The translations under genes were made by a program, and so were the position numbers. A stretch of 64,000 bases of DNA from Burkholderia pyrrocinia (lineage in GTDB: Bacteria > Pseudomonadota > Gammaproteobacteria > Burkholderiales > Burkholderiaceae), in contig NZ_CP070977.1 in NCBI RefSeq assembly GCF_018417535.1, forward strand, positions 1,054,001 through 1,118,000, written 5' to 3'. Positions within the stretch are counted from its first letter, which is position 1, and every line of letters starts with the position of its first letter. Positions 1-64,000 of the stretch are shown piece after piece. A model generated the notes under the pieces. The model was not told the origin of the DNA. It saw only the letters and a program-made list of their open reading frames with translations, and made no database searches.

Positions 1-1757
1 CGCAATACGACCAGCCGAAATATCCGCCGGACTTCACGCATTTCGACTACGCGGATGCGGATGCGCCCGACAACGGCACGCTCGATTTCGAAAACTACGA
101 CGAAAGGCAAAGCTACGACTCGCTGAACCCGTTCCTCGTGCGCGGCTCGCCCGCGCCGGACATCAAGAACCTGATGTTCGACACGCTGATGCAGCGGAGC
201 TGGGACGAGCTCGCGTCCGAATACGCGCTGATCGCCGACGACGTCGAGATCGCGCCGGACCGGCTGTCCGCGACGTTCCACGTCAACCCGGCCGCGCGCT
301 TCTCGAACGGCGACGCGATCACCGCGGCAGACGTCAAGTATTCGTTCGACACGCTGACGAGCCCGCAGGCGTCGCCGATCTACAACGCGGAGTTTTCGAT
401 CATCAAGCGCGCGGTGGTGGTCGACAGCCATGCGATCCGCTTCGAGTTCAGGCACGCGGAGCGCGACGCGGCGCTGATCGCGGGCGACCTGCCGGTGTTC
501 TCGCCGAAATGGGGGCAACGCGCGGACGGCACGCGGCCGCCGTTCGACCAGATCGCGACCGTGCCGCCGATCGCGAGCGGTCCCTACCTGATCGAGCAGC
601 GCAAGAACGACAAGCAGATCCGCTACGTGCGCAACCCGCACTACTGGGCCGCGAACCTGCCGTCGCGGCGCGGGATGTTCCGCTTCGCCCGCGTGTCGTT
701 CAAGCTGTACCTGGACCAGTACACGTCGCTCGAAGCGTTCAAGGCCGGCGATGTCGACGCGCGGATGGAATACAGCTCGACGCAGTGGGCGCGCAAGTAC
801 GTCGGAAAGAATTTCCGCAACGGCATGCTGAAGAAGGGGGAGTTTCCGGACGGCCCCGCGCAGATGCAGGGTTTCCTGATGAACATGCGCAAGCCGATGT
901 TCCAGGACGTGCGCGTGCGGCATGCGCTCGCGCTGGCGTTCGACTTCGACTGGATGAGCCGGATGATGTTCTACGGGCAGTATCGCCGCACCAGCAGCTT
1001 CTGGGAGGCGAGCCCGTTCGCGGCGTCCGGCGTGCCGAGCGCCAGGGAGCTCGCGCTGCTCGAACCGTACCGGTCGACGCTGCCGCCGGCAGTGTTCGGC
1101 CCGATGGTCGGCCAGCCTTCGACGCTGCCGCCCGGTTCGTTGCGTGCGAACCTGAAGGAGGCGCGCGACCTGCTCGCGCAGGCCGGCTGGCACTATCGCG
1201 ACGGCGCGCTGCGCGACGCGAACGGCACGCCGATGACGATCGAGATCATCGACGACCAGCCCGGCATGGACCGCCTGATCCTGCCGTACACGCAGGCGCT
1301 CGCGACGCTCGGCGTCCACGCGTACCTGCACGAGATCGACAGCGCGGTCTACCTGAAGCGACTCGACAATTTCGAGTACGACATGACGACGTACATCTAC
1401 CTGCCCGTGACGATCCCGGGCGCGGAGCTGACGCGCCGTTTCGGCAGCGCGGCCGCATCGGAGCCGGGCTCCGAGAACTATCCGGGCGTGAAGTCGAAGG
1501 CCGTCGATGCGCTGATCCATGCAGCGCTCGCGGCCGACACGCTCGACGATCTCGAGACGGCCACGCACGCGCTCGACCGCGTGCTGATCAACCTGTACGC
1601 GCTCATCCCGCAGTACTACCTGCCGAACGCGCGGATCGCGTACAAGGCGACGCTCGGCCATCCGGCGATCGTGCCGGACTCCTATCAGTACGAGGACTGG
1701 ATCATTGACTACTGGTATGTGAAGAAGCCGGCGGCACAGCCCGCTCCGGCGGCCTGA
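1..1757 (+). CDS. yejA: YejA-type peptide ABC transporter substrate-binding protein (5' end missing)
   Basis: Periplasmic solute-binding protein of family SBP_bac_5, which delivers oligopeptides (microcin C in E. coli) to the YejBEF importer. The reading frame is open from base 3, so the gene begins upstream of the window and its signal peptide is not visible. The opening residues YDQPKYPPDFTHFDY and the following N-terminal GTL stretch match the start of mature YejA from memory of the family; the first in-frame start codon at 138 (GTG) is internal. Family landmarks include a SGPYLIEQ segment and the C-terminal repeat of tyrosine-rich strands. The next gene, yejB, starts 11 bases after the stop, so all four yej genes form one operon. 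Confidence 0.9.
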   Translation, partial: QYDQPKYPPDFTHFDYADADAPDNGTLDFENYDERQSYDSLNPFLVRGSPAPDIKNLMFDTLMQRSWDELASEYALIADDVEIAPDRLSATFHVNPAARFSNGDAITAADVKYSFDTLTSPQASPIYNAEFSIIKRAVVVDSHAIRFEFRHAERDAALIAGDLPVFSPKWGQRADGTRPPFDQIATVPPIASGPYLIEQRKNDKQIRYVRNPHYWAANLPSRRGMFRFARVSFKLYLDQYTSLEAFKAGDVDARMEYSSTQWARKYVGKNFRNGMLKKGEFPDGPAQMQGFLMNMRKPMFQDVRVRHALALAFDFDWMSRMMFYGQYRRTSSFWEASPFAASGVPSARELALLEPYRSTLPPAVFGPMVGQPSTLPPGSLRANLKEARDLLAQAGWHYRDGALRDANGTPMTIEIIDDQPGMDRLILPYTQALATLGVHAYLHEIDSAVYLKRLDNFEYDMTTYIYLPVTIPGAELTRRFGSAAASEPGSENYPGVKSKAVDALIHAALAADTLDDLETATHALDRVLINLYALIPQYYLPNARIAYKATLGHPAIVPDSYQYEDWIIDYWYVKKPAAQPAPAA

Positions 1758-1768
1758 CGGGGGCATCG

Positions 1769-2821
1769 ATGCTGGCATACATATTCAGGCGGCTGCTGTT
1801 GATGATCCCGACGCTGGTCGGGGTGGTGACGATCACGTTCGCGGTCACGCAGTTCGTGCCGGGCGGCCCGGTGGAGCAGGTGCTCGCACAGTTGCGTCAC
1901 GGCAGCGCACGCGGGGGCGAGGCGGGCGGAGGCGGGGGCGGCTACCACGGCAGCCAGGGCGTCGATCCGCAGCAGATCGAGCAGATCCGCAAGCAGTTCA
2001 GCTTCGACAAGCCGCCGCTCGAACGCTATCTGCTGATGCTGAAAAGCTATGCGACGTTCGACCTCGGCCAGTCGTACTTCGCGCACCGCAGCGTGTGGGC
2101 GGTGATCCGGTCGAAGCTGCCGGTGTCGATCACGCTCGGGCTGTGGACGGTGATCCTCACGTATCTCGTGTCGGTGCCGCTCGGCATCGCGAAGGCGGTG
2201 CGCAACGGCTCGCGGTTCGACACCGTGACGAGCGTGCTGGTGCTGACCGGCTACGCGGTGCCGGGTTTCGTGCTCGGCGTGCTGCTGCTGATGCTGTTCG
2301 GCGGCGGCACGTTCTGGCAGGTGTTTCCGATGCGCGGGCTCACGTCGGACAACTTCGACGACCTGACGCTGATCGGCAAGACGCTCGACTATCTGTGGCA
2401 CATCGCGATGCCGGTGACCGCGGCGGTGATCGGCAATTTCGCGATCGTCACGATCCTGACGAAGAACACGTTTCTCGAGGAAATCGGCCGGCAGTATGTG
2501 CTGACCGCGCGCGCGAAAGGGGCGCCGGAGCTCGACGTGCTGTGGAAGCATGTGCTGCGCAATGCGGCGATCCCGCTGCTCACCGGGCTGCCGGCGGCAT
2601 TCGTCGGCGCGTTCCTGAACGGCAACCTGCTGATCGAGACGCTGTTCTCGCTCGACGGGATGGGGCAACTGTCGTACGACTCGGTGATCCGCCGCGACTA
2701 TCCGGTCGTGCTCGGCTCGCTGTTCCTGTTCACCCTGATCGGTCTGCTGACCAAGCTCATCGCGGATATCTGCTATGTCCTCGTCGACCCCCGTATCCAG
2801 TTCAGCCGCCTGGACCACTGA
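1769..2821 (+). CDS. yejB: YejB-type peptide ABC transporter permease
   Basis: Inner-membrane permease subunit of the Yej importer, 350 residues, close to the usual length. It begins with the typical MLAYIFRRLLLMIPTLVGV first helix and has six predicted membrane segments. The binding-protein-dependent permease (EAA-like) loop is visible near residues 240-265 (TARAKGAPELDVLWKHVLRNA). A glycine-rich low-complexity stretch (about residues 48-65) in the first periplasmic loop is an insertion relative to the most compact homologues. The 3' end overlaps yejE by 47 bases, suggesting translational coupling. Confidence 0.9.
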   Translation: MLAYIFRRLLLMIPTLVGVVTITFAVTQFVPGGPVEQVLAQLRHGSARGGEAGGGGGGYHGSQGVDPQQIEQIRKQFSFDKPPLERYLLMLKSYATFDLGQSYFAHRSVWAVIRSKLPVSITLGLWTVILTYLVSVPLGIAKAVRNGSRFDTVTSVLVLTGYAVPGFVLGVLLLMLFGGGTFWQVFPMRGLTSDNFDDLTLIGKTLDYLWHIAMPVTAAVIGNFAIVTILTKNTFLEEIGRQYVLTARAKGAPELDVLWKHVLRNAAIPLLTGLPAAFVGAFLNGNLLIETLFSLDGMGQLSYDSVIRRDYPVVLGSLFLFTLIGLLTKLIADICYVLVDPRIQFSRLDH

Positions 2822-3878
2822 TCCCGCGTGCGCGCCGTCGCCGTCGCCATGGCGGCGCACGTGGCAGCGTTTTCGCGCGCAGCCGCTCGGCTATGCAAGC
2901 TTCGTGATCTTCGCGGCGCTGTTCGCGCTCAGCCTGTGTGCCGACGGCCTGTCGAACGACCGGCCGCTGCTCGTGCGCTACGACGGGCACTATTATTTTC
3001 CGATCGTGAAGGACTATCCGGAGACCGCGTTCGGCGGCGACTTCCCCGCGAAGACGAACTATCTCGATCCCTACATGCGCGCGAAGCTCGAGTCGCACGG
3101 CAATTTCGCGGTCTATCCGCCGAATCGCTACCGCTACGACACGATCGACTACTTCGCATCGCAGCCGTATCCGGCGCCGCCGTCGTCGAGCAACTGGCTC
3201 GGCACCGACCAGTTCGGGCGCGACGTGCTCGCGCGGCTGCTTTACGGGTTCCGGTTGTCTGTACTGATGGCGTTCGCGCTGACCGTGTCGGGGGTACTGG
3301 TCGGCGTACTGACGGGCGCGCTGCAGGGTTTCTACGGCGGCCGCACCGACCTGATCGGGCAGCGCCTGATCGAGATCTGGAGCGCGCTGCCGGACCTGTA
3401 CCTGCTGATCATCTTCGCGTCGATCTTCACGCCGTCGCTGTGGCTGCTGTTCATCCTGCTGTCGATGTTCGGCTGGCTCGTGCTGTCCGATTACGTGCGC
3501 GCCGAATTCCTGCGCAACCGCACGCTCGATTACGTCAAAGCGGCGCGCACGATGGGGCTGACGAATGCGCAGATCATGTGGCGCCACGTGCTGCCGAACA
3601 GCCTCACGCCGGTGATCACGTTCTTGCCGTTCCGGATGAGCGCCGCGATCCTGTCGCTGACGAGCCTCGATTTCCTGGGCCTCGGCGTGCAGCCGCCGAC
3701 GCCGAGCCTGGGCGAGCTGCTTCAGGAAGGCAAGAACAACCTCGACGCATGGTGGATCTCGATCTCCGCATTCGCGGCGCTGGTGGTGACGCTGCTGCTG
3801 CTGACCTTCATGGGCGACGCGCTGCGCAATGCGCTCGACACGCGCGCGCGCGGCTCGGCGTTCGGCGGGGGGCGATGA
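2775..3878 (+). CDS. yejE: YejE-type peptide ABC transporter permease
   Basis: Second permease of the Yej importer, 367 residues. It carries the long periplasmic insert that distinguishes YejE from ordinary DppC-type permeases (RYDGHYYFPIVKDYPETAFGG, then YRYDTIDYF), followed by NWLGTDQFGRDVLARLLYG and five membrane segments. The EAA loop is AARTMGLTNAQIMWRHVLPNS. The chosen ATG lies 47 bases inside yejB; I see no later in-frame start before the first helix, so the overlap appears real. The stop overlaps the yejF start as ATGA. Confidence 0.9.
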   Translation: MSSSTPVSSSAAWTTDPACAPSPSPWRRTWQRFRAQPLGYASFVIFAALFALSLCADGLSNDRPLLVRYDGHYYFPIVKDYPETAFGGDFPAKTNYLDPYMRAKLESHGNFAVYPPNRYRYDTIDYFASQPYPAPPSSSNWLGTDQFGRDVLARLLYGFRLSVLMAFALTVSGVLVGVLTGALQGFYGGRTDLIGQRLIEIWSALPDLYLLIIFASIFTPSLWLLFILLSMFGWLVLSDYVRAEFLRNRTLDYVKAARTMGLTNAQIMWRHVLPNSLTPVITFLPFRMSAAILSLTSLDFLGLGVQPPTPSLGELLQEGKNNLDAWWISISAFAALVVTLLLLTFMGDALRNALDTRARGSAFGGGR

Positions 3879-5512
3879 TGGCGAAAGCGTTGCTGCAGAT
3901 CGACGGGTTTTCGGCGCGCTTCGGCGCGAGGGCGGCCGTGCAGGACCTGAGCCTGTCGATCGGCCGCGGCGAGCGCGTGGCACTCGTCGGCGAATCGGGG
4001 TCGGGCAAGAGCGTGACGGCGCTGTCGATCCTGCGCCTCGCGCAGCAGGCGACGCTGTCGGGACGGATGCTGTTCGACGGCGAGGACCTGCTCGCGAAGA
4101 CCGAACAGCAGATGCGCGGCATTCGCGGTGCGGACATCGCGATGGTGTTCCAGGAACCGATGACCGCGCTGAATCCGCTGTATACGATCGGCAAGCAGAT
4201 CGCCGAGAGCCTGCGGCTGCACGAGGGGCTGCGGCCGGGCGACGCGCGCGAGCGGGGAATCGCGATGCTGCGGCGCACCGGTATCCCGGAGCCGGAGCGG
4301 CGCATCGACAGTTTTCCGCATCAGTTGTCGGGCGGGCAGCGGCAGCGCGCGATGATCGCGATGGCGCTGGCGTGCCGGCCGCGGCTGTTGCTGGCGGACG
4401 AGCCGACGACGGCGCTCGACGTGACGGTACGCCAGCAGATCGTCGATCTGCTGATCGAACTTCAGGAGCAGGAGGCGGCCGCGCGCGGGATGGCCGTGCT
4501 GCTGATCACGCACGACCTGAATCTCGTGCGGCGCTTCGCCCAGCGCGTGGCCGTGATGGAGCAGGGCGTGCTCGTGGAGACGAACACGACCGACGCGCTG
4601 TTCGCAGCACCGCAGCACGCCTATACGCGCCGGTTGCTCGACAGCGCACCGCAGCGGGACGTCGAGCCGGTCGCGGCCGGCGCGCGGACGATCCTCGACG
4701 TCCAGGGTCTTGCCGTCGATTACCGCATCGCGGCGAAGGGCTGGCGCGCGGCGCTCGGCAAGACGACGTTCCGGGCCGTACACGACGTGAAGCTGAACCT
4801 GAGGCGCGGCGAAACGCTCGGGATCGTCGGCGAGTCGGGCTCGGGGAAATCGACGCTGGCGGCGACGGTGCTCGGCCTGCAGCGGCCGGCGGCCGGCTCG
4901 ATCGAGATTGACGGCATGCCGCTCGACGCGCTGCGGACGACGGGCGGCAGGCGCGCGCTGTACGGCAGGATGCAGGTCGTGTTCCAGGACCCGTTCGGCT
5001 CGCTGTCGCCGCGGATGACGGTCGAGCAGATCGTCGGCGAGGGGCTCGCCGTGCACCGGCCGCAGGTGGCCGGAGGTGCGCGGCGCGCGCGCGTCGCCGC
5101 GCTGCTTCAGGAGGTCGGCCTGCCGGCCGAGTCGATGCTGCGTTATCCGCACGAATTCTCCGGCGGCCAGCGGCAGCGGATCGCGATCGCGCGCGCGCTG
5201 GCGGTGGAGCCTGAGCTGCTGGTGCTGGACGAACCGACGAGCGCGCTCGACGTGTCGATCCAGAAGCAGGTGCTGAATCTGCTGACGAATCTGCAAAAGA
5301 AGTACAAACTGAGCTACCTGTTCATCACGCACGATCTCGCGGTAATGCGTGCGATGGCCCATCGGGTCGTCGTGATGAAGGCGGGGCGCGTGGTCGAGGA
5401 GGGCGATACGCTCGACGTGCTGCATGCGCCGTCCCATCCGTATACACGCGCGCTGCTTGCGTCGTCGATGCTGGCTCCAGTGCGCGGTCCGCAAGAGAGA
5501 ACCGATGATTGA
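3875..5512 (+). CDS. yejF: YejF-type peptide ABC transporter ATPase (two fused ATPase domains)
   Basis: Cytoplasmic ATPase powering YejBE, 545 residues with two complete ABC domains. Domain 1: Walker A GESGSGKS at about 39-46, signature LSGGQRQR at about 152, Walker B ending DEPTTALD at about 175. Domain 2: Walker A near 317, signature FSGGQRQR near 428, Walker B DEPTSALD near 450. The frame stays open far upstream inside yejE, but the ATG that overlaps the yejE stop (ATGA) gives the family's length and N-terminus (MMAKALLQIDGF). The C-terminal oligopeptide-transport extension (YTRALL) is present. Last gene of the operon. Confidence 0.92.
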   Translation: MMAKALLQIDGFSARFGARAAVQDLSLSIGRGERVALVGESGSGKSVTALSILRLAQQATLSGRMLFDGEDLLAKTEQQMRGIRGADIAMVFQEPMTALNPLYTIGKQIAESLRLHEGLRPGDARERGIAMLRRTGIPEPERRIDSFPHQLSGGQRQRAMIAMALACRPRLLLADEPTTALDVTVRQQIVDLLIELQEQEAAARGMAVLLITHDLNLVRRFAQRVAVMEQGVLVETNTTDALFAAPQHAYTRRLLDSAPQRDVEPVAAGARTILDVQGLAVDYRIAAKGWRAALGKTTFRAVHDVKLNLRRGETLGIVGESGSGKSTLAATVLGLQRPAAGSIEIDGMPLDALRTTGGRRALYGRMQVVFQDPFGSLSPRMTVEQIVGEGLAVHRPQVAGGARRARVAALLQEVGLPAESMLRYPHEFSGGQRQRIAIARALAVEPELLVLDEPTSALDVSIQKQVLNLLTNLQKKYKLSYLFITHDLAVMRAMAHRVVVMKAGRVVEEGDTLDVLHAPSHPYTRALLASSMLAPVRGPQERTDD

Positions 5513-5618
5513 CGTGAACCGGGCGAAGCGCGCCCAGGCTATCCACGTGCCGTGCGGCGGTGCCGATGCCGATGTTGTCCACCGGCCCTGCGCCGGAACG
5601 CCGGCGGTTCGCTGACGC

Positions 5619-8600
5619 ATGTCGATGCCGTCGTTCTTCATCGATCGTCCCGTCTTTGCATGGATCGTTGCGCTCGCAATCGTCGTCGCGGGCGTGCTCG
5701 CGATTCCGCAGCTTCCGATCGCGCAATATCCGCGCCTTGCGCCGCCGCGGGTCGTGATCACGGCCGCGTATCCGGGCGCGTCGACCGAGACGGTCGACGG
5801 CGACGTCGGCAGCATCATCGAGGAAAGCCTCGACGGCGCCGACGGGCTCCTGTACTACGAGACGAGCAGCGACGGTCACGGCAACCTCGAGATCGACGTG
5901 ACGTTTTCGCCCGGCACCGATCCGGACATCGCGCTCGTCGACGTGAACAACCGGCTGAAGCAGGTCGAGTCGCGGTTGCCGCAGCAGGTCGTCCAGCAGG
6001 GGATCGGCGTGTTCAAGGCGGCGAACACGTTCCTGATGCTCGTCACGCTGACGTCGACCGACGGCACGCGCGATTCCGCGCAGCTCGGCGATTACCTGAA
6101 CCGCTATGTGCTGCGCGAACTGAAGCGTGCGCCGGGCGTCGGCGCGGCCGAGTTGTGGGACGCCGACGAGGCGCTGCGGGTTTGGCTCGATCCGCACAAG
6201 CTGCGCGAATACGGTGTCGGCGCCGACGACGTGATCGCGGCGATCGGTACGCAGAACGCGACGGTGACGGCCGGTGCGATCGGCGATGCGCCGTTCCCGG
6301 GCGGCCAGCAGCTCACCGCGTCGATCGTCGTCAAGGGGCAACTGGCGTCGCCTGACGAGTTCGGCCGGATCGTGCTGAAGTCGAAGACGGACGGTTCGGC
6401 GGTGCGCGTCGCCGACGTGGCGCGCGTCGAAATCGGCCGCGACGACTACTCGTTCTATTCGCGGCTGAACGGCCGGCCGGCGGCCACCGTCGGCATCCAG
6501 CTCGGCCCGCGCGGCAACGCGCTAGAAACGTCGAACGCGATCCGCGTGCGCCTCGCCGAGCTGTCGAGGGTGTTGCCGCCGGGCGTGGCGATCGAGATTC
6601 CTTTCGACGGTGCGCATTTCGTGAAGATCGCGATCCGGGAGGTCGTGCTGACGCTCGTCGAGGCGGTCGTGCTGGTGTTCTGCGTGATGTGGCTGTTCCT
6701 GCGCGACCTGCGTTACACGCTGGTGCCGACCGTCGTGATTCCCGTCACGCTGATGGGCGCGTTCGTCGCGATGTGGGCGTTCGGGCTGTCGATCAACGTG
6801 TTCACGATGTTCGGTCTCGTGCTGGCGATCGGCATCCTCGTCGACGACGCGATCGTCGTCGTCGAGAGCGTGCACCGGGTGATGGAGGAGGGCGTGTCGC
6901 CGCGCGACGCCACGCGCCGGGCAATGAAGCGGATCGGCGGGGCGATCGTCGGCGTGACCGCGGTGCTGACCGCCGTATTCGTGCCGATGGCGTTCTTTCC
7001 GGGCACCGTCGGTGGCATCTACCGGCAGTTCGCGGTGGCGATGATCGCGTCGATGCTGGTGTCGTCGTTCATGGCGCTGTCGCTCACGCCCGCGCTGTGC
7101 GCGAACCTGCTGAAGCCGGTCGCGCGACACGATGGTGGAACCGGCCGCGCGCGGCGACGCGGCATCGGCACGCGTCTGGCCGACCGGTTCGGTGCGGCTT
7201 TCACACGCGTCGAAACCGGTTATCGCCGCATCGCCGTGTTCGCCGTGCGCCGCACCGGCCTGGTCGTGGCAGTCTATGCGGCGCTCGTGATCGCATGCGG
7301 GCTGCTGTACTGGATGATGCCGGGCGGCTTCCTGCCGACCGAGGATCAGGGGCAACTGCAGGTGATGATCCAGTTGCCGGCGGGCGCCACGCAGGCGCGC
7401 ACGCTCGCGGTCGTCGAGCGTGTCGAGGCGATCCTGCGCGCGGAGCCGGCGATCGCGAACGTGACGAGCGTGATCGGCTGGAGTTTCGCGGGCAGCGGGC
7501 AGAACGTCGGGATGGCGTTCGTGGAACTGAAGGACTGGGCGCAGCGCGACGTCGACGCGATGGCGTTGCGCGACCGGCTCAACGGGCGTTTCGGCACGAT
7601 CATCGACGGCGACGTCGAGGCGGCGCTGCCGCCTTCGGTGCGCGGTATCGGGCATTCGGACGGATTCACGTTCCGGCTCGAGGATCGGGGCGGCGTCGGA
7701 CTCGACGCGTTGAAGGCGGCTCGCGAGCAGCTATCCGCGCGCGCGAAGGCGAATCCATTGCTCGCCGCCGTGCATTTCGAAGACCTGCCGGACGCGCCGC
7801 GAATCGAACTCGAGGTCGATCGCGCGAAAGCGTATGCGCTCGGCGTACCGTTCGAGCGGATCGCGGGGCTGCTGGGCGGCACGTTCGGCTCGAACTACGT
7901 CAACGATTTTCCGGCGTCGGGCCGGATGCGGCGGGTGATCATCGAGGCCGACCCGGTCGCACGCGCGACCGATGCGCAACTGATGGCGCTGACCGTGCCG
8001 AACCGCACCGGCGACATGGTTCCGGTGTCGGCCATCGCCGCGCCGCACTGGACGATCGGCCCGGTGATGCTGAATCGTTACAACGGTTATCCGTCGCTCG
8101 ACATCAGCGGCCGGGCGGCGACCGGCACGAGTTCGGGCGCGGCGATGGCGGAGATGGAGCGGCTCGCCGGTGTGCTGCCGGCCGGGATCGGCTTCGACTG
8201 GGTCGATGCGGCGCGCGAGGAGCGGGTCGCTGCGCGGCAAACGCCGCTGCTCGTCGGGCTGTCCGTGCTCGCGGTGTTCATGGCGCTTGCCGCGCTGTAC
8301 GAGAGCTGGTCGATTCCGCTGTCCGTGCTGACGATCGTGCCGCTCGGCATGATCGGCGCGATCGCGGCGGCGCTCGCGCGCGGCATGCCGAACGACGTGT
8401 ACTTCAAGGTCGGGATGATCACCGTGGTCGGGCTGGCGGCGAAGAACGCGATCCTGATCGTGCAGTACGCGCGCGACCTGGCCGGGCGCGGCGTGCCGCT
8501 GCGGCAGGCGGTGATCGACGCGGCCGCCGCGCGATTCCGGCCGATCGTGATGACGTCGATGGCGTTTTTGCTCGGGGTCGTGCCGCTCGTGCTGGCGACG

Positions 8601-8798
8601 GGCGCCGGTGCGGAAAGCCGGCGTTCGATCGGCACGGGCGCGTTCGGGGGCGTGCTCGCTGCGACGATGTTCGGGCTCGTGTTCGCGCCGGTCGCGTTTC
8701 GGGTGGTGGTGTCGGTCGGCCGGCGCGGCCGGCACGCTGCGGTGACGAGGCGCGGGGCGCGGCGGGCGGAAACGGTTGGGGATCTGGAGGTGGATTGA
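5619..8798 (+). CDS. RND multidrug efflux transporter, AcrB/MexB-like inner-membrane pump
   Basis: Proton-driven resistance-nodulation-division pump, 1059 residues. It opens with the family signature MSMPSFFIDRPVFAWIVALAI. Predicted proton-relay residues are in place: Asp409-Asp410 in helix 4 (GILVDDAIVV) and Lys942 in helix 10 (GLAAKNAILI). Two large periplasmic loops separate helices 1-2 and 7-8 as expected. The surrounding genes contain no membrane-fusion protein and no outer-membrane channel; the gene sits 106 bases after yejF, so it either borrows an adaptor encoded elsewhere or is transcribed with yej. The substrate cannot be read from the sequence. Confidence 0.9.
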   Translation: MSMPSFFIDRPVFAWIVALAIVVAGVLAIPQLPIAQYPRLAPPRVVITAAYPGASTETVDGDVGSIIEESLDGADGLLYYETSSDGHGNLEIDVTFSPGTDPDIALVDVNNRLKQVESRLPQQVVQQGIGVFKAANTFLMLVTLTSTDGTRDSAQLGDYLNRYVLRELKRAPGVGAAELWDADEALRVWLDPHKLREYGVGADDVIAAIGTQNATVTAGAIGDAPFPGGQQLTASIVVKGQLASPDEFGRIVLKSKTDGSAVRVADVARVEIGRDDYSFYSRLNGRPAATVGIQLGPRGNALETSNAIRVRLAELSRVLPPGVAIEIPFDGAHFVKIAIREVVLTLVEAVVLVFCVMWLFLRDLRYTLVPTVVIPVTLMGAFVAMWAFGLSINVFTMFGLVLAIGILVDDAIVVVESVHRVMEEGVSPRDATRRAMKRIGGAIVGVTAVLTAVFVPMAFFPGTVGGIYRQFAVAMIASMLVSSFMALSLTPALCANLLKPVARHDGGTGRARRRGIGTRLADRFGAAFTRVETGYRRIAVFAVRRTGLVVAVYAALVIACGLLYWMMPGGFLPTEDQGQLQVMIQLPAGATQARTLAVVERVEAILRAEPAIANVTSVIGWSFAGSGQNVGMAFVELKDWAQRDVDAMALRDRLNGRFGTIIDGDVEAALPPSVRGIGHSDGFTFRLEDRGGVGLDALKAAREQLSARAKANPLLAAVHFEDLPDAPRIELEVDRAKAYALGVPFERIAGLLGGTFGSNYVNDFPASGRMRRVIIEADPVARATDAQLMALTVPNRTGDMVPVSAIAAPHWTIGPVMLNRYNGYPSLDISGRAATGTSSGAAMAEMERLAGVLPAGIGFDWVDAAREERVAARQTPLLVGLSVLAVFMALAALYESWSIPLSVLTIVPLGMIGAIAAALARGMPNDVYFKVGMITVVGLAAKNAILIVQYARDLAGRGVPLRQAVIDAAAARFRPIVMTSMAFLLGVVPLVLATGAGAESRRSIGTGAFGGVLAATMFGLVFAPVAFRVVVSVGRRGRHAAVTRRGARRAETVGDLEVD

Positions 8799-8853
8799 CG
8801 GTCGCGGCGGGTTGTTGGCGGCGGGATCGGGGGTTTTAGGACACGATTATCAT

Positions 8854-8881
8854 ATTTGACATAATCAATATTATCGAATAT
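8854..8881 (-). other. Candidate Xer recombination (dif-like) site
   Basis: Read on the minus strand, this 28-bp AT-rich segment has dif architecture: XerC-like half ATATTCGATAA (8881-8871), 6-bp centre TATTGA (8870-8865), XerD-like half TTATGTCAAAT (8864-8854). The XerD half differs by one base from the widely conserved proteobacterial TTATGTTAAAT; the XerC half keeps ATAA next to the centre and a TTCG shifted by one base. Such AT-rich DNA is rare in this GC-rich window. The adjacent insertion sequence lies exactly five bases outside the XerC half, a placement reported for ISs that target dif/pdif sites. It could be the chromosomal dif or a decayed secondary site. Confidence 0.55.
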
Positions 8882-8886
8882 TTGTG
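8882..8886. repeat. Left copy of 5-bp target-site duplication (TTGTG)
   Basis: TTGTG lies between the XerC-like half-site and the left end of the insertion sequence, and is repeated exactly at 10562-10566 after its right end. This is the expected footprint of a 5-bp staggered cut by the transposase. Confidence 0.65.
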
Positions 8887-10561
8887 TGTAGTAGCTTTTT
8901 AGAAATGTCGTGTTCTAGCCATTTAGAAATGTCGCGTTTGGACCTCGGTAAGCTTGCCGGCTCCCCGTCAGATCATGGAGCCGGCGATGCACCGAACAGC
9001 ACTGGTGACATTGAACATGCGAGAACTCGACCGTCTGAAGGTAATCCAGGCTGTAGTGGATTTGGGCCTGAGGCCTGGCCGCGCGGCCGAACGACTGGGC
9101 CTAACGGTCCGGCAGATCGAACGGCTAGTGATTCGGTACCGGGAGTCTGGTGCGGCTGGACTGATGTCGCGCAAACGTGGTCGTCCGGGGAACCGGCGAT
9201 TGGACGAGGAACTGGCTCGGAGAGCGCTGACGATCATTCGCGAGCGCTACGCGGATTTTGGCCCGACGCTGGCCTGCGAGAAGTTGTCCGAGTGCCATGG
9301 CATCCAGTTGGCCAAGGAGACGGTCCGGAAGCTGATGACGGATGCCGGTTTGTGGGTGCCACGCCGGCAGCGGCCGCCGAAGGTCTATCAGCCGAGGGCC
9401 CGGCGCGCCTGCTTGGGTGAACTGATCCAGATCGACGGCAGCGATCATCGATGGTTCGAGGAACGGGCGCCGGCCTGCACGCTGCTGGTGTACGTCGACG
9501 ACGCGACGAGTCGGTTGATGCATCTGCACTTCACGCAGACCGAATCGACCTTCAGCTACTTCGAAGCGACGCGGGCGTATCTGGAGCGTTACGGCAAACC
9601 TGGAGCGCTCTACAGCGACAAGTACAGCGTGTTCCGCAGCCCGACCGCGGGCAAGACCGGAAGCAGCGTGACGCAGTTTGGCCGGGCCATGTATGAGCTG
9701 AACATCGATACGTTTTGCGCGAACAGCAGCTCGGCCAAGGGCCGTGTCGAGCGAGCGCATCTGACCTTGCAAGACCGGCTCGTGAAGGAACTGCGGCTGC
9801 GCGGGATCAGCACGGTAGCCGAGGCCAATGCGTATGCGCCCTCCTTCATGGCAGCCTACAACACACGCTTCGCGAAGCCGCCGCGCAGCGACTTCAATGC
9901 GCATCGGCCACTGCGAGACGACGAGGATCTGGATACGTTATTGACGTGGCGTGAAACACGTCGGGTATCGAAATCGCTGACCGTGCTCCACGACCGAGTG
10001 CTTTACTTGCTGGACGACACGCCGGTCAACCGGAAGCTGATTCACCGCTACATCGATGTATGGGAGTACCCCGACGGGCGGATCGAAATCCGAGCCGATG
10101 GCAAGGTTCTGTCTTGCCGTCTTTACGACAAGCTGGCGGAAGTCGATCAAGGTGCAGTGATCGAGCAAAAGCGATTGAGTCACGTGCTACAAGTTTCGCA
10201 AGCGCTTCAGGCTCAGCGCGACAACCGTCGAACCTCCGGATCGCCGTCGCGAACCAATCAAGGTCAGGCCGTCCGCGGTTCAAAGCAACCCGTTGGCACG
10301 AAGAAGCAACGTGCATTTACGCAGGCCGACGTCGAGCAGGTAATCGTGGATCTCGCCGAACACCGACAGGCACAGAATCAACCTCGCAAACCTGGCCGAC
10401 GGTCTGCGAAGACCAACGCAGTAAGCGTAAGCGCCCTGCCCGATCAGGACCAGCTCTTCGACACGGCGTGATCTGCAGCCCATGAGAAACAAATCCTGAA
10501 CCCCTGAAAACACGACATTTCTATTTAGCTGGCGCCACGACATCTTGAAATGGCTACGACA
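8887..10561 (+). mobile_element. Insertion sequence, ISNCY/IS1202-like, apparently complete
   Basis: About 1675 bp with imperfect terminal inverted repeats: the left end reads TGTAGTAGC and the right end, reverse-complemented, TGTCGTAGC. Both ends carry further copies of a subterminal motif of the type TTTAGAAATGTCG (left near 8899 and 8922; right, inverted, near 10510-10525 and 10537-10548), probable transposase binding sites. It is flanked by TTGTG direct repeats and holds one transposase gene. Family placement comes from the transposase; the 5-bp duplication and position beside a XerC-like sequence fit the ISAba32-like group as I recall it. Confidence 0.75.
8987..10471 (+). CDS. DDE transposase, ISNCY/IS1202-like
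   Basis: 494-residue transposase. N-terminal helix-turn-helix region: ERLGLTVRQIERLVIRYRE followed by a basic stretch. The central integrase-type core has candidate catalytic residues Asp150 (LIQIDGSDHRWFE), Asp211 (ALYSDKYSVF) and Glu255 (GRVERAHLTLQD), all intact. The C-terminus is lysine/arginine-rich and low-complexity. I chose the ATG at 8987 because GGAG precedes it by a good distance; an upstream TTG (8954) and ATG (8975) are also in frame, and 9017 is a later option. Codon use is less GC-biased at third positions than in neighbouring genes, as expected for a mobile gene. Confidence 0.88.
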   Translation: MHRTALVTLNMRELDRLKVIQAVVDLGLRPGRAAERLGLTVRQIERLVIRYRESGAAGLMSRKRGRPGNRRLDEELARRALTIIRERYADFGPTLACEKLSECHGIQLAKETVRKLMTDAGLWVPRRQRPPKVYQPRARRACLGELIQIDGSDHRWFEERAPACTLLVYVDDATSRLMHLHFTQTESTFSYFEATRAYLERYGKPGALYSDKYSVFRSPTAGKTGSSVTQFGRAMYELNIDTFCANSSSAKGRVERAHLTLQDRLVKELRLRGISTVAEANAYAPSFMAAYNTRFAKPPRSDFNAHRPLRDDEDLDTLLTWRETRRVSKSLTVLHDRVLYLLDDTPVNRKLIHRYIDVWEYPDGRIEIRADGKVLSCRLYDKLAEVDQGAVIEQKRLSHVLQVSQALQAQRDNRRTSGSPSRTNQGQAVRGSKQPVGTKKQRAFTQADVEQVIVDLAEHRQAQNQPRKPGRRSAKTNAVSVSALPDQDQLFDTA

Positions 10562-10566
10562 TTGTG
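10562..10566. repeat. Right copy of 5-bp target-site duplication (TTGTG)
   Basis: Exact repeat of 8882-8886, immediately right of the IS. The next bases (10567 onward) begin TGTAGG, resembling the left end of a related IS, so this copy appears to have served two successive insertions. Confidence 0.6.
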
Positions 10567-10620
10567 TGTAGGTCCCAAGTTCAGATGTCGCGTTTCCGCT
10601 AAATAAAAATGTCGTGTTTT
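10567..10620 (+). mobile_element. Solo left end of a second, diverged IS1202-like element
   Basis: Starts TGTAGG and contains two subterminal motifs (CAGATGTCGCG and AAAAATGTCGTG) in the order and spacing seen at the left end of the intact IS (which starts TGTAGT with AGAAATGTCG twice). It directly follows TTGTG. The body of this element is missing except for the transposase fragment at 11065-11230. It is best read as an older insertion at the same spot beside the dif-like site, later broken. Confidence 0.5.
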
Positions 10621-10771
10621 GGCTTGTAGGTTGATCGCCGACACCCCTCGGGAAGCGTCGGCGACCAATCGATCCATCTTCAGAGTCGGCGCGGCGGTTG
10701 CGTGCCGGCCGACACGCCATGTTGGTGATACTGTTGGAGCGTCACAGCATCAATTTTGACGAGGGAAAACC

Positions 10772-10978
10772 ATGCGAACCACTGTCACGATCGACGACGA
10801 TCTCTATACGAAGGCCCTGCAGATGGCCGAGCCTGGTATGGATAAGGCGGATCTGTTCCGCGAGGCCATCAAGACATTCGTTCGCGTCCAGGCAGCCAAA
10901 CGCTTGTCTTCGCTGGGCGGCACCATGCCTAACATGGCGGATATCCCGCGGCGGCACCAGGATCTGGAGTCGCAATGA
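10772..10978 (+). CDS. VapB-like type II antitoxin (orphan)
   Basis: 68 residues beginning [19 protein letters not shown], a ribbon-helix-helix DNA-binding start typical of VapB/DUF2191 antitoxins, ending with an acidic/basic tail that would wrap the toxin. A purine-rich GAGGGAAAA precedes the ATG. In a complete system vapC follows and overlaps; here the overlapping ATGA is present but the toxin frame is cut after about 21 codons (see 10975-11040). The gene lies between two pieces of a decayed IS, so it may have been carried in or stranded by rearrangement. Confidence 0.75.
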
Positions 10979-11040
10979 ACGTGCGCGTCGACATCGCAAG
11001 CCGTTTTGACGTGCCTTATGAACCAGCAGCACGGCAGTAA
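10975..11040 (+). pseudogene. Truncated vapC toxin start
   Basis: ATG overlapping the vapB stop (ATGA) opens a frame [11 protein letters not shown] that resembles the beginning of VapC PIN-domain toxins (M-x-V-x-V-D), but the frame stops at 11040 after 21 codons. The acidic residues of a PIN active site beyond the first Asp are absent. IS-derived sequence follows within about 25 bases, so the toxin was probably removed by transposition or deletion. The short length makes this call tentative. Confidence 0.4.
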
Positions 11041-11064
11041 TCGATACGCGTGAGGCGTAACCAG

Positions 11065-11230
11065 TGCCGCGAAACGGACCGGCGCGGACCATTGTCCGCG
11101 ATCGCTACGTCGATTTCGCCCCGGCGCTGGCCTGCAAGAATCTGTCCGAGGCCACGGCATCCAGTTCGCCAGGGAAGCGTTCGGCAAGCCGATGACGGAC
11201 GCCGGCTAATGGCGCCGCCACGGCAGCCCC
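11065..11230 (+). pseudogene. Degenerate transposase fragment of the second IS
   Basis: From about 11088 the DNA aligns with the intact transposase around its YADFGPTLACEKLSE segment: the fragment encodes TIVRDRYVDFAPALACKNLSE, then loses one base so that HGIQFAREAFGKPMTDAG continues in another frame, ends at an in-frame TAA, and the similarity runs on through CGCCGCCACGGCAG. It covers roughly 55 of 494 codons. Its position, 450 bp right of a matching solo left end, suggests both come from one decayed element with the vapB segment in between. Confidence 0.7.
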
Positions 11231-11243
11231 CTCCTCGCCTCCG

Positions 11244-12584
11244 TCAAATCGCCACTTCAGGCGGCGCCTGGCGAAACAGGCGCGTAATCCAGCACAGATA
11301 CACCAGTCCGAGCGCGAACCACACGACGCCGAGCACGAGCGCCGTTTTCTCGAGGCTGACGAGCAGCCAGATATCGGAAACCGCGCCGATCACCGGAAAG
11401 ACGATCCCGCCGAACACCCCGATCCTGCGCTCGCCGTGATTGCCCGAAAGATACAGGCGAATCACGCACAGATTGACGGCCGTAAAGGCGAGGAACGCAC
11501 CGAAGTTGATGAACGACGTCGACGTGGCGACATCCAGCTTCAGCGCGATCAATCCGACGACGCCGGCCAGCGCGATGTTGATCGCGGGCGTCTTGAAGCG
11601 CGGATGAATGAACCCGAAGATGCGCTTCGGCAGGATTTCGTCGCGGCCCATCGCATAGAGCAGCCGGCCGACGCTCGCTTGCGCCGAGATGCCGGACGCG
11701 AACTGCGCAAGGATCAGGCCCGCGAGGAACGCCGTCACGAACAGATCGCCGCCGATCATCTTCGCCACTTCGAACGCGGCCGAATCCGTGTCCTTGAACT
11801 CGACGCCGGGGTGTGCGAGTTGCATCGTGTACGCCGCGATCACGAAGATCGCGCCACCGATCAGCGCAATCAGCAGGATCGCGCGCGGCATGTTCTTTTT
11901 CGGATCGATCGTTTCTTCGGTCAACGTCGAGACGGCGTCGAAACCGAGGTACGAATACGCGGCGATCGCGGCGCCTGCCATCGTCGCGCCGAACGGCACG
12001 TGCGGCTTGAAGAACGGCTCCGCCATCGCGATACCGCCCGCGCCTGCCGCCGCCGATGCGTAGTGCCAGCACAGCACGACGAACATCGCGACAATCGCGA
12101 GTTGCACGACCATCAGCACGATATTGAAGCGCGCGGCCAGTTCGATGCCGAAGATGTTCAGGCCGCTCGTCAACACGATGAACGCGACGATCCAGATCCA
12201 GGTCGGCACATGCGGAAATGCGGCGTTCAGATACGCGGCGCCGATCAGCCAGATCACCATCGGCAGGAAGAAATAGTCGAGCAGCGTCGCCCAGCCGATC
12301 ATGAAGCCCAGGTGCGGGTTGAACGTCTTGCGCGTATACGTATAGGCGGAACCTGCGGCTGGGTAGAGCCGTGCGAGCTTGCCGTAGCTGAGCGCGGTGA
12401 ACGCGATGGCAATCAGCGCGAGCAGGTACGCGAGGGCCGCCGTGTCGTCGCTGGCCTTGGCGAGCACGCCGTAGGTACCGTAGACGATCAGCGGCGCCAT
12501 ATAGGCGAGGCCGAACAGCAGCACGGACGGCAGGCCGAGCGTGCGCTTCAGGCTTGGCGATTCACGGGATGACGACGCTTGCAT
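11244..12584 (-). CDS. APC-family amino acid permease
   Basis: 446-residue inner-membrane transporter of the amino acid-polyamine-organocation superfamily, with about 12 hydrophobic segments. It shows the family's first-helix pattern (GLPSVLLFGLAYMAPLIVYGTYGV) and the conserved AAGSAYTYTRKTFNPHLGFMIG loop. An upstream in-frame ATG adds 31 non-membrane residues, but AGGAG lies correctly before the ATG at 12584, so I used that. The nitrilase-family gene starts upstream on the same strand after a 131-bp gap; together they may import and hydrolyse an amide or amino compound, an inference from neighbourhood only. Confidence 0.88.
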   Translation of the reverse strand: MQASSSRESPSLKRTLGLPSVLLFGLAYMAPLIVYGTYGVLAKASDDTAALAYLLALIAIAFTALSYGKLARLYPAAGSAYTYTRKTFNPHLGFMIGWATLLDYFFLPMVIWLIGAAYLNAAFPHVPTWIWIVAFIVLTSGLNIFGIELAARFNIVLMVVQLAIVAMFVVLCWHYASAAAGAGGIAMAEPFFKPHVPFGATMAGAAIAAYSYLGFDAVSTLTEETIDPKKNMPRAILLIALIGGAIFVIAAYTMQLAHPGVEFKDTDSAAFEVAKMIGGDLFVTAFLAGLILAQFASGISAQASVGRLLYAMGRDEILPKRIFGFIHPRFKTPAINIALAGVVGLIALKLDVATSTSFINFGAFLAFTAVNLCVIRLYLSGNHGERRIGVFGGIVFPVIGAVSDIWLLVSLEKTALVLGVVWFALGLVYLCWITRLFRQAPPEVAI

Positions 12585-12715
12585 GTTATCTCCTGGGCCT
12601 TCCGGGGCCGATACGCATGCCTGTGCCGTCGGGCCGGCATTGCAATGGAACGGGCAGGCATGTGCAGGGCACGGCACCCTGCTCTATGCCGCGAACGGAC
12701 TGTTGTGGATTCGGA

Positions 12716-13561
12716 CTACTCGGCGCGGTGACGGCACGCTTCGATCGTGAGCGCGCGATGCCCGCCAGATTGTTCGACGGGCGCGAGACCGAGCGCCACG
12801 CGTGCGTCGTGCAGATAGCTGTAGTGTTCGCGGCTCGCTTCGAGACGCGTCAGGTCGAGGTTCGCTTGCACAACCGCCTCGCTCCGGCCCAGTTCGATCG
12901 CGGTGTCGCCAAACGGATCGACGAGCGCGGACAGGCCGGCGAACGTCAGGTTGTCGTCGCCGGACCCGCAGCGGTTCACCATCAGCGCGAACATCTGGTT
13001 TTCCATCGCGCGCGCCGCGATTGCGCGACGATGCACCGGACCGAACGGGTCCATGTTGCCGTTGGTGACGATCAGCAGATCGGCGTCGAGCGCACCGACG
13101 GCGCGCGCCGTCTCGGGGAATTCGATGTCGTAGCAGATCAGCAGGCCCACCGTCAGGCCGTTCCAGATGCAGGTCGCGAAGCGGTCGCCCGGCGTGAATA
13201 CGCCGACATCCGACGCCCACAGATGCGTCTTGCGATACCGCAGGACGATGTCGCCCCGTTCGTCGACGAGCACCGTGGTGTTGTAGAACTGTCCGCCGTC
13301 GCGTTCCGCGAGGCCCACCGCGACGGCGACGCCCTTTTGCCGTGCCGCGTCGCGTACTGCCGATAACCCGGGACCGTCGAGCGTTTGTGCGACATCGGCG
13401 ACGTTTTCTCGCGTCGGAAAGCCCGACAGTGTCGTTTCGGGGAACACGATCAGCTTCGTGCCGCCTGCCGCGTCGACGCGCCCGATCGTGTCGATCACCT
13501 TGCGCGTGTTATGCGCGACGTTGCCGTCGATCAGCGAGAGTTGCGCGAGTTCTACCTGCAT
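12716..13561 (-). CDS. Carbon-nitrogen hydrolase (nitrilase superfamily amidase)
   Basis: 281 residues. The Glu-Lys-Cys triad is visible: Glu42 (VFPETTLSGFP), Lys111 (RYRKTHLW), Cys143 (LLICYDIEFPE). It belongs to the amidase/N-carbamoyl hydrolase branch rather than true nitrilases, judging by the short ICYDIEFPE motif. Start chosen at the ATG following GGAAGGAGA; the frame extends 17 codons further upstream. It shares an intergenic region with the divergent LuxR regulator at 13739, which probably controls it, and lies upstream of the APC permease. The substrate is unknown. Confidence 0.87.
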   Translation of the reverse strand: MQVELAQLSLIDGNVAHNTRKVIDTIGRVDAAGGTKLIVFPETTLSGFPTRENVADVAQTLDGPGLSAVRDAARQKGVAVAVGLAERDGGQFYNTTVLVDERGDIVLRYRKTHLWASDVGVFTPGDRFATCIWNGLTVGLLICYDIEFPETARAVGALDADLLIVTNGNMDPFGPVHRRAIAARAMENQMFALMVNRCGSGDDNLTFAGLSALVDPFGDTAIELGRSEAVVQANLDLTRLEASREHYSYLHDARVALGLAPVEQSGGHRALTIEACRHRAE

Positions 13562-13672
13562 GAAACCGTCTCCTTCCAATAGCCTTTCATTTGCGTGTCG
13601 TATGCACCGCACGTCTCACACGACGCTTCGCCAAGCGAGACAGCGCTTGTGCGACTGCCTTTCGAAGTGAGG

Positions 13673-13683
13673 CCGATTATCGG
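13673..13683. promoter_or_regulatory. Palindrome in the nitrilase/luxR divergent promoter
   Basis: CCGATTATCGG, perfect 5-bp arms around one base, lies in the 177-bp space between the two divergent genes, next to an AT-rich stretch (TTATTATTTTTGACC). It is a candidate operator for the LuxR-type protein; short palindromes also occur by chance. Confidence 0.3.
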
Positions 13684-13738
13684 GTTATTATTTTTGACCT
13701 GAAATTCCCCGCCAGGGTTACCCTCACTGGAGGACACG

Positions 13739-14557
13739 ATGGACTTCGAATGGCGAGATCTCGCTTTTCATCGGGAGATTGGTTCGGCCATCGACGCCCT
13801 CGATGGCCCGCATTTCTGGGCACGCCTCACGCGCGTGCTCGAGCGGCATCTCGGTTTCGACAACTGGGTCGCGCTGCGTTTCGCGCGCGATGCCGCGCCG
13901 CTCGTGCTCGCCGAACAGGCGATGCCCGACGGCAAGATCGACCTGATGTTCCAGGACTATCTGGCCGCGCTCTATCAGCTCGATCCGTTCTATCTCGCCG
14001 CGTTCGAAACGCAGGCGTCGGGCTTCTACACGCTCGCCGACGTCGCACCGGACAACTTCCGGATGACCGAGTACTACCAGCGGTACTTCAAGAAAAACAT
14101 CGTCGGCGACGAAGTGCATTTCAACGTCGTGATCGATCGGGATCACACGCTGGGCTTTTCGCTCGGGAAAACAAGCAAGTACGACGAACGCGAGATGGCA
14201 TTGCTTACGCTGTACACGCCGTGGGTGCTGTCGCTGATGCAGCAGCGCTTGCGCTTCGAGACGTTCGTGGTGAAAGAGATGCCGCGCATCGCCGAAGGCG
14301 AAGCGCCTGACCCGCATGCGCGCTTCGGCATGCTGACCGGAAAGAACGGACGCGGCGCGTTGACCACGCGCGAAATCGAAGTGGCGATGCTGTCCTTGAG
14401 CGGATTCTCGTCGCGCGCGATCGGGGAGAAACTGTCGATCTCGTTCGAGACCGTGCGCGCGCACAAAAAACACATCTATGCGAAGCTGGGTGTCGGATCG
14501 CAGTCCGAACTGTTTGCGATGTTCTACGATCCGGGGAGAGCGAACGAGCCCGCGTGA
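13739..14557 (+). CDS. LuxR-family transcriptional regulator
   Basis: 272 residues. The C-terminal LuxR helix-turn-helix is clear at about 205-260: LTTREIEVAMLSLSGFSSRAIGEKLSISFETVRAHKKHIYAKLGV. The N-terminal 180 residues form a GAF/PAS-like sensory region without the typical acyl-homoserine-lactone signature, so a different ligand is likely. GGAGG precedes the ATG. Divergent from the nitrilase/permease pair, which is the obvious target. It converges with the GNAT gene downstream, 79 bases away. Confidence 0.88.
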   Translation: MDFEWRDLAFHREIGSAIDALDGPHFWARLTRVLERHLGFDNWVALRFARDAAPLVLAEQAMPDGKIDLMFQDYLAALYQLDPFYLAAFETQASGFYTLADVAPDNFRMTEYYQRYFKKNIVGDEVHFNVVIDRDHTLGFSLGKTSKYDEREMALLTLYTPWVLSLMQQRLRFETFVVKEMPRIAEGEAPDPHARFGMLTGKNGRGALTTREIEVAMLSLSGFSSRAIGEKLSISFETVRAHKKHIYAKLGVGSQSELFAMFYDPGRANEPA

Positions 14558-14636
14558 TTTGCATCGTGTTACGACTTGTGCGGACGCCGCAAGCGAAACC
14601 GGCCGACGGTCCGCCGTCAGCAAGCGCCCCGCTGTT

Positions 14637-15242
14637 TCAGGCTTCGCCCGGTAGCGCGGAATGACGGGCATCCAGATCGAGCCGCAGATTCGTCACGAAC
14701 GCGGCCCCTGGTTCGCGGGACAGCCTGAATCCGAGTGACCGCGCCAGGCCGATCATCGCGTCGTTCTCGCTCAACGTCGTGCCGACCACCCGCTTCATGC
14801 CCGACCGTTCCGCAAGATCGATCAGGCTTGACAACAGCGCGCGGCCGAGCCCTTGCCGATGCCAGGCATCGTCGATGACGATCGCGCATTCGACGACATC
14901 GGTTTCGCCGTCGTTCATCGCATAGCGCGCGACGCCGATCAGCCGTTCGCGGTCGCCCGCCCGGATGGTCGCGATCACGGCGCCTTCCCGCCGGCGGTCG
15001 ATGCGGGTCCATCGCACCATCTCGTCTTCGGTCGGCTTGCGCGCCGACATCAACCGCATGTAGCGGCTCTGGCTCGACAGCCGGTCGACCAGGTCGCGTT
15101 CGATCTCGAGATCGCTGTGCTCGATCGCACGCAGGAGTATCGGCGTTCCGCCCCTCGCCTCCCAGATGTGCCGGATGCTGAGGGCCGGCGTGTCCGGCAT
15201 GGCCTCACGGTACGGGGCCGGTTCGATCCCGGTCGTATCCAT
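14637..15242 (-). CDS. GNAT-family N-acetyltransferase
   Basis: 201 residues. The acetyl-CoA binding motif is visible as WHRQGLGRALLSSLIDLAERSG, preceded by a beta-strand (VVECAIVIDD) and followed by AMIGLARSLGFRL. The arrangement resembles the C-terminal acetyltransferase domain of bacterial protein lysine acetyltransferases (RYMRLMSARKPTEDEMVRWT), but the acceptor is unknown. I chose the ATG at 15242, which has GGAGG five bases upstream; a start 31 codons earlier is possible. Stands alone, divergent from the MaoC cluster. Confidence 0.85.
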   Translation of the reverse strand: MDTTGIEPAPYREAMPDTPALSIRHIWEARGGTPILLRAIEHSDLEIERDLVDRLSSQSRYMRLMSARKPTEDEMVRWTRIDRRREGAVIATIRAGDRERLIGVARYAMNDGETDVVECAIVIDDAWHRQGLGRALLSSLIDLAERSGMKRVVGTTLSENDAMIGLARSLGFRLSREPGAAFVTNLRLDLDARHSALPGEA

Positions 15243-15665
15243 CCTTACCTCCGCATGGTTTTCGCGCTGCCCGGCGTGCGGCTGGATTCCGTTCGGTACG
15301 GAAAGCGACATGGCCTTCGGCTGGCGCGTCATCATGCATTCAGTCTAGCGATACGCCCGCTTCTACCCCAGGCGTACCGGGTCAAAGCGGTTTTCCAATC
15401 GCATCAATAATGCCGAACGACAAACGGCGCGAGCCCGACGGCCGGGCGGCACCCTGCGGCCCGGCTACGCGTGGCCCTCTCCGCCGTTCGTTGCCGCTTG
15501 CGGCACCCGCATCCCGGTGCGCCGATTATTGACCGATCCGGAATGCCGCATTCATCGCCACCCCCTTACTCCGCATCGGAACGTTTCATACAGTGGCGTC
15601 AAGCCCGAACGACAACGCATCAGCGGCGCCGCCCGGATCTCCCCTCCAGCGCATCGGATACGTCC
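15243..15665. other. Divergent intergenic region without a gene
   Basis: About 420 bases between the GNAT gene and the MaoC cluster. No convincing ORF: open frames run through it but have no ribosome binding site or recognisable sequence. AT-richer patches near 15402-15425 and 15520-15535 are the likely promoter areas. No strong palindrome noticed. Confidence 0.5.
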
Positions 15666-16118
15666 ATGGAACAGCAGCTTTTCTACTTCGACGATTTCAC
15701 CGTCGGCGACACCTTCGTCGGCGCTACGCACGAGGTCACTGCCGCCGACATCAAGCGATTCGCCGCGGAATTCGATCCGCAGCCGTTCCATCTCGACGAC
15801 GAAGCCGCGCGCGGCACGATATTCGGCGGCCTGGCCGCCAGCGGCTGGCATACCGCGGCGATCACGATGCGGCTGCTCGTTACGAGCGGGCCGAAACTGG
15901 CGAACGGAATACTCGGCGCCGGCGCCGACATCGAATGGAAACAACCGACGCGCGCGGGCGACGTGCTGCGCGTCGAGAGCGAAGTCGTGGAGCTGACGCC
16001 GTCCCGGTCGCGCCCGCAGTACGGACTGCTCACGCTGCGAACCAGGACGGTCAATCAACGCGGCGAAGTCGTGCAGATCCTGACCGCCAGGCTGATGGTC
16101 GCGCGTCGTCCCGCGTGA
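15666..16118 (+). CDS. MaoC-like (R)-specific enoyl-CoA hydratase/dehydratase
   Basis: 150 residues with the hot-dog fold signature of MaoC dehydratases: TVGDTFVGATHEVTAADIKRFAAEFDPQPFHLDDEAA, where the Asp (FDPQPFH) and His form the hydration dyad, followed by GGLAASGWHTAAITMRLL. The frame stays open upstream, but the ATG at 15666 gives the usual N-terminus. First gene of a co-directional cluster with flavin reductase (41 bases on), two alpha/beta hydrolases, enoyl-CoA hydratase and LysR. It probably hydrates an enoyl-CoA intermediate. Confidence 0.88.
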   Translation: MEQQLFYFDDFTVGDTFVGATHEVTAADIKRFAAEFDPQPFHLDDEAARGTIFGGLAASGWHTAAITMRLLVTSGPKLANGILGAGADIEWKQPTRAGDVLRVESEVVELTPSRSRPQYGLLTLRTRTVNQRGEVVQILTARLMVARRPA

Positions 16119-16158
16119 CGCGTATCGCCCCGAACCGCTCGAATCAAGGAGACATATC

Positions 16159-16878
16159 GTGATCGTCGACCCCTCCACCCAGGACGCCGCCGCGAACTAC
16201 AAGCTGCTGATCGGCTCGATGCTGCCGCGCGCCATCGCATGGGTCAGCACGCTTTCCACGACCGGCGTCGCGAATCTCGCCCCGATCTCGTTCTTCACCG
16301 TGGTCGGCCGCAAGCCGCCGATCGTGTCGATCTCGATGCAGCCGCGCTCGGACGGCGTCACGCTCAAGGACACCTTCGTCAACATCCGCGACACCGGCGA
16401 ATTCGTCGTGAATATCCCGAACCTCGAGCTGGCCGACGCGATGCACCGCAGCGCCTTCGAATTCCCGTCCGATGTCGACGAGTTCGACGCCGTCGGCCTG
16501 GAAAAGGCCGAATCGCTGACGGTCCGGCCGCCCCGCGTCAAGGCGGCGCCGATCGCGTTCGAATGCCGGCTGGAACGGATCATCCCGATCGGCGAACACC
16601 ACGATCACGTGGTCTTCGGCGAAGTGCTCCGCTTCCGGATTCGCGACGATCTCTATCTCGAGCGCGGCCGCATCGACACCGCCGCGCTGCAGGCGGTCGG
16701 CCGCCTCGCCGCCGAATACACGGTCGTGCAGAACGCGTTCACGACACCGCTCGACCCGCAGGTGGTCACGAAGCTGCAGAACCGCCGAATCGGCCGGCTC
16801 GACGGCCTCGACGACGGTTACTCGCCGATCGACGCGAACAACTGGTCCGCTTCCGGCGCCACGCGCCCGGCCGAATGA
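16159..16878 (+). CDS. Flavin reductase-like (DIM6/NTAB) FMN-binding protein
   Basis: 239 residues with the flavin-reductase-domain pattern: YKLLIGSMLPRAIAWVSTLSTTGVANLAPISFFTVVGRKPPIVSISM. Such proteins bind FMN and supply reduced flavin to a monooxygenase or act on a substrate directly. The start is GTG with AAGGAGA upstream. No monooxygenase lies in the cluster, so either the partner is elsewhere or this longer (about 240 residue) subtype works alone. The next gene begins 17 bases later after AGGAGA, consistent with one operon. Confidence 0.85.
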   Translation: MIVDPSTQDAAANYKLLIGSMLPRAIAWVSTLSTTGVANLAPISFFTVVGRKPPIVSISMQPRSDGVTLKDTFVNIRDTGEFVVNIPNLELADAMHRSAFEFPSDVDEFDAVGLEKAESLTVRPPRVKAAPIAFECRLERIIPIGEHHDHVVFGEVLRFRIRDDLYLERGRIDTAALQAVGRLAAEYTVVQNAFTTPLDPQVVTKLQNRRIGRLDGLDDGYSPIDANNWSASGATRPAE

Positions 16879-16895
16879 TCCGACAGGAGACAAGC

Positions 16896-18059
16896 ATGAA
16901 ACCGACTCACCCGGCCGCCCCCGTATTCGTGTTCATCCACGGGTTCCTCGACGGCGCCGCTGTATGGGACGACGTCGTCCGGCAGCTTGGCGACCGCTCC
17001 GCCGACGCGCTGCGCGTCGATCTGCCGGGGATGGGGGCACGCGCAAGCGAACCGGGCCCGTACAGCCTCGACCGTTTCGCGGTCGACGTCACGACCCGGG
17101 TACACGCACTGTCGCGTCCGGTCGTGCTCGTCGGGCACAGCATGGGCGCGCAGATCGCCGAACTCGTCGCGGCACGGCTCGACGATCAGGTGCGTGGCCT
17201 CGTGCTGCTGACGCCGGTGCCGCTGCGCGGCGCCGGCCTGCCTGCCGACGTGATGCACGCGTTCCACGCCATCGGCGGCGATCCTGCCGCGCAGCGCGCG
17301 CTGCGGCGCAGCCAGTCGGTCAGCCTCGACGACGCGAAGCTCGAACATCTCGGCCGGCTCGGCGACCGGGTGGCACCCGAAGCAGTCGGCGTGTTCGCCG
17401 ATCTGTGGAACGACGGCCATCCGTCGGGCGCCGAGCCCGCCCGCTATCGCGGCCCGGTGCTGATCGTGCGCGGCGACGGCGATGCGTTCGTCAATGCCGA
17501 ACTGATCGCGTCGAGCGTGGCACCGCGCTTTGAAGCGCCCGCTGTCGTATCGATCGAACGCTCGGGCCACTGGCCGCACGTCGAGCAAGCGGCGGCGGTC
17601 GTGCGTGCGCTCCGATCGTTCGTCGCGAACGTCGAGTCGGTACCGGATACGCCCGTCGCGCCGCAAGGATGGACGCGCGCATTCGCGCAGAAATCCGCGG
17701 ACACGTTCGCCGACGCGTTCGCGCCGAACGTCGTGCTCGAAGCCAGCGTGCTCGCGAAGCCGGTCATCGGCATCGAACAGGTGAAAACCGTCATGACGAC
17801 GGCGAGCAAGATCTACGAGGCGCTCGCCTTCACGCATGAAGCGCGCAAGGACGCGCGCGATTATCTCGAATGGGAAGTCCAGGCCTTCGGTGGCGAACTG
17901 ATGCGCGGGATCACCGTGCTGACGAAGGATGCCGACGGCAAGATCGTTCACGTGGCGATCCACCACCGCCCGCTCGGCGGCGCACTCAAATTCTCGGCCG
18001 AACTCGCTCGCCGTTTGCACGGGCAGATCGACGCGAGCTATTTCTATTCCGGCGCGTGA
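16896..18059 (+). CDS. Alpha/beta hydrolase fused to a SnoaL/NTF2-like domain
   Basis: 387 residues in two parts. Residues 1-250 are an alpha/beta hydrolase: oxyanion-region HGF (15-17), nucleophile Ser82 in GHSMG, acid Asp in VRGDGDAF, catalytic His in SGHWPHVEQ. Residues about 262-387 (WTRAFAQKSADTFADAFAPNV to HGQIDASYFYSG) resemble a nuclear-transport-factor-2/SnoaL-like small-molecule domain. The ATG follows AGGAGACAAGC. The fusion suggests two consecutive steps or a substrate-holding domain in the pathway; the reaction is not known. Confidence 0.82.
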   Translation: MKPTHPAAPVFVFIHGFLDGAAVWDDVVRQLGDRSADALRVDLPGMGARASEPGPYSLDRFAVDVTTRVHALSRPVVLVGHSMGAQIAELVAARLDDQVRGLVLLTPVPLRGAGLPADVMHAFHAIGGDPAAQRALRRSQSVSLDDAKLEHLGRLGDRVAPEAVGVFADLWNDGHPSGAEPARYRGPVLIVRGDGDAFVNAELIASSVAPRFEAPAVVSIERSGHWPHVEQAAAVVRALRSFVANVESVPDTPVAPQGWTRAFAQKSADTFADAFAPNVVLEASVLAKPVIGIEQVKTVMTTASKIYEALAFTHEARKDARDYLEWEVQAFGGELMRGITVLTKDADGKIVHVAIHHRPLGGALKFSAELARRLHGQIDASYFYSGA

Positions 18060-18084
18060 CACGCGCCCATCCAGGAGATCGAAA

Positions 18085-18978
18085 ATGATCAATCGCACCG
18101 ACGTAGCGTTCGAAGTCGACGGTGGCATCAAGTTGCGCGGCTGGCTGTTCGTTCCGCCCGGCGCGGGCCCGCACCCGGCGATCACGATGGCGCACGGTTA
18201 TGCCGGCGTGAAGGAACACGGGCTCGAACCGTTCGCGCGCGCGTTCGCCGAGGCCGGCTTCGTCGTGCTGCTGCACGACCATCGGGGCTTCGGTGCCAGC
18301 GAGGGCTTGCCGCGTCACGACATCGACCCGTGGCGCCAGATCGCGGATTGGCGACGCGCGATCAGCTTCCTCGAAAGCCTCGATTTCGTCGATGCCGCGC
18401 GTATCGGCCTGTGGGGCACGAGCTATGCGGGCGGCCACGCGATCGTGCTCGGCGCGACCGACCGGCGGCTGCGCTGCGTCGTGGCCCAGGTGCCGACCAT
18501 CAGCGGCTACGAACAGGGGCTGCGCCGCATTCCGCCGGACCAGGTCGCCGCGATCGAGGAAGCCTTCTCCGCCGACGACCGCGCGCAACTGTGCGGCGAA
18601 CCGCCGCGTCGCCAGGCCGTCGTCAGCGCCGATCCGGCAGTTCCAGCCTCGTACCGCGCGAAGGATGCGATCGACTTCTATCTGCAGCCGCTGCCGGACG
18701 GCGTGTGGGAAAACGACGTGACGGTGCGCTCGACGCGCGCTGCCCGCATGTACGAACCCGGGCAGTGGGTCGCACGCGTATCGCCGACGCCGCTGCTGAT
18801 GGTCGTCGCGACGCGCGATGCGATCACGTTGACCGACCTCGAGCTGGCAGCCTACGAACGCGCGTTGCAGCCGAAGCAGCTCGTGACGATCGAAGGCGGC
18901 CATTTCGACCCGTACCTGTCGCAATTCAAGCATTCCAGTGCAGCCGCGATCGCGTGGTTCCGCCAGCACCTCGGCTAA
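18085..18978 (+). CDS. Alpha/beta hydrolase (dienelactone hydrolase/esterase-like)
   Basis: 297 residues. Motifs: MAHGYAGVKEHGLEPFARAFAEAG, HDHRGFGASEG, nucleophile Ser113 in WGTSYAGGHA (a GxSxA variant), acid in VVATRDAIT, and catalytic His in EGGHFDPYLS. The ATG is preceded by AGGAGATCGAAA and lies 25 bases after the fused hydrolase. A second hydrolase in the same operon suggests that both an ester/lactone and a carbon-carbon or thioester bond are cut. Confidence 0.85.
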   Translation: MINRTDVAFEVDGGIKLRGWLFVPPGAGPHPAITMAHGYAGVKEHGLEPFARAFAEAGFVVLLHDHRGFGASEGLPRHDIDPWRQIADWRRAISFLESLDFVDAARIGLWGTSYAGGHAIVLGATDRRLRCVVAQVPTISGYEQGLRRIPPDQVAAIEEAFSADDRAQLCGEPPRRQAVVSADPAVPASYRAKDAIDFYLQPLPDGVWENDVTVRSTRAARMYEPGQWVARVSPTPLLMVVATRDAITLTDLELAAYERALQPKQLVTIEGGHFDPYLSQFKHSSAAAIAWFRQHLG

Positions 18979-19007
18979 CGTTCAGACTCGTATTCAAGGA
19001 CCTCCCC

Positions 19008-19796
19008 ATGCCCCATCTCACTGTCAGCTTCGACGACGGACTCGCGACGATCGTCCTCGACCGCCCTCCCCAGAACCGCATCGACGACCGGATGATCGAC
19101 GAACTCGCCGACGCCGTCACCGCGATCGAGCGCAGCGACGCGCGCGCGGTGCTGGTGCGCAGCGAAGGCGAAAACTTCTCGTTCGGCGGCGACATCATGA
19201 CCTGGCCGGACGCGAGCCAGCGCGAACTGCGCGCCCGCTTCGAGCATTACATGGCCGTATTCAACCGCTTCGAGAACCTGTCGATGCCGGTCGTTGCGGC
19301 GGTTCAGGGTTTGTGTTTCGGCGGCGGATTCGAGCTCGCATTGCGGGCCGACGTGATCTTCGCGGCCGAATCCTCGACGTTCGGGCACCCGGAGCAGACG
19401 CTCGGGATCGTCACCATCCTCGGCGGCATCTACCGTGTCGCGGCACGCGTGGGGCATGCACGCGCGTCCGAGTGGGCGCTGACGTCCGAAAAGGTTGCCG
19501 CGACGACGATGGAGCGCTTCGGGATCGTGAATCGCGTGGTTGCCGATACGGACCTCCTGAAGGAAGCGTCCGCGTTCGCCCGCAAGATCGCCGCTGGCCC
19601 CACACGTGCCTACGCCGCGCACAAGGCGCTGTTGCACACCTGGGCGAACGGCGGGGTTTCGGCGGCGGACGAAGCGATGTTCGACATCGCGATGCCGCTG
19701 TTCGAAACCGACGACGCGCGACGTGGCATCCGCTCGGCCGTCAACGCGCTCAACGAAGGCCGACCGCGCCCGGCGATGGATTTCCACGGGTGCTAG
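19008..19796 (+). CDS. Enoyl-CoA hydratase/isomerase family protein
   Basis: 262 residues, crotonase fold. CoA/oxyanion features: the SFGGDIMTWPD stretch (aligned with the A-G-x-D-[IL] oxyanion motif) and the second glycine-rich turn QGLCFGGGFELALRADVIFA, followed by FGHPEQTLGIVTILGG, where a Glu corresponds to one catalytic position of hydratases. The ATG is at 19008, after AAGGACC. The role is probably hydration, isomerisation or retro-Claisen cleavage of a CoA ester made by the cluster. Confidence 0.88.
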   Translation: MPHLTVSFDDGLATIVLDRPPQNRIDDRMIDELADAVTAIERSDARAVLVRSEGENFSFGGDIMTWPDASQRELRARFEHYMAVFNRFENLSMPVVAAVQGLCFGGGFELALRADVIFAAESSTFGHPEQTLGIVTILGGIYRVAARVGHARASEWALTSEKVAATTMERFGIVNRVVADTDLLKEASAFARKIAAGPTRAYAAHKALLHTWANGGVSAADEAMFDIAMPLFETDDARRGIRSAVNALNEGRPRPAMDFHGC

Positions 19797-19854
19797 CGGG
19801 TCGCAGCCGGATTGCGGTTTAATGGCGACTCCACCCCCGACTGGAGTCGCGCAC

Positions 19855-20766
19855 ATGGACCGCATTGCTGCGATGAATGCATTCGTCCGCGTCGTGGAAG
19901 CCGGAACCTTCACGAAAGCGGCCGATACGCTCGACATGCCGAATGCGACGTTGACGCGGTTGATCCAGAAGCTCGAGGAAGACCTGCAGGTTCGCTTGCT
20001 GCATCGCACCACGCGATCGGTGACGGTCACCCCGGAAGGGGCGATCTACTACGAGCGCGTCGTGCGGCTGCTCGCCGATCTCGCGGAAATCGAATCGTCG
20101 ACGACCCATGCGCGCGCGAAGCCGTCCGGCAAGATTCGCGTGGATACCGCCGCGGCGATCGGCACGCTCGTCCTCGTGCCCGCGCTCGCGGAATTCTATG
20201 ACGCATACCCCGACGTCGAGATCGAACTCGATATCGGCAACAAGCGTACCGACCTGATCGCCGAAGGCGTCGATTGCGCGATACGCGCGGGCGAAGTCGA
20301 CGAGCAGTCGCTGGTCGCGCGGCAGATCGGCAGCTTCGGCTTCACGACCTGCGCGACGCCCGCGTTCCTCGACGCGCACGGCACGCCGGCGTCGCCGGAT
20401 ACGTTGCGCGATTTCCCGACTGTCGGCATGATCCCGTCGCGCGGCGGCCGCGCGCTGCCGTTCCAGTTTTCGCACGACGGCAAACGAAGCGATCTCGCGC
20501 TCGATCATCGTCTCGTCGTGAACGATACGAACGCCTACCTTGCCGCGGGCCACGCGAACCTCGGCATCATCCAGGCGCCGTCCTATTCGGTTCGCCATGC
20601 CATCGCCGCCGGCACGCTCGTGCCGATCCTCGAGGACTGGACGCCCCACCCCAACCCGGTCTGCGTGATCTACGCGCCCAACCGCTACCTGAGCGCGAAA
20701 GTGCGCGTGTTCATCGACTGGGTTATCGCACTGTTCGAGCGCGACGAGCACCTCAGGCGCCGCTGA
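19855..20766 (+). CDS. LysR-family transcriptional regulator
   Basis: 303 residues. The N-terminal LysR helix-turn-helix is MDRIAAMNAFVRVVEAGTFTKAADTLDMPNATLTRLIQKLEEDLQVRLLHRTTRSVTVTPEG (about 1-62), then an effector domain ending FIDWVIALFERDEHLRRR. It sits 58 bases downstream of, and in the same direction as, the catabolic cluster, rather than divergent, so it may be co-transcribed with its probable targets. It converges with chaC. Confidence 0.88.
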   Translation: MDRIAAMNAFVRVVEAGTFTKAADTLDMPNATLTRLIQKLEEDLQVRLLHRTTRSVTVTPEGAIYYERVVRLLADLAEIESSTTHARAKPSGKIRVDTAAAIGTLVLVPALAEFYDAYPDVEIELDIGNKRTDLIAEGVDCAIRAGEVDEQSLVARQIGSFGFTTCATPAFLDAHGTPASPDTLRDFPTVGMIPSRGGRALPFQFSHDGKRSDLALDHRLVVNDTNAYLAAGHANLGIIQAPSYSVRHAIAAGTLVPILEDWTPHPNPVCVIYAPNRYLSAKVRVFIDWVIALFERDEHLRRR

Positions 20767-20861
20767 TGCCGGGTCTGACCGAGCGGATTGGCCGCGACAG
20801 GCGCGCGTCCGTCTGATGCACCGACCGCCGAAATTCGCATGCAGTCCGCAAACGCGGGAGA

Positions 20862-21575
20862 TCAACCGTTCGCGGATTCGGCTTCGTCCGCGCTGCGTAT
20901 CTCGCGCCGAAGCCGTTCGATGCCGGCGTCACGGAGACCGAGGCGCGTCAACGCCTGCACGGTCGAGTCGAAGTAATCGCGCGACGTGCCGAGCGGGCCG
21001 CGGCCGGTGCGGATCAGGTGCGCGACGCGGTCGAGCGTGGTTCCGCCAAGGTAACGGTCGTGCGACCGGTTGACGACGAAGGTCAGCGCGCGGATCGATT
21101 GGTCGTCGACCTTCGCCGTGATCCATCGCGGTTCGTACGAATCGGCGAGCATTTCGCGTCGCCACAGCAGGCGCAATTCGGATTCGACCTTGGTGGCGTC
21201 GATCCGGTACAGCACGCCATCGCACCTGCCGCCGCGGTCGAGCGCGAGCATCGCGCCCGGCTGCTCGGGCGTGCCGCGCGCGATGACGAGCCGCAGGCAG
21301 AACGCCCGGTGCCAGCCGTCGACGCGCGCAACCGACGAACCGGCGACATCGAGCGCCGGATTCCACATCAACGAACCGTACGCGAATACGTGCAGGTCGC
21401 GCCCGGATGCGTGGCGGTCGAGCGTGGCCCGCAACGTGCGTTCGAGTTCCGCATCGCTTCGCACCGTCATGCCGGCCGGCGGGTCGGCGCGCAGCGCCTG
21501 CAGCAGCGTGCCTCGCGCCAGGCGCTCGCGCGTCATTTCGTAGATTGAGTCGGTGGTGCGTCGATCGTCGGACAT
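20862..21575 (-). CDS. ChaC-like gamma-glutamylcyclotransferase
   Basis: 237 residues. The substrate-binding loop of the cyclotransferase fold is LHVFAYGSLMWNP (about 60-73), followed by RAFCLRLVIARGTPEQPGAMLALDRGG, the family's second landmark. ChaC enzymes cleave glutathione to 5-oxoproline and Cys-Gly in the cytoplasm. Start as the ATG opening MSDDRRTTDSIYEM. Stands alone between a convergent LysR gene and a 293-bp divergent promoter region containing a palindrome. Confidence 0.88.
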   Translation of the reverse strand: MSDDRRTTDSIYEMTRERLARGTLLQALRADPPAGMTVRSDAELERTLRATLDRHASGRDLHVFAYGSLMWNPALDVAGSSVARVDGWHRAFCLRLVIARGTPEQPGAMLALDRGGRCDGVLYRIDATKVESELRLLWRREMLADSYEPRWITAKVDDQSIRALTFVVNRSHDRYLGGTTLDRVAHLIRTGRGPLGTSRDYFDSTVQALTRLGLRDAGIERLRREIRSADEAESANG

Positions 21576-21749
21576 GGCCGGAGGCGATTGCGCGTCGTGA
21601 TGGTGAGACGACTGTATGTCGCGCTGCCGTCACGAGGAAGCCGGGGGCAAACAATGCGCTTTTGTCGCGAATGAAAAAGCGGACGTGATGCGGCCAATGC
21701 GTCACCAGCAGCCCTTCTCGTCGGACGGCACGATTGCTCAGGCATTTTT

Positions 21750-21763
21750 GTTCCAGCTGGAAC
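21750..21763. promoter_or_regulatory. 14-bp perfect palindrome upstream of a DUF4148 gene
   Basis: GTTCCAGCTGGAAC lies in the region between chaC (start 21575) and the DUF4148 gene (start 21869), next to a T-rich run. It is a perfect dyad and a plausible operator or promoter element; which gene it serves is unknown. Confidence 0.35.
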
Positions 21764-21868
21764 GTTGAATTGGCGCGGCGGGTATTTATCGCGATGTCGT
21801 CCGGTCCTAAGCTCCACTCAACGACTGAAACAAAGGTCGCTTCGCTCAATCTTCCGGAGGTGGTCATC

Positions 21869-22156
21869 ATGAAATCGCTGATTCGCACGCTCGTCGTTGC
21901 AACCGCACTCGCTGCGCCCGCAATCGCTTTCGCGCAGGAAACCCAGCCGCTGACGCGCGCGCAGGTTCGCAACGAACTCATCGAGCTCGAGCAAGCCGGC
22001 TACGACCCGATGGACTACGACTCCGCGAAAAGCCTGCAGGCCGCCGAAGCGAAAATTGCGCGCCGGCACGAACTCGACGCACAGGCGGGATCCGGCAGCA
22101 AGCAGGTCATGTCGCAGGCCGACGCGCATTCGCCGCTGAACGTCACGCGGAAATGA
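21869..22156 (+). CDS. DUF4148 domain-containing exported protein
   Basis: 95 residues. A clear signal peptide (MKSLIRTLVVATALAAPAIAFAQ) is followed by the DUF4148 core LTRAQVRNELIELEQAGYDPMDYDS, a small domain common in Burkholderiaceae with no known function. A strong GGAGG lies 9 bases before the ATG. The tail differs from the two paralogues at 42.6 and 43.0 kb, which end in a shared RTAERSIYFGH. Probably periplasmic. Confidence 0.88.
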   Translation: MKSLIRTLVVATALAAPAIAFAQETQPLTRAQVRNELIELEQAGYDPMDYDSAKSLQAAEAKIARRHELDAQAGSGSKQVMSQADAHSPLNVTRK

Positions 22157-22248
22157 CGGCTCCCCGTGCACCATTGACGCGGCGTCTCTCGCGGTCGAGC
22201 CCGGACGCAACGAACGTCGCGCTTTTGGGTGCAACGCGTTGGAAGCAG

Positions 22249-22264
22249 TCGGCGCTTGCGCCGA
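22249..22264. terminator. Short hairpin between convergent DUF4148 and kinase genes
   Basis: TCGGCG-cttg-CGCCGA, six perfect pairs, lies in the 154-bp gap where a rightward gene and the leftward two-component operon meet. No T-run on either side, so termination is only a possibility. Confidence 0.25.
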
Positions 22265-22310
22265 TTGCGAGATCCGGTCTCGAGATGTCGTGGTTCTTGC
22301 CGAGCCCACG

Positions 22311-23696
22311 CTAGCGCTCCCAGCGCTCCGGCTCCAGCCATATCGGGAACGACAGGATCACCGCCAGTCCGCGCCCCTCGATACCGGCCGCCACCTCGAC
22401 CGCCCCGCCGTGAGACTCGGCGATTCGCGCGACAAGCGACAGGCCGATGCCGCTTCCCGGCTGCACCGTACCCGGTACCCGGTAAAAGCGTTCGAAGATC
22501 CGCGCACGCTCGTCGACCGGCACGCCCGGTCCGTCGTCCGCGATACGCAGCCTGACCCACGCCCCGTCCGCGTCGGCAGGGCTGTCGCACGTAATCTCGA
22601 CCCGCCCGCCTTCACGGCCGTAACGCAGTGCATTGTCGATCAGGTTACGTACCGCAATCGCGATCTCGTCCAGATCGCCCCAGACGCACACCGGTTCGAC
22701 CGCGACCCGCACCGTCTGTCGGCGTGCATGCGCCGCCGCGTCGAAGTCGCTGGCGATCAGCGCAACGAGCCGCGACAGGTCCACCGGCCCATGCTGTTCG
22801 GCGCGCGACCCCGCATCCAGCCGCGCCAGTTCGAGCAACTGCCCGGATAGCCGCGCGCTGCGCTCGACGCCCGTTGCCAGCCGACGCAGTGCTTCGTCCT
22901 TGTCCGCCAGACTGTCCGCCCGCAATGCCACTTCCGCCTGGGCCGACAACGCCGCAAGCGGAAGGCGCAACTCATGCGCCGCATCGCCGATGAAACGGCG
23001 CTCGGTGTCGACGGCCTGACTCAGTCGCGCGAGCAGACGATTGAACGACTCGACGAGCGGCCGGAGCTCGCGCGGCAGCGTCGTCAGCGGCAACGGCGAG
23101 AAATCGAATGCCGCCTTCCGCTGGATCGCCCGCTGAACGTCGCGCACCGGCCCGAACGACCAGCGGATCACCCACCAGATCACGACGCCCAGCATCCCGA
23201 GCATCACCGTCGTATTGAACAGGCCGAGCTGCAGCGCATTGTTCGCCTTCTCCTGCCAGGTCGTGGCCGGCCCGCCCGTCTGAACGCGAATCCGGCGCGC
23301 CGGGTCCGACAGCGAGTAGACCCGCCAGGTTTCGTCGTGCGCGTTGCCACGCCCGGTGCTCACACCGTATCCGTCCTGCGGGTCGGCTTTGAGCGCCGGC
23401 CCCGGCGCATCCGCGCTGTGCATCACGTTGCGGCCATCGACCCAGATCTGGAACGCGACGTCGTATTTGCCATACGCGGTTTTCGGCAACACCGCCTGGG
23501 CGCTCGCTTCGGGCAGGCGATCGATCGCATCGGGCAACGACAGCAGCAGCAGTTGCGCGGCGCCCTCGAGCATGCCGTCGCGCCAGCCGCGCTGTTCGCG
23601 CCACAGGCCGATGCCGAGAAACGCACCCCAACTCGCCCAGAACACGACGACCGTCGCCATCACGGTCGCGAGCAGGCGCAGGCGTAGCGACTTCAT
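22311..23696 (-). CDS. Sensor histidine kinase (QseC/PmrB type)
   Basis: 461 residues. Two membrane helices (about 8-31 and 159-179) flank a 130-residue periplasmic sensor region. After a HAMP-like segment comes the dimerisation box FIGDAAHELRLPLAAL with phosphoacceptor His241, then N-box RNLIDNALRYG, G1-box IADDGPGVP and G2-box GSGIGLSLV. Its start overlaps the stop of the response regulator gene as ATGA, so the two are translationally coupled. The signal is not deducible; QseC/PmrB relatives sense metals, pH or cationic peptides. Confidence 0.9.
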   Translation of the reverse strand: MKSLRLRLLATVMATVVVFWASWGAFLGIGLWREQRGWRDGMLEGAAQLLLLSLPDAIDRLPEASAQAVLPKTAYGKYDVAFQIWVDGRNVMHSADAPGPALKADPQDGYGVSTGRGNAHDETWRVYSLSDPARRIRVQTGGPATTWQEKANNALQLGLFNTTVMLGMLGVVIWWVIRWSFGPVRDVQRAIQRKAAFDFSPLPLTTLPRELRPLVESFNRLLARLSQAVDTERRFIGDAAHELRLPLAALSAQAEVALRADSLADKDEALRRLATGVERSARLSGQLLELARLDAGSRAEQHGPVDLSRLVALIASDFDAAAHARRQTVRVAVEPVCVWGDLDEIAIAVRNLIDNALRYGREGGRVEITCDSPADADGAWVRLRIADDGPGVPVDERARIFERFYRVPGTVQPGSGIGLSLVARIAESHGGAVEVAAGIEGRGLAVILSFPIWLEPERWER

Positions 23697-24358
23697 GCCG
23701 TGCCCTCCCCGACGCGATAGCCGAAGCCATGCACTGTCACGATCAGTTCGTCGCCGAGCTTGCGGCGAAGTTGATGGATGTACACCGCGATCGTGTTGCT
23801 TTCGATGGCGCCGTCGTTGCCGTACACGCGCTCTTCAAGCTGCGTGCGCGTGACGACTCGCCCTTGCCGCTCCATCAGCGCGAGCAGCGTCCGGTACTCG
23901 TGAATGCTGAGCGCGACGGGTTCGCCGGCTCGCGTGACTTCCTTTCGAGCCGGATCGACGTGAACATCGCGGTAGATCAACCGCTCCGACACGCGGCCCT
24001 GGCTGCGGCGCGTCAGCGCGCGAAGCCGCGCATAGAGCTCCTCCAGCTGGAACGGCTTCACGAGATAGTCGTCGGCGCCTGCGTCGAGGCCACGGATGCG
24101 GTCGCTCAACTGATCGCGAGCGGTCACGATCAACACCGGCGTCGGGTCGTAGTTCGCGCGCATCGCGGCGAGCAGCGTGAAGCCGGACGCGCCCGGCAAC
24201 TGCAGGTCGAGCAGCACCGCGTCGTAGTCGTGACCGACGAGCGCAAGCCGCGCGGCCGGCACGTCGGCCGACCAATCCGCGCGCCAGCCGTTCTGCACAA
24301 GGCCGGCACGAACGGCATCGGCCAGCATGACATCGTCTTCTACCAACAGGATATGCAT
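23693..24358 (-). CDS. OmpR/PhoB-type response regulator (QseB/PmrA-like)
   Basis: 221 residues. Receiver domain 1-120 with acidic pocket Glu7-Asp8-Asp9, phosphoacceptor Asp51 (AVLLDLQLPGASG) and Lys in DYLVKPF; winged-helix DNA-binding domain about 128-218 ending TVHGFGYRVGEG. The frame extends upstream but ATG 24358 gives the canonical MHILLVEDD start. A PmrA/QseB-like direct repeat lies 47 bases upstream, suggesting autoregulation, and the same intergenic region leads into the lipid-gene operon on the other strand. Confidence 0.92.
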   Translation of the reverse strand: MHILLVEDDVMLADAVRAGLVQNGWRADWSADVPAARLALVGHDYDAVLLDLQLPGASGFTLLAAMRANYDPTPVLIVTARDQLSDRIRGLDAGADDYLVKPFQLEELYARLRALTRRSQGRVSERLIYRDVHVDPARKEVTRAGEPVALSIHEYRTLLALMERQGRVVTRTQLEERVYGNDGAIESNTIAVYIHQLRRKLGDELIVTVHGFGYRVGEGTA

Positions 24359-24404
24359 CGGTTTCGCTCCTCGAATGGCGAGGTCACCAGCCTGACGGAC
24401 CGCG

Positions 24405-24421
24405 ATTAAAAACTTCTTAAA
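24405..24421 (-). promoter_or_regulatory. PmrA/QseB-like response-regulator box
   Basis: On the minus strand TTTAAG-aagtt-TTTAAT: two near-identical hexamers spaced by five bases, matching the direct-repeat style of PmrA/QseB binding boxes as I recall them. It lies 47 bp upstream of the response-regulator start and on the other side about 210 bp upstream of the first lipid gene, in an AT-rich island. Confidence 0.5.
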
Positions 24422-24633
24422 GCCAGGGGGCCACGATGCGTGTCGATCGCCGCATTGCCGGTGCAATGCATCTGGCGCTTTCTCGAGAGGCCCGCCATGA
24501 CCGTGTTATGTCCTTCGATTCCGTTGCTGCGATGCAATGCGGCACGGCGCTCCACCTTCGCGCCGTCCCGGTGCGGGCCATTCTGGCACGGAAGGCCGCG
24601 CGCGTTGCGCGCCTGCCGCGCGGGAGCGGCGCG

Positions 24634-25161
24634 ATGAACCAATTCGCCACGCTCGTCCCGTTCGGCCTCGCGCTCAGCCTGGCCGGCGCCAACAGCATCG
24701 CCTGCCTCATTGGCCTGTCCCTGATCGAACGGCTGATCCCCGTGCTGCCGTCCCACGTGCTCCTCACGATGATCGGCGTCGCCGGCGCGCAAGGGGCGTG
24801 GACACTTCCGGAAGCGATCGTCGTCACGGCGCTCGGCAGCTTCGCAGGCTGCCTGTTTCATTACGCGCTCGGCAATCTGTGGCCGGACGACCGCGCGCTG
24901 GCCCTGCTGCGCCGCGTCGCGCCCCTGGGCAGGCTGCAGCCCGCAAGAATGGACGCGCTGATCGACGGAATCCGCGCGCGGCCCACGCGGCTCGCACTCT
25001 GGTCGCAACTGGTGCCGTTCGTGCGGCTCGTGGCACCGGCGCTCGCCGGATTGCTGGAAGCGAGTTTCGCGCGTTTCGCGTCGGGTGCCGCGGCCGGCAT
25101 CGCGCTATGGAACACGCTGTTCATCACGGCCGGCTATCTGGCCGCGCAAGCGGCCGTCTAG
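24634..25161 (+). CDS. DedA/VTT-like inner-membrane protein
   Basis: 175 residues with four to five hydrophobic segments. The pattern IERLIPVLPSHVLLTMIGVAG (re-entrant loop with prolines), ALGSFAGCLFHYALGN, and RLALWSQLVPFVRLVAPALAGLLEASFARF resembles the DedA/VTT family of membrane proteins involved in lipid flipping. The frame is open to 24436, but the later ATG 24634, after GGGAGCGGCGCG, gives a sensible first helix. It is followed by a lipid methyltransferase-like gene and an acyltransferase on the same strand. The family call is by pattern, moderately sure. Confidence 0.65.
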   Translation: MNQFATLVPFGLALSLAGANSIACLIGLSLIERLIPVLPSHVLLTMIGVAGAQGAWTLPEAIVVTALGSFAGCLFHYALGNLWPDDRALALLRRVAPLGRLQPARMDALIDGIRARPTRLALWSQLVPFVRLVAPALAGLLEASFARFASGAAAGIALWNTLFITAGYLAAQAAV

Positions 25162-25204
25162 CCGGACATGTCATTGACCGATCGATTCCGCCAGGAGCCT
25201 GTCG

Positions 25205-25936
25205 ATGCGAATCCCTGAATGGATGCTGTTCCTGCGTACCTGGTTGCGCAATCCGCGCCGGGTCGGCGCGCTCGCGCCGTCCGGCCCGGCGCTCGCCGCG
25301 CTGATCACCGCACGGATCCCGCGCGACGGCGCATCCGTGATCGAACTCGGTGCGGGCACCGGCGTATTCACGCGCGCACTGCTCGCGCGCGGCGTCGCGA
25401 GCGACAGGCTGGTGCTGGTGGAAGCCGATCCCGCTTTCGCGAACGCGCTGCGGCATCAGTTCCCCGCGTTGCGGGTCATGCAGATGGATGCGGCCCAACT
25501 CGGCATGACGGGTGATTTCTTCGGCGGGGCGCGCGCACATGTTATTGTGAGCGGATTGCCACTCGTCGCGATGCCGGTCGAACAGGCCGTCGCGATCGTT
25601 CACTGCGCCTTCGCGCGCCACCTGGCTGCCGGTGGTGCGTTCTATCAATTCACGTATGTGCCGCGCTGCCCGATCCCGGCGCGTTATCTGGAGGCCATGC
25701 GCATTCGCGCAGTCCGAGTCGGCATCGCGTGGATGAACTTCCCGCCCGCGATCGTGTATCGCTTCGAACGCCGAATCGATGCGGCCGGCCATCAGCGGCC
25801 TGGCGCGCGGCCTCTGTCAGAGGTGGTCGCGCAAGCCACTACTTCATACAGCCTCGACACAACCCGATTTTCCCGTACTCCATCACTCGACTCGAGCGGC
25901 GCCGGGCAGTCAACAGACGGAAGTCCATCATCATGA
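25205..25936 (+). CDS. SAM-dependent methyltransferase, phospholipid N-methyltransferase-like
   Basis: 243 residues. SAM-binding motif I is VIELGAGTGVFTRALLARG (about 45-63), with the acidic motif II LVLVEADPAFANAL. The N-terminus FLRTWLRNPRRVGALAPSGPALAALI is characteristic of the phospholipid/ornithine-lipid N-methyltransferase (PmtA) and rRNA-dimethylase-like group, which methylates membrane lipid head groups at the membrane surface. SD CAGGAG precedes the ATG. The last 45 residues are low-complexity. Stop and next start overlap as ATGA. Confidence 0.75.
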   Translation: MRIPEWMLFLRTWLRNPRRVGALAPSGPALAALITARIPRDGASVIELGAGTGVFTRALLARGVASDRLVLVEADPAFANALRHQFPALRVMQMDAAQLGMTGDFFGGARAHVIVSGLPLVAMPVEQAVAIVHCAFARHLAAGGAFYQFTYVPRCPIPARYLEAMRIRAVRVGIAWMNFPPAIVYRFERRIDAAGHQRPGARPLSEVVAQATTSYSLDTTRFSRTPSLDSSGAGQSTDGSPSS

Positions 25937-26808
25937 ACGCTCTCGGGTACTGGCTGATGTTCGGCCTGCTACGGTTCCTGTCCTTTCTTCCGTACTCGCT
26001 GGTCGCGAGAACCGGCAGCAGCATCGGCGCTGCGCTTTACCGCATACCGAGCCGACGCAAACACGTGGTGCATGTCAACCTGCAACTCTGCTTTCCGCTG
26101 AAGACCGACGAGGAACGCGACGTTCTCGCGCGTGCCCATTTCGAACACGTCGTACGGAGCTACCTGGAGCGCGGATTCCAGTGGTTCGGCAGCGCGCGGT
26201 CGCTCAATCGCCTGGTCGAACTGGACAGCCACATCGATCTCCACGACCCGGATGCGCCGCCGACGATCTTCATGGGTTTTCACTTCGTCGGCATCGAGGT
26301 GGGCTGCATGCTCTATTCGTCGTCGCTGCCCGTGGCGGCACTCTACACGCGCATGTCGAACCGCCGCATGTGCGATCTCGCCAAACGTCAGCGCGGACGC
26401 TTCGGGGCCGAGATGATCGAACGCAGCGCGAGCGCGAAACACCTCGTCAGGCTTCTGCGCGCGGGCACCCCGGTGATGCTCGCCGCGGACATGGATCACG
26501 GCACGACGGGTTCGGTGTTTGCGCCGCTGTTCGGCGTGCAGGCCTGCACGTTGACGTCGGTATCGCGGCTGGCGAAGCTGAGCGGCGCGCGGGTCGTACC
26601 GTTCGTGACCGAAGTGCTGCCGGAATTTCGCGGCTACAAGCTGACTATCTTCGAGCCGCTCGGCAGCTATCCGACCGATAGCGAGTCGTTCGACGCGCGC
26701 ACGATGAACTCCTTTCTCGAAGGGCAGATCCTGCGATTTCCCGAGCAGTACTACTGGGTGCACCGACGTTTCAAGCATCGTCCGGCAGGCGAGCCGGGCG
26801 TCTATTGA
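25933..26808 (+). CDS. LpxL/HtrB-like lysophospholipid acyltransferase family protein
   Basis: 291 residues. N-terminal membrane helix (YWLMFGLLRFLSFLPYSLV) then SRRKHVVHVNLQLCFPLKTDEER, the start signature of lipid A late acyltransferases. The expected HX4(D/E) catalytic motif appears altered: the aligned region FMGFHFVGIEVG has His then Glu five residues on (HFVGIE), and the family's DMDHGTTGSVFAPLFG corresponds to the D-Q-D segment. Probably transfers an acyl chain to a lipid A-type or ornithine-lipid acceptor at the inner membrane. Confidence 0.8.
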   Translation: MNALGYWLMFGLLRFLSFLPYSLVARTGSSIGAALYRIPSRRKHVVHVNLQLCFPLKTDEERDVLARAHFEHVVRSYLERGFQWFGSARSLNRLVELDSHIDLHDPDAPPTIFMGFHFVGIEVGCMLYSSSLPVAALYTRMSNRRMCDLAKRQRGRFGAEMIERSASAKHLVRLLRAGTPVMLAADMDHGTTGSVFAPLFGVQACTLTSVSRLAKLSGARVVPFVTEVLPEFRGYKLTIFEPLGSYPTDSESFDARTMNSFLEGQILRFPEQYYWVHRRFKHRPAGEPGVY

Positions 26809-27176
26809 CGGCAGCATGAGCGGCAAGGCACGGCGTGGGTGCGCGGACGCGAATCTGAAAGATTTTTGTCGTGCCATAACGGGTCGACTTCTCTCATTCG
26901 GGACGAACCGCCCAGGGCCTCGGACGCCTTGACTTACGTGGAAATCCGTTTCGCCGCGCATGGCGACGGGTTTCACGCGCGCATCGACTGCGGACCGGCC
27001 ATCGTCGACATGAACCGTCGGGCAATCACGAAGCCGCCGCGCCGTGTGGCGGCCTTCTTCGCTGCGGTTTAGACTGCGCGCTGGGCGTCATGGTCCCGGT
27101 GGTGGCCTCCCCTGCGTATCGAACGCGCCGGAAGGCCGCATGAATTTTCAATGCGTCGTTCTGAAAGGTCCGGGTA
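26809..27176. other. Gene-free region before a LysR gene
   Basis: About 370 bases. Open frames through it lack a ribosome binding site and recognisable sequence. An AT-rich patch near 26858-26880 and the stretch TTGACTTACG near 26930 are possible promoter elements. Nothing else noted. Confidence 0.45.
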
Positions 27177-28181
27177 ATGGATATCGTGCTGGCCATGAGA
27201 GTATTCGCGCGCGTCGTCGAAACGAAAAGCTTTACGCGTGCAGCCGATACGATGGACCTGACACGGGGGCGCGTGACCGTGATCGTCCAGGGCCTCGAAG
27301 CGCACCTGAAAGCCCGGCTGCTGCAGCGCACCACGCGCAGCCTGAACCTCACGGCGGACGGCGCGGCCTATTACGAGCGATGCGTGCGCGTCCTCGCGGA
27401 TCTCGACGACATCGAGAATTCGTTCCTCGGCAAGGACCGATCGCCGCGCGGCCGGTTGCGCGTGGACATGCCCGGCGCGCTCGGGCGCGTTATCGTGATG
27501 CCCGCGCTGAGCGACTTTCACGCGCGTTACCCGGACATCGACCTGATGCTCGGCCTCGGCGACAAGCCGCTGGACCTGGTCCAGGAAGGCATCGACTGCG
27601 TGGTGCGCATCGGCACGCTGCAGGATTCGTCGCTCGTGGCGCGACGCGTCGGCATCTACCAGGGCGTGACCGTCGCGAGCCCCGACTATCTCGAGCAAGC
27701 CGGCACGCCGCAGACGCTGGAAGAACTCGCCGATCACCGTACCGTGAACTACTACTGGGGCCGCACGGGCCGGATCATGCCGCTCACGTTCGACGTCGAC
27801 GGCAAGGCAGTCGAGGTGAGGATGCGCGGCTCCATCGCCGTAAACGATGCGGAAGCCTATCTGAACGGCGCGCTGAAGGGCCTCGGCATCGTCCAGGGCG
27901 CCCGCTTTCTTGCGCTGCCGCATCTCGAATCGGGCGCGTTGGTCGAGATTCTGTCGCAATGGAAACCGCCGCCGCTGCCGGTCTCCGCGGTCTATCCGCA
28001 CAATCGCCACCTCTCCGCTACCGTGCGCGCGTTCGTCGACTGGATTGCCGAGCTGTTCCGCACCGACCCGCGGTTGTCCAGTACGCCCGACGCGGATGCG
28101 CGGTGCGGCCCGGCCAGCATCGATACGCAGGACGGCGACGCGATCGACCTGGACGGTGACGAAGACGAGCCGATAGCGTAG
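27177..28181 (+). CDS. LysR-family transcriptional regulator
   Basis: 334 residues. HTH: MDIVLAMRVFARVVETKSFTRAADTMDLTRGRVTVIVQGLEAHLKARLLQRTTRSLNLTADG (1-62), then the substrate-binding domain, ending with an unusual acidic tail (SIDTQDGDAIDLDGDEDEPIA) about 30 residues longer than in typical members. It reads into the hydrolase and SDR genes on the same strand (142-bp gap), so it may control them in cis. Confidence 0.88.
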   Translation: MDIVLAMRVFARVVETKSFTRAADTMDLTRGRVTVIVQGLEAHLKARLLQRTTRSLNLTADGAAYYERCVRVLADLDDIENSFLGKDRSPRGRLRVDMPGALGRVIVMPALSDFHARYPDIDLMLGLGDKPLDLVQEGIDCVVRIGTLQDSSLVARRVGIYQGVTVASPDYLEQAGTPQTLEELADHRTVNYYWGRTGRIMPLTFDVDGKAVEVRMRGSIAVNDAEAYLNGALKGLGIVQGARFLALPHLESGALVEILSQWKPPPLPVSAVYPHNRHLSATVRAFVDWIAELFRTDPRLSSTPDADARCGPASIDTQDGDAIDLDGDEDEPIA

Positions 28182-28323
28182 GCCAGCCCCGTCGGCAAAG
28201 GCTGCCGCATTGTTCTCGAGGAGAGAACACTGTTGCGGCAAGCGCGAGATTTATCGGTTCCGCGGTAACAACCAGAATGCGTTCATTGTTCAAGCAAACG
28301 AGAACGCCGCCGCGTTGACTGGT

Positions 28324-29121
28324 ATGTCTACCGTTTCCCTATCCGGTTTGCTGGTTGAAGAAGCGCGCATCGACGGCTACAGTCAGCCGATCGACGCGCG
28401 CAGCTTCCGGCCGTCGACGCAGAAGCACCCGCTGCCGATCGTCCTCTATTTCCACGGCGGTCTGTTCACCGCCGGCTCGCTCGACGAAACGAATGCCGTG
28501 TGCGAGGCGCTCGCATTGCAGGTGCGCGCGTGGGTGCTCTCCGTCGGCTACTCGCTCGCCCCGGCTTGTCCTTTCCCGAATGCGGTGGAAGACGCGCATC
28601 GTGCGCTGCAGTGGGTGCGATCGGAAGCCAAAGGGATGCGTGCGGACCAGCGGCTGACGGCCGTTGCCGGCCATGACGCCGGCGGGAATATCGCCACGGG
28701 CCTCGCCGCGATTGCGCGCGACCGCGGCGACGCCGGCATCCGTGCGCAGGTGCTGATTGCGCCGCTGCTCGACCCGAGCATGACGCGCATCGGCCCGTAC
28801 ACGATGCATGCGACACCCGCCATCGACGCGTTGGCGGCCAGCTATCGCGCGTATCTGCCCACGGTGTCGCAGCGCGTTCATCCGTATGCCGCGCCGCTCG
28901 AATCGTGTCGCCTCGCCCATCTGCCGGCCACGTTCATTGCGACGGTCGAGCATGACCCGCTGCATCTCGAAGCCGAACATTACGCGGCGTCGTTGATCGC
29001 CGCGGGCGTCCCCACGGAATGCGCGCGTTATGCCGGCACGACACGCGCGGGCATCGTGACCCATCCGCCCGTGCTGCTTGCAGTCAGCGGCTTTCTCCAA
29101 CGCCATCTCGCGGGCCGCTAA
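28324..29121 (+). CDS. HSL-like alpha/beta hydrolase with Asp in the nucleophile position
   Basis: 265 residues from the ATG chosen here (MSTVSLSG); the frame is open to 28210. The HSL/acetyl-hydrolase oxyanion motif is YFHGGLFTAGS (44-46). The nucleophile elbow, usually GDSAGG, is GHDAGGN with Asp118 where the catalytic Ser should be. The acid (EHDPLHLEAE) is present; the C-terminal His falls in GIVTHPPV rather than the usual HGF. The enzyme may use an Asp nucleophile like haloalkane dehalogenases, or be catalytically changed. Followed 49 bases later by an SDR gene. Confidence 0.8.
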   Translation: MSTVSLSGLLVEEARIDGYSQPIDARSFRPSTQKHPLPIVLYFHGGLFTAGSLDETNAVCEALALQVRAWVLSVGYSLAPACPFPNAVEDAHRALQWVRSEAKGMRADQRLTAVAGHDAGGNIATGLAAIARDRGDAGIRAQVLIAPLLDPSMTRIGPYTMHATPAIDALAASYRAYLPTVSQRVHPYAAPLESCRLAHLPATFIATVEHDPLHLEAEHYAASLIAAGVPTECARYAGTTRAGIVTHPPVLLAVSGFLQRHLAGR

Positions 29122-29170
29122 CGGCCGCGAATGCATGCCCATGCATTTCATCCACCCAGGAGCGTTCATC

Positions 29171-29932
29171 ATGAAACTCAACGGAAATACGATCTTCATC
29201 ACCGGCGGCACGTCGGGTATCGGCCGTACGCTGGCGGAAGCCTTTCACCAGCGCGGCAACAAGGTCATCGTCGCCGGCCGTCGCAAGGCGCTGCTCGATG
29301 AAATCGCGAAGCAGAACCCCGGCATCGACACCGTCGAGCTCGATATCGGCGACGCGGCGCAGATCCGCACGGTCGCCGCGCAATTGATCGAACGCTATCC
29401 GGCGCTGAACGTCGTGATCAACAACGCGGGCATCATGCCGTTCGACGATGCCGGCGGGCCGCTCGACGACGAACAGGCCGTCCGGCTCGTCACCACGAAC
29501 CTGCTTGGCCCGGTGCGCGTGAGCGCGGCGTTCGTCGAGCACCTGAAGCAACAGCCCGACGCGACGATCATCAACAACAGCTCGGTGCTCGCGTATGTAC
29601 CGCTCGCCGCGACGGCGCTCTATTCGGCGACCAAGGCCGCGATTCACTCGTACACGCTGTCGCAACGCTTCGCGCTGCGCGATACCAGCGTGCGCGTGCT
29701 TGAAATCGCGCCGCCGTGGGTCGACACCGATCTCGTGCACAAGAGCGGCGACCCGCGCGCGATGCCGGTCGACGCGTTCGTTGCCGAAACGCTGAAGCTG
29801 CTCGAAACCGCGACAACCGAGGTCGTCGTCGAGGCAGCCAGGCCGTTGCGCGCCAACGCGGGGCCGAACGAACACGCATTCGTCGAGCAGTTCAACCAGT
29901 TCATCGCCGAGAACCCGATTCCCGTTGCATGA
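29171..29932 (+). CDS. Short-chain dehydrogenase/reductase (DltE-like)
   Basis: 253 residues. Cofactor loop TGGTSGIGRTLA (about 11-22), NNAG at about 87-90, catalytic Ser in NNSSVLAYVP and Tyr-Lys in ALYSATKAAI are all intact, so an active NAD(P)-dependent oxidoreductase is expected. The C-terminus (RANAGPNEHAFVEQFNQF) resembles the DltE-type subgroup often next to LysR regulators. CCAGGAGCG precedes the ATG. Likely in one transcript with the HSL-like hydrolase. Confidence 0.88.
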   Translation: MKLNGNTIFITGGTSGIGRTLAEAFHQRGNKVIVAGRRKALLDEIAKQNPGIDTVELDIGDAAQIRTVAAQLIERYPALNVVINNAGIMPFDDAGGPLDDEQAVRLVTTNLLGPVRVSAAFVEHLKQQPDATIINNSSVLAYVPLAATALYSATKAAIHSYTLSQRFALRDTSVRVLEIAPPWVDTDLVHKSGDPRAMPVDAFVAETLKLLETATTEVVVEAARPLRANAGPNEHAFVEQFNQFIAENPIPVA

Positions 29933-30081
29933 CAGCAGCACGCGCCACGCATGCGCGGCGCAAGAAGTCGTACTGAAGACGCTTTTCCCGTCACCCAGAC
30001 GTGTCGTTCCGGACCATCGAGCCCGGGCGAAAGCAAACCGGAAAGAACGGAACGACACCCTAAACCATCGGAGTCCGAATC

Positions 30082-30486
30082 ATGAGCAAGGAACCTGAAG
30101 CAAGGAACATCGCGCTCGTTCTCGATGCGCTCGACACGTTGTTCAACAAGAAGGATTACGAGAAGGCCGCGCAGTTCTGGTCCGACACCTATGTCCAGCA
30201 CAGCCGGCACGTACCGGCCGGCCGCGCCGGCCTGTTCGGCCTCGTCGACTCGATGCCCGACCTGCGTTTCGAGTACGACATGGTGGCCGCCAACGGCGAT
30301 TTCGTGTGGATCCACAGCCGCTACAGCCACTCGGCCTCGCCGACCGCGCTGATCGCGCTGGATATCCTGCGGATCGAGGGCGGGAAGCTGGTCGAACACT
30401 GGGACGTGCTGCAGAACGAAGCGGCGCGCAGCGAATCGGCCGGCGGCCATCCGATGTTCGGCGACCAGTTCGGCGACGAGCGCTAA
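30082..30486 (+). CDS. SnoaL/NTF2-like polyketide cyclase-type protein
   Basis: 134 residues, cone-shaped alpha+beta fold typical of SnoaL-like proteins: NIALVLDALDTLFNKKDYEKAAQFWSDTYVQHS, then MPDLRFEYDMVAANGDFVWIHSRYS and IRIEGGKLVEHWDVLQ. The conserved HWDVLQ end suggests a small ligand pocket. Function unknown; relatives isomerise or cyclise small molecules. It follows the SDR after 149 bases and precedes an unknown gene by 38. Confidence 0.85.
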   Translation: MSKEPEARNIALVLDALDTLFNKKDYEKAAQFWSDTYVQHSRHVPAGRAGLFGLVDSMPDLRFEYDMVAANGDFVWIHSRYSHSASPTALIALDILRIEGGKLVEHWDVLQNEAARSESAGGHPMFGDQFGDER

Positions 30487-30524
30487 CGCGCACGCGACAC
30501 GCCGCTCGATACACGGAGGACGCA

Positions 30525-31247
30525 ATGAACACGCTGCTCGAACAGGCCATTCAGGCCCATGGCGGGATCGACAACTGGGAAAGGTTCCGCACGGTTTCGG
30601 CGGAACTCGATATCGGAGGTGCCGTCTGGCACCTGAAAGGCCAGCCGGACCTGTTCCAGCGGATCGAACTGGCTGCCGACCTGCGGCGCCAGCACGTCGC
30701 GCTCACGTCGAAGGCCGGCGGCTGGCGCGGCACGTTCGAGCCGGACGTGGTCGGCATCGGCGCCGTGAACGGCGAGCCGCCGGATGAGCGGCACGCGCCG
30801 CGAGACGCTTATCGAGGGCATACGCAGCAAACCCGCTGGGATCGCCTGCATGCGCTGTACTTCACCGGCTACGCGCTCTGGACTTACCTGGCCATTCCGT
30901 TTCTCTACGCCCGCCCGGGTTTCCAGACGGAAGAACTGCCCGACTGGCACGAGAACGGCGAAACCTGGCGGCGCCTGAAAGTCACGTTCCCGGATGCGAT
31001 CGCCAGCCACAGTCGCGAGCAGGTGTCCTATTTCGGCGAAGACGGGCTGCTGCGCCGCCACGATTACACGGTCGACGTGATGGGCGGAGCGCGCGGTGCC
31101 AACTATGCGTCCGGCTATCGCAATGTCCGCGGCGTGATGGTGCCGATGTCGCGCCGGGTCTTTGCCTACGACGAGGCCATGCACAGGATCGACGAACCGC
31201 TGCTGGTGTCCATCGACTTTCGCAGCATCGATTTTCATGCTGCGTAA
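30525..31247 (+). CDS. Conserved hypothetical protein (lipocalin/LolA-like beta protein)
   Basis: 240 residues, unrecognised. No signal peptide or membrane helix. It starts MNTLLEQAIQAHGGIDNWERF, a motif seen in small outer-membrane lipoprotein-sorting-like proteins where a helix carrying HGG precedes a beta-rich half-barrel; the remainder is rich in beta-strands and aromatic residues (LPDWHENGETWRRLKVTFP, GLLRRHDYTVDVMGG). GGAGGACGCA lies before the ATG. The neighbour is a SnoaL-like gene in the same direction, so a role in the same unknown pathway is possible. Confidence 0.7.
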   Translation: MNTLLEQAIQAHGGIDNWERFRTVSAELDIGGAVWHLKGQPDLFQRIELAADLRRQHVALTSKAGGWRGTFEPDVVGIGAVNGEPPDERHAPRDAYRGHTQQTRWDRLHALYFTGYALWTYLAIPFLYARPGFQTEELPDWHENGETWRRLKVTFPDAIASHSREQVSYFGEDGLLRRHDYTVDVMGGARGANYASGYRNVRGVMVPMSRRVFAYDEAMHRIDEPLLVSIDFRSIDFHAA

Positions 31248-31489
31248 GCGTGCGCCGGAGAGTGTCAGCCGCTGTTCCTTGCGCTGACCGAAGCGAGCCT
31301 TGTCCTTTCTCGAGTATCGTTGAGTGCCGCGGGTGGGCGTCGCATGCATTCGGATTCGGTTTCGAGTGGATCACGGCTGCATTGCTTGTGCAGACAGGCG
31401 GGTACGCGTGATCGACGCCCGTGGACCGATCATTGCCGCCCGGTGGCCGTGCGCTTCGGAAACCGGGCTACCTTCGAAGGAGAAAGTTC

Positions 31490-32455
31490 ATGTCGGATTC
31501 CTCTCTCATCCAGGTCGCGATTCTCGACGACTACCAGAACGTCGCGCTGGACCTCGCCGATTGGTCTCCGTTGCAGGGTCGTGCGAGCATCACGGTCTTC
31601 AACGACCACCTGGCGGATGACGCACAGGTCATCGCGCGCCTGAAACCGTTCGACGTGCTGTGCGTGATGCGCGAGCGCACGCCGCTTACGCGAGCCATCA
31701 TCGAGCAACTGCCCAATCTCAAGCTGATCGCGTCGACCGGAGCCGGCAACGCGTCGATCGACGAAGCGGCGGCGGCCGAGCGGAACGTGAAGGTTGTTCA
31801 CACGGGATACGCGTCCACACCGACCATCGAATTCACCTGGGCGATGATCCTGGGCCTGGCCCGTAACCTGGCCGTCGAGAATCGGGCCGTGCGCGACGGC
31901 GGGTGGCAGGTCGCACTCGGCACGCAACTCGCCGGCAAGACGCTGGGCCTGCTCGGGCTCGGCAGGGTCGGTTCGGCCGTCGGCGTGATCGGCCGCGCGT
32001 TCCGCATGAACGTGATTGCGTGGAGCGAGAACCTGACGGCGGAGCGCGCCGAGTCGAAAGGCGTGCAACGGGTCAGCAAGGATGAGTTGTTCTCGTCTTC
32101 GGATTTTCTGTCGATCCACGTTCGCCTGAGCGAACGGACGCGAGGCCTGGTCGGCGCTGCCGAGCTTGGCCGGATGAAACCCACGAGCCGCCTCGTCAAT
32201 ACGTCGCGCGGCCCGATCGTCGACCGGGCTGCGTTGCTCGCCGCGCTCGACAGCGGGCAGATCGCCGGGGCGGCGATCGATGTCTACGATACCGAGCCGC
32301 TGGAACCCGCTGATCCGTTGCGCTCGCTGGACAACGTGCTTGCCACGCCGCATATCGGCTACGTGACACGCGAACTGTACGAGACGTTCTACGGCGACAC
32401 CGTGCGCAACATCGTCGAATGGCTCGACCAGACGCAGCCCCCTGCGCTTCCGTAA
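31490..32455 (+). CDS. D-2-hydroxyacid dehydrogenase
   Basis: 321 residues. Rossmann loop GLLGLGRVGSAVG (about 152-164) and the catalytic set Arg (VNTSRGPIVD), Glu (DTEPLEPADP) and His (TPHIGYVT) are present, so an active NAD(P)-dependent D-2-hydroxyacid dehydrogenase (phosphoglycerate/glyoxylate reductase type) is expected. The N-terminus MSDSSLIQVAILDDYQNVALDLADWSPL is characteristic of a Burkholderia/plant-like subgroup of unknown substrate. AAGGAGA precedes the ATG. It converges with the efflux operon, separated by a strong hairpin. Confidence 0.88.
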   Translation: MSDSSLIQVAILDDYQNVALDLADWSPLQGRASITVFNDHLADDAQVIARLKPFDVLCVMRERTPLTRAIIEQLPNLKLIASTGAGNASIDEAAAAERNVKVVHTGYASTPTIEFTWAMILGLARNLAVENRAVRDGGWQVALGTQLAGKTLGLLGLGRVGSAVGVIGRAFRMNVIAWSENLTAERAESKGVQRVSKDELFSSSDFLSIHVRLSERTRGLVGAAELGRMKPTSRLVNTSRGPIVDRAALLAALDSGQIAGAAIDVYDTEPLEPADPLRSLDNVLATPHIGYVTRELYETFYGDTVRNIVEWLDQTQPPALP

Positions 32456-32569
32456 CCGGCGGGGTAACCGGGGCGGTCGACTGCATCCGCGTCGGGTCAT
32501 CCGGGATCGAACGGCTTCCCGACATGCGTTGATCGAATGACAGGGCATGCGATGCATGGCCCGATGCGA

Positions 32570-32599
32570 AAGGCCGCGCTCCGATTCGGGCGCGGCCTT
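32570..32599. terminator. Bidirectional hairpin between dehydrogenase and efflux operon
   Basis: AAGGCCGCGC-(10-base loop)-GCGCGGCCTT: ten perfect pairs. The A's and T's at the stem base give a short U-tract in both directions, and the hairpin sits where two operons converge. Probable bidirectional intrinsic terminator. Confidence 0.6.
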
Positions 32600-32675
32600 C
32601 CGCTGCATCGTTCATTCTTCGTTCGGCGTTCGGCGGACAGAAGCGCCACCGTCGAACGTGCCGAGGCGCCGCTGC

Positions 32676-34241
32676 TCAGTGCGCGGCCGCCGCCGCATCG
32701 CTCGATCCCCCCGCCTTGCCCGGCTTGGTGATCCAGATGAGCGGGATGATGACGATCATCACGATCGCCGCGCCGTAGAACACGTCGTTCAGCCCGAGCA
32801 TCGCCGACTGCGACTGCACGACGCGATCGAACAACGCATACGACGATCCCTGGCCGAGCCCGAGCAGCGAATGGTAGCTGTCCATCTGCGCATTGAAGAT
32901 CGGGTTGGTCGGGCTCGACTGCTGCGTCAGGATCTCGTGGTGCGTGATCGTCCGGTTGTTCCACACGACACCCGCCAGCGAGGTGCCGATGCCGCCGAAG
33001 AACATCCGCGCGAAGGTCGACAGGCCTGCCGCGGCGGGCACTTTTTCAGGCGGCTGGCCGGACAGGATGATCACGGTCAGCGGCGCGAAGAACAGCGCCA
33101 TCGGGATACCCTGCAGCAGCGTCGGCAGGATGATGTAGCCCTCGCTGATGTCCGTGAAGAAGAACGTGCGCATGAAATAGACGGCCGCGAAGCCGACGAA
33201 CGCGAGCGTGCCGATGATGCGTGCATCCGAGCGCGGCAGGATCTTGCCCATGATCGGCGCGCCGATCACCGCGAAGATGCCGAGCGGTGCCGTCGCGAGC
33301 CCCGCGTCGACGGCCCGGTAGCCGAGATATTCCTGCATCCACTGCGGCAGCAGCACGAGCGTCCCGAAGAAGATCCCGTAGGCAATCGCGATCGAGATCG
33401 TGCCGCCGAGGAAGTTGCGCTGCTTGAAGAGCGTCAGGTCGACGACCGGATTCTTGTCGGTCAGTTCCCAGATGACGAACAGCACCAGGCCCACGACCGC
33501 GACGATGGTCAGGATGACGATCGTGTTCGACGAGAACCAGTCGAGGTCCTTGCCCTTGTCGAGCATCACCTGGAGCGACGCGACCCAGACGATCAGCAAG
33601 GTCAGCCCCACGAAGTCGATCGGCAGCTTCCGGGTGGGCGTATCGCGCTTGCGGTAGAGGAACCAGACCATCGTGGCCGCGAACAACCCGACCGGGATAT
33701 TGATGTAGAAGATCCACGACCACGCGTAGCTGTCGGTGACCCAGCCGCCGAGCGACGGTCCGACGATCGGCCCGGTCACGACGATCATCGAGAACAGCGA
33801 TAGCGCGAGCGACGATTTCGCCTTCGGCCACGAACTGAGCAGCAGCGCCTGCGACATCGGGATCAGCGGCCCCGCCACGAGGCCCTGCAGCACGCGCGCC
33901 ATCAGCAGGAACGGCAGCGACGGCGCGATGCCGCACAGCCACGACGCGAGCACGAACAGCAGGATCGAGCCGACGAACAGCCTGACCTGCCCCAGCCGCT
34001 GCGTCAGCCAGCCGGTCAGCGGGATCGCGACGGAATTCGCCGCGGCAAAGACGGTGATGACCCAGGTGCCCTCGTCGACCGATACGCCGAGGTTGCCCGA
34101 GATGGTAGGAATCGCGACGTTGGCGATCGATGAATCGAGGACGGTCATGAAACCCGCAAGGCCCACGCTCAACGAGCCGAGTGCGAGTGTCATCCCCGTC
34201 AGCGGAGGAGGATTCGATTGGTTGGCGGTCATGCTGATCAT
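32676..34241 (-). CDS. DHA2-family multidrug MFS transporter (EmrB-like)
   Basis: 521 residues with about 14 membrane segments, the DHA2 hallmark. Motifs: FMTVLDSSIANVAIPTISGNLGVSVDEGTWVITVFAAANSVAIPLTGWLTQRLG (first two helices with the QRLG loop) and LMARVLQGLVAGPLIPMSQALLLSSWP. Works with EmrA-type adaptor 34311 and NodT-type channel 35541 as a tripartite pump that expels hydrophobic drugs to the outside. Starts 69 bases after the adaptor stop. An internal ATG at 34232 is an alternative start. Confidence 0.92.
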   Translation of the reverse strand: MISMTANQSNPPPLTGMTLALGSLSVGLAGFMTVLDSSIANVAIPTISGNLGVSVDEGTWVITVFAAANSVAIPLTGWLTQRLGQVRLFVGSILLFVLASWLCGIAPSLPFLLMARVLQGLVAGPLIPMSQALLLSSWPKAKSSLALSLFSMIVVTGPIVGPSLGGWVTDSYAWSWIFYINIPVGLFAATMVWFLYRKRDTPTRKLPIDFVGLTLLIVWVASLQVMLDKGKDLDWFSSNTIVILTIVAVVGLVLFVIWELTDKNPVVDLTLFKQRNFLGGTISIAIAYGIFFGTLVLLPQWMQEYLGYRAVDAGLATAPLGIFAVIGAPIMGKILPRSDARIIGTLAFVGFAAVYFMRTFFFTDISEGYIILPTLLQGIPMALFFAPLTVIILSGQPPEKVPAAAGLSTFARMFFGGIGTSLAGVVWNNRTITHHEILTQQSSPTNPIFNAQMDSYHSLLGLGQGSSYALFDRVVQSQSAMLGLNDVFYGAAIVMIVIIPLIWITKPGKAGGSSDAAAAAH

Positions 34242-34310
34242 CCGGTTAGGTCAGGTCCGGCGCAGCAGGCGCACGCGGTGTCGCGCGCCGGCTCGCCGGG
34301 CGACGGGAAG

Positions 34311-35471
34311 TCATTGGTTGGCGGCGATGATGTCGGTGATCGCGGCATCGGCCTTGTCGCCGTATTTCGCGAACACGTCGGTCTTGTAGATCGATGGGGG
34401 ATCGGCTTCCGGGCCGGCACTGCCCTGGTTCTTCACGTTGACGTCGACATTCATCGACAGCCCTACGCGCAACGGATGCTTTTCCAGTTCGCCGGCCGGA
34501 ATCTCGATCCGCACCGGCAGCCGCTGGACGACCTTGATCCAGTTGCCCGTCGCGTTCTGCGCCGGCAGCAGCGCGAGCGCCGATCCGGTGCCCGGCGTGA
34601 AGCCCACCACCTTGCCGTGGTAGACCGCCGACGAACCGTAGACATCGGCCGTCAGCTCGACCGGTTGCCCGATGCGGATCTGGCGCAGTTGCCACTCCTT
34701 GAAGTTCGCATCGACCCACACCTGGTTCAGCGGCACGACCGACATCAGCGCCGCCCCCGGCGACACGCGCTGCCCGACCTGGACCGATCGCTGCGCGATG
34801 TAGCCGGTGACCGGCGCCGGCAGCGTCGTGCGGGAATAAGCCAGATACGCGTCGCGAACGCGCGCGGCGCTCGCCATCACGTCCGGATGCCGGTCGACGG
34901 TCGTGTTCGACGTCAGCGCGCGATTCGAGCCGAGTTGCTGCTTCGCGGCGTCGAGCGCGGCCTGCGCCGACCGGACGGCGTCCCGCGCATGCGAGATCTC
35001 CTCCTCCGACACGGCCCCCGTCATCCCGGTCGCCTGGCGGCGCCGCAGGTCGTCCTGCGCCTTCGCGAGATCGGACTGCCGCTCCGCGATGTTCGCGCGG
35101 TACTTGTCGTCGTCGACATAGAGGCCGTGAACCTTGCGCACGGTCTGGCCGAGATTCGCTTCGGCCTGCTGCAGCGCGATCTTCGCATCCGCGGGATCGA
35201 TCTGCACGAGCGGTTCGCCGGCCTTCACGATCTGCGTGTTGTCCGCGTTCACCGCGATGACCGTGCCCGATACCTGCGGCGTGATCTGCACGACGTTGCC
35301 GTTGACGTACGCGTCGTCGGTTTCGACGTGATAACGCGCGTCGAGGAAGTAATAGGCACCGTAGGCGGCGCCGGCGATCCCGAGCGACGCGGCTACCAGT
35401 GCAAGCAGCGCGCGGCGCTTGCCCGGTTGCTTCGGTGCTGCGTCGGTCGGCTGTGAATCGGGGGTGTTCAT
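34311..35471 (-). CDS. EmrA/HlyD-family membrane fusion protein
   Basis: 386 residues. One N-terminal helix (RRALLALVAASLGIAGAAYGAYYFL) and then biotinyl-lipoyl-like half motifs: YHVETDDAYVNGNVVQITPQVSGTVIAVNADNTQIVKAGEPL and, near 245, TLPAPVTGYIAQRSVQVGQRVSPGAALMSVVPL. A coiled-coil hairpin lies between them (about 95-205). Periplasmic adaptor linking the EmrB-type pump to the outer-membrane channel. Confidence 0.92.
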   Translation of the reverse strand: MNTPDSQPTDAAPKQPGKRRALLALVAASLGIAGAAYGAYYFLDARYHVETDDAYVNGNVVQITPQVSGTVIAVNADNTQIVKAGEPLVQIDPADAKIALQQAEANLGQTVRKVHGLYVDDDKYRANIAERQSDLAKAQDDLRRRQATGMTGAVSEEEISHARDAVRSAQAALDAAKQQLGSNRALTSNTTVDRHPDVMASAARVRDAYLAYSRTTLPAPVTGYIAQRSVQVGQRVSPGAALMSVVPLNQVWVDANFKEWQLRQIRIGQPVELTADVYGSSAVYHGKVVGFTPGTGSALALLPAQNATGNWIKVVQRLPVRIEIPAGELEKHPLRVGLSMNVDVNVKNQGSAGPEADPPSIYKTDVFAKYGDKADAAITDIIAANQ

Positions 35472-35540
35472 GAATGGCTCCAGTCAAGGTTGAGGTTCAA
35501 GGTGTTCCGTTCGACGCGATCCAGCCGCCGAACCAATCGA

Positions 35541-37067
35541 TCAGTTCGACGCCACGGGTCGGGACGGCGCGGGAATCGGTGTTTCGGCGCTCGCCGCGAG
35601 GCCGGCGCGCGAAGCATCGAAGCCGCCGCCGAGCGCCTTGATCAGCCCGATCTGCTGGCTGCGACGGCCCATCTCGAGATTCACCACGGCCGTCTCGGCC
35701 GCGAGCCGGTTGTCGTCCGCGTTCAGCACCTGCAGTTGCTGGTTGAGCCCAGACCGGTACCGGACGACCGCCAGTTGATAGGCGGTGGTTTGCGCATCCA
35801 GCGCCTTGCGTGCATCGACCAACTGGAGGTCGGTCGAGCGGATCTGCGTGACCTGCGTGGCGACGTCGGACAGTGCGCCGATCAGCGTCTGGTTGTAGGT
35901 CGCGACGTCGTAGTCGAAGTCCGCATAGCGGCCCTTCAGTTGCGCGCGCAGCGCGCCGGCGTCGAAGATCGGCAGGTGAATGGCCGGGGCCGCCTGGAAT
36001 TGCCCGCTGCCGGCCGTCAGGAAGCGTCCCCAGCCGAATGCGTCGAGCCCGGCCGCCAGCGACAGATTGACGTCGGGATAGAACTCGGCCTTGGCTTCCT
36101 TCACGTCGTGAACGGCCGCGTCCACCTTCCAGTAGGCCGCGACGATGTCCGGCCGGCGCGACAGCAGGTCGGCCGGCAGGTTGTCGGGAAGTGCGACGAT
36201 GTCGCCGCCGTGCAGCGACGGCTTGGCGATCTGGAGGCCGCGATCCGGGCCCGCGCCGAGCAGCGCGCCCAACTGGTAGCGCACGGTCTTGATCTGCCCG
36301 TCGAGATCGCTGACGCTGGAGCGGCTCGTCGCGGTGTCGCCGTAAGCGGTCTGCCGCTCCACATTGCTGTCGAGCCCCGCACTGACGCGGCCTTCGGTGA
36401 TGTGCGCAATCGCCTCGCGGTTCGATACTTCCCGAACCTGGATGTCGCGCAGCGCATGGAGCAGCGCCAGCCGGTTATAGGTGCTCGCCACCGACGCGGC
36501 AAGCGTGATGCGCACCTCCTCGGCTTCCGCGTCCGCCACCTTTTCCTCGGAGACGGCCTGACGCAACCGCTCGCGGTTCTTGCCCCACAGGTCGAGATCC
36601 CACGACACGCTTGCCAGCAGGCTGTTCTCGCTCTGCCACGAGCCGCCGTACGGCGGCGGCACGATGCCGTTTTCGGTGTAGCGCTGGCGCGTCCACGTAT
36701 AGCTGCCGTTCGCATTCGGATAGAGCGCGGATTTGGCGGTGCCGATGTACGCGGACGCCTTCTCGATCCGGGCGCGCGCCTGGTCGATCGTCGGATTGCC
36801 GCGCAGCGCTTCGTCGATCAGCGCCGACAACTGCGGATCGCCGAACTGGCTTGCCCAGTTCATCGCGGGCCACTTGCCGCCCTCGGCCGGGAGGCTCTGT
36901 TGCGACTCGAACTTCGTCGGGGCCGCCATCTGCTTGTCGCTCTTGATGCCTGCGTAGTTCACACAGCCGGCCAGGCTGAACGCCAGCGCCGCCGCGGCGA
37001 TCCATCCCTTACGAATGCCCGACTGCGGCCGGGGGCGCGAGTGATACGTCGTCGTTTCCATTTCCAT
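35541..37067 (-). CDS. NodT-family outer-membrane efflux lipoprotein
   Basis: 508 residues. The signal peptide ends in a lipobox (ALAFSLAGCVNYAG, cysteine near residue 36). Two outer-membrane-efflux repeats follow, with typical phrases WPAMNWASQFGDPQLSALIDEALRGNPTIDQARARI and SRRPDIVAAYWKVDAAVHDVKEAKAEFYPDVNLS. It forms the trimeric exit duct. First of the three pump genes in transcription order, 113 bases downstream of marR, with a palindrome in that gap. A second ATG two codons in is possible. Confidence 0.92.
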   Translation of the reverse strand: MEMETTTYHSRPRPQSGIRKGWIAAAALAFSLAGCVNYAGIKSDKQMAAPTKFESQQSLPAEGGKWPAMNWASQFGDPQLSALIDEALRGNPTIDQARARIEKASAYIGTAKSALYPNANGSYTWTRQRYTENGIVPPPYGGSWQSENSLLASVSWDLDLWGKNRERLRQAVSEEKVADAEAEEVRITLAASVASTYNRLALLHALRDIQVREVSNREAIAHITEGRVSAGLDSNVERQTAYGDTATSRSSVSDLDGQIKTVRYQLGALLGAGPDRGLQIAKPSLHGGDIVALPDNLPADLLSRRPDIVAAYWKVDAAVHDVKEAKAEFYPDVNLSLAAGLDAFGWGRFLTAGSGQFQAAPAIHLPIFDAGALRAQLKGRYADFDYDVATYNQTLIGALSDVATQVTQIRSTDLQLVDARKALDAQTTAYQLAVVRYRSGLNQQLQVLNADDNRLAAETAVVNLEMGRRSQQIGLIKALGGGFDASRAGLAASAETPIPAPSRPVASN

Positions 37068-37105
37068 TTTTTCCTTGAGTCATCAAGTCATCGCACGATC
37101 AATTA

Positions 37106-37117
37106 GTGCATATGCAC
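37106..37117. promoter_or_regulatory. Palindromic operator candidate for the MarR regulator
   Basis: GTGCATATGCAC, a perfect 12-bp dyad in an AT-rich context (TTAGTGCATATGCACACATTAG, of which only the core is perfect), 39 bases upstream of the NodT start and between marR and the pump genes. Its length and position fit a MarR-type site; binding here would repress the efflux operon. Confidence 0.5.
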
Positions 37118-37180
37118 ACATTAGCCAGCCAGGTTTCGCGCATCAATGTCTGTAACTGCATGAATGAGTTGCCGGGGCGG

Positions 37181-37615
37181 CTAACTGTCCGACGCGTCGT
37201 GCGTCATGCGAAACAGTTCGCGACGCAGGTGAGCCGCCTGTTGCGATCCGAAATCGCGTTCGAAGCTGGCCTGTGCGGCCGCCCAGTGAACGGCCGCTTC
37301 AGCGAGCTTCCTCGATCCATGCGCGGTCAATACGACCTGGAGCCGACGATGGCGCTTGCCTTCCGCAGGCGCGGCCACCAGGCCACGCCGCAGCAACGGC
37401 TTGAGTGCCCGCACCAGCGTCGTTCTGTCCATCACCATCGCTTTCGCGAGTTCGGCCATGGTCATGCCGGCCGTGACGGCGAGCGTGCCCAGGAGGCTGA
37501 ACTGCGTGGGCGTGATGTCGACGGCCGACAGGTGGTGCTCGTAGAGCTTCGAGATATGCCGCGAAGCCTGGCGAAGCGCGAAACAGTCGTCGTCAAGGAG
37601 GTCGATCGAGTGCAT
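37181..37615 (-). CDS. MarR-family transcriptional regulator of the efflux operon
   Basis: 144 residues. Winged helix in the middle: TPTQFSLLGTLAVTAGMTMAELAKAMVMDRTTLVRALKPLLRRGLV, followed by the wing KRHRRLQVVLTAHGSRKL. I used ATG 37615; GTG 37621 two codons earlier is also in frame. Gene order (marR, then NodT, EmrA and EmrB on the same strand) is the classic ligand-relieved repressor layout, so phenolic or similar hydrophobic compounds are likely inducers. Not proven by the sequence. Confidence 0.9.
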   Translation of the reverse strand: MHSIDLLDDDCFALRQASRHISKLYEHHLSAVDITPTQFSLLGTLAVTAGMTMAELAKAMVMDRTTLVRALKPLLRRGLVAAPAEGKRHRRLQVVLTAHGSRKLAEAAVHWAAAQASFERDFGSQQAAHLRRELFRMTHDASDS

Positions 37616-37721
37616 GCGCACAGCGTAGTACCCGGCCCGCCGGAGAACGATGGCGGGCGGGTTATCAGATTGTTGCGGCTTCGTGCAGGAATGCGTGCAG
37701 GAATGGCGCGCGGACTGCGGC

Positions 37722-38627
37722 TTAACGGGTTCTCGAGGTTTCGAAGAAATCGACCGCGTAGTCGATGAAGGCGCGCACCTTGGCCGGCAGCAGCGTCCGG
37801 TTGCTGTAAGCGAGCTGAAGCTCGATGCTCTCGTCGACCAGCGGGAAGTCGGCGAGCAGCCGCAGCAGCTTTCCGGAAGCCAGGTCGTTTTCGACCAGCG
37901 CCAGCGGCGCGATGCCGATGCCCATTCCCTGCAGCACCAACTCGCGGTTGAACGCGGGACTGTTGGACGAAACGTCGAAGCTCAGCGCAATGGCGAGTTC
38001 CTGCCCGTCGATCCGGAAGCGCAGGTCGGGACGGCGGATCGACGGCGACAGCGGCACGAAATGGTGCGTGGCCAGATCCGACGGATGCGCGGGTGTCGAT
38101 GCCGTCTTCAGGTAGTCGGGCGTCGCCACGATGACCACGGGAATCCGGTCGAGCACGCGGACGACCGTCGTCTCGCTCATCAGCATGAAGGGGACGACAA
38201 TGGCCAGGTCGTACCCTTCACCGACCAGGTCGACCGGCCGCTCCGTCAGCGTCACGTCCAGCGTGACCTTCGGATGGGCCCGCTTGAATCCTGCAATCAG
38301 CGGGACGAGCCGCTGTATCGTCGCAGTTGCATGCGCGACCAGGCGCAACACGCCCTGGGCCTCCCGCGTCTGGTTCGCGACCTCCGCCTCGACCGTATCC
38401 ACCTCTTCGAGAATACGCACGCAGCTTTCGTAGAACCGCTCCGCGGCTTCCGTGAGCGATAGCCGGCGGGTCGTCCGGTTCAACAGCCGGCACCCCATCC
38501 GCTGTTCGAGCGCCGCGATCGCTTTCGACACCGCCGGCGGCGCCATGCCGTGATGATCGGCCGCCCGGGTGAAGCTCTTCAGTTCGACCACCGTTCGAAA
38601 GATACGCATGCTTTCAATGTAATCCAT
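37722..38627 (-). CDS. LysR-family transcriptional regulator
   Basis: 301 residues. HTH: MDYIESMRIFRTVVELKSFTRAADHHGMAPPAVSKAIAALEQRMGCRLLNRTTRRLSLTEAAERFYE (1-67). The effector domain contains AIVVPFMLMSETTVVRVLDRIPVVIVATPDYL and ends AFIDYAVDFFET. A 13-codon N-terminal extension is open but unsupported. Lies between marR (upstream neighbour on the same strand) and an 830-bp gene-free region; its target is not apparent. Confidence 0.88.
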   Translation of the reverse strand: MDYIESMRIFRTVVELKSFTRAADHHGMAPPAVSKAIAALEQRMGCRLLNRTTRRLSLTEAAERFYESCVRILEEVDTVEAEVANQTREAQGVLRLVAHATATIQRLVPLIAGFKRAHPKVTLDVTLTERPVDLVGEGYDLAIVVPFMLMSETTVVRVLDRIPVVIVATPDYLKTASTPAHPSDLATHHFVPLSPSIRRPDLRFRIDGQELAIALSFDVSSNSPAFNRELVLQGMGIGIAPLALVENDLASGKLLRLLADFPLVDESIELQLAYSNRTLLPAKVRAFIDYAVDFFETSRTR

Positions 38628-39461
38628 GGCCACATCTCGAGAACGGGTAGAAGTCAGACGCAACACCGGTATGCGTCACGTGTTTTGTTGACGCGGGACG
38701 GAGTTGCAGCGTGCCGAAACAACCTCGCGGCTTGTTCGCTGAAATATAGCAAAACCGGCAGGCCGGACCGACGCAAGCGCGCGTGGATGCCCGCGACCGA
38801 ACGCATCGCGGCAACTACCACGACTGCCAGTTCCTCCGCTGTCCTTGCCCCGTTGACCTTGTCGGCATCGCTGGCGCGCCGCTTCGACCGGCGCCGCGCT
38901 CGACACGCAGTCGGACGCGATGCGCGCGTTCGCTTCGAGACCGCCGCTGGCTGGGGCGGCGGCGCTTTTACGACCGCTTCCCTGCCCTCGAATCGACAGC
39001 GAGTCGCATGAGAACGGTCTGGACGGTAGCGTCACGCACGTTTCGGTAGCGGCGAGTTTTGATTGGTAATCGTGCTGTTGTGATAAGAAAAGTTATCCGG
39101 ATAGCCGCTTCAATTTATCCAACTGAGTGTTCCGTGACGGAAAAATCGGGATGCGGTATTGGTCGTATTTCGACCGTGTTGTCGTGAACGATGGCGATGG
39201 TGATGGCGATCGCCCACGCGCAGTCACCGCCCAGGCTTCCGGCGATCGGCCCGGCTCGTCAGGCCGTGGAAAAGTCGATCCCGTCGATGAGATTGCACCC
39301 CGCTTCAAACCCGGCCTCCCCTGCATTTGTTCCCGCGACGCAAGACTGTTGCTCCACGGCGGGTGTTCGAAGCCGGACGCGACGCGCCTACAGTCTGCCC
39401 ATCGGATTCATCGATCCGGTCGGCACTGAAGCCGAACACCCTTCACCTATCGAGGCATGTC
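38628..39461. other. Gene-free region of about 830 bases
   Basis: Long frames on both strands (for example around 38550-39011 and 38676-39035) have no ribosome binding site, odd composition and no recognisable motif. An AT-rich island at 39055-39130 contains GATAA-gaaaag-TTATC (39082-39097), a possible operator or promoter. The C-rich remainder may be decayed coding sequence. No gene could be supported. Confidence 0.45.
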
Positions 39462-40169
39462 ATGAGCGCATCCAAAGTCATCATCGTCACCGGCGCATCG
39501 CAAGGCATCGGCGCGGAAACGGTCAACGCCTTCCGGGCACGCGGCCATCGCGTCGTCGCGACTTCCCGTTCGATCGGGCCGTCGAACGATCCCGATCTCG
39601 TCACCGTCGCGGGCGACATCGGCGATCCGGCCGTCGCGCGCCGCGTGGTCGACGCGGCAATCGAACGCTTCGGCCGCGTCGACACGCTCGTCAACAACGC
39701 CGGCGTGTTCATCGCGAAGCCGTTCACGCAGTACACCGCGGACGACTACGCGCAGATCACGAGCGTCAACCTGAGCGGTTTCTTCCACGTCACGCAGCGC
39801 GCGATCGCCGCGATGCAGCAGCACGGCAGCGGGCACGTGGTCAGCATCACGACGAGCCTGATCGATCACGCGAACAGCAACGTGCCGTCGGTGCTCGCAT
39901 CGCTGACGAAAGGCGGATTGAATGCGGCGACGAAGTCGCTCGCGATCGAATATGCGAAGGCCGGCATCCGCGTCAATGCGGTGTCGCCGGGCATCATCAA
40001 GTCGCCGATGCATGCACCCGAAACGCATGCGACGCTCGCGTCGCTGCACCCGGTCGGCCGCATGGGCGAGATGAGCGACATCGTCGACGCGATCCTGTAT
40101 CTCGACTCGGCGCCGTTCGTCACCGGCGAGATTCTGCACGTCGACGGCGGCCAGAGCGCCGGGCATTGA
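39462..40169 (+). CDS. SDR-family protein lacking the catalytic tyrosine
   Basis: 235 residues. Cofactor loop TGASQGIGAETV (10-21), NNAG (78-81), Ser132 and Lys150 of the SDR catalytic set are present, but the Tyr four residues before Lys150 is Ala146 (VLASLTKGGLNAATKSLAIEYA). Everything after it looks normal (VNAVSPGIIKSPMH). Without Tyr a classical hydride transfer would be impaired, so this may be a variant reductase or a non-catalytic nucleotide-binding protein. The ATG at 39462 was chosen because downstream residues match the family's N-terminus. Convergent with a LysR gene. Confidence 0.85.
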   Translation: MSASKVIIVTGASQGIGAETVNAFRARGHRVVATSRSIGPSNDPDLVTVAGDIGDPAVARRVVDAAIERFGRVDTLVNNAGVFIAKPFTQYTADDYAQITSVNLSGFFHVTQRAIAAMQQHGSGHVVSITTSLIDHANSNVPSVLASLTKGGLNAATKSLAIEYAKAGIRVNAVSPGIIKSPMHAPETHATLASLHPVGRMGEMSDIVDAILYLDSAPFVTGEILHVDGGQSAGH

Positions 40170-40198
40170 GCCGCGGTGTCGAAAACGAGCCGGCGTGC

Positions 40199-41164
40199 CT
40201 ATCGCGATGCGCCGGCTCGTTTGGTGCGTGTACCGCCCGCCTTCTTGGCGGGCGCACGCTCCAGATGCTCGACGAGAAAATCGACGAACACGCGCACGCG
40301 CGACGACAGAAAACGCGCATGCGGATACAGCAGCATGAACGGCCGCGACCGGCCGCCAAGGCCGGGCAGCACCTCCACGAGCGTGCCGGCGCGCAGGTCC
40401 TGTTCGACGATGAAGCGGTAGGTCTGGAACAGGCCCGCACCGCTGCGCGCGAGCGTCACGCCGGCGAGGACGTCGCCCGACGTGCTGTAGTTGCCGGTCG
40501 TCGCGATTTCGATCTCGTCCGATCCGTCGTCGAACAGCCACGGAATCGGCCGCCCGCTGCTCGGCAGCTCGAACTGGATGCATTCGTGCGCATGCAGATC
40601 GTCGATGGCGCTCGGCATGCCCGCGCGCTTCAGGTAGCCGGGCGTGGCGACGATCACGAGTTCGGCGTCCTCCAGCTTGCGCGCGACCAGGTTCGAATCG
40701 GCCGGTGCGCGGCCGCGAATCGCGAGATCGAAGCCTTCTTCGGCGAAGTCGATGTTGCGGTTGCTCAGGTGGGTTTCGACGCGCACGTCCGGATAGCGCT
40801 CGCGAAACGCGGGCAGCAGCGGCAGCACGCGATAGTGCCCGTACGGCGTCGGCATGCTGATCCGGAGCACGCCGGCGGGCGTTGCCTGCTGGCCGGTCGC
40901 TTCGCGTTCCGCGTCGACGAGTTGCGACAGCGCATCGCGGCATTGCTCGAAATAGCGCCGGCCGGAATCGGTCAGGCGGATCTGCCGTGTCGTGCGCACG
41001 AACAGCCGCACGCCGAGCCGCTCCTCGAGCCGCGCCACCGACCGGCTGACCGCGGCTGGCGTGACGCTCGCCGCGGTTGCCGCCAGCGTGAAACTGCCGA
41101 GTTCGGCAGCGAGACAGAACAGCTCGATGCTGCCCAGCAGCAGGTCGTCGAATTGTCGTTGCAT
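40199..41164 (-). CDS. LysR-family transcriptional regulator
   Basis: 321 residues. HTH: GSIELFCLAAELGSFTLAATAASVTPAAVSRSVARLEERLGVRLFVRTTRQIRLTDSG. Effector domain follows with RVETHLSNRNIDFAEEGFDLAIRGR, ending FVDFLVEHLERAPAKKAGG. ATG at 41164 used; 15 more codons are open upstream. It lies between the tyrosine-less SDR (convergent) and the RidA gene (divergent, 215 bp), which it may regulate. Confidence 0.88.
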   Translation of the reverse strand: MQRQFDDLLLGSIELFCLAAELGSFTLAATAASVTPAAVSRSVARLEERLGVRLFVRTTRQIRLTDSGRRYFEQCRDALSQLVDAEREATGQQATPAGVLRISMPTPYGHYRVLPLLPAFRERYPDVRVETHLSNRNIDFAEEGFDLAIRGRAPADSNLVARKLEDAELVIVATPGYLKRAGMPSAIDDLHAHECIQFELPSSGRPIPWLFDDGSDEIEIATTGNYSTSGDVLAGVTLARSGAGLFQTYRFIVEQDLRAGTLVEVLPGLGGRSRPFMLLYPHARFLSSRVRVFVDFLVEHLERAPAKKAGGTRTKRAGASR

Positions 41165-41379
41165 GGGGCGGTTCCTGCCATCTCCGGCGTGAGGCGCGCG
41201 ATGAAGCAACGAGTGTGCATGAATATCGCGCGGGAAACCAGCCGGCGCGCGCGGCGCGATTCGTTACACGGTGTCCCGAATCAATTGCGCCGCTGACATT
41301 TACCGGCTTCGGCCGCATGACTAGAGTGACTGACAGGCAACACCGATCGCCCGATCCATTTTCCCGCAAGGAGAACGAC

Positions 41380-41844
41380 ATGACCGTCGAACAGAAACTG
41401 GCCGAACTCGGCCTCGCGTTACCCGAACCGCCGAACCCGCTCGGCAGCTATACGGCCGTCAGCGAAGCCGGCAACCTGCTGTTCGTGTCGGGACAACTGC
41501 CGCTCGTCGACGGCAGGGTCGCCTATACCGGCCGCGTCGGCGAACAACTGAACGTCGACGAAGGCCGCGATGCCGCGCGGCTTGCGGCGCTGAATGTGCT
41601 CGCGCAAATCCGCAGGCATCCGGGCGGGTTCGAGCGACTGCGCAAGATCGTGCGCGTCGAGGGGCACGTGAGCTCCGCCGACGGCTTTTTCGGACAGCCG
41701 GCCGTGATCGACGGCGCGTCGGACCTGTTCGGCGCCGTGCTGGGCAGCAAGGCGGGACACGCGCGTTCGGCGTTCTCCCAGCGCCAGTTGCCGGCCGATG
41801 CGGCCGTCATCCTCGTCGTGATTGCCGAGATCGACCCGGCGTGA
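41380..41844 (+). CDS. RidA/YjgF-family protein
   Basis: 154 residues. Signature: GSYTAVSEAGNLLFVSGQLPLVDG and RLAALNVLAQIRRHPGGFERLRKIVRVEGHVSSADGF, then GHARSAFSQRQLPADAAVILVVIAEI, with the conserved substrate-binding Arg (GHARSA). RidA proteins hydrolyse reactive enamine/imine intermediates. AAGGAGAACGAC precedes the ATG. This is the longer RidA subgroup. Divergent from a LysR gene. Confidence 0.88.
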   Translation: MTVEQKLAELGLALPEPPNPLGSYTAVSEAGNLLFVSGQLPLVDGRVAYTGRVGEQLNVDEGRDAARLAALNVLAQIRRHPGGFERLRKIVRVEGHVSSADGFFGQPAVIDGASDLFGAVLGSKAGHARSAFSQRQLPADAAVILVVIAEIDPA

Positions 41845-42008
41845 CCAGTCGGCCGCCTTGCGGGGCGGCAATCGCGTACCGCGGGCGTTTCCGCCCGCCC
41901 CTCCCCGCAGGCACCGCGTGCTCCCGCCCCTGAATATCAGGGATTGATCGCCTGAAAGCCTTGTCCAGCAATGCCCGACGCGTTCCGGATACATTGGAAT
42001 ACAAAATA

Positions 42009-42033
42009 GCGCATGCGATTTAATCGAATGCGC
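42009..42033. promoter_or_regulatory. Palindromic repeat upstream of ohr (GCATGCGAT type)
   Basis: GCGCATGCGAT-tta-ATCGAATGCGC, one mismatch between 11-base arms, directly upstream of a TTGACG hexamer (42034-42039) that may be the ohr -35. Its arms resemble the operator-like palindromes at 42065, 44850 and the hairpin at 43376. A plausible OhrR site or an interspersed palindrome. Confidence 0.4.
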
Positions 42034-42064
42034 TTGACGTGGATGATCGACTCGATGAAACTCC

Positions 42065-42085
42065 ATCGCATGCGATCGAATCGCA
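42065..42085. promoter_or_regulatory. OhrR operator candidate in front of ohr
   Basis: Contains ATCGCATGCGAT (42065-42076), a perfect 12-bp dyad, overlapping a second dyad TGCGAT-cga-ATCGCA (42071-42085), 32 bases before the ohr ATG. The same 12-mer with one change (ATCGCGTGCGAT) lies at the ohrR promoter (44850-44861). Sharing of a palindrome by ohr and ohrR is typical of OhrR regulation. Confidence 0.55.
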
Positions 42086-42116
42086 TCTGAGAAAACCCTG
42101 CCAACTGACGGAGCAA

Positions 42117-42539
42117 ATGATGAGCAAGATCGAAAAAGTGCTGTACACGGGCAAGACGCATACGACTTCGGGCGGCCGCGACGGCACGGCTCGCAGTTCC
42201 GACGGCCGCCTCGACATCCAGTTGTCGTCGCCGGGCAGCGCCGGCACCGGCACCAACCCGGAGCAACTGTTCGCGGCCGGCTGGTCGGCCTGCTTCATCG
42301 GTGCGATGCAGCTTGCGGCGCGTGCCGCGAAGGTGACGCTGCCGGCCGATCTCGCCGTCGACGCCGAAGTGGATCTCGGCACGGCCGGCAACGCGTACTT
42401 CCTGCAGGCCCGGCTGAACGTGAGCGTGCCGGGGCTCGATCGCGACGTCGCACAACGCATCGTCGATGCCGCGCACCAGACCTGCCCGTATTCGAAGGCG
42501 ACGCGCGGCAACATCGACGTCGACATCCGTATCGCCTGA
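42117..42539 (+). CDS. ohr: Organic hydroperoxide resistance protein Ohr
   Basis: 140 residues, OsmC/Ohr fold. The two redox cysteines are Cys59 (GWSACFIGAM) and Cys123 (HQTCPYSKATRGN), the peroxidatic pair that reduces organic hydroperoxides using lipoyl thiols. The N-terminus MMSKIEKVLYTGKTHTTSGGRDGTARSSDG matches the Ohr start. Tandem ATGs at 42117 and 42120 are equally usable. An OhrR-type regulator lies 2.3 kb downstream, and the promoter region holds shared palindromes. Confidence 0.93.
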   Translation: MMSKIEKVLYTGKTHTTSGGRDGTARSSDGRLDIQLSSPGSAGTGTNPEQLFAAGWSACFIGAMQLAARAAKVTLPADLAVDAEVDLGTAGNAYFLQARLNVSVPGLDRDVAQRIVDAAHQTCPYSKATRGNIDVDIRIA

Positions 42540-42602
42540 ACGTTGCATCGGGCGGCCGAGCGCCGCTTTCCCGCATCCCATCCCTTCTTGTCGAGGTGAA
42601 TC

Positions 42603-42929
42603 ATGAAGACCCAACTGATCGCTGCCGTTCTCGTGGCTGTTTCTGCAACTGTTGCCGCCCCGGCGTTTGCCGACGAAGCCGGCGTGTCCCGCGCGCAAGT
42701 GCGTGCCGAACTCGTCCAGCTCGAACAAGCCGGCTATCGGCCGGGCCGCGCGAACGATCCGCACTATCCGGACGACCTGCAGGCCGCACTGACGCGTGTT
42801 CACGCGAACGACGCCGTGACGGCCGAGGCATCGGCATCCGGTTACGGCCGCGACGCCATCGCCGCCACGCAATCGGGCAGCCGGCCCGCGACGCGCACGG
42901 CCGAGCGCTCGATCTACTTCGGTCATTGA
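42603..42929 (+). CDS. DUF4148 exported protein, copy 1 of tandem pair
   Basis: 108 residues. Signal peptide MKTQLIAAVLVAVSATVAAPAFA, then VSRAQVRAELVQLEQAGYRPGRANDPHYPDDLQAAL and a C-terminal tail TQSGSRPATRTAERSIYFGH that copy 2 shares almost exactly. Small periplasmic protein of unknown function, common in Burkholderiaceae. GAGGTGAATC lies before the ATG, 63 bases after ohr. Confidence 0.9.
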   Translation: MKTQLIAAVLVAVSATVAAPAFADEAGVSRAQVRAELVQLEQAGYRPGRANDPHYPDDLQAALTRVHANDAVTAEASASGYGRDAIAATQSGSRPATRTAERSIYFGH

Positions 42930-43003
42930 ACGAAACCGTGAACGGCGCCGGTTGCCGGCGTGCGGTGCGCGACTCCTGAGTTCGTGATTTCTTTTCGAGG
43001 GGA

Positions 43004-43333
43004 ATGATGAAGACCCAACTGATTGCCGCCCTCCTGGTTGCCGTGTCGGCCGCCGTCGTCGCGCCGGCTAACGCCGGCGAAAGCACCGTGACGCGCGCGC
43101 AGGTGCGCGCGGAACTGGCCGCGTTGCAGCAGGCCGGCTACCTGCCGAACCGCCCCAACGATCCGAACTACCCGGACAATCTCCAGGCGGCGCTGAGCCG
43201 GATTCACGACAGCGGCGCCGGCGCGGCCGATACGATGGCATCCGGTTTTGGCAACGATGCCGATGGCGCGACGCAGTCCGGCAGCCGCAGCGCGGTTCGC
43301 ACGGCCGAGCGCTCGATCTATTTCGGTCATTGA
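43004..43333 (+). CDS. DUF4148 exported protein, copy 2 of tandem pair
   Basis: 109 residues, a close paralogue of copy 1: signal peptide (MMKTQLIAALLVAVSAAVVAPANA), core TRAQVRAELAALQQAGYLPNRPNDPNYPDNLQAAL and tail GSRSAVRTAERSIYFGH. Conservation of the tail beyond the DUF4148 core suggests a functional C-terminus. A second ATG (43007) is one codon in. GAGGGG precedes the start. A hairpin with a T-run follows 42 bases after the stop. Confidence 0.9.
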   Translation: MMKTQLIAALLVAVSAAVVAPANAGESTVTRAQVRAELAALQQAGYLPNRPNDPNYPDNLQAALSRIHDSGAGAADTMASGFGNDADGATQSGSRSAVRTAERSIYFGH

Positions 43334-43375
43334 GCATTGCACGACGGAATCGGCCGTCCACGTTCGTCATATGAA

Positions 43376-43406
43376 GCGCATGCGATGTAATCGCGTGCGC
43401 TTTTTC
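43376..43406 (+). terminator. Hairpin with T-run after the DUF4148 pair
   Basis: GCGCATGCGAT-gta-ATCGCGTGCGC followed by TTTTTC: 11-base arms with one G-T wobble and a U-tract, a good intrinsic terminator for the ohr/DUF4148 unit. The arm also contains GCATGCGAT, the half of the putative OhrR operator, so the terminator and the operator-like palindromes share sequence. Confidence 0.6.
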
Positions 43407-43581
43407 TATTTTCGGCGCCCGGATTTGCATCGATGTTTCCCGGACATGGCTCGATCGTCCGGCGCGAAGTACGGCAACGTGCCCCGCGCAAATGACGCGA
43501 TCCCTGTCGCTACGGCGCTACCCGCCCGGCCGATCCCGGTCTATTCTGTGCGACACGAAATCATCAATCGAGGAGCAGCCG

Positions 43582-44298
43582 ATGCCGGATGCCACAACCG
43601 GAAATGCGACAGGTAATGCACACCCGCTCGACCATGTCGTCTGGAATGCGCTCACGGGCAAACAGCGCCGCTTTGCGCTCGGCAACGACCGCGCGCTACG
43701 GTTTCCAGCGGCCATTGCGCCGTTCGCCGCGATCGCCGACACGGGCCCGGCATCGTTCGACGCGTTGCGCGAACTGATCGCCGCGCACGGGCCGGCGGCA
43801 TTGGTCACGCCGGACGAGATCGAGACTCCAGCGCGATTGTCGGTGATCCGGCGCGCGACATTGCTTCAAATGATCTGGCAAGGGGCACCCGACCCGACGT
43901 ATGCATCGGAGCATGTCACGCTCGCCGAAACCGATGTGCCGGACATGCTCGCGCTGACCACGGCCGCGCAGCCCGGCCCGTTCGGCCCGCGCACGATCGA
44001 GCTCGGCGACTATATCGGCGTGCGCAGCGAAGGCCGGCTGGCCGCGATGGCCGGCGAGCGGATGCAGATCGATGGCTATACCGAGATCAGCGCCGTCTGC
44101 GTGGATGCCGCGTTTCGGCGGCAAGGCCTGGCGGCGCGGCTGATCCGGTCGTTGATTGCGGCGACCGGGGCGCGCGCGGAAACGCCGTTCCTGCACGTCC
44201 TCACGTCGAACCAGGTCGCGATCGAGCGCTACCTCGCACTCGGTTTTGTCGTTCGTCGCGAGATGAACCTGCTGGTGCTGGGCGACGAGCACGCATGA
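43582..44298 (+). CDS. GNAT-family N-acetyltransferase
   Basis: 238 residues. C-terminal GNAT domain: YTEISAVCVDAAFRRQGLAARLIRSLIAATGARAETPFLHVLTSNQVAIERYLALGFVVRREMNLLVL, with the acetyl-CoA loop RRQGLA. The N-terminal 100 residues (WNALTGKQRRFALGNDRALRFP) resemble the FR47-like subgroup. Start: ATG with GAGGAG seven bases upstream; a longer frame to 43492 is unsupported. Convergent with ohrR. Confidence 0.85.
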   Translation: MPDATTGNATGNAHPLDHVVWNALTGKQRRFALGNDRALRFPAAIAPFAAIADTGPASFDALRELIAAHGPAALVTPDEIETPARLSVIRRATLLQMIWQGAPDPTYASEHVTLAETDVPDMLALTTAAQPGPFGPRTIELGDYIGVRSEGRLAAMAGERMQIDGYTEISAVCVDAAFRRQGLAARLIRSLIAATGARAETPFLHVLTSNQVAIERYLALGFVVRREMNLLVLGDEHA

Positions 44299-44347
44299 CA
44301 ACGCGGCCGACGCGATACGCGCGTCGGCCGCGTTGCTGCCAGTGCGT

Positions 44348-44803
44348 TTATTCTTCGGTCGACCGGATCAGGTTGCCGCGCAGCGTGACGATCGCCTTCT
44401 GCATCTTCGCGAATTCGTCCGGCTTCAACCCGGTGGCTTCGACCAGATTCATGTCGATCCCCTTCTCGCGCACGCGGCGGCCGCTCTTCGTCAGGCTGAC
44501 GAGCACCTGGCGTTCGTCCGACGGATCGCGGTGCCGCTCCAGGTAACCCATCGCCTCGAGCTTCTTCAGGATCGGCGTCAGCGTATTGGATTCGAGGAAC
44601 AGCTTCTCGCCGAGCTGGCCGACCGTCTGGTTGTCGTGCTCCCACAGTGCAATGATCGTGATGTATTGCGTATACGTGAGGCCGAGCTCGTCGAGGATCG
44701 GCTTGTAGGCCTTGCCGAACGCGAGGTTCGTCGAGTAGATCGCAAAACACAGGAACTCGGACAGCTTCGGCGCGGCGAGCGATGGGGCTTCGGTCGGTTT
44801 CAT
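44348..44803 (-). CDS. ohrR: MarR-family peroxide sensor OhrR
   Basis: 151 residues. The reactive cysteine of OhrR is Cys19 in KLSEFLCFAIYSTNLAFGKAYKPIL, the family's hallmark N-terminal sequence, followed by the winged helix LTYTQYITIIALWEHDNQTVGQLGEKLFLESNTLTPILKKLEAMGYLERHRDPSDERQVLVSLT. It represses ohr until Cys19 is oxidised by organic hydroperoxide. GGAGGAAG precedes the ATG. Its own promoter contains the ohr-type palindrome, so autorepression is likely. Confidence 0.92.
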   Translation of the reverse strand: MKPTEAPSLAAPKLSEFLCFAIYSTNLAFGKAYKPILDELGLTYTQYITIIALWEHDNQTVGQLGEKLFLESNTLTPILKKLEAMGYLERHRDPSDERQVLVSLTKSGRRVREKGIDMNLVEATGLKPDEFAKMQKAIVTLRGNLIRSTEE

Positions 44804-44847
44804 CAACTTCCTCCAGCAACGCGAACGGTCGCAGATAAGCGCATTAT

Positions 44848-44863
44848 ATATCGCGTGCGATAT
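44848..44863. promoter_or_regulatory. OhrR operator candidate in the ohrR promoter
   Basis: ATATCGC-gt-GCGATAT, seven-base perfect arms, 45 bp upstream of the ohrR ATG in an AT-rich promoter. The core ATCGCGTGCGAT differs at one base from the perfect palindrome in front of ohr. Confidence 0.55.
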
Positions 44864-44927
44864 TATCGGAAGCATGATAATCGGTCTCGATGAACCGGCG
44901 GGATGGCGCGCCGCGGCCGGATCGCCG

Positions 44928-45056
44928 TCAGTCCTGCCGGCGGCGCTTGCCGGTCTGCAGGCGGCTTTCCGACAATAGCGAGCATTGCACCGGATGCGCG
45001 ATTTCGGTCGCGAGCCCGCCTGCGGCAAACAGCAGGATCATCAGCCAGCGTTTCAT
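44928..45056 (-). CDS. Small predicted membrane/secreted protein coupled to the GFA gene
   Basis: 42 residues. MKRWLMILLFAAGGLATEIAH is a signal-like or transmembrane N-terminus, then a short basic tail (RLQTGKRRRQD). The ATG overlaps the stop of the upstream GFA-family gene as ATGA, so it would be translated by coupling. No ribosome binding site is needed for that; but there is no other support, so the call is tentative. Confidence 0.4.
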   Translation of the reverse strand: MKRWLMILLFAAGGLATEIAHPVQCSLLSESRLQTGKRRRQD

Positions 45057-45424
45057 GCGTCCTCCACGACCGACAGGCTCGCGCCGTCGGCGACCGTTGC
45101 GTCGAGCGCATACGGATCGATGCCGTCGAGGCAGCCGAGATTGACGCGCCAGCATGCGGGGTCCTTGCGCGTCTGATGGAACGGATAGACGCCGCAACGG
45201 CTGCAGAAATAGTGACGGGCCGTGCGCGTGTTGAAGCGGTAGCACGTTAGCGCGCCCTCGCCTTCGACGATCTTCAGGTCGTCAGCGGCGAACATCGGGC
45301 TCATCAGCGCGCCGCGTCGGCGGCACAGGCTGCAGTTGCAGCGGGCCGCCGGCGCAATCGCCGTTATCACTTCGAATTTGACAGCCCCGCAATGGCAGGA
45401 CCCTTTGAACCAGGTTGCAGACAT
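45053..45424 (-). CDS. GFA-family (glutathione-dependent formaldehyde-activating-like) zinc protein
   Basis: 123 residues. Zinc-binding cysteines: FKGSCHCGAVKFEV, RCNCSLCRRRGAL and HYFCSRCGVYPFH. The family includes Gfa, which forms S-hydroxymethylglutathione, but most members such as this have uncertain roles (often called CENP-V/GFA domain). It is upstream of and coupled to the small membrane protein, and 629 bases from ohrR. Confidence 0.88.
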   Translation of the reverse strand: MSATWFKGSCHCGAVKFEVITAIAPAARCNCSLCRRRGALMSPMFAADDLKIVEGEGALTCYRFNTRTARHYFCSRCGVYPFHQTRKDPACWRVNLGCLDGIDPYALDATVADGASLSVVEDA

Positions 45425-45604
45425 GATGGGCTCTCGAAGAGGTCATGCCTGCTTTATAGCGGATGCCCGAACACGCGTTGTATCACGCTGTATCCGGGGT
45501 CAGCCCAGATACAGAACATTGCAAATCGGCGGCGGCCGGAGCACGTTCTGCGCGGCGATCCGCGGCACGATCGCCGGCACGTGCCCGCAGCCCGTGGATC
45601 GCGA

Positions 45605-46705
45605 TCAGTCCAGTGCGTGCTGCAAGCGCTCGATCGCAGCCCGCGTTTCGCGTTCGAGCGTCGCGAACAGCTCGGCGGCCGGCAGCGGGCGGACGAGCGG
45701 CGCTGCCTGCCCGGCCCACTGCGCGCCGTAGCCGAATTCGCCCTTTGCCTTCGCGGCCGCATGCAGCGCCTTGCCCGCGTCGTACGCGATCGGATACGCG
45801 GGCGTGGCCGGCGCGTGCGGGTCGTCGCCGAGCGCGGTCAGCCGGTTCGCGATGCCGCGCGCGACACGGCCCGAGATCGCGGAGGTAAACGTCGTGCGGC
45901 GCGCCGCGTCGCCGAGGATCGCGCGGCGATAGCCGTCGTCGATCGACGTCTCCGGGCACGCGACGAACGCGGTGCCGAGTTGCGCGGCCTGCGCACCGAG
46001 CGCAAGCGCAGCGGCGATGCCTTCGCCGTCCATGATGCCGCCGGCGGCGATCACGGGCAGCGCACATTCGCGCGCGATCAGGCGCGTCAGCGCAAACGTG
46101 CCGAGGCGATCGTCGTGGGCGGTCGAATCGAACACGCCGCGGTGCCCGCCGGCTTCGATGCCTTGTGCGACGATCGCGTCGATGCCGGCGGCGGCGATCT
46201 GCCGCGCTTCGTCGAGATTCGTCGCGGCCGCGAACAGCGTGATGCCCGCGCGCTTCAGGGCGGCGATCACGTCCGCGGACGGCAGCCCGAAATGGAAGCT
46301 GACCACGGCCGGCTTTTCTTCGGTGAGCATCGCCTGCATTGCGTCGTCCGCGACGAAGCTCGTATAGATTTCCGACAGCGATGCGGGCGGCGTCGCGCCG
46401 TATTCGCGGAACGTGGGTGCGAGCCAGTCGAGCCACGCGCGTTCGACGGCCGCATCGGCCCGGGCCGGACTGTGGCAGAACACGTTGATGTTGAATGGCC
46501 GGTCGGTGAGCGCGCGCGTGTCGCGGATCATCTTGCGCGCGCCGTCGGCGTTCGTCGCGCCGACACCGAGCGAGCCGAGCCCGCCCGCGTTCGACACCGC
46601 CGCAGCGAGTGCCGGCGTGCTGACGCCGGCCATCGGCGCCTGGACGATCGGTGCGCGAATGCCGAGCGTGCGCAACAGCGTCCGGTTATCGGTCGAGTGA
46701 TTCAT
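45605..46705 (-). CDS. Nitronate monooxygenase-like FMN enzyme
   Basis: 366 residues, TIM-barrel of the NMO/2-nitropropane dioxygenase family: [34 protein letters not shown] at the N-terminus, FMN-phosphate binding stretch [43 protein letters not shown]. It oxidises alkyl nitronates, with FMN and O2. ATG 46705 used; 9 more codons are open. The leader carries an inverted repeat 35 bases upstream. Divergent neighbours are absent. Confidence 0.88.
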
Positions 46706-46739
46706 GTCGGTTGCCTCCTGCGATATCCGCAATCGAAAT

Positions 46740-46764
46740 GCATCGACCGCATGCGGGTCGATGC
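46740..46764. promoter_or_regulatory. Inverted repeat in front of the nitronate monooxygenase gene
   Basis: GCATCGACC-(7 bases)-GGTCGATGC, nine perfect pairs (extendable with one bulge), 35 bases upstream of the gene. It could be an operator or a 5'-leader hairpin. Confidence 0.35.
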
Positions 46765-46964
46765 GCGTTGGTCGGGGCCGGCAGGACGCGCGTTCGTCGT
46801 TCTTTGCGCGCAGCCGGTCATGTGAAAGCGGTGTCCAAAACGATCGCCCGCCTTGAGATGCGGCGTCCGGAACGCGTGGCGAAGGTGTGCGTTGTCGCCG
46901 CTTCCGTGCGCGGCACCTGCCACTGCGCCCATCCTACGCCAGCCCCCGATCCGCAGGCCCGCCG

Positions 46965-48221
46965 CTAACGGCGGCGCGCCCAGTGCGCGAGCACCGCACA
47001 GGCCGCCAGCAGCACGCCCGTCACGAAGAACACCGAATGCAGGCCGAGCGCGACACCGATCTGCCCGCCGATCACCGGGCCGATCACCTGCCCGCTGAAC
47101 TGCGCGGACTGCAGGTAGCCGAGCATCTGCCCGGTCGCGCGCTCGTCGACCGATTGCCGCACGAGCTTGCCGATCGACGGCAGCAAGCCCGCGAGCGTCA
47201 TGCCCATCAGCACGCGCAGCGCGGCAAGCTGCCACCAGTGCGTGACGAACGCCTGCGGCACCATCGCGAGCGCGGTCAGCAGCAGGCAGCCGACGATCAC
47301 GTTCCAGCTGCCGATCCGGTCGGCCAGCGCGCCGAGCCGCGCGGCGGTCAGCATGCTGCCGAGCGCCGAACACGCCATCACGACGCCGGCGACGCGCGCG
47401 AGGTGATCGCCGCCTACGCCGAGGCCGCCGATATAGATCGTGATGATCGGCTCGATCGACATGTTCGCGAGCAGCACCATCATCGCGGTCACCAGCAGCG
47501 CGGCGACCGCCGCGCGATTCGTGCGGTGCGCCGTACTCGCGGCCGCGCCGGAGCTGCGCGCTTTCGCGTCGGTGTCCGCGTGGAAATCCTCCTTCACGAC
47601 GAAGATCGTCAGCAGCGCGGCGACGGCGATCATCGCGCCGCCGGCGAAGAACGTGCCGCGAATGCCGACCCAGCCCGGCAGCAATCCGCCGACGAGCGGC
47701 CCGACGAGATTGCCCGCAAGCGCGCCGGTCGACAGGATGCCGAGCGCCCAGCCCGCGCGCTCGCGCGGGGCCTGCGTGCCGACCATCACGGTCGACGCCG
47801 ACGCGTAGCCGCCGACGAGCCCCGCGATCAGTCGCAGCGCGACGAGTTCGACCACGTTGTGCGCGATGCCGATCAGCGACATCACGATGGCCATCCCGAT
47901 CGCCGCGCGCACGAGCATCGGCTTGCGGCCGAAGCGGTCCGCGAGGCGGCCCCACAGCGGCGCGGTGACGGCCGTGCCGAGAAACGTCGCGCCGAACGCG
48001 ATGCCCGACCACTGGATCACGGCCGACTGCGTGTCGACGCCGAGCTGCCGCACGTACAGCGGCAGGAACGGCAGCAGCATGCTCAGGCTGACGAGCGTCG
48101 TGAACGACCCGAACACGCAGACTGCGAGATTGCGTCGCCAGTAGCGCGTGTTGCGTTCGGCATAGCTGGCGGGAGTCGGTTCGGCGCGCGCCGGTGCCGG
48201 GGTCCGGAGGATGGTGCTCAT
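46965..48221 (-). CDS. MFS drug/solute transporter (TetA/DHA1-like)
   Basis: 418 residues, 12 predicted helices: LVSLSMLLPFLPLYVRQLGV then the loop GRLADRFGRKPMLVRAAIGMAIVMSL, the DHA1 motif (G-x-L-x-D-R-x-G-R-K/R). Frame extends further upstream through another gene; ATG 48221 overlaps the stop of the upstream MFS gene as ATGA. Likely drug or metabolite efflux. No ligand can be deduced. Confidence 0.88.
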   Translation of the reverse strand: MSTILRTPAPARAEPTPASYAERNTRYWRRNLAVCVFGSFTTLVSLSMLLPFLPLYVRQLGVDTQSAVIQWSGIAFGATFLGTAVTAPLWGRLADRFGRKPMLVRAAIGMAIVMSLIGIAHNVVELVALRLIAGLVGGYASASTVMVGTQAPRERAGWALGILSTGALAGNLVGPLVGGLLPGWVGIRGTFFAGGAMIAVAALLTIFVVKEDFHADTDAKARSSGAAASTAHRTNRAAVAALLVTAMMVLLANMSIEPIITIYIGGLGVGGDHLARVAGVVMACSALGSMLTAARLGALADRIGSWNVIVGCLLLTALAMVPQAFVTHWWQLAALRVLMGMTLAGLLPSIGKLVRQSVDERATGQMLGYLQSAQFSGQVIGPVIGGQIGVALGLHSVFFVTGVLLAACAVLAHWARRR

Positions 48222-49420
48222 CGCGCCCTCGCCGTGGCAATCAGATCGACCGCAAGCGCCAGCGCCAGCGCGGCGGCGCCGACCGCGAACAGCGTTTCGT
48301 AGCGGCCGCCGCTCGATGCGAACAGGTAAGACAGACCGTACGCCGCCACCGCCTGCATGACGGCGAAACTGGTCGTCGCGCCGCGCCACGCGCCCTTCGC
48401 GACCGACGGATGATGCGCGAGCAGTTCGTTCACGCGACCCAGCGCGAGCGGCACGATGCCCGGCGTGAACGCGCCGACCAGCACGCTCGACACGATCAGA
48501 CCGCCCGGCCCGAGCCCGAACAGCGGCAGCGCGACGGCGACGGCCTGGATCGCGAACGCGGCACGCAGCGCGCGGCCGAAGCCCGCGCGATCGGCCAGGT
48601 GCCCGCATGCGAGCGGCCCGACGATTGCGCCGAGCCCGTACAGCACCCAGTACTGCGCGCCCGCGTCGACGCCCTTGCCGAGCCCGCGCGCGACATAGTC
48701 GACGAGGAAGATCATGTGCGGGACCAGCCCGACCGCGTTCAGTCCGTATTCGACGTACAGCGCGCGCAGGCTGCTGGTCGGCACACCGCGCGCGTGCGCA
48801 GGCGCAGGCGCGGCCGCGGCGGGTGGCGTATCGTCGGCGGGCCAGCCGCGCCATGCGACGGCCGTCAGCAGCAGCGACACTGCCGCGAGCCCGACCCAGG
48901 TCGCGGTGAGGCCCTGCCGCAGCAGGATCGGCACAATCGTGCCCGATGCCGCGATGCCGAGACCGATTCCGGTAAAGATCCCGCCGCTCGCGAAACCGCG
49001 CCGCGCGGGCGGCACGTGCGCGAGGATCGTCGGCGCGGCGAGCACCATCAGGGCCCCGCCCGACAACCCGGACGCGAAACGCCAGACGAAGAACCACAGG
49101 AACGACACGGGCAGCGCGCACGCGACGAACGCGAGCGTCGCGAGCAGCATCATCGCGCGCAGCACGCCGGTCGAGCCCATGCGCCGCGCGAGCTGGCCGG
49201 CGACGAGCGCGCCGGCCAGGTATCCGCCGAGGTTCGCCGCACCGAGATACGCGGCCGTCGACGCGGGGAACCAGTGCGCGCCGATGATCGCCGGAAGCAG
49301 CGGCGTATACGCGAAACGCGCGAGGCCGATGCCGATCAGGCTGGCGCTGGCGCCGGACACCGTGCCGCGCCACACGTTGAACGCGGCCGCACGGGGCCGA
49401 TCCAGAAGCGCTTGCTGCAT
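48218..49420 (-). CDS. YbfB/YjiJ-family MFS transporter
   Basis: 400 residues, 12 helices. GTVSGASASLIGIGLARFAYTPLLPAII is the YbfB/YjiJ-type start, and LADRAGFGRALRAAF is a degenerate A-like loop. It overlaps the start of the DHA1-like gene by four bases, so two different MFS proteins are translated in tandem. A LysR gene lies upstream on the same strand after 118 bases. Confidence 0.85.
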   Translation of the reverse strand: MQQALLDRPRAAAFNVWRGTVSGASASLIGIGLARFAYTPLLPAIIGAHWFPASTAAYLGAANLGGYLAGALVAGQLARRMGSTGVLRAMMLLATLAFVACALPVSFLWFFVWRFASGLSGGALMVLAAPTILAHVPPARRGFASGGIFTGIGLGIAASGTIVPILLRQGLTATWVGLAAVSLLLTAVAWRGWPADDTPPAAAAPAPAHARGVPTSSLRALYVEYGLNAVGLVPHMIFLVDYVARGLGKGVDAGAQYWVLYGLGAIVGPLACGHLADRAGFGRALRAAFAIQAVAVALPLFGLGPGGLIVSSVLVGAFTPGIVPLALGRVNELLAHHPSVAKGAWRGATTSFAVMQAVAAYGLSYLFASSGGRYETLFAVGAAALALALAVDLIATARAR

Positions 49421-49538
49421 GTTGACCTCCCTTTGCTGGACGGGCGCGAGCGTGCGGCCGTCGGTTGAAGGAAGTCTAGATTGAGTCGATTGTCGGGAGA
49501 ATCCATGTCATACGGAAGCCATTCTTCCGCAATCCGGC

Positions 49539-50465
49539 TCAATCGCCATCGGTAATCGTGGCGAGCCGCGCGAAGTGCTCGCGCAGCCTCGGTGTCGCGA
49601 AATCGACGAATGCGCGCACCTTCGGGACCGACAGCCGACCGTAAGGTGTGACGAGATGAATGGGCAACGGCGCATGCTCGCTGCCGCGCAGCACGATCCG
49701 CAGCGACCCGTCGCGCACCTGTTCAGCGACGTGGTAGGAAAAAAGCCGCGTGACGCCGTGGCCCGCGACCGCCGACGCCACCGCGCCGCGGATCGTATTG
49801 ACGATGAAGCGCGGCGCGAACTGTACGACCTGCGGGAGCGCAGACGGCCCGGCCGGCGGGAAGCTCCACGAATCGAGTCCGAAGTGCGTCATCGAGATGA
49901 TCCGGTGCTGCGCGAGATCGGCCGGCGTATCGATCGGCGGATGCTTTGCGAGGTAATCGGGCGACGCGACCACGACCCGCCGCACCGCGCCGACCGGAAT
50001 CGCGACGAGCGTGGAATCGGACAGATGTGCGATACGCAGCGCGACGTCCATCCCTTCGTCGATCAGGCTGACGGGACGGTCGAGCAGTTGCAGGCGGATC
50101 GACACGGCCGGATGGCGTTCGATGAATTCGTCGAGCAGCGCGCGCAGCACGTCCTCGCCCGCGGCGACCGGCGCGGTGACCGTCAACATGCCGCGCGGCG
50201 CCGAGCGTTCGTCGGCGACCAGCATGTCGGCTTCCTCGAGATCGGACAGGATGCGGCGGCACGCGGCCGCGTAGCGTTCGCCGGCCTCGCTCAACCGGAT
50301 CGTCCGGGTGGTCCGGTACAGCAGCGCGGTGCCCGTGTGCTCCTCGAGAAACGCGATCGCGCGGCTGACCGCCGCCGGCGACCGGCCGAGCCGCCGGCTC
50401 GCGCCCGCGAGGCTGCCCTCGTCCAGCGTAGCGACGAACACCTTCATCGCATCGATTCGATCCAT
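49539..50465 (-). CDS. LysR-family transcriptional regulator
   Basis: 308 residues. HTH: MDRIDAMKVFVATLDEGSLAGASRRLGRSPAAVSRAIAFLEEHTGTALLYRTTRTIRLSEAGERYAAAC (1-69). Effector domain ends FVDFATPRLREHFARLATI. It sits upstream of the two MFS genes in the same direction and may drive them. 63 extra upstream codons in frame are unsupported. Confidence 0.88.
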   Translation of the reverse strand: MDRIDAMKVFVATLDEGSLAGASRRLGRSPAAVSRAIAFLEEHTGTALLYRTTRTIRLSEAGERYAAACRRILSDLEEADMLVADERSAPRGMLTVTAPVAAGEDVLRALLDEFIERHPAVSIRLQLLDRPVSLIDEGMDVALRIAHLSDSTLVAIPVGAVRRVVVASPDYLAKHPPIDTPADLAQHRIISMTHFGLDSWSFPPAGPSALPQVVQFAPRFIVNTIRGAVASAVAGHGVTRLFSYHVAEQVRDGSLRIVLRGSEHAPLPIHLVTPYGRLSVPKVRAFVDFATPRLREHFARLATITDGD

Positions 50466-50698
50466 GGCGTGTGAGTGGGCGCGAGCGGTCGTGTAATGGG
50501 CGGCGGGCCAGCGAGCGTGCAGTCTACCGCACGCAGGCGCGGCGCTTCGCCGGGGCGATGCTGCGCTCACCGTTTTGGCCCTACAATGCGCACACGAAGA
50601 AACCGCACGAACGGCCGTCACGACGCTGCGTTCATCGAACGCCGTGTCCGACATTCAAGCGGTTCCGTTGAATAACGAACAACACTCGTACAGCACTC

Positions 50699-51331
50699 AT
50701 GAAAAGAAGAACATTTCTCGCGCTACCCGCCGTGGCGGCGTCCGGCATGCTCGTCGGCTGCGCCGATTTTGGCCCCGTCACCAAGCAATGGATGAAGGAT
50801 TCGAAATACGACGAAACGTTGTCGACCTTCCTGATTACCGCGGACGGCAAGCAACTCGTCGTGCTCGGCACAAAGTACCACTACATCTTCGATATGCCGC
50901 CGGGTCTCGCGACTGTGCTCACGGCACCCTATCGTCCGAAGCTTCAGACGGCGTTCCTCGATTTCGAGGCGCACGGCGAGCGGATCACCGGTCGTTACGC
51001 GATGCGGCTCCGCTATGCGGATGCGCCGGACGGCTCCGAGATGCGCGAGCGCGCGCTCGCGGACGGTTTCAAGGAAGCGTACGGTTCCCTGGAGGAAGAA
51101 GGCACGATCAGCGGCAAGCGCTACCTGCCGAACGAGGTGACGCCGTCGTCGGTGCCGCAGGCGTTCAATCGTCCGTACCAGGTCACGGTGACGGAGAAGC
51201 TATCGGCAGTCGGCAAGGGCGCCAAGCTGGCGTTGTCGCCGATCACGATGGCGGCGGACGGCGTGGTGGGGCTGCTCGGCGTCGCGCTATTTCCGTTCGC
51301 GCTTACCGCATTCATCGTCATGGCGAGCTAG
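50699..51331 (+). CDS. Predicted lipoprotein of unknown function
   Basis: 210 residues. Signal sequence with lipobox: MKRRTFLALPAVAASGMLVGCADFG, acylated cysteine near residue 21. The rest is beta-rich (FLITADGKQLVVLGTKYHYIFDMP) with a possible hydrophobic C-terminal segment (VVGLLGVALFPFALTAFIVMA), unusual for a lipoprotein because it would give a second membrane anchor. The next gene starts 62 bases later and is also exported. Confidence 0.75.
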   Translation: MKRRTFLALPAVAASGMLVGCADFGPVTKQWMKDSKYDETLSTFLITADGKQLVVLGTKYHYIFDMPPGLATVLTAPYRPKLQTAFLDFEAHGERITGRYAMRLRYADAPDGSEMRERALADGFKEAYGSLEEEGTISGKRYLPNEVTPSSVPQAFNRPYQVTVTEKLSAVGKGAKLALSPITMAADGVVGLLGVALFPFALTAFIVMAS

Positions 51332-51393
51332 GGCCGGCGCATCGCGGGCTGGCCGCGATGCGTCGACAACCCCGCGACACACCGGAATCCAAG

Positions 51394-52077
51394 ATGAAAT
51401 CTCCTGCCCGAAAGATGTTCCGGATCGGTTGCCTGGCCGGTTGCCTGGCATTCGCGCAACATGCCTTCGCCGAAAGCGACTGGGACGCCGCGCGCCATGT
51501 TCGTACCGGCTGGGTGTTCGCGTCGATGAAGGAAAGCGACGTGCGGCCGACGCTCGATCGCGCATTGAAGGACCAGGCGCGCTGGGCCGACCTGCCCGGC
51601 AACGGACCCGATGCGGGCAACTTCCGCTGCACGAAGCTCGCGCTGCCGCCGCCGTCGGCCGAAGCGCAGGCCGCGTTCGATGCGGCGCTGGCGCCGCGCG
51701 GCCGCGACGCCGATATCGCTTATGCGAAAGCAGCGTCGCTCGGTTCGTGGCGCGCGGCCGCGCGTCTGGTGAACAGCTCGCTCGACGACGAGGATTGGGA
51801 GGGCGCGCAGCCGGCGATCGCGTGGCTGCTCGTTCATCACGTGCCGGCCGGATACAACAAGCTCGCGGACGTGCTGCAGGCGATGTCGGGCTACGACGGC
51901 GAAACGCCCGGCGAGCGCACGCGCGGGACGATCGCGTCGTTGCGCTGGCGCGCGGCGCGCGAAGGCGACCCCGTCGCGCAGATGGAAATGGCCGATCTGT
52001 TCGAGAAGCTGGGCAAGACCGACCTCGTCGCCGCGCTGCGCGCGTGCGCGACGCAGCAGAATGCGGGACTGAAATGA
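51394..52077 (+). CDS. Exported helical (Sel1/TPR-like) protein
   Basis: 227 residues. Signal peptide MKSPARKMFRIGCLAGCLAFAQHAFA. The remainder is helical; IAYAKAASLGSWRAAARLVNSSL and SLRWRAAREGDPVAQMEMADLFEKLG match the Sel1-like repeat pattern (A-A-x-x-G-x-x-x-A). Lies downstream of the lipoprotein gene and may interact with it. A strong hairpin starts four bases after the stop. Function unknown. Confidence 0.75.
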   Translation: MKSPARKMFRIGCLAGCLAFAQHAFAESDWDAARHVRTGWVFASMKESDVRPTLDRALKDQARWADLPGNGPDAGNFRCTKLALPPPSAEAQAAFDAALAPRGRDADIAYAKAASLGSWRAAARLVNSSLDDEDWEGAQPAIAWLLVHHVPAGYNKLADVLQAMSGYDGETPGERTRGTIASLRWRAAREGDPVAQMEMADLFEKLGKTDLVAALRACATQQNAGLK

Positions 52078-52080
52078 CGC

Positions 52081-52119
52081 GCGCCGGTACGCCGCCAGTG
52101 AAATTCGGCGTACCGGCGC
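52081..52119. terminator. Long perfect hairpin after the exported protein gene
   Basis: GCGCCGGTACGCCG-(11 bases)-CGGCGTACCGGCGC: fourteen uninterrupted pairs just past the stop at 52077. No T-run follows, so it is a possible Rho-assisted terminator or a 3'-protecting structure; it also marks the end of the pseudogene on the other strand. Confidence 0.45.
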
Positions 52120-52147
52120 GAGCAACGACGTTGCCGCGTCGGACTTC

Positions 52148-52440
52148 GTACCGCACCGCGTGCGCCTCGGTCGGCCGCGGCAGATCCCGGCGCAGCAGCA
52201 TCGTCTCGAGTGCGCGGTTCGTCAGCGACGTATCGCGCCGCGCATTACGGCGCAACAGTTCCGCGCGCGGCTGTTCGAGGTAGACGAGCGTCACGTCGGC
52301 GCCGTACGCATACGGCAGGTCGGGCGTCTTCTTGCGCATCGGCGGCGACAGGTTCGTCGCGTTCCACACGAACGGCTGCCGATCGCGCCCTTGCGCGAGT
52401 GGTTGAGCTGGAGCGCGGCAATCCGGTGCGCGTGTTTCAT
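52148..52440 (-). pseudogene. Remnant of an AAA-type polynucleotide kinase-like gene
   Basis: Two pieces in different minus-strand frames read like the C-terminal half of a P-loop kinase: MKHAHRIAALQLNHS (52440-about 52393), then after a frame change QPFVWNATNLSPPMRKK, ADVTLVYLEQPRAELLRRNARRD, NRALETMLLRRDLPRPTEAHAV. The FVWNATNLS phrase and the EAH end are characteristic of this kinase family as I know it. The Walker A half is absent and no clean stop ends the frame, so the gene is truncated and frameshifted. Confidence 0.5.
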
Positions 52441-52652
52441 GGCGCGGCGTTCGTGCCCGCGCCTTGAGCGCGCCCGATTCAGCCCTGTCGCGGCGCGGCA
52501 TGGAATCCATGCTGCGCCGCCACGCACTTTACCGCGAGCGAAATTCGAGTTGTCGAATCGGGAATTCCCTATTGGCCCCCGACGCTTCAGACTCCGCAAA
52601 AGCAGTCCAGACGGGCTGCCAGAACGACAACAAGCAAACGGAGATCCCCATC

Positions 52653-54038
52653 ATGCTGCTCGATTACCTGGTCATGCTGGTCTATGCGCTGACGATGCTC
52701 GCGCTCGGCTGGTACGGCATGCGCAAGGCGCGCAACCGGAACGATTTCCTGGTCGCCGGCCGGCGCCTCGGCCCCGGGCTGTATCTCGGCACGATGGCCG
52801 CCGTGGTGCTCGGCGGCGCATCGACCATCGGCACGGTCAAGCTCGGTTACCAGTACGGGTTGTCGGGGCTGTGGCTGGTCTTCATGCTCGGCCTGGGGAT
52901 CATCGTCCTGAGCCTCGTGTTTTCGCGGCAGATCGCCCGGCTCAACGTCTTTACCGTCACCCAGGTGCTGGAGCAGCGCTATCAGGCGTCGTCGCGGTTG
53001 ATCGGCGGCATCGTGATGGTCGCGTACGACCTGATGGTGGCCGTTACCGCCACCATCGCGATCGGCTCGGTCACCGAGGTGGTATTCGGCGTCCCGCGCA
53101 TCGCGGCGATACTGTGCGGCGGCGGCATCGTGATCGTCTATTCGGTGATCGGCGGCATGTGGTCGCTGACCCTCACCGACATCATCCAGTTCGTCATCAA
53201 GACGATCGGGATCTTTTTCGTGCTGCTGCCGCTGTCGATTCACGACGCGGGCGGCCTCGCGCGGATGCAGGCCGTGCTGCCGGCGGGCTTCTTCGATCTC
53301 GGGCACATCGGCCTGGAAACCATCGTCACCTACTTCCTGCTGTATTTCTTCGGCGCGCTGATCGGCCAGGACATCTGGCAGCGCGTGTTCACCGCGCGCA
53401 GCGAGACGGTCGTGCGTTACGCGGGCCTCGGCGCGGGGATCTACTGCATGCTCTACGGCGTGGCTTGCGCATTGATCGGCGCGGCCGCACGCGTGCTGAT
53501 ACCGGATCTCGCGGTGCCCGAAAACGCGTACGCCGAAGTGACGCGCCAGGTCTTGTCGACGGGCTTGCGCGGCCTCGTGGTGGCCGCCGCGCTGTCGGCC
53601 ATCATGTCGACCGCGTCCGGCTGCCTGCTGGCGGCCGCCACCGTGCTCCAGGAGGACGTCTATGCGCGGTTCATGCGCGCCGGCGGAGCCGGCACCCTGT
53701 GCGAGAGCCGCCTGTTCACGCTGCTGATGGGCGTGGCGATGCTCGTCCTCGCGTGCATGGTCAACGACGTCATCGCCGCGTTGAGCATCGCGTACAACCT
53801 GCTCGTCGGCGGCCTGCTGGTGCCGATCGTCGGCGCGCTGCTGTGGCGCCGCGCGACCGCCCGCGGCGCGATCGCCAGCATCGTCGCGGGCAGTGTCGTG
53901 GTGGTGCTGTTCATGGTGCTCGACGGCGTGCTCGCGACCACGCCGATCGTCTACGGGCTGGCGGCCAGCCTCGTGACCTTCGTGGCGGTCAGTCTCGCCG
54001 GGCGGCCGGCGGCGGCCCTCGAACCGCAATCGGACTGA
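52653..54038 (+). CDS. Sodium:solute symporter (SSS family)
   Basis: 461 residues, about 12-13 helices. SSS motifs: DFLVAGRRLGPGLYLGTMAAVVLGGASTIGTVKLGYQYG, VYSVIGGMWSLTLTDIIQFVIKTIGIFF and ALSAIMSTASGCLLAAATVLQED (Na+-site helix 8). Start ATG after AAACGGAGATC. It is followed 34 bases later by a guanidino-acid ureohydrolase and then a LysR gene. The layout resembles gpu/gbu clusters of Pseudomonas, so it may import a guanidino acid. Confidence 0.88.
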   Translation: MLLDYLVMLVYALTMLALGWYGMRKARNRNDFLVAGRRLGPGLYLGTMAAVVLGGASTIGTVKLGYQYGLSGLWLVFMLGLGIIVLSLVFSRQIARLNVFTVTQVLEQRYQASSRLIGGIVMVAYDLMVAVTATIAIGSVTEVVFGVPRIAAILCGGGIVIVYSVIGGMWSLTLTDIIQFVIKTIGIFFVLLPLSIHDAGGLARMQAVLPAGFFDLGHIGLETIVTYFLLYFFGALIGQDIWQRVFTARSETVVRYAGLGAGIYCMLYGVACALIGAAARVLIPDLAVPENAYAEVTRQVLSTGLRGLVVAAALSAIMSTASGCLLAAATVLQEDVYARFMRAGGAGTLCESRLFTLLMGVAMLVLACMVNDVIAALSIAYNLLVGGLLVPIVGALLWRRATARGAIASIVAGSVVVVLFMVLDGVLATTPIVYGLAASLVTFVAVSLAGRPAAALEPQSD

Positions 54039-54072
54039 ACGGCCCCCCTTCCCCCAAGCCAGGAGACGACTC

Positions 54073-55029
54073 ATGCCCCACGACTTCCCGCAACCCCTCG
54101 ACGCGGCCGAGATTCCGCGCTTCGCCGGTATTCCCACGTTCATGCGCCTGCCGGTTTTCGACGATCCGGCGCAGGTGCAGATCGCGCTGGTCGGCGTGCC
54201 CTGGGACGGCGGCACCACCAATCGCGCCGGCGCGCGCCACGGCCCGCGCGAAGTGCGCAACCAGTCGAGCCTGATGCGCCGCGTGCATCACGTGAGCCGC
54301 ATCGCGCCGTACGACCTCGCGCGCGTCGGCGATCTCGGCGACGCGCCGACCAATCCGATCGACCTGCTCGATTCGCTCGCGCGGATCGAACGCTTCTATC
54401 GGCGCATTCATGCGGCCGGCGCGGTGCCGCTGTCGGTCGGCGGCGACCATCTGGTGACGCTGCCGATTTTCCGCGCGCTTGCCGCCGACCGGCCGATCGG
54501 CATGGTTCATTTCGACGCCCATTCGGACACCAACGACCGCTACTTCGGCGACAACCCGTACACGCACGGCACGCCGTTTCGCCGCGCGATCGAGGAAGGC
54601 CTGCTGGATCCGGCGCGCACGGTCCAGATCGGCATCCGCGGCTCGGTCTACTCGGCCGACGACGAAGCGTTCGCGCGGGAATGCGGGATCCGGGTCATCT
54701 CGATGGAGGAATTCGTCGAGCTGGGCGTCGCGGCCACGATCGCCGAGGCGCGCCGCGTGGCGGGCAGCGGGCCGACCTACGTCAGCTTCGACGTCGACGT
54801 GCTCGATCCGGCCTTCGCGCCCGGCACGGGCACGCCCGAAATCGGCGGCATGACGACCCTCGACGCGCAGCATCTGGTACGCGGGCTGCAGGGCCTGGAT
54901 CTCGTCGGCGCGGACGTCGTGGAGGTGTCGCCGCCGTTCGATGCGGGCGGCGCCACCGCGCTGGTGGGCGCGACCATGATGTTCGAGCTGCTGTGCCTCC
55001 TCGCCGATGCGGTCGCCGCGAGGGGCTGA
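54073..55029 (+). CDS. Ureohydrolase family enzyme (agmatinase/guanidinobutyrase-like)
   Basis: 318 residues. The binuclear manganese ligands are all visible: His126 (SVGGDHLVTLP), Asp148, His150 and Asp152 (HFDAHSDTND), and Asp240 and Asp242 (SFDVDVLDP). It hydrolyses a guanidino group to urea and an amine. The substrate (agmatine, guanidinobutyrate or guanidinopropionate) cannot be told from these conserved parts; the neighbouring SSS transporter favours a guanidino acid. CAGGAGAC precedes the ATG. Confidence 0.9.
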   Translation: MPHDFPQPLDAAEIPRFAGIPTFMRLPVFDDPAQVQIALVGVPWDGGTTNRAGARHGPREVRNQSSLMRRVHHVSRIAPYDLARVGDLGDAPTNPIDLLDSLARIERFYRRIHAAGAVPLSVGGDHLVTLPIFRALAADRPIGMVHFDAHSDTNDRYFGDNPYTHGTPFRRAIEEGLLDPARTVQIGIRGSVYSADDEAFARECGIRVISMEEFVELGVAATIAEARRVAGSGPTYVSFDVDVLDPAFAPGTGTPEIGGMTTLDAQHLVRGLQGLDLVGADVVEVSPPFDAGGATALVGATMMFELLCLLADAVAARG

Positions 55030-55104
55030 AACAGGCCCGGGGGATCGCGCGGCGGCGCCGGACGGGCTATAAAAGAGGCTCGTCCGGCAGCAGCGAGGAT
55101 CTCC

Positions 55105-56019
55105 ATGCTTGGCAATCTTTCCAACGTCGACCTGCGCTTGCTTCGCACCTTCTGCGCGATCGTCGAGGCAGGCGGCTTTACCGCTGCCCAGGTGCGCCTG
55201 AACACGAGCCTGTCGCGCCTGAGCGTGCTGGTGCGCGATCTCGAAATGCGGCTGGGCTATTCGCTGTGCCGGCGCGGCAGCAGCGGCTTCCAGCTCACCG
55301 ACGAAGGGCAGGAACTGTACGAGGCCGCACAGGGCTTGTTCGGCGACATCGAGCGGTTTCGCGAGCAGGTCAGCGGCCTCGGCGGCCGCGACCGGGAGAC
55401 GCTCCAGCTCGGCTGTGTCGACGGCGTGATCGGCCAGCCGTGCGCGCCGCTGCCGCTCGCGATCCGGCTGTTCCGCGAGCGCGTTCCCGGCGTGCGCGTG
55501 AACCTGCATACGCAACGTCCGGACGAGCTCGAACACGCCGTTCTCGAGGAGCGCCTGCAACTGGCGGTCGGCGCATTTCATCATCGCCTGTCCGGGCTGC
55601 GATACCGGTTCCTGTTCCGCGAGGAACAGAATCTCTACTGCGCGCGCGAACATCCGTTCTTCGCGCGCCGCGACCCCGAACCCGAACTGGACGAAATCTG
55701 CGCCGCCGACTATGTCGGGCGCGGCTACATGGCCGAGGGCCAACGGCCGCACGGCCTCGTCTTCAGTCACGGCACGAGCGCCTACAGCATGGAGGCCATC
55801 GCGACCCTCGTGTTCAGCGGCACCTTCGTCGGCTACCTGCCGACCCACTACGCCGCCGCCTGGGCTGCCGAGGGACGCTTGCGCGCGATTCGTCCGGCGC
55901 AGCTCGCCTACTTGTCGGCGTTTCATTGCGTCACGCGCCAGGGCGCCGAGCCGAGCGGGACGCTCGATGCGTTTCTCGCCGCGCTGGACGACGCGCAATC
56001 GGCGCTCGGCGGCGCGTGA
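55105..56019 (+). CDS. LysR-family transcriptional regulator
   Basis: 304 residues. HTH: NVDLRLLRTFCAIVEAGGFTAAQVRLNTSLSRLSVLVRDLEMRLGYSLCRRGSSGFQLTDEGQELYEAA (about 7-76). The effector domain contains GHAFS-type ligand residues FSHGTSAYSMEAIATLVFSGTFVGYLPTH. 75 bases after the ureohydrolase, same strand, and the obvious candidate regulator of the SSS-ureohydrolase pair. Confidence 0.88.
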   Translation: MLGNLSNVDLRLLRTFCAIVEAGGFTAAQVRLNTSLSRLSVLVRDLEMRLGYSLCRRGSSGFQLTDEGQELYEAAQGLFGDIERFREQVSGLGGRDRETLQLGCVDGVIGQPCAPLPLAIRLFRERVPGVRVNLHTQRPDELEHAVLEERLQLAVGAFHHRLSGLRYRFLFREEQNLYCAREHPFFARRDPEPELDEICAADYVGRGYMAEGQRPHGLVFSHGTSAYSMEAIATLVFSGTFVGYLPTHYAAAWAAEGRLRAIRPAQLAYLSAFHCVTRQGAEPSGTLDAFLAALDDAQSALGGA

Positions 56020-56258
56020 TCGCCGCGCGCCGGGCCGCACGGCGCGCCAGCCTTTCTGTCCGGGAAAGGACGCTTGAAGCTTCCTCAATTATCGCGAGCG
56101 GGAAAATCGCCGACTATGTGCCGGACGATGGGCGCAGCCCGCGCATCCGGCCTTTCACGGGCCCGCGCGGCGGCTGCCGCCCGATCGTGCGGCCGGCCTC
56201 TCGCCGGCCGCGGATGGCCTGGCCACGCGCCGCGGCATACCGATAATCAGGAGACACG

Positions 56259-57716
56259 ATGAACAGCCAATCCCTCGACCTCGGCGGCGACGCGGGCGGA
56301 CACGCGTCCGCCGCGTCGTCGGCCCCCCGCCTCGACACCGATGCGGTGCCGCGCGCCGCGCGCGGCATCACGCTCGGCGATTTCATGGACGACCTGCCCG
56401 TCGGTGCGCTGCACCGTTTCGTCGTATGGGTGATCGGCGTCGGGCTGTTCTTCGACATGTTCGAGATCTTCCTCGTCAGCACGATCGGCTCCGCGCTGCA
56501 GCACGAATACGGGCTGGACCGGCAGAGCGCCGACTTCAAGCTGCTGCTCGCGTCCGCCTTCATCGGGATGTTCGTCGGCGCGATGTGCCTCGGCAGCCTC
56601 GCCGACCGCATCGGCCGGCGCAAGGCGTTCCTGCTGACGCTCGTGTGGTACAGCGCGTTTTCGCTGCTCGGCGCGTTTTCGGTGAACGCCGACATGCTCG
56701 TCGCGTGCCGGTTCCTGACGGGTATCGGCGTCGGCGCGATCTACCCCGTTTCCGACAGCTTCCTGTCGGAAATCTTGCCGAAGGAAAAGCGCGGGCGGCT
56801 CGCCGCGTGGGCCTATACGACTTCCTATGTCGCGGTGCCGCTCGTCGGTTTCCTCGCGCTGTGGCTGAACCCGCTGCATGTGGCGGGCGTGGCCGGCTGG
56901 CGCGTCATCCTCGCGATCGGCAGCCTCGGCGCCGTGTACGTGCTGTTCGTCCAGCACCGGCTGCCGGAGAGCCCGCGCTGGCTGCTCGCGCAGGGCCGCA
57001 CCGCCGACGCGCATGCGGCGTTGCGGCGCTTCGCGGAAGGCACCGGCGTGCGCGTGCCCGAGCACTTCGCGGAATCGGCCGAGCCGCAGCGGCCGCTCGG
57101 GCTCGGCGAGCGCATTGCGCTGCTGCGCCGCGAACCCTACGGCGCGCGCTACCTGATGCTCGCGATCTTTCACCTGTTCCAGGGCTTCGGCTACTACGGC
57201 TTCGGCACGCTGGCCGGCACGGTCGTGAAGAGCCGCGGCTTCGACGTGACGGACAGCACGCTGTTCATCGCGCTGTCGTTCATCGGCTATCCGATCGGCT
57301 CGCTGCTGTCGATTCCGCTGCTCAACTGGATCGAACGCCGCACGCTCGTGATCGCGTCGATCCTGTCGATCGCCGTATTTGGGCTGTGCTTCGCGTATTC
57401 GGGCAATACCGTGCTGATCGTCGGCTTCGGATTGCTGACGACCTGCGCGTCGAACGTGTTCAGCAACGCGTATCACGTGTACCAGGCGGAGATTTTCCCG
57501 GCGCGCGTGCGCTCGACGGCGATCGGCAGTACCTACTCGCTGTCGCGCATCGTCAGCGGCGCGCTGCCGTTCGTGTTGTTGCCGGTGCTCGGCAGCTACG
57601 GCGCGGGCGCGATGTTCGGCGTGATCTCGATTGCGCTCGGCATCGTCGCCGTCACGCTGCGCGTACTCGGGCCGCTGACCACGCGGCGCAGCCAGGACGA
57701 AATCAATCCGGTGTAA
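56259..57716 (+). CDS. MFS transporter, sugar-porter/aromatic-acid type
   Basis: 485 residues, 12 helices. GVGLFFDMFEIFLVSTIGSALQHEYGLDRQSADFKLLLASAFIGMFVGAMCLGSLADRIGRRKAFLLTL shows the D-R-x-G-R-R loop, and RFLTGIGVGAIYPVSDSFLSEILPKEKRGRLAAWAYT the R-x-x-x-G-x-G-x-G motif. Long N-terminal cytoplasmic tail (45 residues). GGAGACACG precedes the ATG. Probably imports the substrate of the downstream CoA-linked cluster, an inference from proximity. Confidence 0.88.
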   Translation: MNSQSLDLGGDAGGHASAASSAPRLDTDAVPRAARGITLGDFMDDLPVGALHRFVVWVIGVGLFFDMFEIFLVSTIGSALQHEYGLDRQSADFKLLLASAFIGMFVGAMCLGSLADRIGRRKAFLLTLVWYSAFSLLGAFSVNADMLVACRFLTGIGVGAIYPVSDSFLSEILPKEKRGRLAAWAYTTSYVAVPLVGFLALWLNPLHVAGVAGWRVILAIGSLGAVYVLFVQHRLPESPRWLLAQGRTADAHAALRRFAEGTGVRVPEHFAESAEPQRPLGLGERIALLRREPYGARYLMLAIFHLFQGFGYYGFGTLAGTVVKSRGFDVTDSTLFIALSFIGYPIGSLLSIPLLNWIERRTLVIASILSIAVFGLCFAYSGNTVLIVGFGLLTTCASNVFSNAYHVYQAEIFPARVRSTAIGSTYSLSRIVSGALPFVLLPVLGSYGAGAMFGVISIALGIVAVTLRVLGPLTTRRSQDEINPV

Positions 57717-57727
57717 CGCGGCGACCG

Positions 57728-57756
57728 GCACGGGGCGCACGCAGGCGTGCCCGTGC
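57728..57756. terminator. Bidirectional hairpin between MFS and LysR genes
   Basis: GCACGGG-gcg-CACGC-ag-GCGTG-CCCGTGC: twelve pairs with a 3-base bulge on one side, in the 58-bp gap between convergent genes, followed by GTCGTCGTTTC. Probable bidirectional terminator. Confidence 0.5.
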
Positions 57757-57774
57757 GTCGTCGTTTCTTCGCGC

Positions 57775-58668
57775 TCAGCGCGCCGACATGAAATCGAACA
57801 GCTTCGCGATGTCGGTCGTCAGCACGGTGCCCGCCTTGACGCCGACCCACAGCGTGCGCGTTGCCCACGCATCATCGAGCTTCACGACGCCGAGCCGCGC
57901 CGCGCGCTCGCCGGTTACCGCATCGCGCGGCAGGATGCCGATCCCGAGCCCGGCCTCGATCATCCGGCTCACGCCGTCGAAGTTCGACACCTGGATCCGC
58001 AGCTTCAGCGAGCGTTCGGCCGCGAACGCCGCGTCGGTCATCCGCGCGAGCAGCGAGCTGCCGTCGCTGAGGCCGACGTAATCCTCGTCGAGCGTCTCGG
58101 CGAAACGGATGCTGGCGCGCGCCGCGAGACGGTGCGCACGCGGCACGAGCAGCACGAGTTCGTCGCGCCGGTACAGCCGGCGCTCGATGCCGGGCGCCGG
58201 CACGTTGTCGGCGAACACGCCGAGATCGGCCTTGCCCGACGCGAGCGCGTCGACGATCTCGTGGCTCAGCCGTTCTTCGAGGCTGACCTTGATGCCCGGG
58301 TTGTCGGTGAGAAAGGCCGCGAGATCGACCGGCAGGAACTGGACGATCGCGGACGTGTTCGCCCATACGTGGATATGGCCGCGCACGCCGGCGACGTAAT
58401 CGCTCATCTCGTGCGCCATCCGGTTGACCTGGTCGATCACCTTCGCCGCATGGTCGAGCAGCGCGCGGCCCGCGGGCGTCAGTTCGACGCCACGCGCGTG
58501 CCGGACGAACAGCGCGCTGCCCGTCACGCTCTCGAGTTCCGCGATGCGCTTGCTGACCGCGGACAGCGTGAGCTGACCGTGTTCGGCCGCCTTGGTCAGG
58601 CTACCGTGCTCGGCGACGAGCGCGAACACGCGCAGCGACTGCAGATCGAAATGAAGCGGATTCACCAT
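57775..58668 (-). CDS. LysR-family transcriptional regulator
   Basis: 297 residues. HTH: DLQSLRVFALVAEHGSLTKAAEHGQLTLSAVSKRIAELESVTGSALFVRHARGVELTPAG (about 8-67). The effector domain has the TSAIVQFLPVDLAAFL and DNVPAPGIERRLYRRDELVLLVP phrases of the aromatic/organic acid-sensing group. Start ATG at 58668. It is transcribed after the hydrolase in the same direction, with a 95-bp gap. Confidence 0.88.
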   Translation of the reverse strand: MVNPLHFDLQSLRVFALVAEHGSLTKAAEHGQLTLSAVSKRIAELESVTGSALFVRHARGVELTPAGRALLDHAAKVIDQVNRMAHEMSDYVAGVRGHIHVWANTSAIVQFLPVDLAAFLTDNPGIKVSLEERLSHEIVDALASGKADLGVFADNVPAPGIERRLYRRDELVLLVPRAHRLAARASIRFAETLDEDYVGLSDGSSLLARMTDAAFAAERSLKLRIQVSNFDGVSRMIEAGLGIGILPRDAVTGERAARLGVVKLDDAWATRTLWVGVKAGTVLTTDIAKLFDFMSAR

Positions 58669-58763
58669 GTGATGGGTCCTGGGAAGGCCGTACGGCGCGC
58701 GCCATCATCGCGGCAGCCTGACGCCGATCATACGCCCGGCCGTGTCTGCGCGATACGGCGCGG

Positions 58764-59591
58764 CTAGCGCGGCGCGATCGCCTGCAACGCGGCGAGCATC
58801 GCGCCGTCCGGCTTCGCGAGATCGTCGAGCACCGCGAAGTGCTGCATGCCGGGCAGCCAGGTGCGCGCGATCCGTTCGCCGGCCGCTTCGCACGCTGCCG
58901 CGTATTCATGCGCTTGCCGGACGAGTTCGGGCAGTTCGGCGTCGCCGACCGCAACGACGGTCGGCGCGCCGGGCCCGATGTAGCGCAGCGGGCTGTACGC
59001 GTCGACTTCGTGCGCGCTGAGCCGCAGCTTGTCGTTCAGGCAGCACAGCGAGATCGGTTCGAGATCGACGAGCGGGCTGATCGCGAGCGCTGAAACAACG
59101 GCCGGATGCGCGCGATGCATGGCCGTCAGGTGGCCGCCCGCCGAATGTCCGCTCAGATGGATCGGCCGGTTCGCGGTGCCGAGCCCGTCGGGGTCGGTGA
59201 CGAGGAAATCGAGCAGCGCGCCGATCTCGCCGACGATGTCGGTCATCGTCGCGACCGGCGCGAGCGTGTATTCGGCAAGCACGACGTCGAAGCCGCGCGC
59301 GAGCGGGCCGCTCGCCGCGTACGCGAAATCCTCTTTCGTGCAGTGTTGCCAGTAGCCGCCATGAATGAACACGAACAGCGGCGCGTCGGGCTGCCCGCAC
59401 GGCAGCCAGTCGAAGCGCTGCGCGGGCCGCGCGCCGTAACGCAGGTCGCGGCGGCCGGGCGTCGCGTCGTAAAGCGCCGCGCTGCGCGACTGGCACGATG
59501 CGAGCAATGCGGGGAAATCGGGAACGGCTTTCGTGTTCAGGTAGGCGGCGTCGAGCGCCGCGCGGTCCATGCCGCGATAGAGGATCGTCAT
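58764..59591 (-). CDS. Kynurenine formamidase-like alpha/beta hydrolase
   Basis: 275 residues. HGG oxyanion motif in [11 protein letters not shown] (77-80) and nucleophile Ser150 in [36 protein letters not shown] opens the protein in the manner of KynB/arylformamidase-type hydrolases (a family without tryptophan partners in many Burkholderia clusters). Catalytic His in [12 protein letters not shown] and Asp in VGDAELPE. 234 bases downstream of the VOC gene. Substrate probably an ester or formamide. Confidence 0.85.
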
Positions 59592-59825
59592 TCGGGGAGT
59601 GTCCGGGGCGGGTTGCGGATGTGCGGGGCAGGTTCGTCGCCTCGCTGCGAAGGCATCGGCCGAACCGACGCCTCGCACCATTATCGGCAGCACGGCCGGG
59701 TCGGGCTATCCGGATTCGGCGGGGGCGGCGCGTGCCTGTCCGCTTTCGGCGAAAGACTGCGACGCCCGGTGCTCGCGCGACCGGCACGATGCGCCGAAGC
59801 GGTGCGGCCGGCCGGCCGCCGCCGG

Positions 59826-60209
59826 TCAGATCAACTCGGAGATCTCGATCAGGTTCAGGTCGGGGTCGCGCACGTAGACCGAACGGATTTTTTGCGTCGC
59901 ACCCGTGCGCTCGACGGGCCCTTCGACGATCGGCCATTCGACGCGCTTCAGGTGTGCGATCACGTCGTCGAGTGGTACCGACGCGATGAAGCACAGGTCG
60001 AGCGCGCCGGGCACCGGCACATGCGCTTTCGGTTCGAACTCCGCGCCGCGCACGTGCAGGTTGATCTTCTGGTTGCCGAAGCGGAACGCAAGCCGGCCGG
60101 CGCCGAAGGTTTCGAGTTGCATCTGCAGCACCTCGGTGTAGAAATGCTTCGTCCTGTCGGGGTCGACGCAGGTCAGCACGAGATGGTCGAGGTGATCGAT
60201 CAGCGCCAT
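59826..60209 (-). CDS. VOC-family (glyoxalase/dioxygenase-like) protein
   Basis: 127 residues, one VOC module of two beta-alpha-beta-beta-beta units: LDHLVLTCVDPDRTKHFYTEVLQMQ and DDVIAHLKRVEWPIVEGPVERTGATQKIRSVYVRDPDLNLIEISE. Likely metal ligands are His in the first strand and Glu in NLIEIS. Such proteins include glyoxalase I-like and antibiotic-resistance enzymes. Downstream of the HMGL-like gene (23-bp gap), so likely in the same operon. Confidence 0.88.
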   Translation of the reverse strand: MALIDHLDHLVLTCVDPDRTKHFYTEVLQMQLETFGAGRLAFRFGNQKINLHVRGAEFEPKAHVPVPGALDLCFIASVPLDDVIAHLKRVEWPIVEGPVERTGATQKIRSVYVRDPDLNLIEISELI

Positions 60210-60232
60210 GGAATTCGCTCCTGTGTTCCTGT

Positions 60233-61195
60233 TCATGAGAATGCGCGTTGCGCGGGCATGTCGCCGGCGTCGGCGCGCGGTGGCGGATGAAGATCCGAGC
60301 GGCGCCCGGCCTTCAGGATCTGGCTCGGCACGTCGTGCCCGATCAGCGCGGGCAGCCGTGCCGACGCGGCCAGGATGGCCGCGAGATCGATGCCCGTATC
60401 GTAGCCGTCGAGTTGGAGCATGTGCACGAGTTCCTCGGTGCATGCGTTGCCGGTCGCGCCCGGCGCATACGGGCAGCCGCCGAGCCCGCCGAGCGACGCG
60501 TCGAAGCGGTCGATGCCCGCGTCGAGCGCCGCGAGCGTATTCGCGAGCGCCATCCCGCGCGTATTGTGAAAATGCAGCGTGAGTTGCAACGCGCCGAAGC
60601 GCTCGCGGGCGCGTTCGGACAGATCGCGTACCTGCGACGGAAACGCCATGCCGGTCGTGTCGCACAGCGTGAAGCTGTGCACGCCGAGCTCCGCGAAGCG
60701 CTGCATCCACGCAAGCACGGCCTCGGCCGGTACGTCGCCTTCCATCGGGCAGCCCATCGCGGTCGACAACGACACGTTGATCGCGACACCCGTGCCGCGC
60801 ACTGCGTCGATCACATCGCGCAGCTGCGCGAACGACTGCTCGCGCGTCATCCGCAGGTTCGCGCGGTTGTGGCTCTCGCTCGTCGACATCACGAGGTTCA
60901 CTTCGTCGACGCCGCACGACAGCGCGCGCTCGGCACCGCGCACGTTCGGCACGAGCACCGTATAGACGACGCCCGGTGCGCGCGCGATGCCGTGCATCAC
61001 GGCCTCCGCGTCGCGCAATGCGGGGATCGCCTTCGGCGACGTGAACGACGTGACCTCGATCTTCGCGTAGCCGCACGCGCTCAATGCATCGACGAGCGCG
61101 ATCTTGTCGTCGGTATCGACGAACGCCGCTTCGTTCTGGAAACCGTCGCGCGTCGCGACTTCGTGAATGTAGAGCCGTTTGCGTTGCGTGCTCAT
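60233..61195 (-). CDS. HMG-CoA lyase-like acyl-CoA lyase
   Basis: 320 residues, TIM-barrel of the HMGL family: VATRDGFQNEA (Arg16-Asp17 base/metal pair), MSTSESHNRANLRMTREQS, CPMEGDV, and the Cys loop GGLGGCPYAPGATGN. The HCHDTYG segment of true HMG-CoA lyase reads HFHNTRGMALAN here: both metal His are kept but Asp is Asn and Tyr is Arg, so the substrate may be a different 3-hydroxy-3-methylacyl-CoA. It overlaps in pathway with the CoA-transferase (29 bp upstream). Confidence 0.85.
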   Translation of the reverse strand: MSTQRKRLYIHEVATRDGFQNEAAFVDTDDKIALVDALSACGYAKIEVTSFTSPKAIPALRDAEAVMHGIARAPGVVYTVLVPNVRGAERALSCGVDEVNLVMSTSESHNRANLRMTREQSFAQLRDVIDAVRGTGVAINVSLSTAMGCPMEGDVPAEAVLAWMQRFAELGVHSFTLCDTTGMAFPSQVRDLSERARERFGALQLTLHFHNTRGMALANTLAALDAGIDRFDASLGGLGGCPYAPGATGNACTEELVHMLQLDGYDTGIDLAAILAASARLPALIGHDVPSQILKAGRRSDLHPPPRADAGDMPAQRAFS

Positions 61196-61224
61196 GATGT
61201 CGCCTCCTGTATCCCGTCTCCGGT

Positions 61225-62415
61225 TCAGATCACGCCGCGCGTGCGCCAGTCGCCGCGCGTCGCCGCATCGATGCCGATCGATTCGAGCACCGCATCGGTA
61301 TCCGCGCCGAGCGCGGGCGCCGCGCGCTCGATGCGCCCGGGCGTCGCGCCGAGTTTCGGCACGATGCCCGGCACCAGCACGGGCGTGCCGTCGGGGAGCG
61401 CGGCATCGACGATCATGTCGCGCGCGCGGTAATGCGGATCGGCCGCGATGTCGGCCACGTCGTAGATGCGCCCGGATGGAATGCGTGCTTCGTTCAGCGC
61501 GGCGAGCACGTCGTCGAGATCGTGGCGCGCGCTCCAGTCGCCGATCGCCGCGTCGATGCGCGCGACCTGAGCGACGCGCCCGTCGTTGTGCGCGAGCGCG
61601 GGATCGCTGCCGAGATCGGGCCGGCCGATCAGCTCCATCAGCCGCCGGAAGATGCTGTCGCCGTTGCCGGCGATCAGCGCGTACTTGCCGTCGCGGCAGC
61701 GGTACGCGTTGGTCGGCGCGATGCCGGGCAGGCTGCTGCCGGCCGCCTCGCGCACCGCGCCGAACGCCGAGTATTCGGGCAGCAGGCTTTCCATCAGGTT
61801 GAACACCGATTCGTACAGCGCGACGTCGACGACCTGCCCCTTGCCGCCCTGCTGCTCGCGATGCCGCAGCGCGAGCAGCACGCCGATCACGCCGTGCAGC
61901 GCCGACAGCGAATCGCCGAGCGAGATGCCGACGCGCACCGGCGTGCGGCCGGGCTCGCCGGTCAGGTGCCGCAGGCCGCCCATCGCCTCGGCGATCACGC
62001 CGAAGCCGGGACGGTCGCGATACGGGCCGGTCTGCCCGAAGCCCGACACGCGCAGCATCACGAGCCCCGGATTGATCGCGGACAGCGCGTCCCAGCCGAG
62101 CCCCCAGCCTTCGAGCGTGCCGGGCCGGAAGTTCTCGATCAGCACGTCGGTTTCCGCGACGAGGCGGCGCACGACGTCCTGCCCTTCGGGCGTGCGCAGG
62201 TCGAGCGTGAGCGAGGTCTTGTTGCGCGACTGCGCGGCCCACCAGACCGATGTGCCGTCGTGCAGCAGCCGCCATTTGCGCAGCGGGTCGCCGAGGGCGG
62301 GCGGCTCGACCTTGATCACGTCCGCGCCGAATTCGCCGAGCATCCGGCCCGCGAACGGCCCGGCGATCAGTTGGCCGAGTTCCAGCACGCGGATGCCGTC
62401 CAGGGGTCGCGTCAT
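61225..62415 (-). CDS. CaiB/BaiF family CoA-transferase
   Basis: 396 residues. Family III CoA-transferase: LDGIRVLELGQLIAGPFAGRMLGEFGADVIKVEPP, SRNKTSLTLDLRTPEGQDVVRRLVAETDVLIENFRPGTLEGWGLGWDAL and the catalytic Asp region GISLGDSLSALHGVIGVLLAL. It transfers CoA between acyl groups without ATP. Start ATG 62415 gives the usual MTRPLDGIRVLELG. First of the CoA-transferase/HMGL/VOC/hydrolase set, so it probably activates the acid cut by the lyase. Confidence 0.9.
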   Translation of the reverse strand: MTRPLDGIRVLELGQLIAGPFAGRMLGEFGADVIKVEPPALGDPLRKWRLLHDGTSVWWAAQSRNKTSLTLDLRTPEGQDVVRRLVAETDVLIENFRPGTLEGWGLGWDALSAINPGLVMLRVSGFGQTGPYRDRPGFGVIAEAMGGLRHLTGEPGRTPVRVGISLGDSLSALHGVIGVLLALRHREQQGGKGQVVDVALYESVFNLMESLLPEYSAFGAVREAAGSSLPGIAPTNAYRCRDGKYALIAGNGDSIFRRLMELIGRPDLGSDPALAHNDGRVAQVARIDAAIGDWSARHDLDDVLAALNEARIPSGRIYDVADIAADPHYRARDMIVDAALPDGTPVLVPGIVPKLGATPGRIERAAPALGADTDAVLESIGIDAATRGDWRTRGVI

Positions 62416-62678
62416 GGCTGTCTCCGATGAAATCGCGTTGTCGATGACGGCGATCATGAACGCGTTCGCGCATCGCGAAAATCGATCGATGCTCAACCAG
62501 CCTTTCCGAAACGGAAAGGCGCAGGTCGATGCGATTGCCGCATCCGTTTTTGTGCGCGGTGCGTCAGCCTTTCCATACGGGAAAGTGCGCTCGCGCAACG
62601 GTCAAACGACACCGTGCGCGCCGCCGGCAGAATCGAAGCCGTTCCGCGCCCGCCGGGCGCCTGCCAGCGAGACCCGCC

Positions 62679-63644
62679 ATGTTTTCTGTTTCTTCTCCCG
62701 CGAAGATCGTGTTTCTCGATCGCGCGACACTGTCGCCGCAAACCGTGCTGAAGCCGTTTCCGTTCCCGCACGTGTTGCATGCGTTCGACCGGACGGCCGC
62801 GCATGAGGTGGCCGCGCGCATTGCCGACGCGGACATCGTCGTGACCAACAAGGTGCGGCTCGACGCTTCGGCACTCGCCGCTGCGCGGCGCTTGCGGATG
62901 ATCGCGATCGCCGCGACAGGCACGGACATCGTCGATCTCGACGCGTGCGCGGCGCGCGGGATCGTCGTGAGCAACATTCGCGGCTATGCGGTCCGCACGG
63001 TGCCCGAACATACGTTCGCGCTGATCTTCGCGCTGCGCCGCAGCCTCGTGGCTTACCGCGACGCGGTGCGTGCGGGGCGCTGGCTCGACAGCGGACAGTT
63101 CTGCTTCTTCGATCATCCGATCCGCGACCTGGCCGGCTCGACGCTCGGGATCGTCGGCGACGGCGTGCTCGGGCGCGCGGTGGCCGGCATCGCGCGTGCG
63201 CTCGACATGCGCGTGCTGTTCGCGGCGCACGGCGATGCCGCAGGTGACGACTACGCGCCGCTCGACACGCTGCTGCGCGACAGCGACGTGATCACGCTGC
63301 ACTGCCCGCTCACGCCCGCGACACGGCACCTGATCGATGCGGCCGCGTTCGCGCGAATGGCGCGCCGGCCGCTGCTGATCAATACCGCGCGCGGCGGGCT
63401 CGTGGACGAAAACGCATTGGTCGATGCATTGCAGTCGGGGCAGATCGCGGGCGCGGGGTTCGACGTCGTCACGCAGGAGCCGCTGCCGGCCGTGCATCCA
63501 TTCCACGCGATCCTGTCGCATCCGGCGTTCATCCTGACGCCGCACGTCGCATGGGCGAGCGCCGAGGCCATGCAGGCGCTGGCCGATCAGCTCGTCGACA
63601 ATGTCACCGCGTTTGTCAGTGGTGAGCCGCGGCATGTGGTGTGA
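62679..63644 (+). CDS. D-2-hydroxyacid dehydrogenase (glycerate dehydrogenase-like)
   Basis: 321 residues. Rossmann loop GIVGDGVLGRAVA (about 149-161); catalytic Arg (NTARGGLVDE), Glu (TQEPLPAVHP) and His (TPHVAWAS) are in place. NNKVRLDASALAAARRLRMIAIAATGTDIVDLDAC resembles the HprA/glycerate dehydrogenase branch. Divergent from the CoA-transferase (264 bp), so it may belong to the same pathway and handle the hydroxy- or keto-acid product. A hairpin follows. Confidence 0.88.
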   Translation: MFSVSSPAKIVFLDRATLSPQTVLKPFPFPHVLHAFDRTAAHEVAARIADADIVVTNKVRLDASALAAARRLRMIAIAATGTDIVDLDACAARGIVVSNIRGYAVRTVPEHTFALIFALRRSLVAYRDAVRAGRWLDSGQFCFFDHPIRDLAGSTLGIVGDGVLGRAVAGIARALDMRVLFAAHGDAAGDDYAPLDTLLRDSDVITLHCPLTPATRHLIDAAAFARMARRPLLINTARGGLVDENALVDALQSGQIAGAGFDVVTQEPLPAVHPFHAILSHPAFILTPHVAWASAEAMQALADQLVDNVTAFVSGEPRHVV

Positions 63645-63695
63645 CTCGTGCGATGCACGCCGCTGCGGGCGTTCGTTGCGACCGCACAAACGGAA

Positions 63696-63726
63696 CGGCC
63701 CCGCTCGATTGCTCGAAGCGGGGCCG
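63696..63726. terminator. Hairpin after the dehydrogenase
   Basis: CGGCCCCGCT and AGCGGGGCCG, ten perfect pairs with an inner TCGA-ttgc-TCGA that can extend the stem, 52 bases past the stop at 63644. No T-run; probable terminator on structure alone. Confidence 0.45.
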
Positions 63727-63834
63727 ACTGATTGAGGGGCGGCTTACGCCAGCGACTCGGCACGTGACGGGTTCGTGCATCCGCCCTGTCTTGCGGCCGG
63801 TTTCTGAACTCCCGACGGGTTCTACTTTAAGGAA

Positions 63835-63867
63835 TTCAGACCGCCAACGCTGTAGGGCTGGTCTGAA
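63835..63867. repeat. Inverted repeat near the right edge
   Basis: TTCAGACC and GGTCTGAA, eight perfect pairs separated by 17 bases. Could be an operator or a weak hairpin; no neighbouring gene is defined. Confidence 0.3.
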
Positions 63868-64000
63868 ACTGGACGGGACGAATCATGAAAAACGTCCGGT
63901 TCGGCTGCAGCGCACCGCTCGACGCAAATTTCAGTATGCGGACATCTCGACGCAAGGATCGACCTTGGACGGCGAGCAGATGACCGAATACTTCGCGCTC

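Follow-up and report, generated by a model that had tools for sequence, protein, structure and literature searches.

The DNA analysed here, called the window, is a 64,000-nucleotide stretch of Burkholderia pyrrocinia that corresponds to bases 1,054,001–1,118,000 of chromosome 1 (C1, 3.91 Mb); the genome comprises 8,538,927 bases divided into 3.91, 3.31 and 1.32 Mb. An AcrB-type RND transporter gene (5619–8798, plus strand) and an amino acid permease gene (11244–12677, minus strand) are the chromosomal neighbours of a dif-like 28-mer on its XerD side and XerC side, respectively. The 28-mer occupies 8854–8881 and is read on the minus strand, with the XerD half at 8854–8864, the centre at 8865–8870 and the XerC half at 8871–8881. 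It is followed by an insertion sequence (IS) of 1675 bp, IS A (8887–10561, plus strand), which belongs to the IS1202 family (ISAjo2/ISBcen27 type), has TGT...ACA ends and faces dif with its left end. The left terminal inverted repeat (8887–8912, plus strand, 26 nt) is 77% complementary to the right one (10536–10561, minus strand), and inner repeats continue to about 8939. The transposase open reading frame (ORF) spans 8954–10471 on the plus strand, with an uncertain start codon (TTG at 8954 or an ATG further in). The five bases between dif and IS A (8882–8886) read TTGTG and are repeated at 10562–10566, which identifies them as the target duplication. The original prediction had described a 28-mer with a XerC half, a 6-bp centre and a XerD half lying five bases from an IS end; the 28-mer and, beyond the five bases TTGTG, an IS beginning at 8887 were found as described. 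The feature had been assigned to 8842–8890 and does lie there, but its true extent is 8854–8881.

Directly behind IS A comes an older IS of this family, designated type B and broken, whose left end (10567–10664, plus strand) matches four relatives at 91–95% and the B copy on C3 at 95% over 83 bp. A type B IS was observed directly behind IS A on both C1 and C3, the transposase frame of the C3 copy being open and that of the C1 copy broken. Between the IS B pieces on C1 is a VapB-like antitoxin ORF (10772–10978, plus strand; PF09957, 29.7 bits against a cut-off of 23.4), followed by a decayed transposase-gene fragment of the IS1202-type family (11097–11227, plus strand). Synteny with a relative (L109) restarts at 11241, past the IS remains. 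The antitoxin ORF is an orphan, and one that looks similar by eye adjoins dif in a different species (G003, L110). Toxin-antitoxin genes have been reported, in the part of PMC12907356 consulted, to adjoin ISAjo2 in an Acinetobacter pdif module.

On the minus strand, the 28-mer reads ATATTCGATAA in the XerC half, TATTGA in the centre and TTATGTCAAAT in the XerD half. The pattern RTDNYGNATAAN6TTATGTYAAAT, with up to two mismatches allowed, has this 28-mer as its single match in all 8,538,927 bases. The core TCGATAAN6TTATGTCAAAT likewise has one exact genome match, at the same place, and three further places with two to three mismatches, one on each of C1, C2 and C3. With at most one mismatch, the core was found in 55 of 65 genomes of the genus. 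The B. mallei dif sites read AATGTCGATAA...TTATGTCAAAT (PMC2731167, Table 1, consulted in part). The 28-mer is like those of B. mallei chromosomes 1 and 2 in the inner XerC part TCGATAA and in the entire XerD half, whereas the B. mallei centres (TTGATA and TTTGCG) and outer XerC bases differ from those here (PMC2731167). That agreement, in the one comparison with a known Burkholderia dif that had been proposed, overturns the main reservation of the original prediction, which had regarded a TTCG shifted by one base in the XerC half as a weakness. Judged from these alignments, the XerC core of Burkholderia is TCGATAA, and the XerC half of the 28-mer is normal for the genus rather than aberrant. 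A functionless AT-rich sequence arising by chance could be suspected from a XerC half unlike the E. coli form; nevertheless, the uniqueness of the 28-mer in 8.54 Mb, the recurrence of its core in 55 of 65 genomes, its agreement with the published B. mallei dif (PMC2731167) and its location at the skew flip described below leave this explanation with a negligible probability. As for the recombinases, an xerC gene is present in the genome above the profile cut-off, and the second-best match to the XerC model (298.5 bits) was taken as the presumed XerD.

The position of the 28-mer was evaluated from GC skew, which was sampled in the window and in 20 further pieces of the replicon, each of 20 kb, rather than computed as a full curve. 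Within the window, skew is +0.062 at 1–8880 and −0.012 at 10621–64000, matching the contrast of a G-rich left with a balanced or C-rich right that had been drawn by eye, and the likely genes left of the site all run rightward, as had also been stated. Over the rest of C1, all 20 pieces carry the sign predicted by a flip at dif: skew is positive in 10/10 pieces on the arm leading to dif (3.4–3.9 Mb, via 0, to 1.04 Mb) and negative in 10/10 pieces past it (1.14–3.12 Mb). At finer scale, two of the six window slices right of dif have a skew near zero that is slightly positive (+0.001 and +0.002), and the cumulative G−C maximum in the window falls at 10179, or at 12860 when IS A is left out, that is, 1.3–4 kb past dif and not at 8881. 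The polarity of GGGNAGGG, which we take to be the KOPS consensus of E. coli and which may not be that of the host, also switches on C1 with the window included, from nine forward and one reverse occurrence before dif to none and 25 after it. The dnaA gene is located at C1:3159039–3160589, roughly opposite dif, which gives arms of about 2.10 and 1.82 Mb by arithmetic. On the sampled data, the site is located where both the skew and the FtsK motif flip, opposite the origin. Skew and motif polarity over the replicon had been proposed as a check, and the outcome by sampling was as predicted, including the placement of dif at the flip.

A rival reading takes the 28-mer as a pdif, or a secondary dif, left as a relic of an integrated element, with the true dif of C1 elsewhere; the original prediction had itself entertained a pdif-type relic. 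The reading draws on the fact that this IS family also adjoins dif-like sites on plasmids. In total, 2707 plasmid records match the IS plus dif, and all seven loci examined among the 20 listed have a dif-like site scoring at least 15/18 at the IS (five of these seven plasmids were typed as conjugative); the query itself contained dif, however, so the sample is biased towards dif-bearing loci. On C1, the 28-mer is the sole match of its kind, and pattern searches of the whole replicon found no better dif match on it; a better match at a skew flip elsewhere had been named in advance as fatal to the prediction. Elsewhere within the 64-kb window, no second dif-like site scoring at least 13/18 was detected, so that a relic would have no partner site there, nor did the window contain a segment flanked by a pair of dif-like sites in inverse orientation, as expected of a pdif module. 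Moreover, the XerD-side neighbour of dif recurs beside dif-like sites in two relatives (L113 and L132), and the site sits at the skew and motif flip. The relic is thus unsupported and very improbable, and the 28-mer is very probably the true dif of the C1 replicon, at the replication end point.

What kind of element lies beside this dif? The transposase of IS A matches the NCBIfam ISNCY model at 513 bits against a cut-off of 250. It contains the residues D146, D207, E251 and Q258, the last being the seventh residue after the glutamate; D146, E251 and Q258 are invariant among 20 sequences, and D207 is nearly so. The short-duplication group of the IS1202 family (ISAjo2/ISAba32) is characterized by a large DDE transposase with this glutamine, 24–26 bp imperfect terminal inverted repeats with TGT/ACA ends and inner repeats, a target duplication of 3–5 bp, and a location 5 bp from the XerC half with the left end towards the site. 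IS A shows all of these features, with the duplications TTGTG on C1 and CCTGG on C3; the distance is 5 or 6 bp in relatives. Its nearest named relatives are from Burkholderia, and phage records gave two weak, partial matches. The structure model of the transposase is poor, with a mean pLDDT of 54.6.

The same arrangement was observed on the other two chromosomes. Copies of IS A that are 100% identical over 1675 bp lie 5 bp from dif-like sites on C2 (at about 465,750) and C3 (at about 522,735). Read from XerC to XerD, the dif centres are TATTGA on C1, TTCACG on C2 and TCAGCA on C3. The target duplications are perfect on C1 (TTGTG/TTGTG) and C3 (CCTGG/CCTGG) and differ from each other, indicating separate insertions. 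On C2, TTGTG stands to the left of the IS but has no copy in the five bases to its right, which makes the duplication unreadable. The right flank on C2 was followed through 65 genus genomes as a trace of the original target; no relative contained more than a short piece of it, and nothing follows about that target. Occurrences of GGGNAGGG, again an E. coli consensus that may not be the host's, change from 12/1 (forward/reverse) before to 0/11 after the C2 site and from 7/1 to 0/8 at the C3 site. The sampled skew switches sign around both sites, and it is near zero just before them (−0.004 and −0.007 at 440–465.7 kb on C2; −0.003 at 500–520 kb on C3).

Targeting was surveyed across the genus at 100 dif sites from 55 of the 65 genomes, picked by sequence alone; 99 had sequence, and removal of two cut by contig ends left 97 strict sites. 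When an IS end was defined strictly as an IS left end 3–8 bp outside the XerC half, 63 of the 97 sites had one on the XerC side and none had one on the XerD side, while the rule was satisfied at 400 of 200,000 random places. Several of the 34 sites lacking an IS end by this rule look by eye like worn IS ends. Transposase matches numbered 134, in 55/65 genomes. Forty-nine were located no more than 30 kb from one of 42 strict sites; all 49 are on the XerC side, with dif behind their reading direction. The other 85, not all of which were classified, lie farther than that from any strict site. Starting from the IS instead, 22 of the 30 best-match loci have a dif-like site (at least 14/18) at the IS start; four of the remaining eight are cut by contig ends, and four have none or a weak one (for one of these, a second copy was taken). 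Among 79 loci from named genomes, 71 have at least 170 bp upstream, and 48 of these 71 show a dif-like site with TGT 5–7 bp on, while control stretches 2.5 kb away reach a dif score of at most 13.

Insertion was examined further in 103 loci that combine an IS end at dif with 2 kb of sequence; the sample is mixed, and many of its loci were located by way of the IS. In 42 of the 103, a 5-bp duplication is readable and perfect, with the IS located 5 bp from the half-site in 24 and 6 bp in 18, and in 25 of these 42 another IS left end follows immediately behind. In a second sample of 23 regions, partly chosen for having several matches, 14 contain two or more copies, and in 13 of the 14 the dif-proximal copy is, by our reading, at least as complete as the outer ones. 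New copies land between dif and older copies, building stacks. The innermost copy is not invariably the most complete: in the exception (L204), the copy at dif is reduced to an IS end and a larger piece of transposase lies 1.4 kb out. Transposase fragments were also noted 11–25 kb from dif (the L192 neighbourhood, L197, L202 and L205). They keep to the XerC side and to the same orientation, and look as if they were older copies pushed outwards.

These patterns bear on whether the 28-mer is dif but the IS untargeted, having inserted widely and survived in harmless intergenic DNA. Dif is indeed intergenic, and the 85 of 134 transposase matches away from a strict dif match are what wide insertion would give. 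Survival alone, however, does not explain a fixed spacing and side: the 5- or 6-bp distance is exact to the base, with a single side and a single orientation, the duplications on C1 and C3 are separate, and insertion recurs directly before an older copy. Untargeted insertion is accordingly given scarcely any weight, about as little as the relic. There is thus every reason to be confident in a reading of the 28-mer as the XerC/XerD dimer-resolution dif of C1, with an IS1202-family IS inserted at the outer edge of its XerC half by targeting.

In the mechanism proposed for this reading, XerC and XerD would resolve C1 dimers at the 28-mer under FtsK control. The IS1202-family element, of the ISAjo2/ISBcen27 type, would transpose to the outer edge of the XerC half, its transposase presumably recognizing either XerC bound at dif or the half-site itself; recognition of dif-bound XerC was proposed in PMC10132070, consulted in part. 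The joint between IS and DNA would fall 5 bp outside the half-site, with the left IS end facing dif and those 5 bp duplicated. Because only the five flanking base pairs are duplicated, dif is left whole, and since the untouched 5 bp would keep dif working, the site would offer the element a harmless address, available on every chromosome and also on plasmids that carry dif-like sites. With that address read from the dif side, successive copies would each enter between dif and their predecessor, and the older ones would decay outwards.

A different motif was noted at sites of the other kind. GGGTC occurs in the 12 bases immediately beyond the XerC half at 10 of 38 dif sites without an IS end, as compared with 0 of 83 with one. 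It begins 3 or 4 bases out in nine of the 10 (sites include L110, L217, L218, L219, L222, L235, L241, L257 and L258). Some of these sites share longer homology onward, for example 83% over 284 bp between G003 and G046. By their sequence, they perhaps represent a second kind of dif-lying element.

The XerC arm itself was found to be shared between chromosomes. Nine bases, namely the outer four of the XerC half and the five that follow, agree completely in 15 of 73 within-genome site pairs (13 of the 44 genomes with at least two sites) and in 11 of 6713 between-genome pairs; the sites compared score at least 15, some were found through their IS, and one genome (G012) supplies three of the 15 pairs. 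In 2000 label shuffles, at most three within-genome pairs were identical and none of the shuffles reached 15, and on the other flank none of the 73 within-genome pairs agrees over the nine bases beyond the XerD half. In G012 (L190, L191 and L192), counting from the XerC half of dif, the sequence of C1 is identical to that of C3 over 1833 bp and to that of C2 over 551 bp; the C1/C3 identity crosses the IS and continues, while the centres and XerD flanks differ. In G014, G017, G032, G035, G036 and G048, the identity ends 5–10 bases past the half-site, and the adjoining IS is different, worn or absent. As a sole cause, gene conversion via a shared IS still in place was considered and is unsupported in G014, G017, G032, G035 and G036, where about 12 kb were compared with no further match; G048 gave one 229-bp match, far out. 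Loss of an older shared IS is a possible source of the shared arms.

Something moves the XerC arm between chromosomes, and this may be homologous recombination through since-lost ISs or an exchange linked to Xer. Val et al. noted that different chromosomes have divergent dif centres and that fusions result when the centres are made alike, which argues against frequent XerCD crossing between unlike sites (PMC2533119, consulted in part). A wider proposal is that dif-seeking ISs make the termini exchange points in multi-chromosome Burkholderia, with copies piling up at the same base pair and the outer XerC half plus five to six flanking bases passing as a block, while the centre and XerD side stay chromosome-specific. 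In a bolder version, transposition without a TnsA-like nuclease would fuse replicons at dif, and recombination in or beside dif, either homologous through the ISs or by XerCD, would undo the fusion, leaving swapped XerC arms. This proposal is speculative and, in our estimation, rather doubtful. If upheld, the stacks and shared XerC arms would document, in natural genomes, how elements transposed into chromosome termini and how the termini exchanged sequence, and both are wider patterns worth proper study. No description of either was found in the parts of the literature consulted; stacking may appear in Siguier et al. 2023 (Plasmid).

How does this system compare with known ones? Tn7 has TGT ends, makes a 5-bp duplication and inserts at one address in one orientation. 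IS A and its relatives are like Tn7, with its TnsB, in each of these respects (PMC10132070, in part), and the N-terminal part of the transposase gave a weak profile match to TnsB chains (E 5.6e-4). Unlike Tn7, IS A has a single transposase and, because new copies readily enter before old ones, no strong target immunity is apparent. The other comparisons rest on parts of PMC10132070, PMC2731167, PMC13141974, PMC3025954, PMC12907356 and PMC2533119. Targeting of dif by the IS1202 family has already been published, and the spacing, side and orientation of IS A are those published for the family (PMC10132070). The Acinetobacter elements ISAjo2, ISAba32 and ISAba71, among others, likewise lie 5 bp from the XerC half of the chromosomal dif or plasmid pdif in the same orientation, and the ISAjo2-type elements share the 5-bp duplication, TGT/ACA ends and inner repeats, but are 1481–1482 bp long (PMC10132070). 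In the consulted part of that paper, no mention was found of repeated insertion in front of older Acinetobacter copies.

The closest described counterpart, compared by description, is ISBcen27 of Burkholderia cenocepacia, an IS1202-family element (PMC10132070, Tables 7 and 8, consulted in part). It measures 1690 bp against 1675 here, makes a 5-bp duplication and lies 5 bp from AATGTCGATAA TGTTGA TTATGTCAAAT. The ISBcen27 sites were called very loosely similar to pdif, perhaps degenerate or following another consensus (PMC10132070). Unlike in that published view, the site here is the replicon's own dif, and the present data favour a separate Burkholderia consensus over degenerate sites for ISBcen27-type targets. 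The doubt in print is thereby answered, in that an ISBcen27-type target here is a real replicon dif with its own Burkholderia consensus. In addition, Kono et al. reported that a dif predictor failed for chromosomes I and III of Burkholderia sp. 383 (PMC3025954, consulted in part); IS ends of this IS1202 type provide a practical marker of dif, also where the predictor failed.
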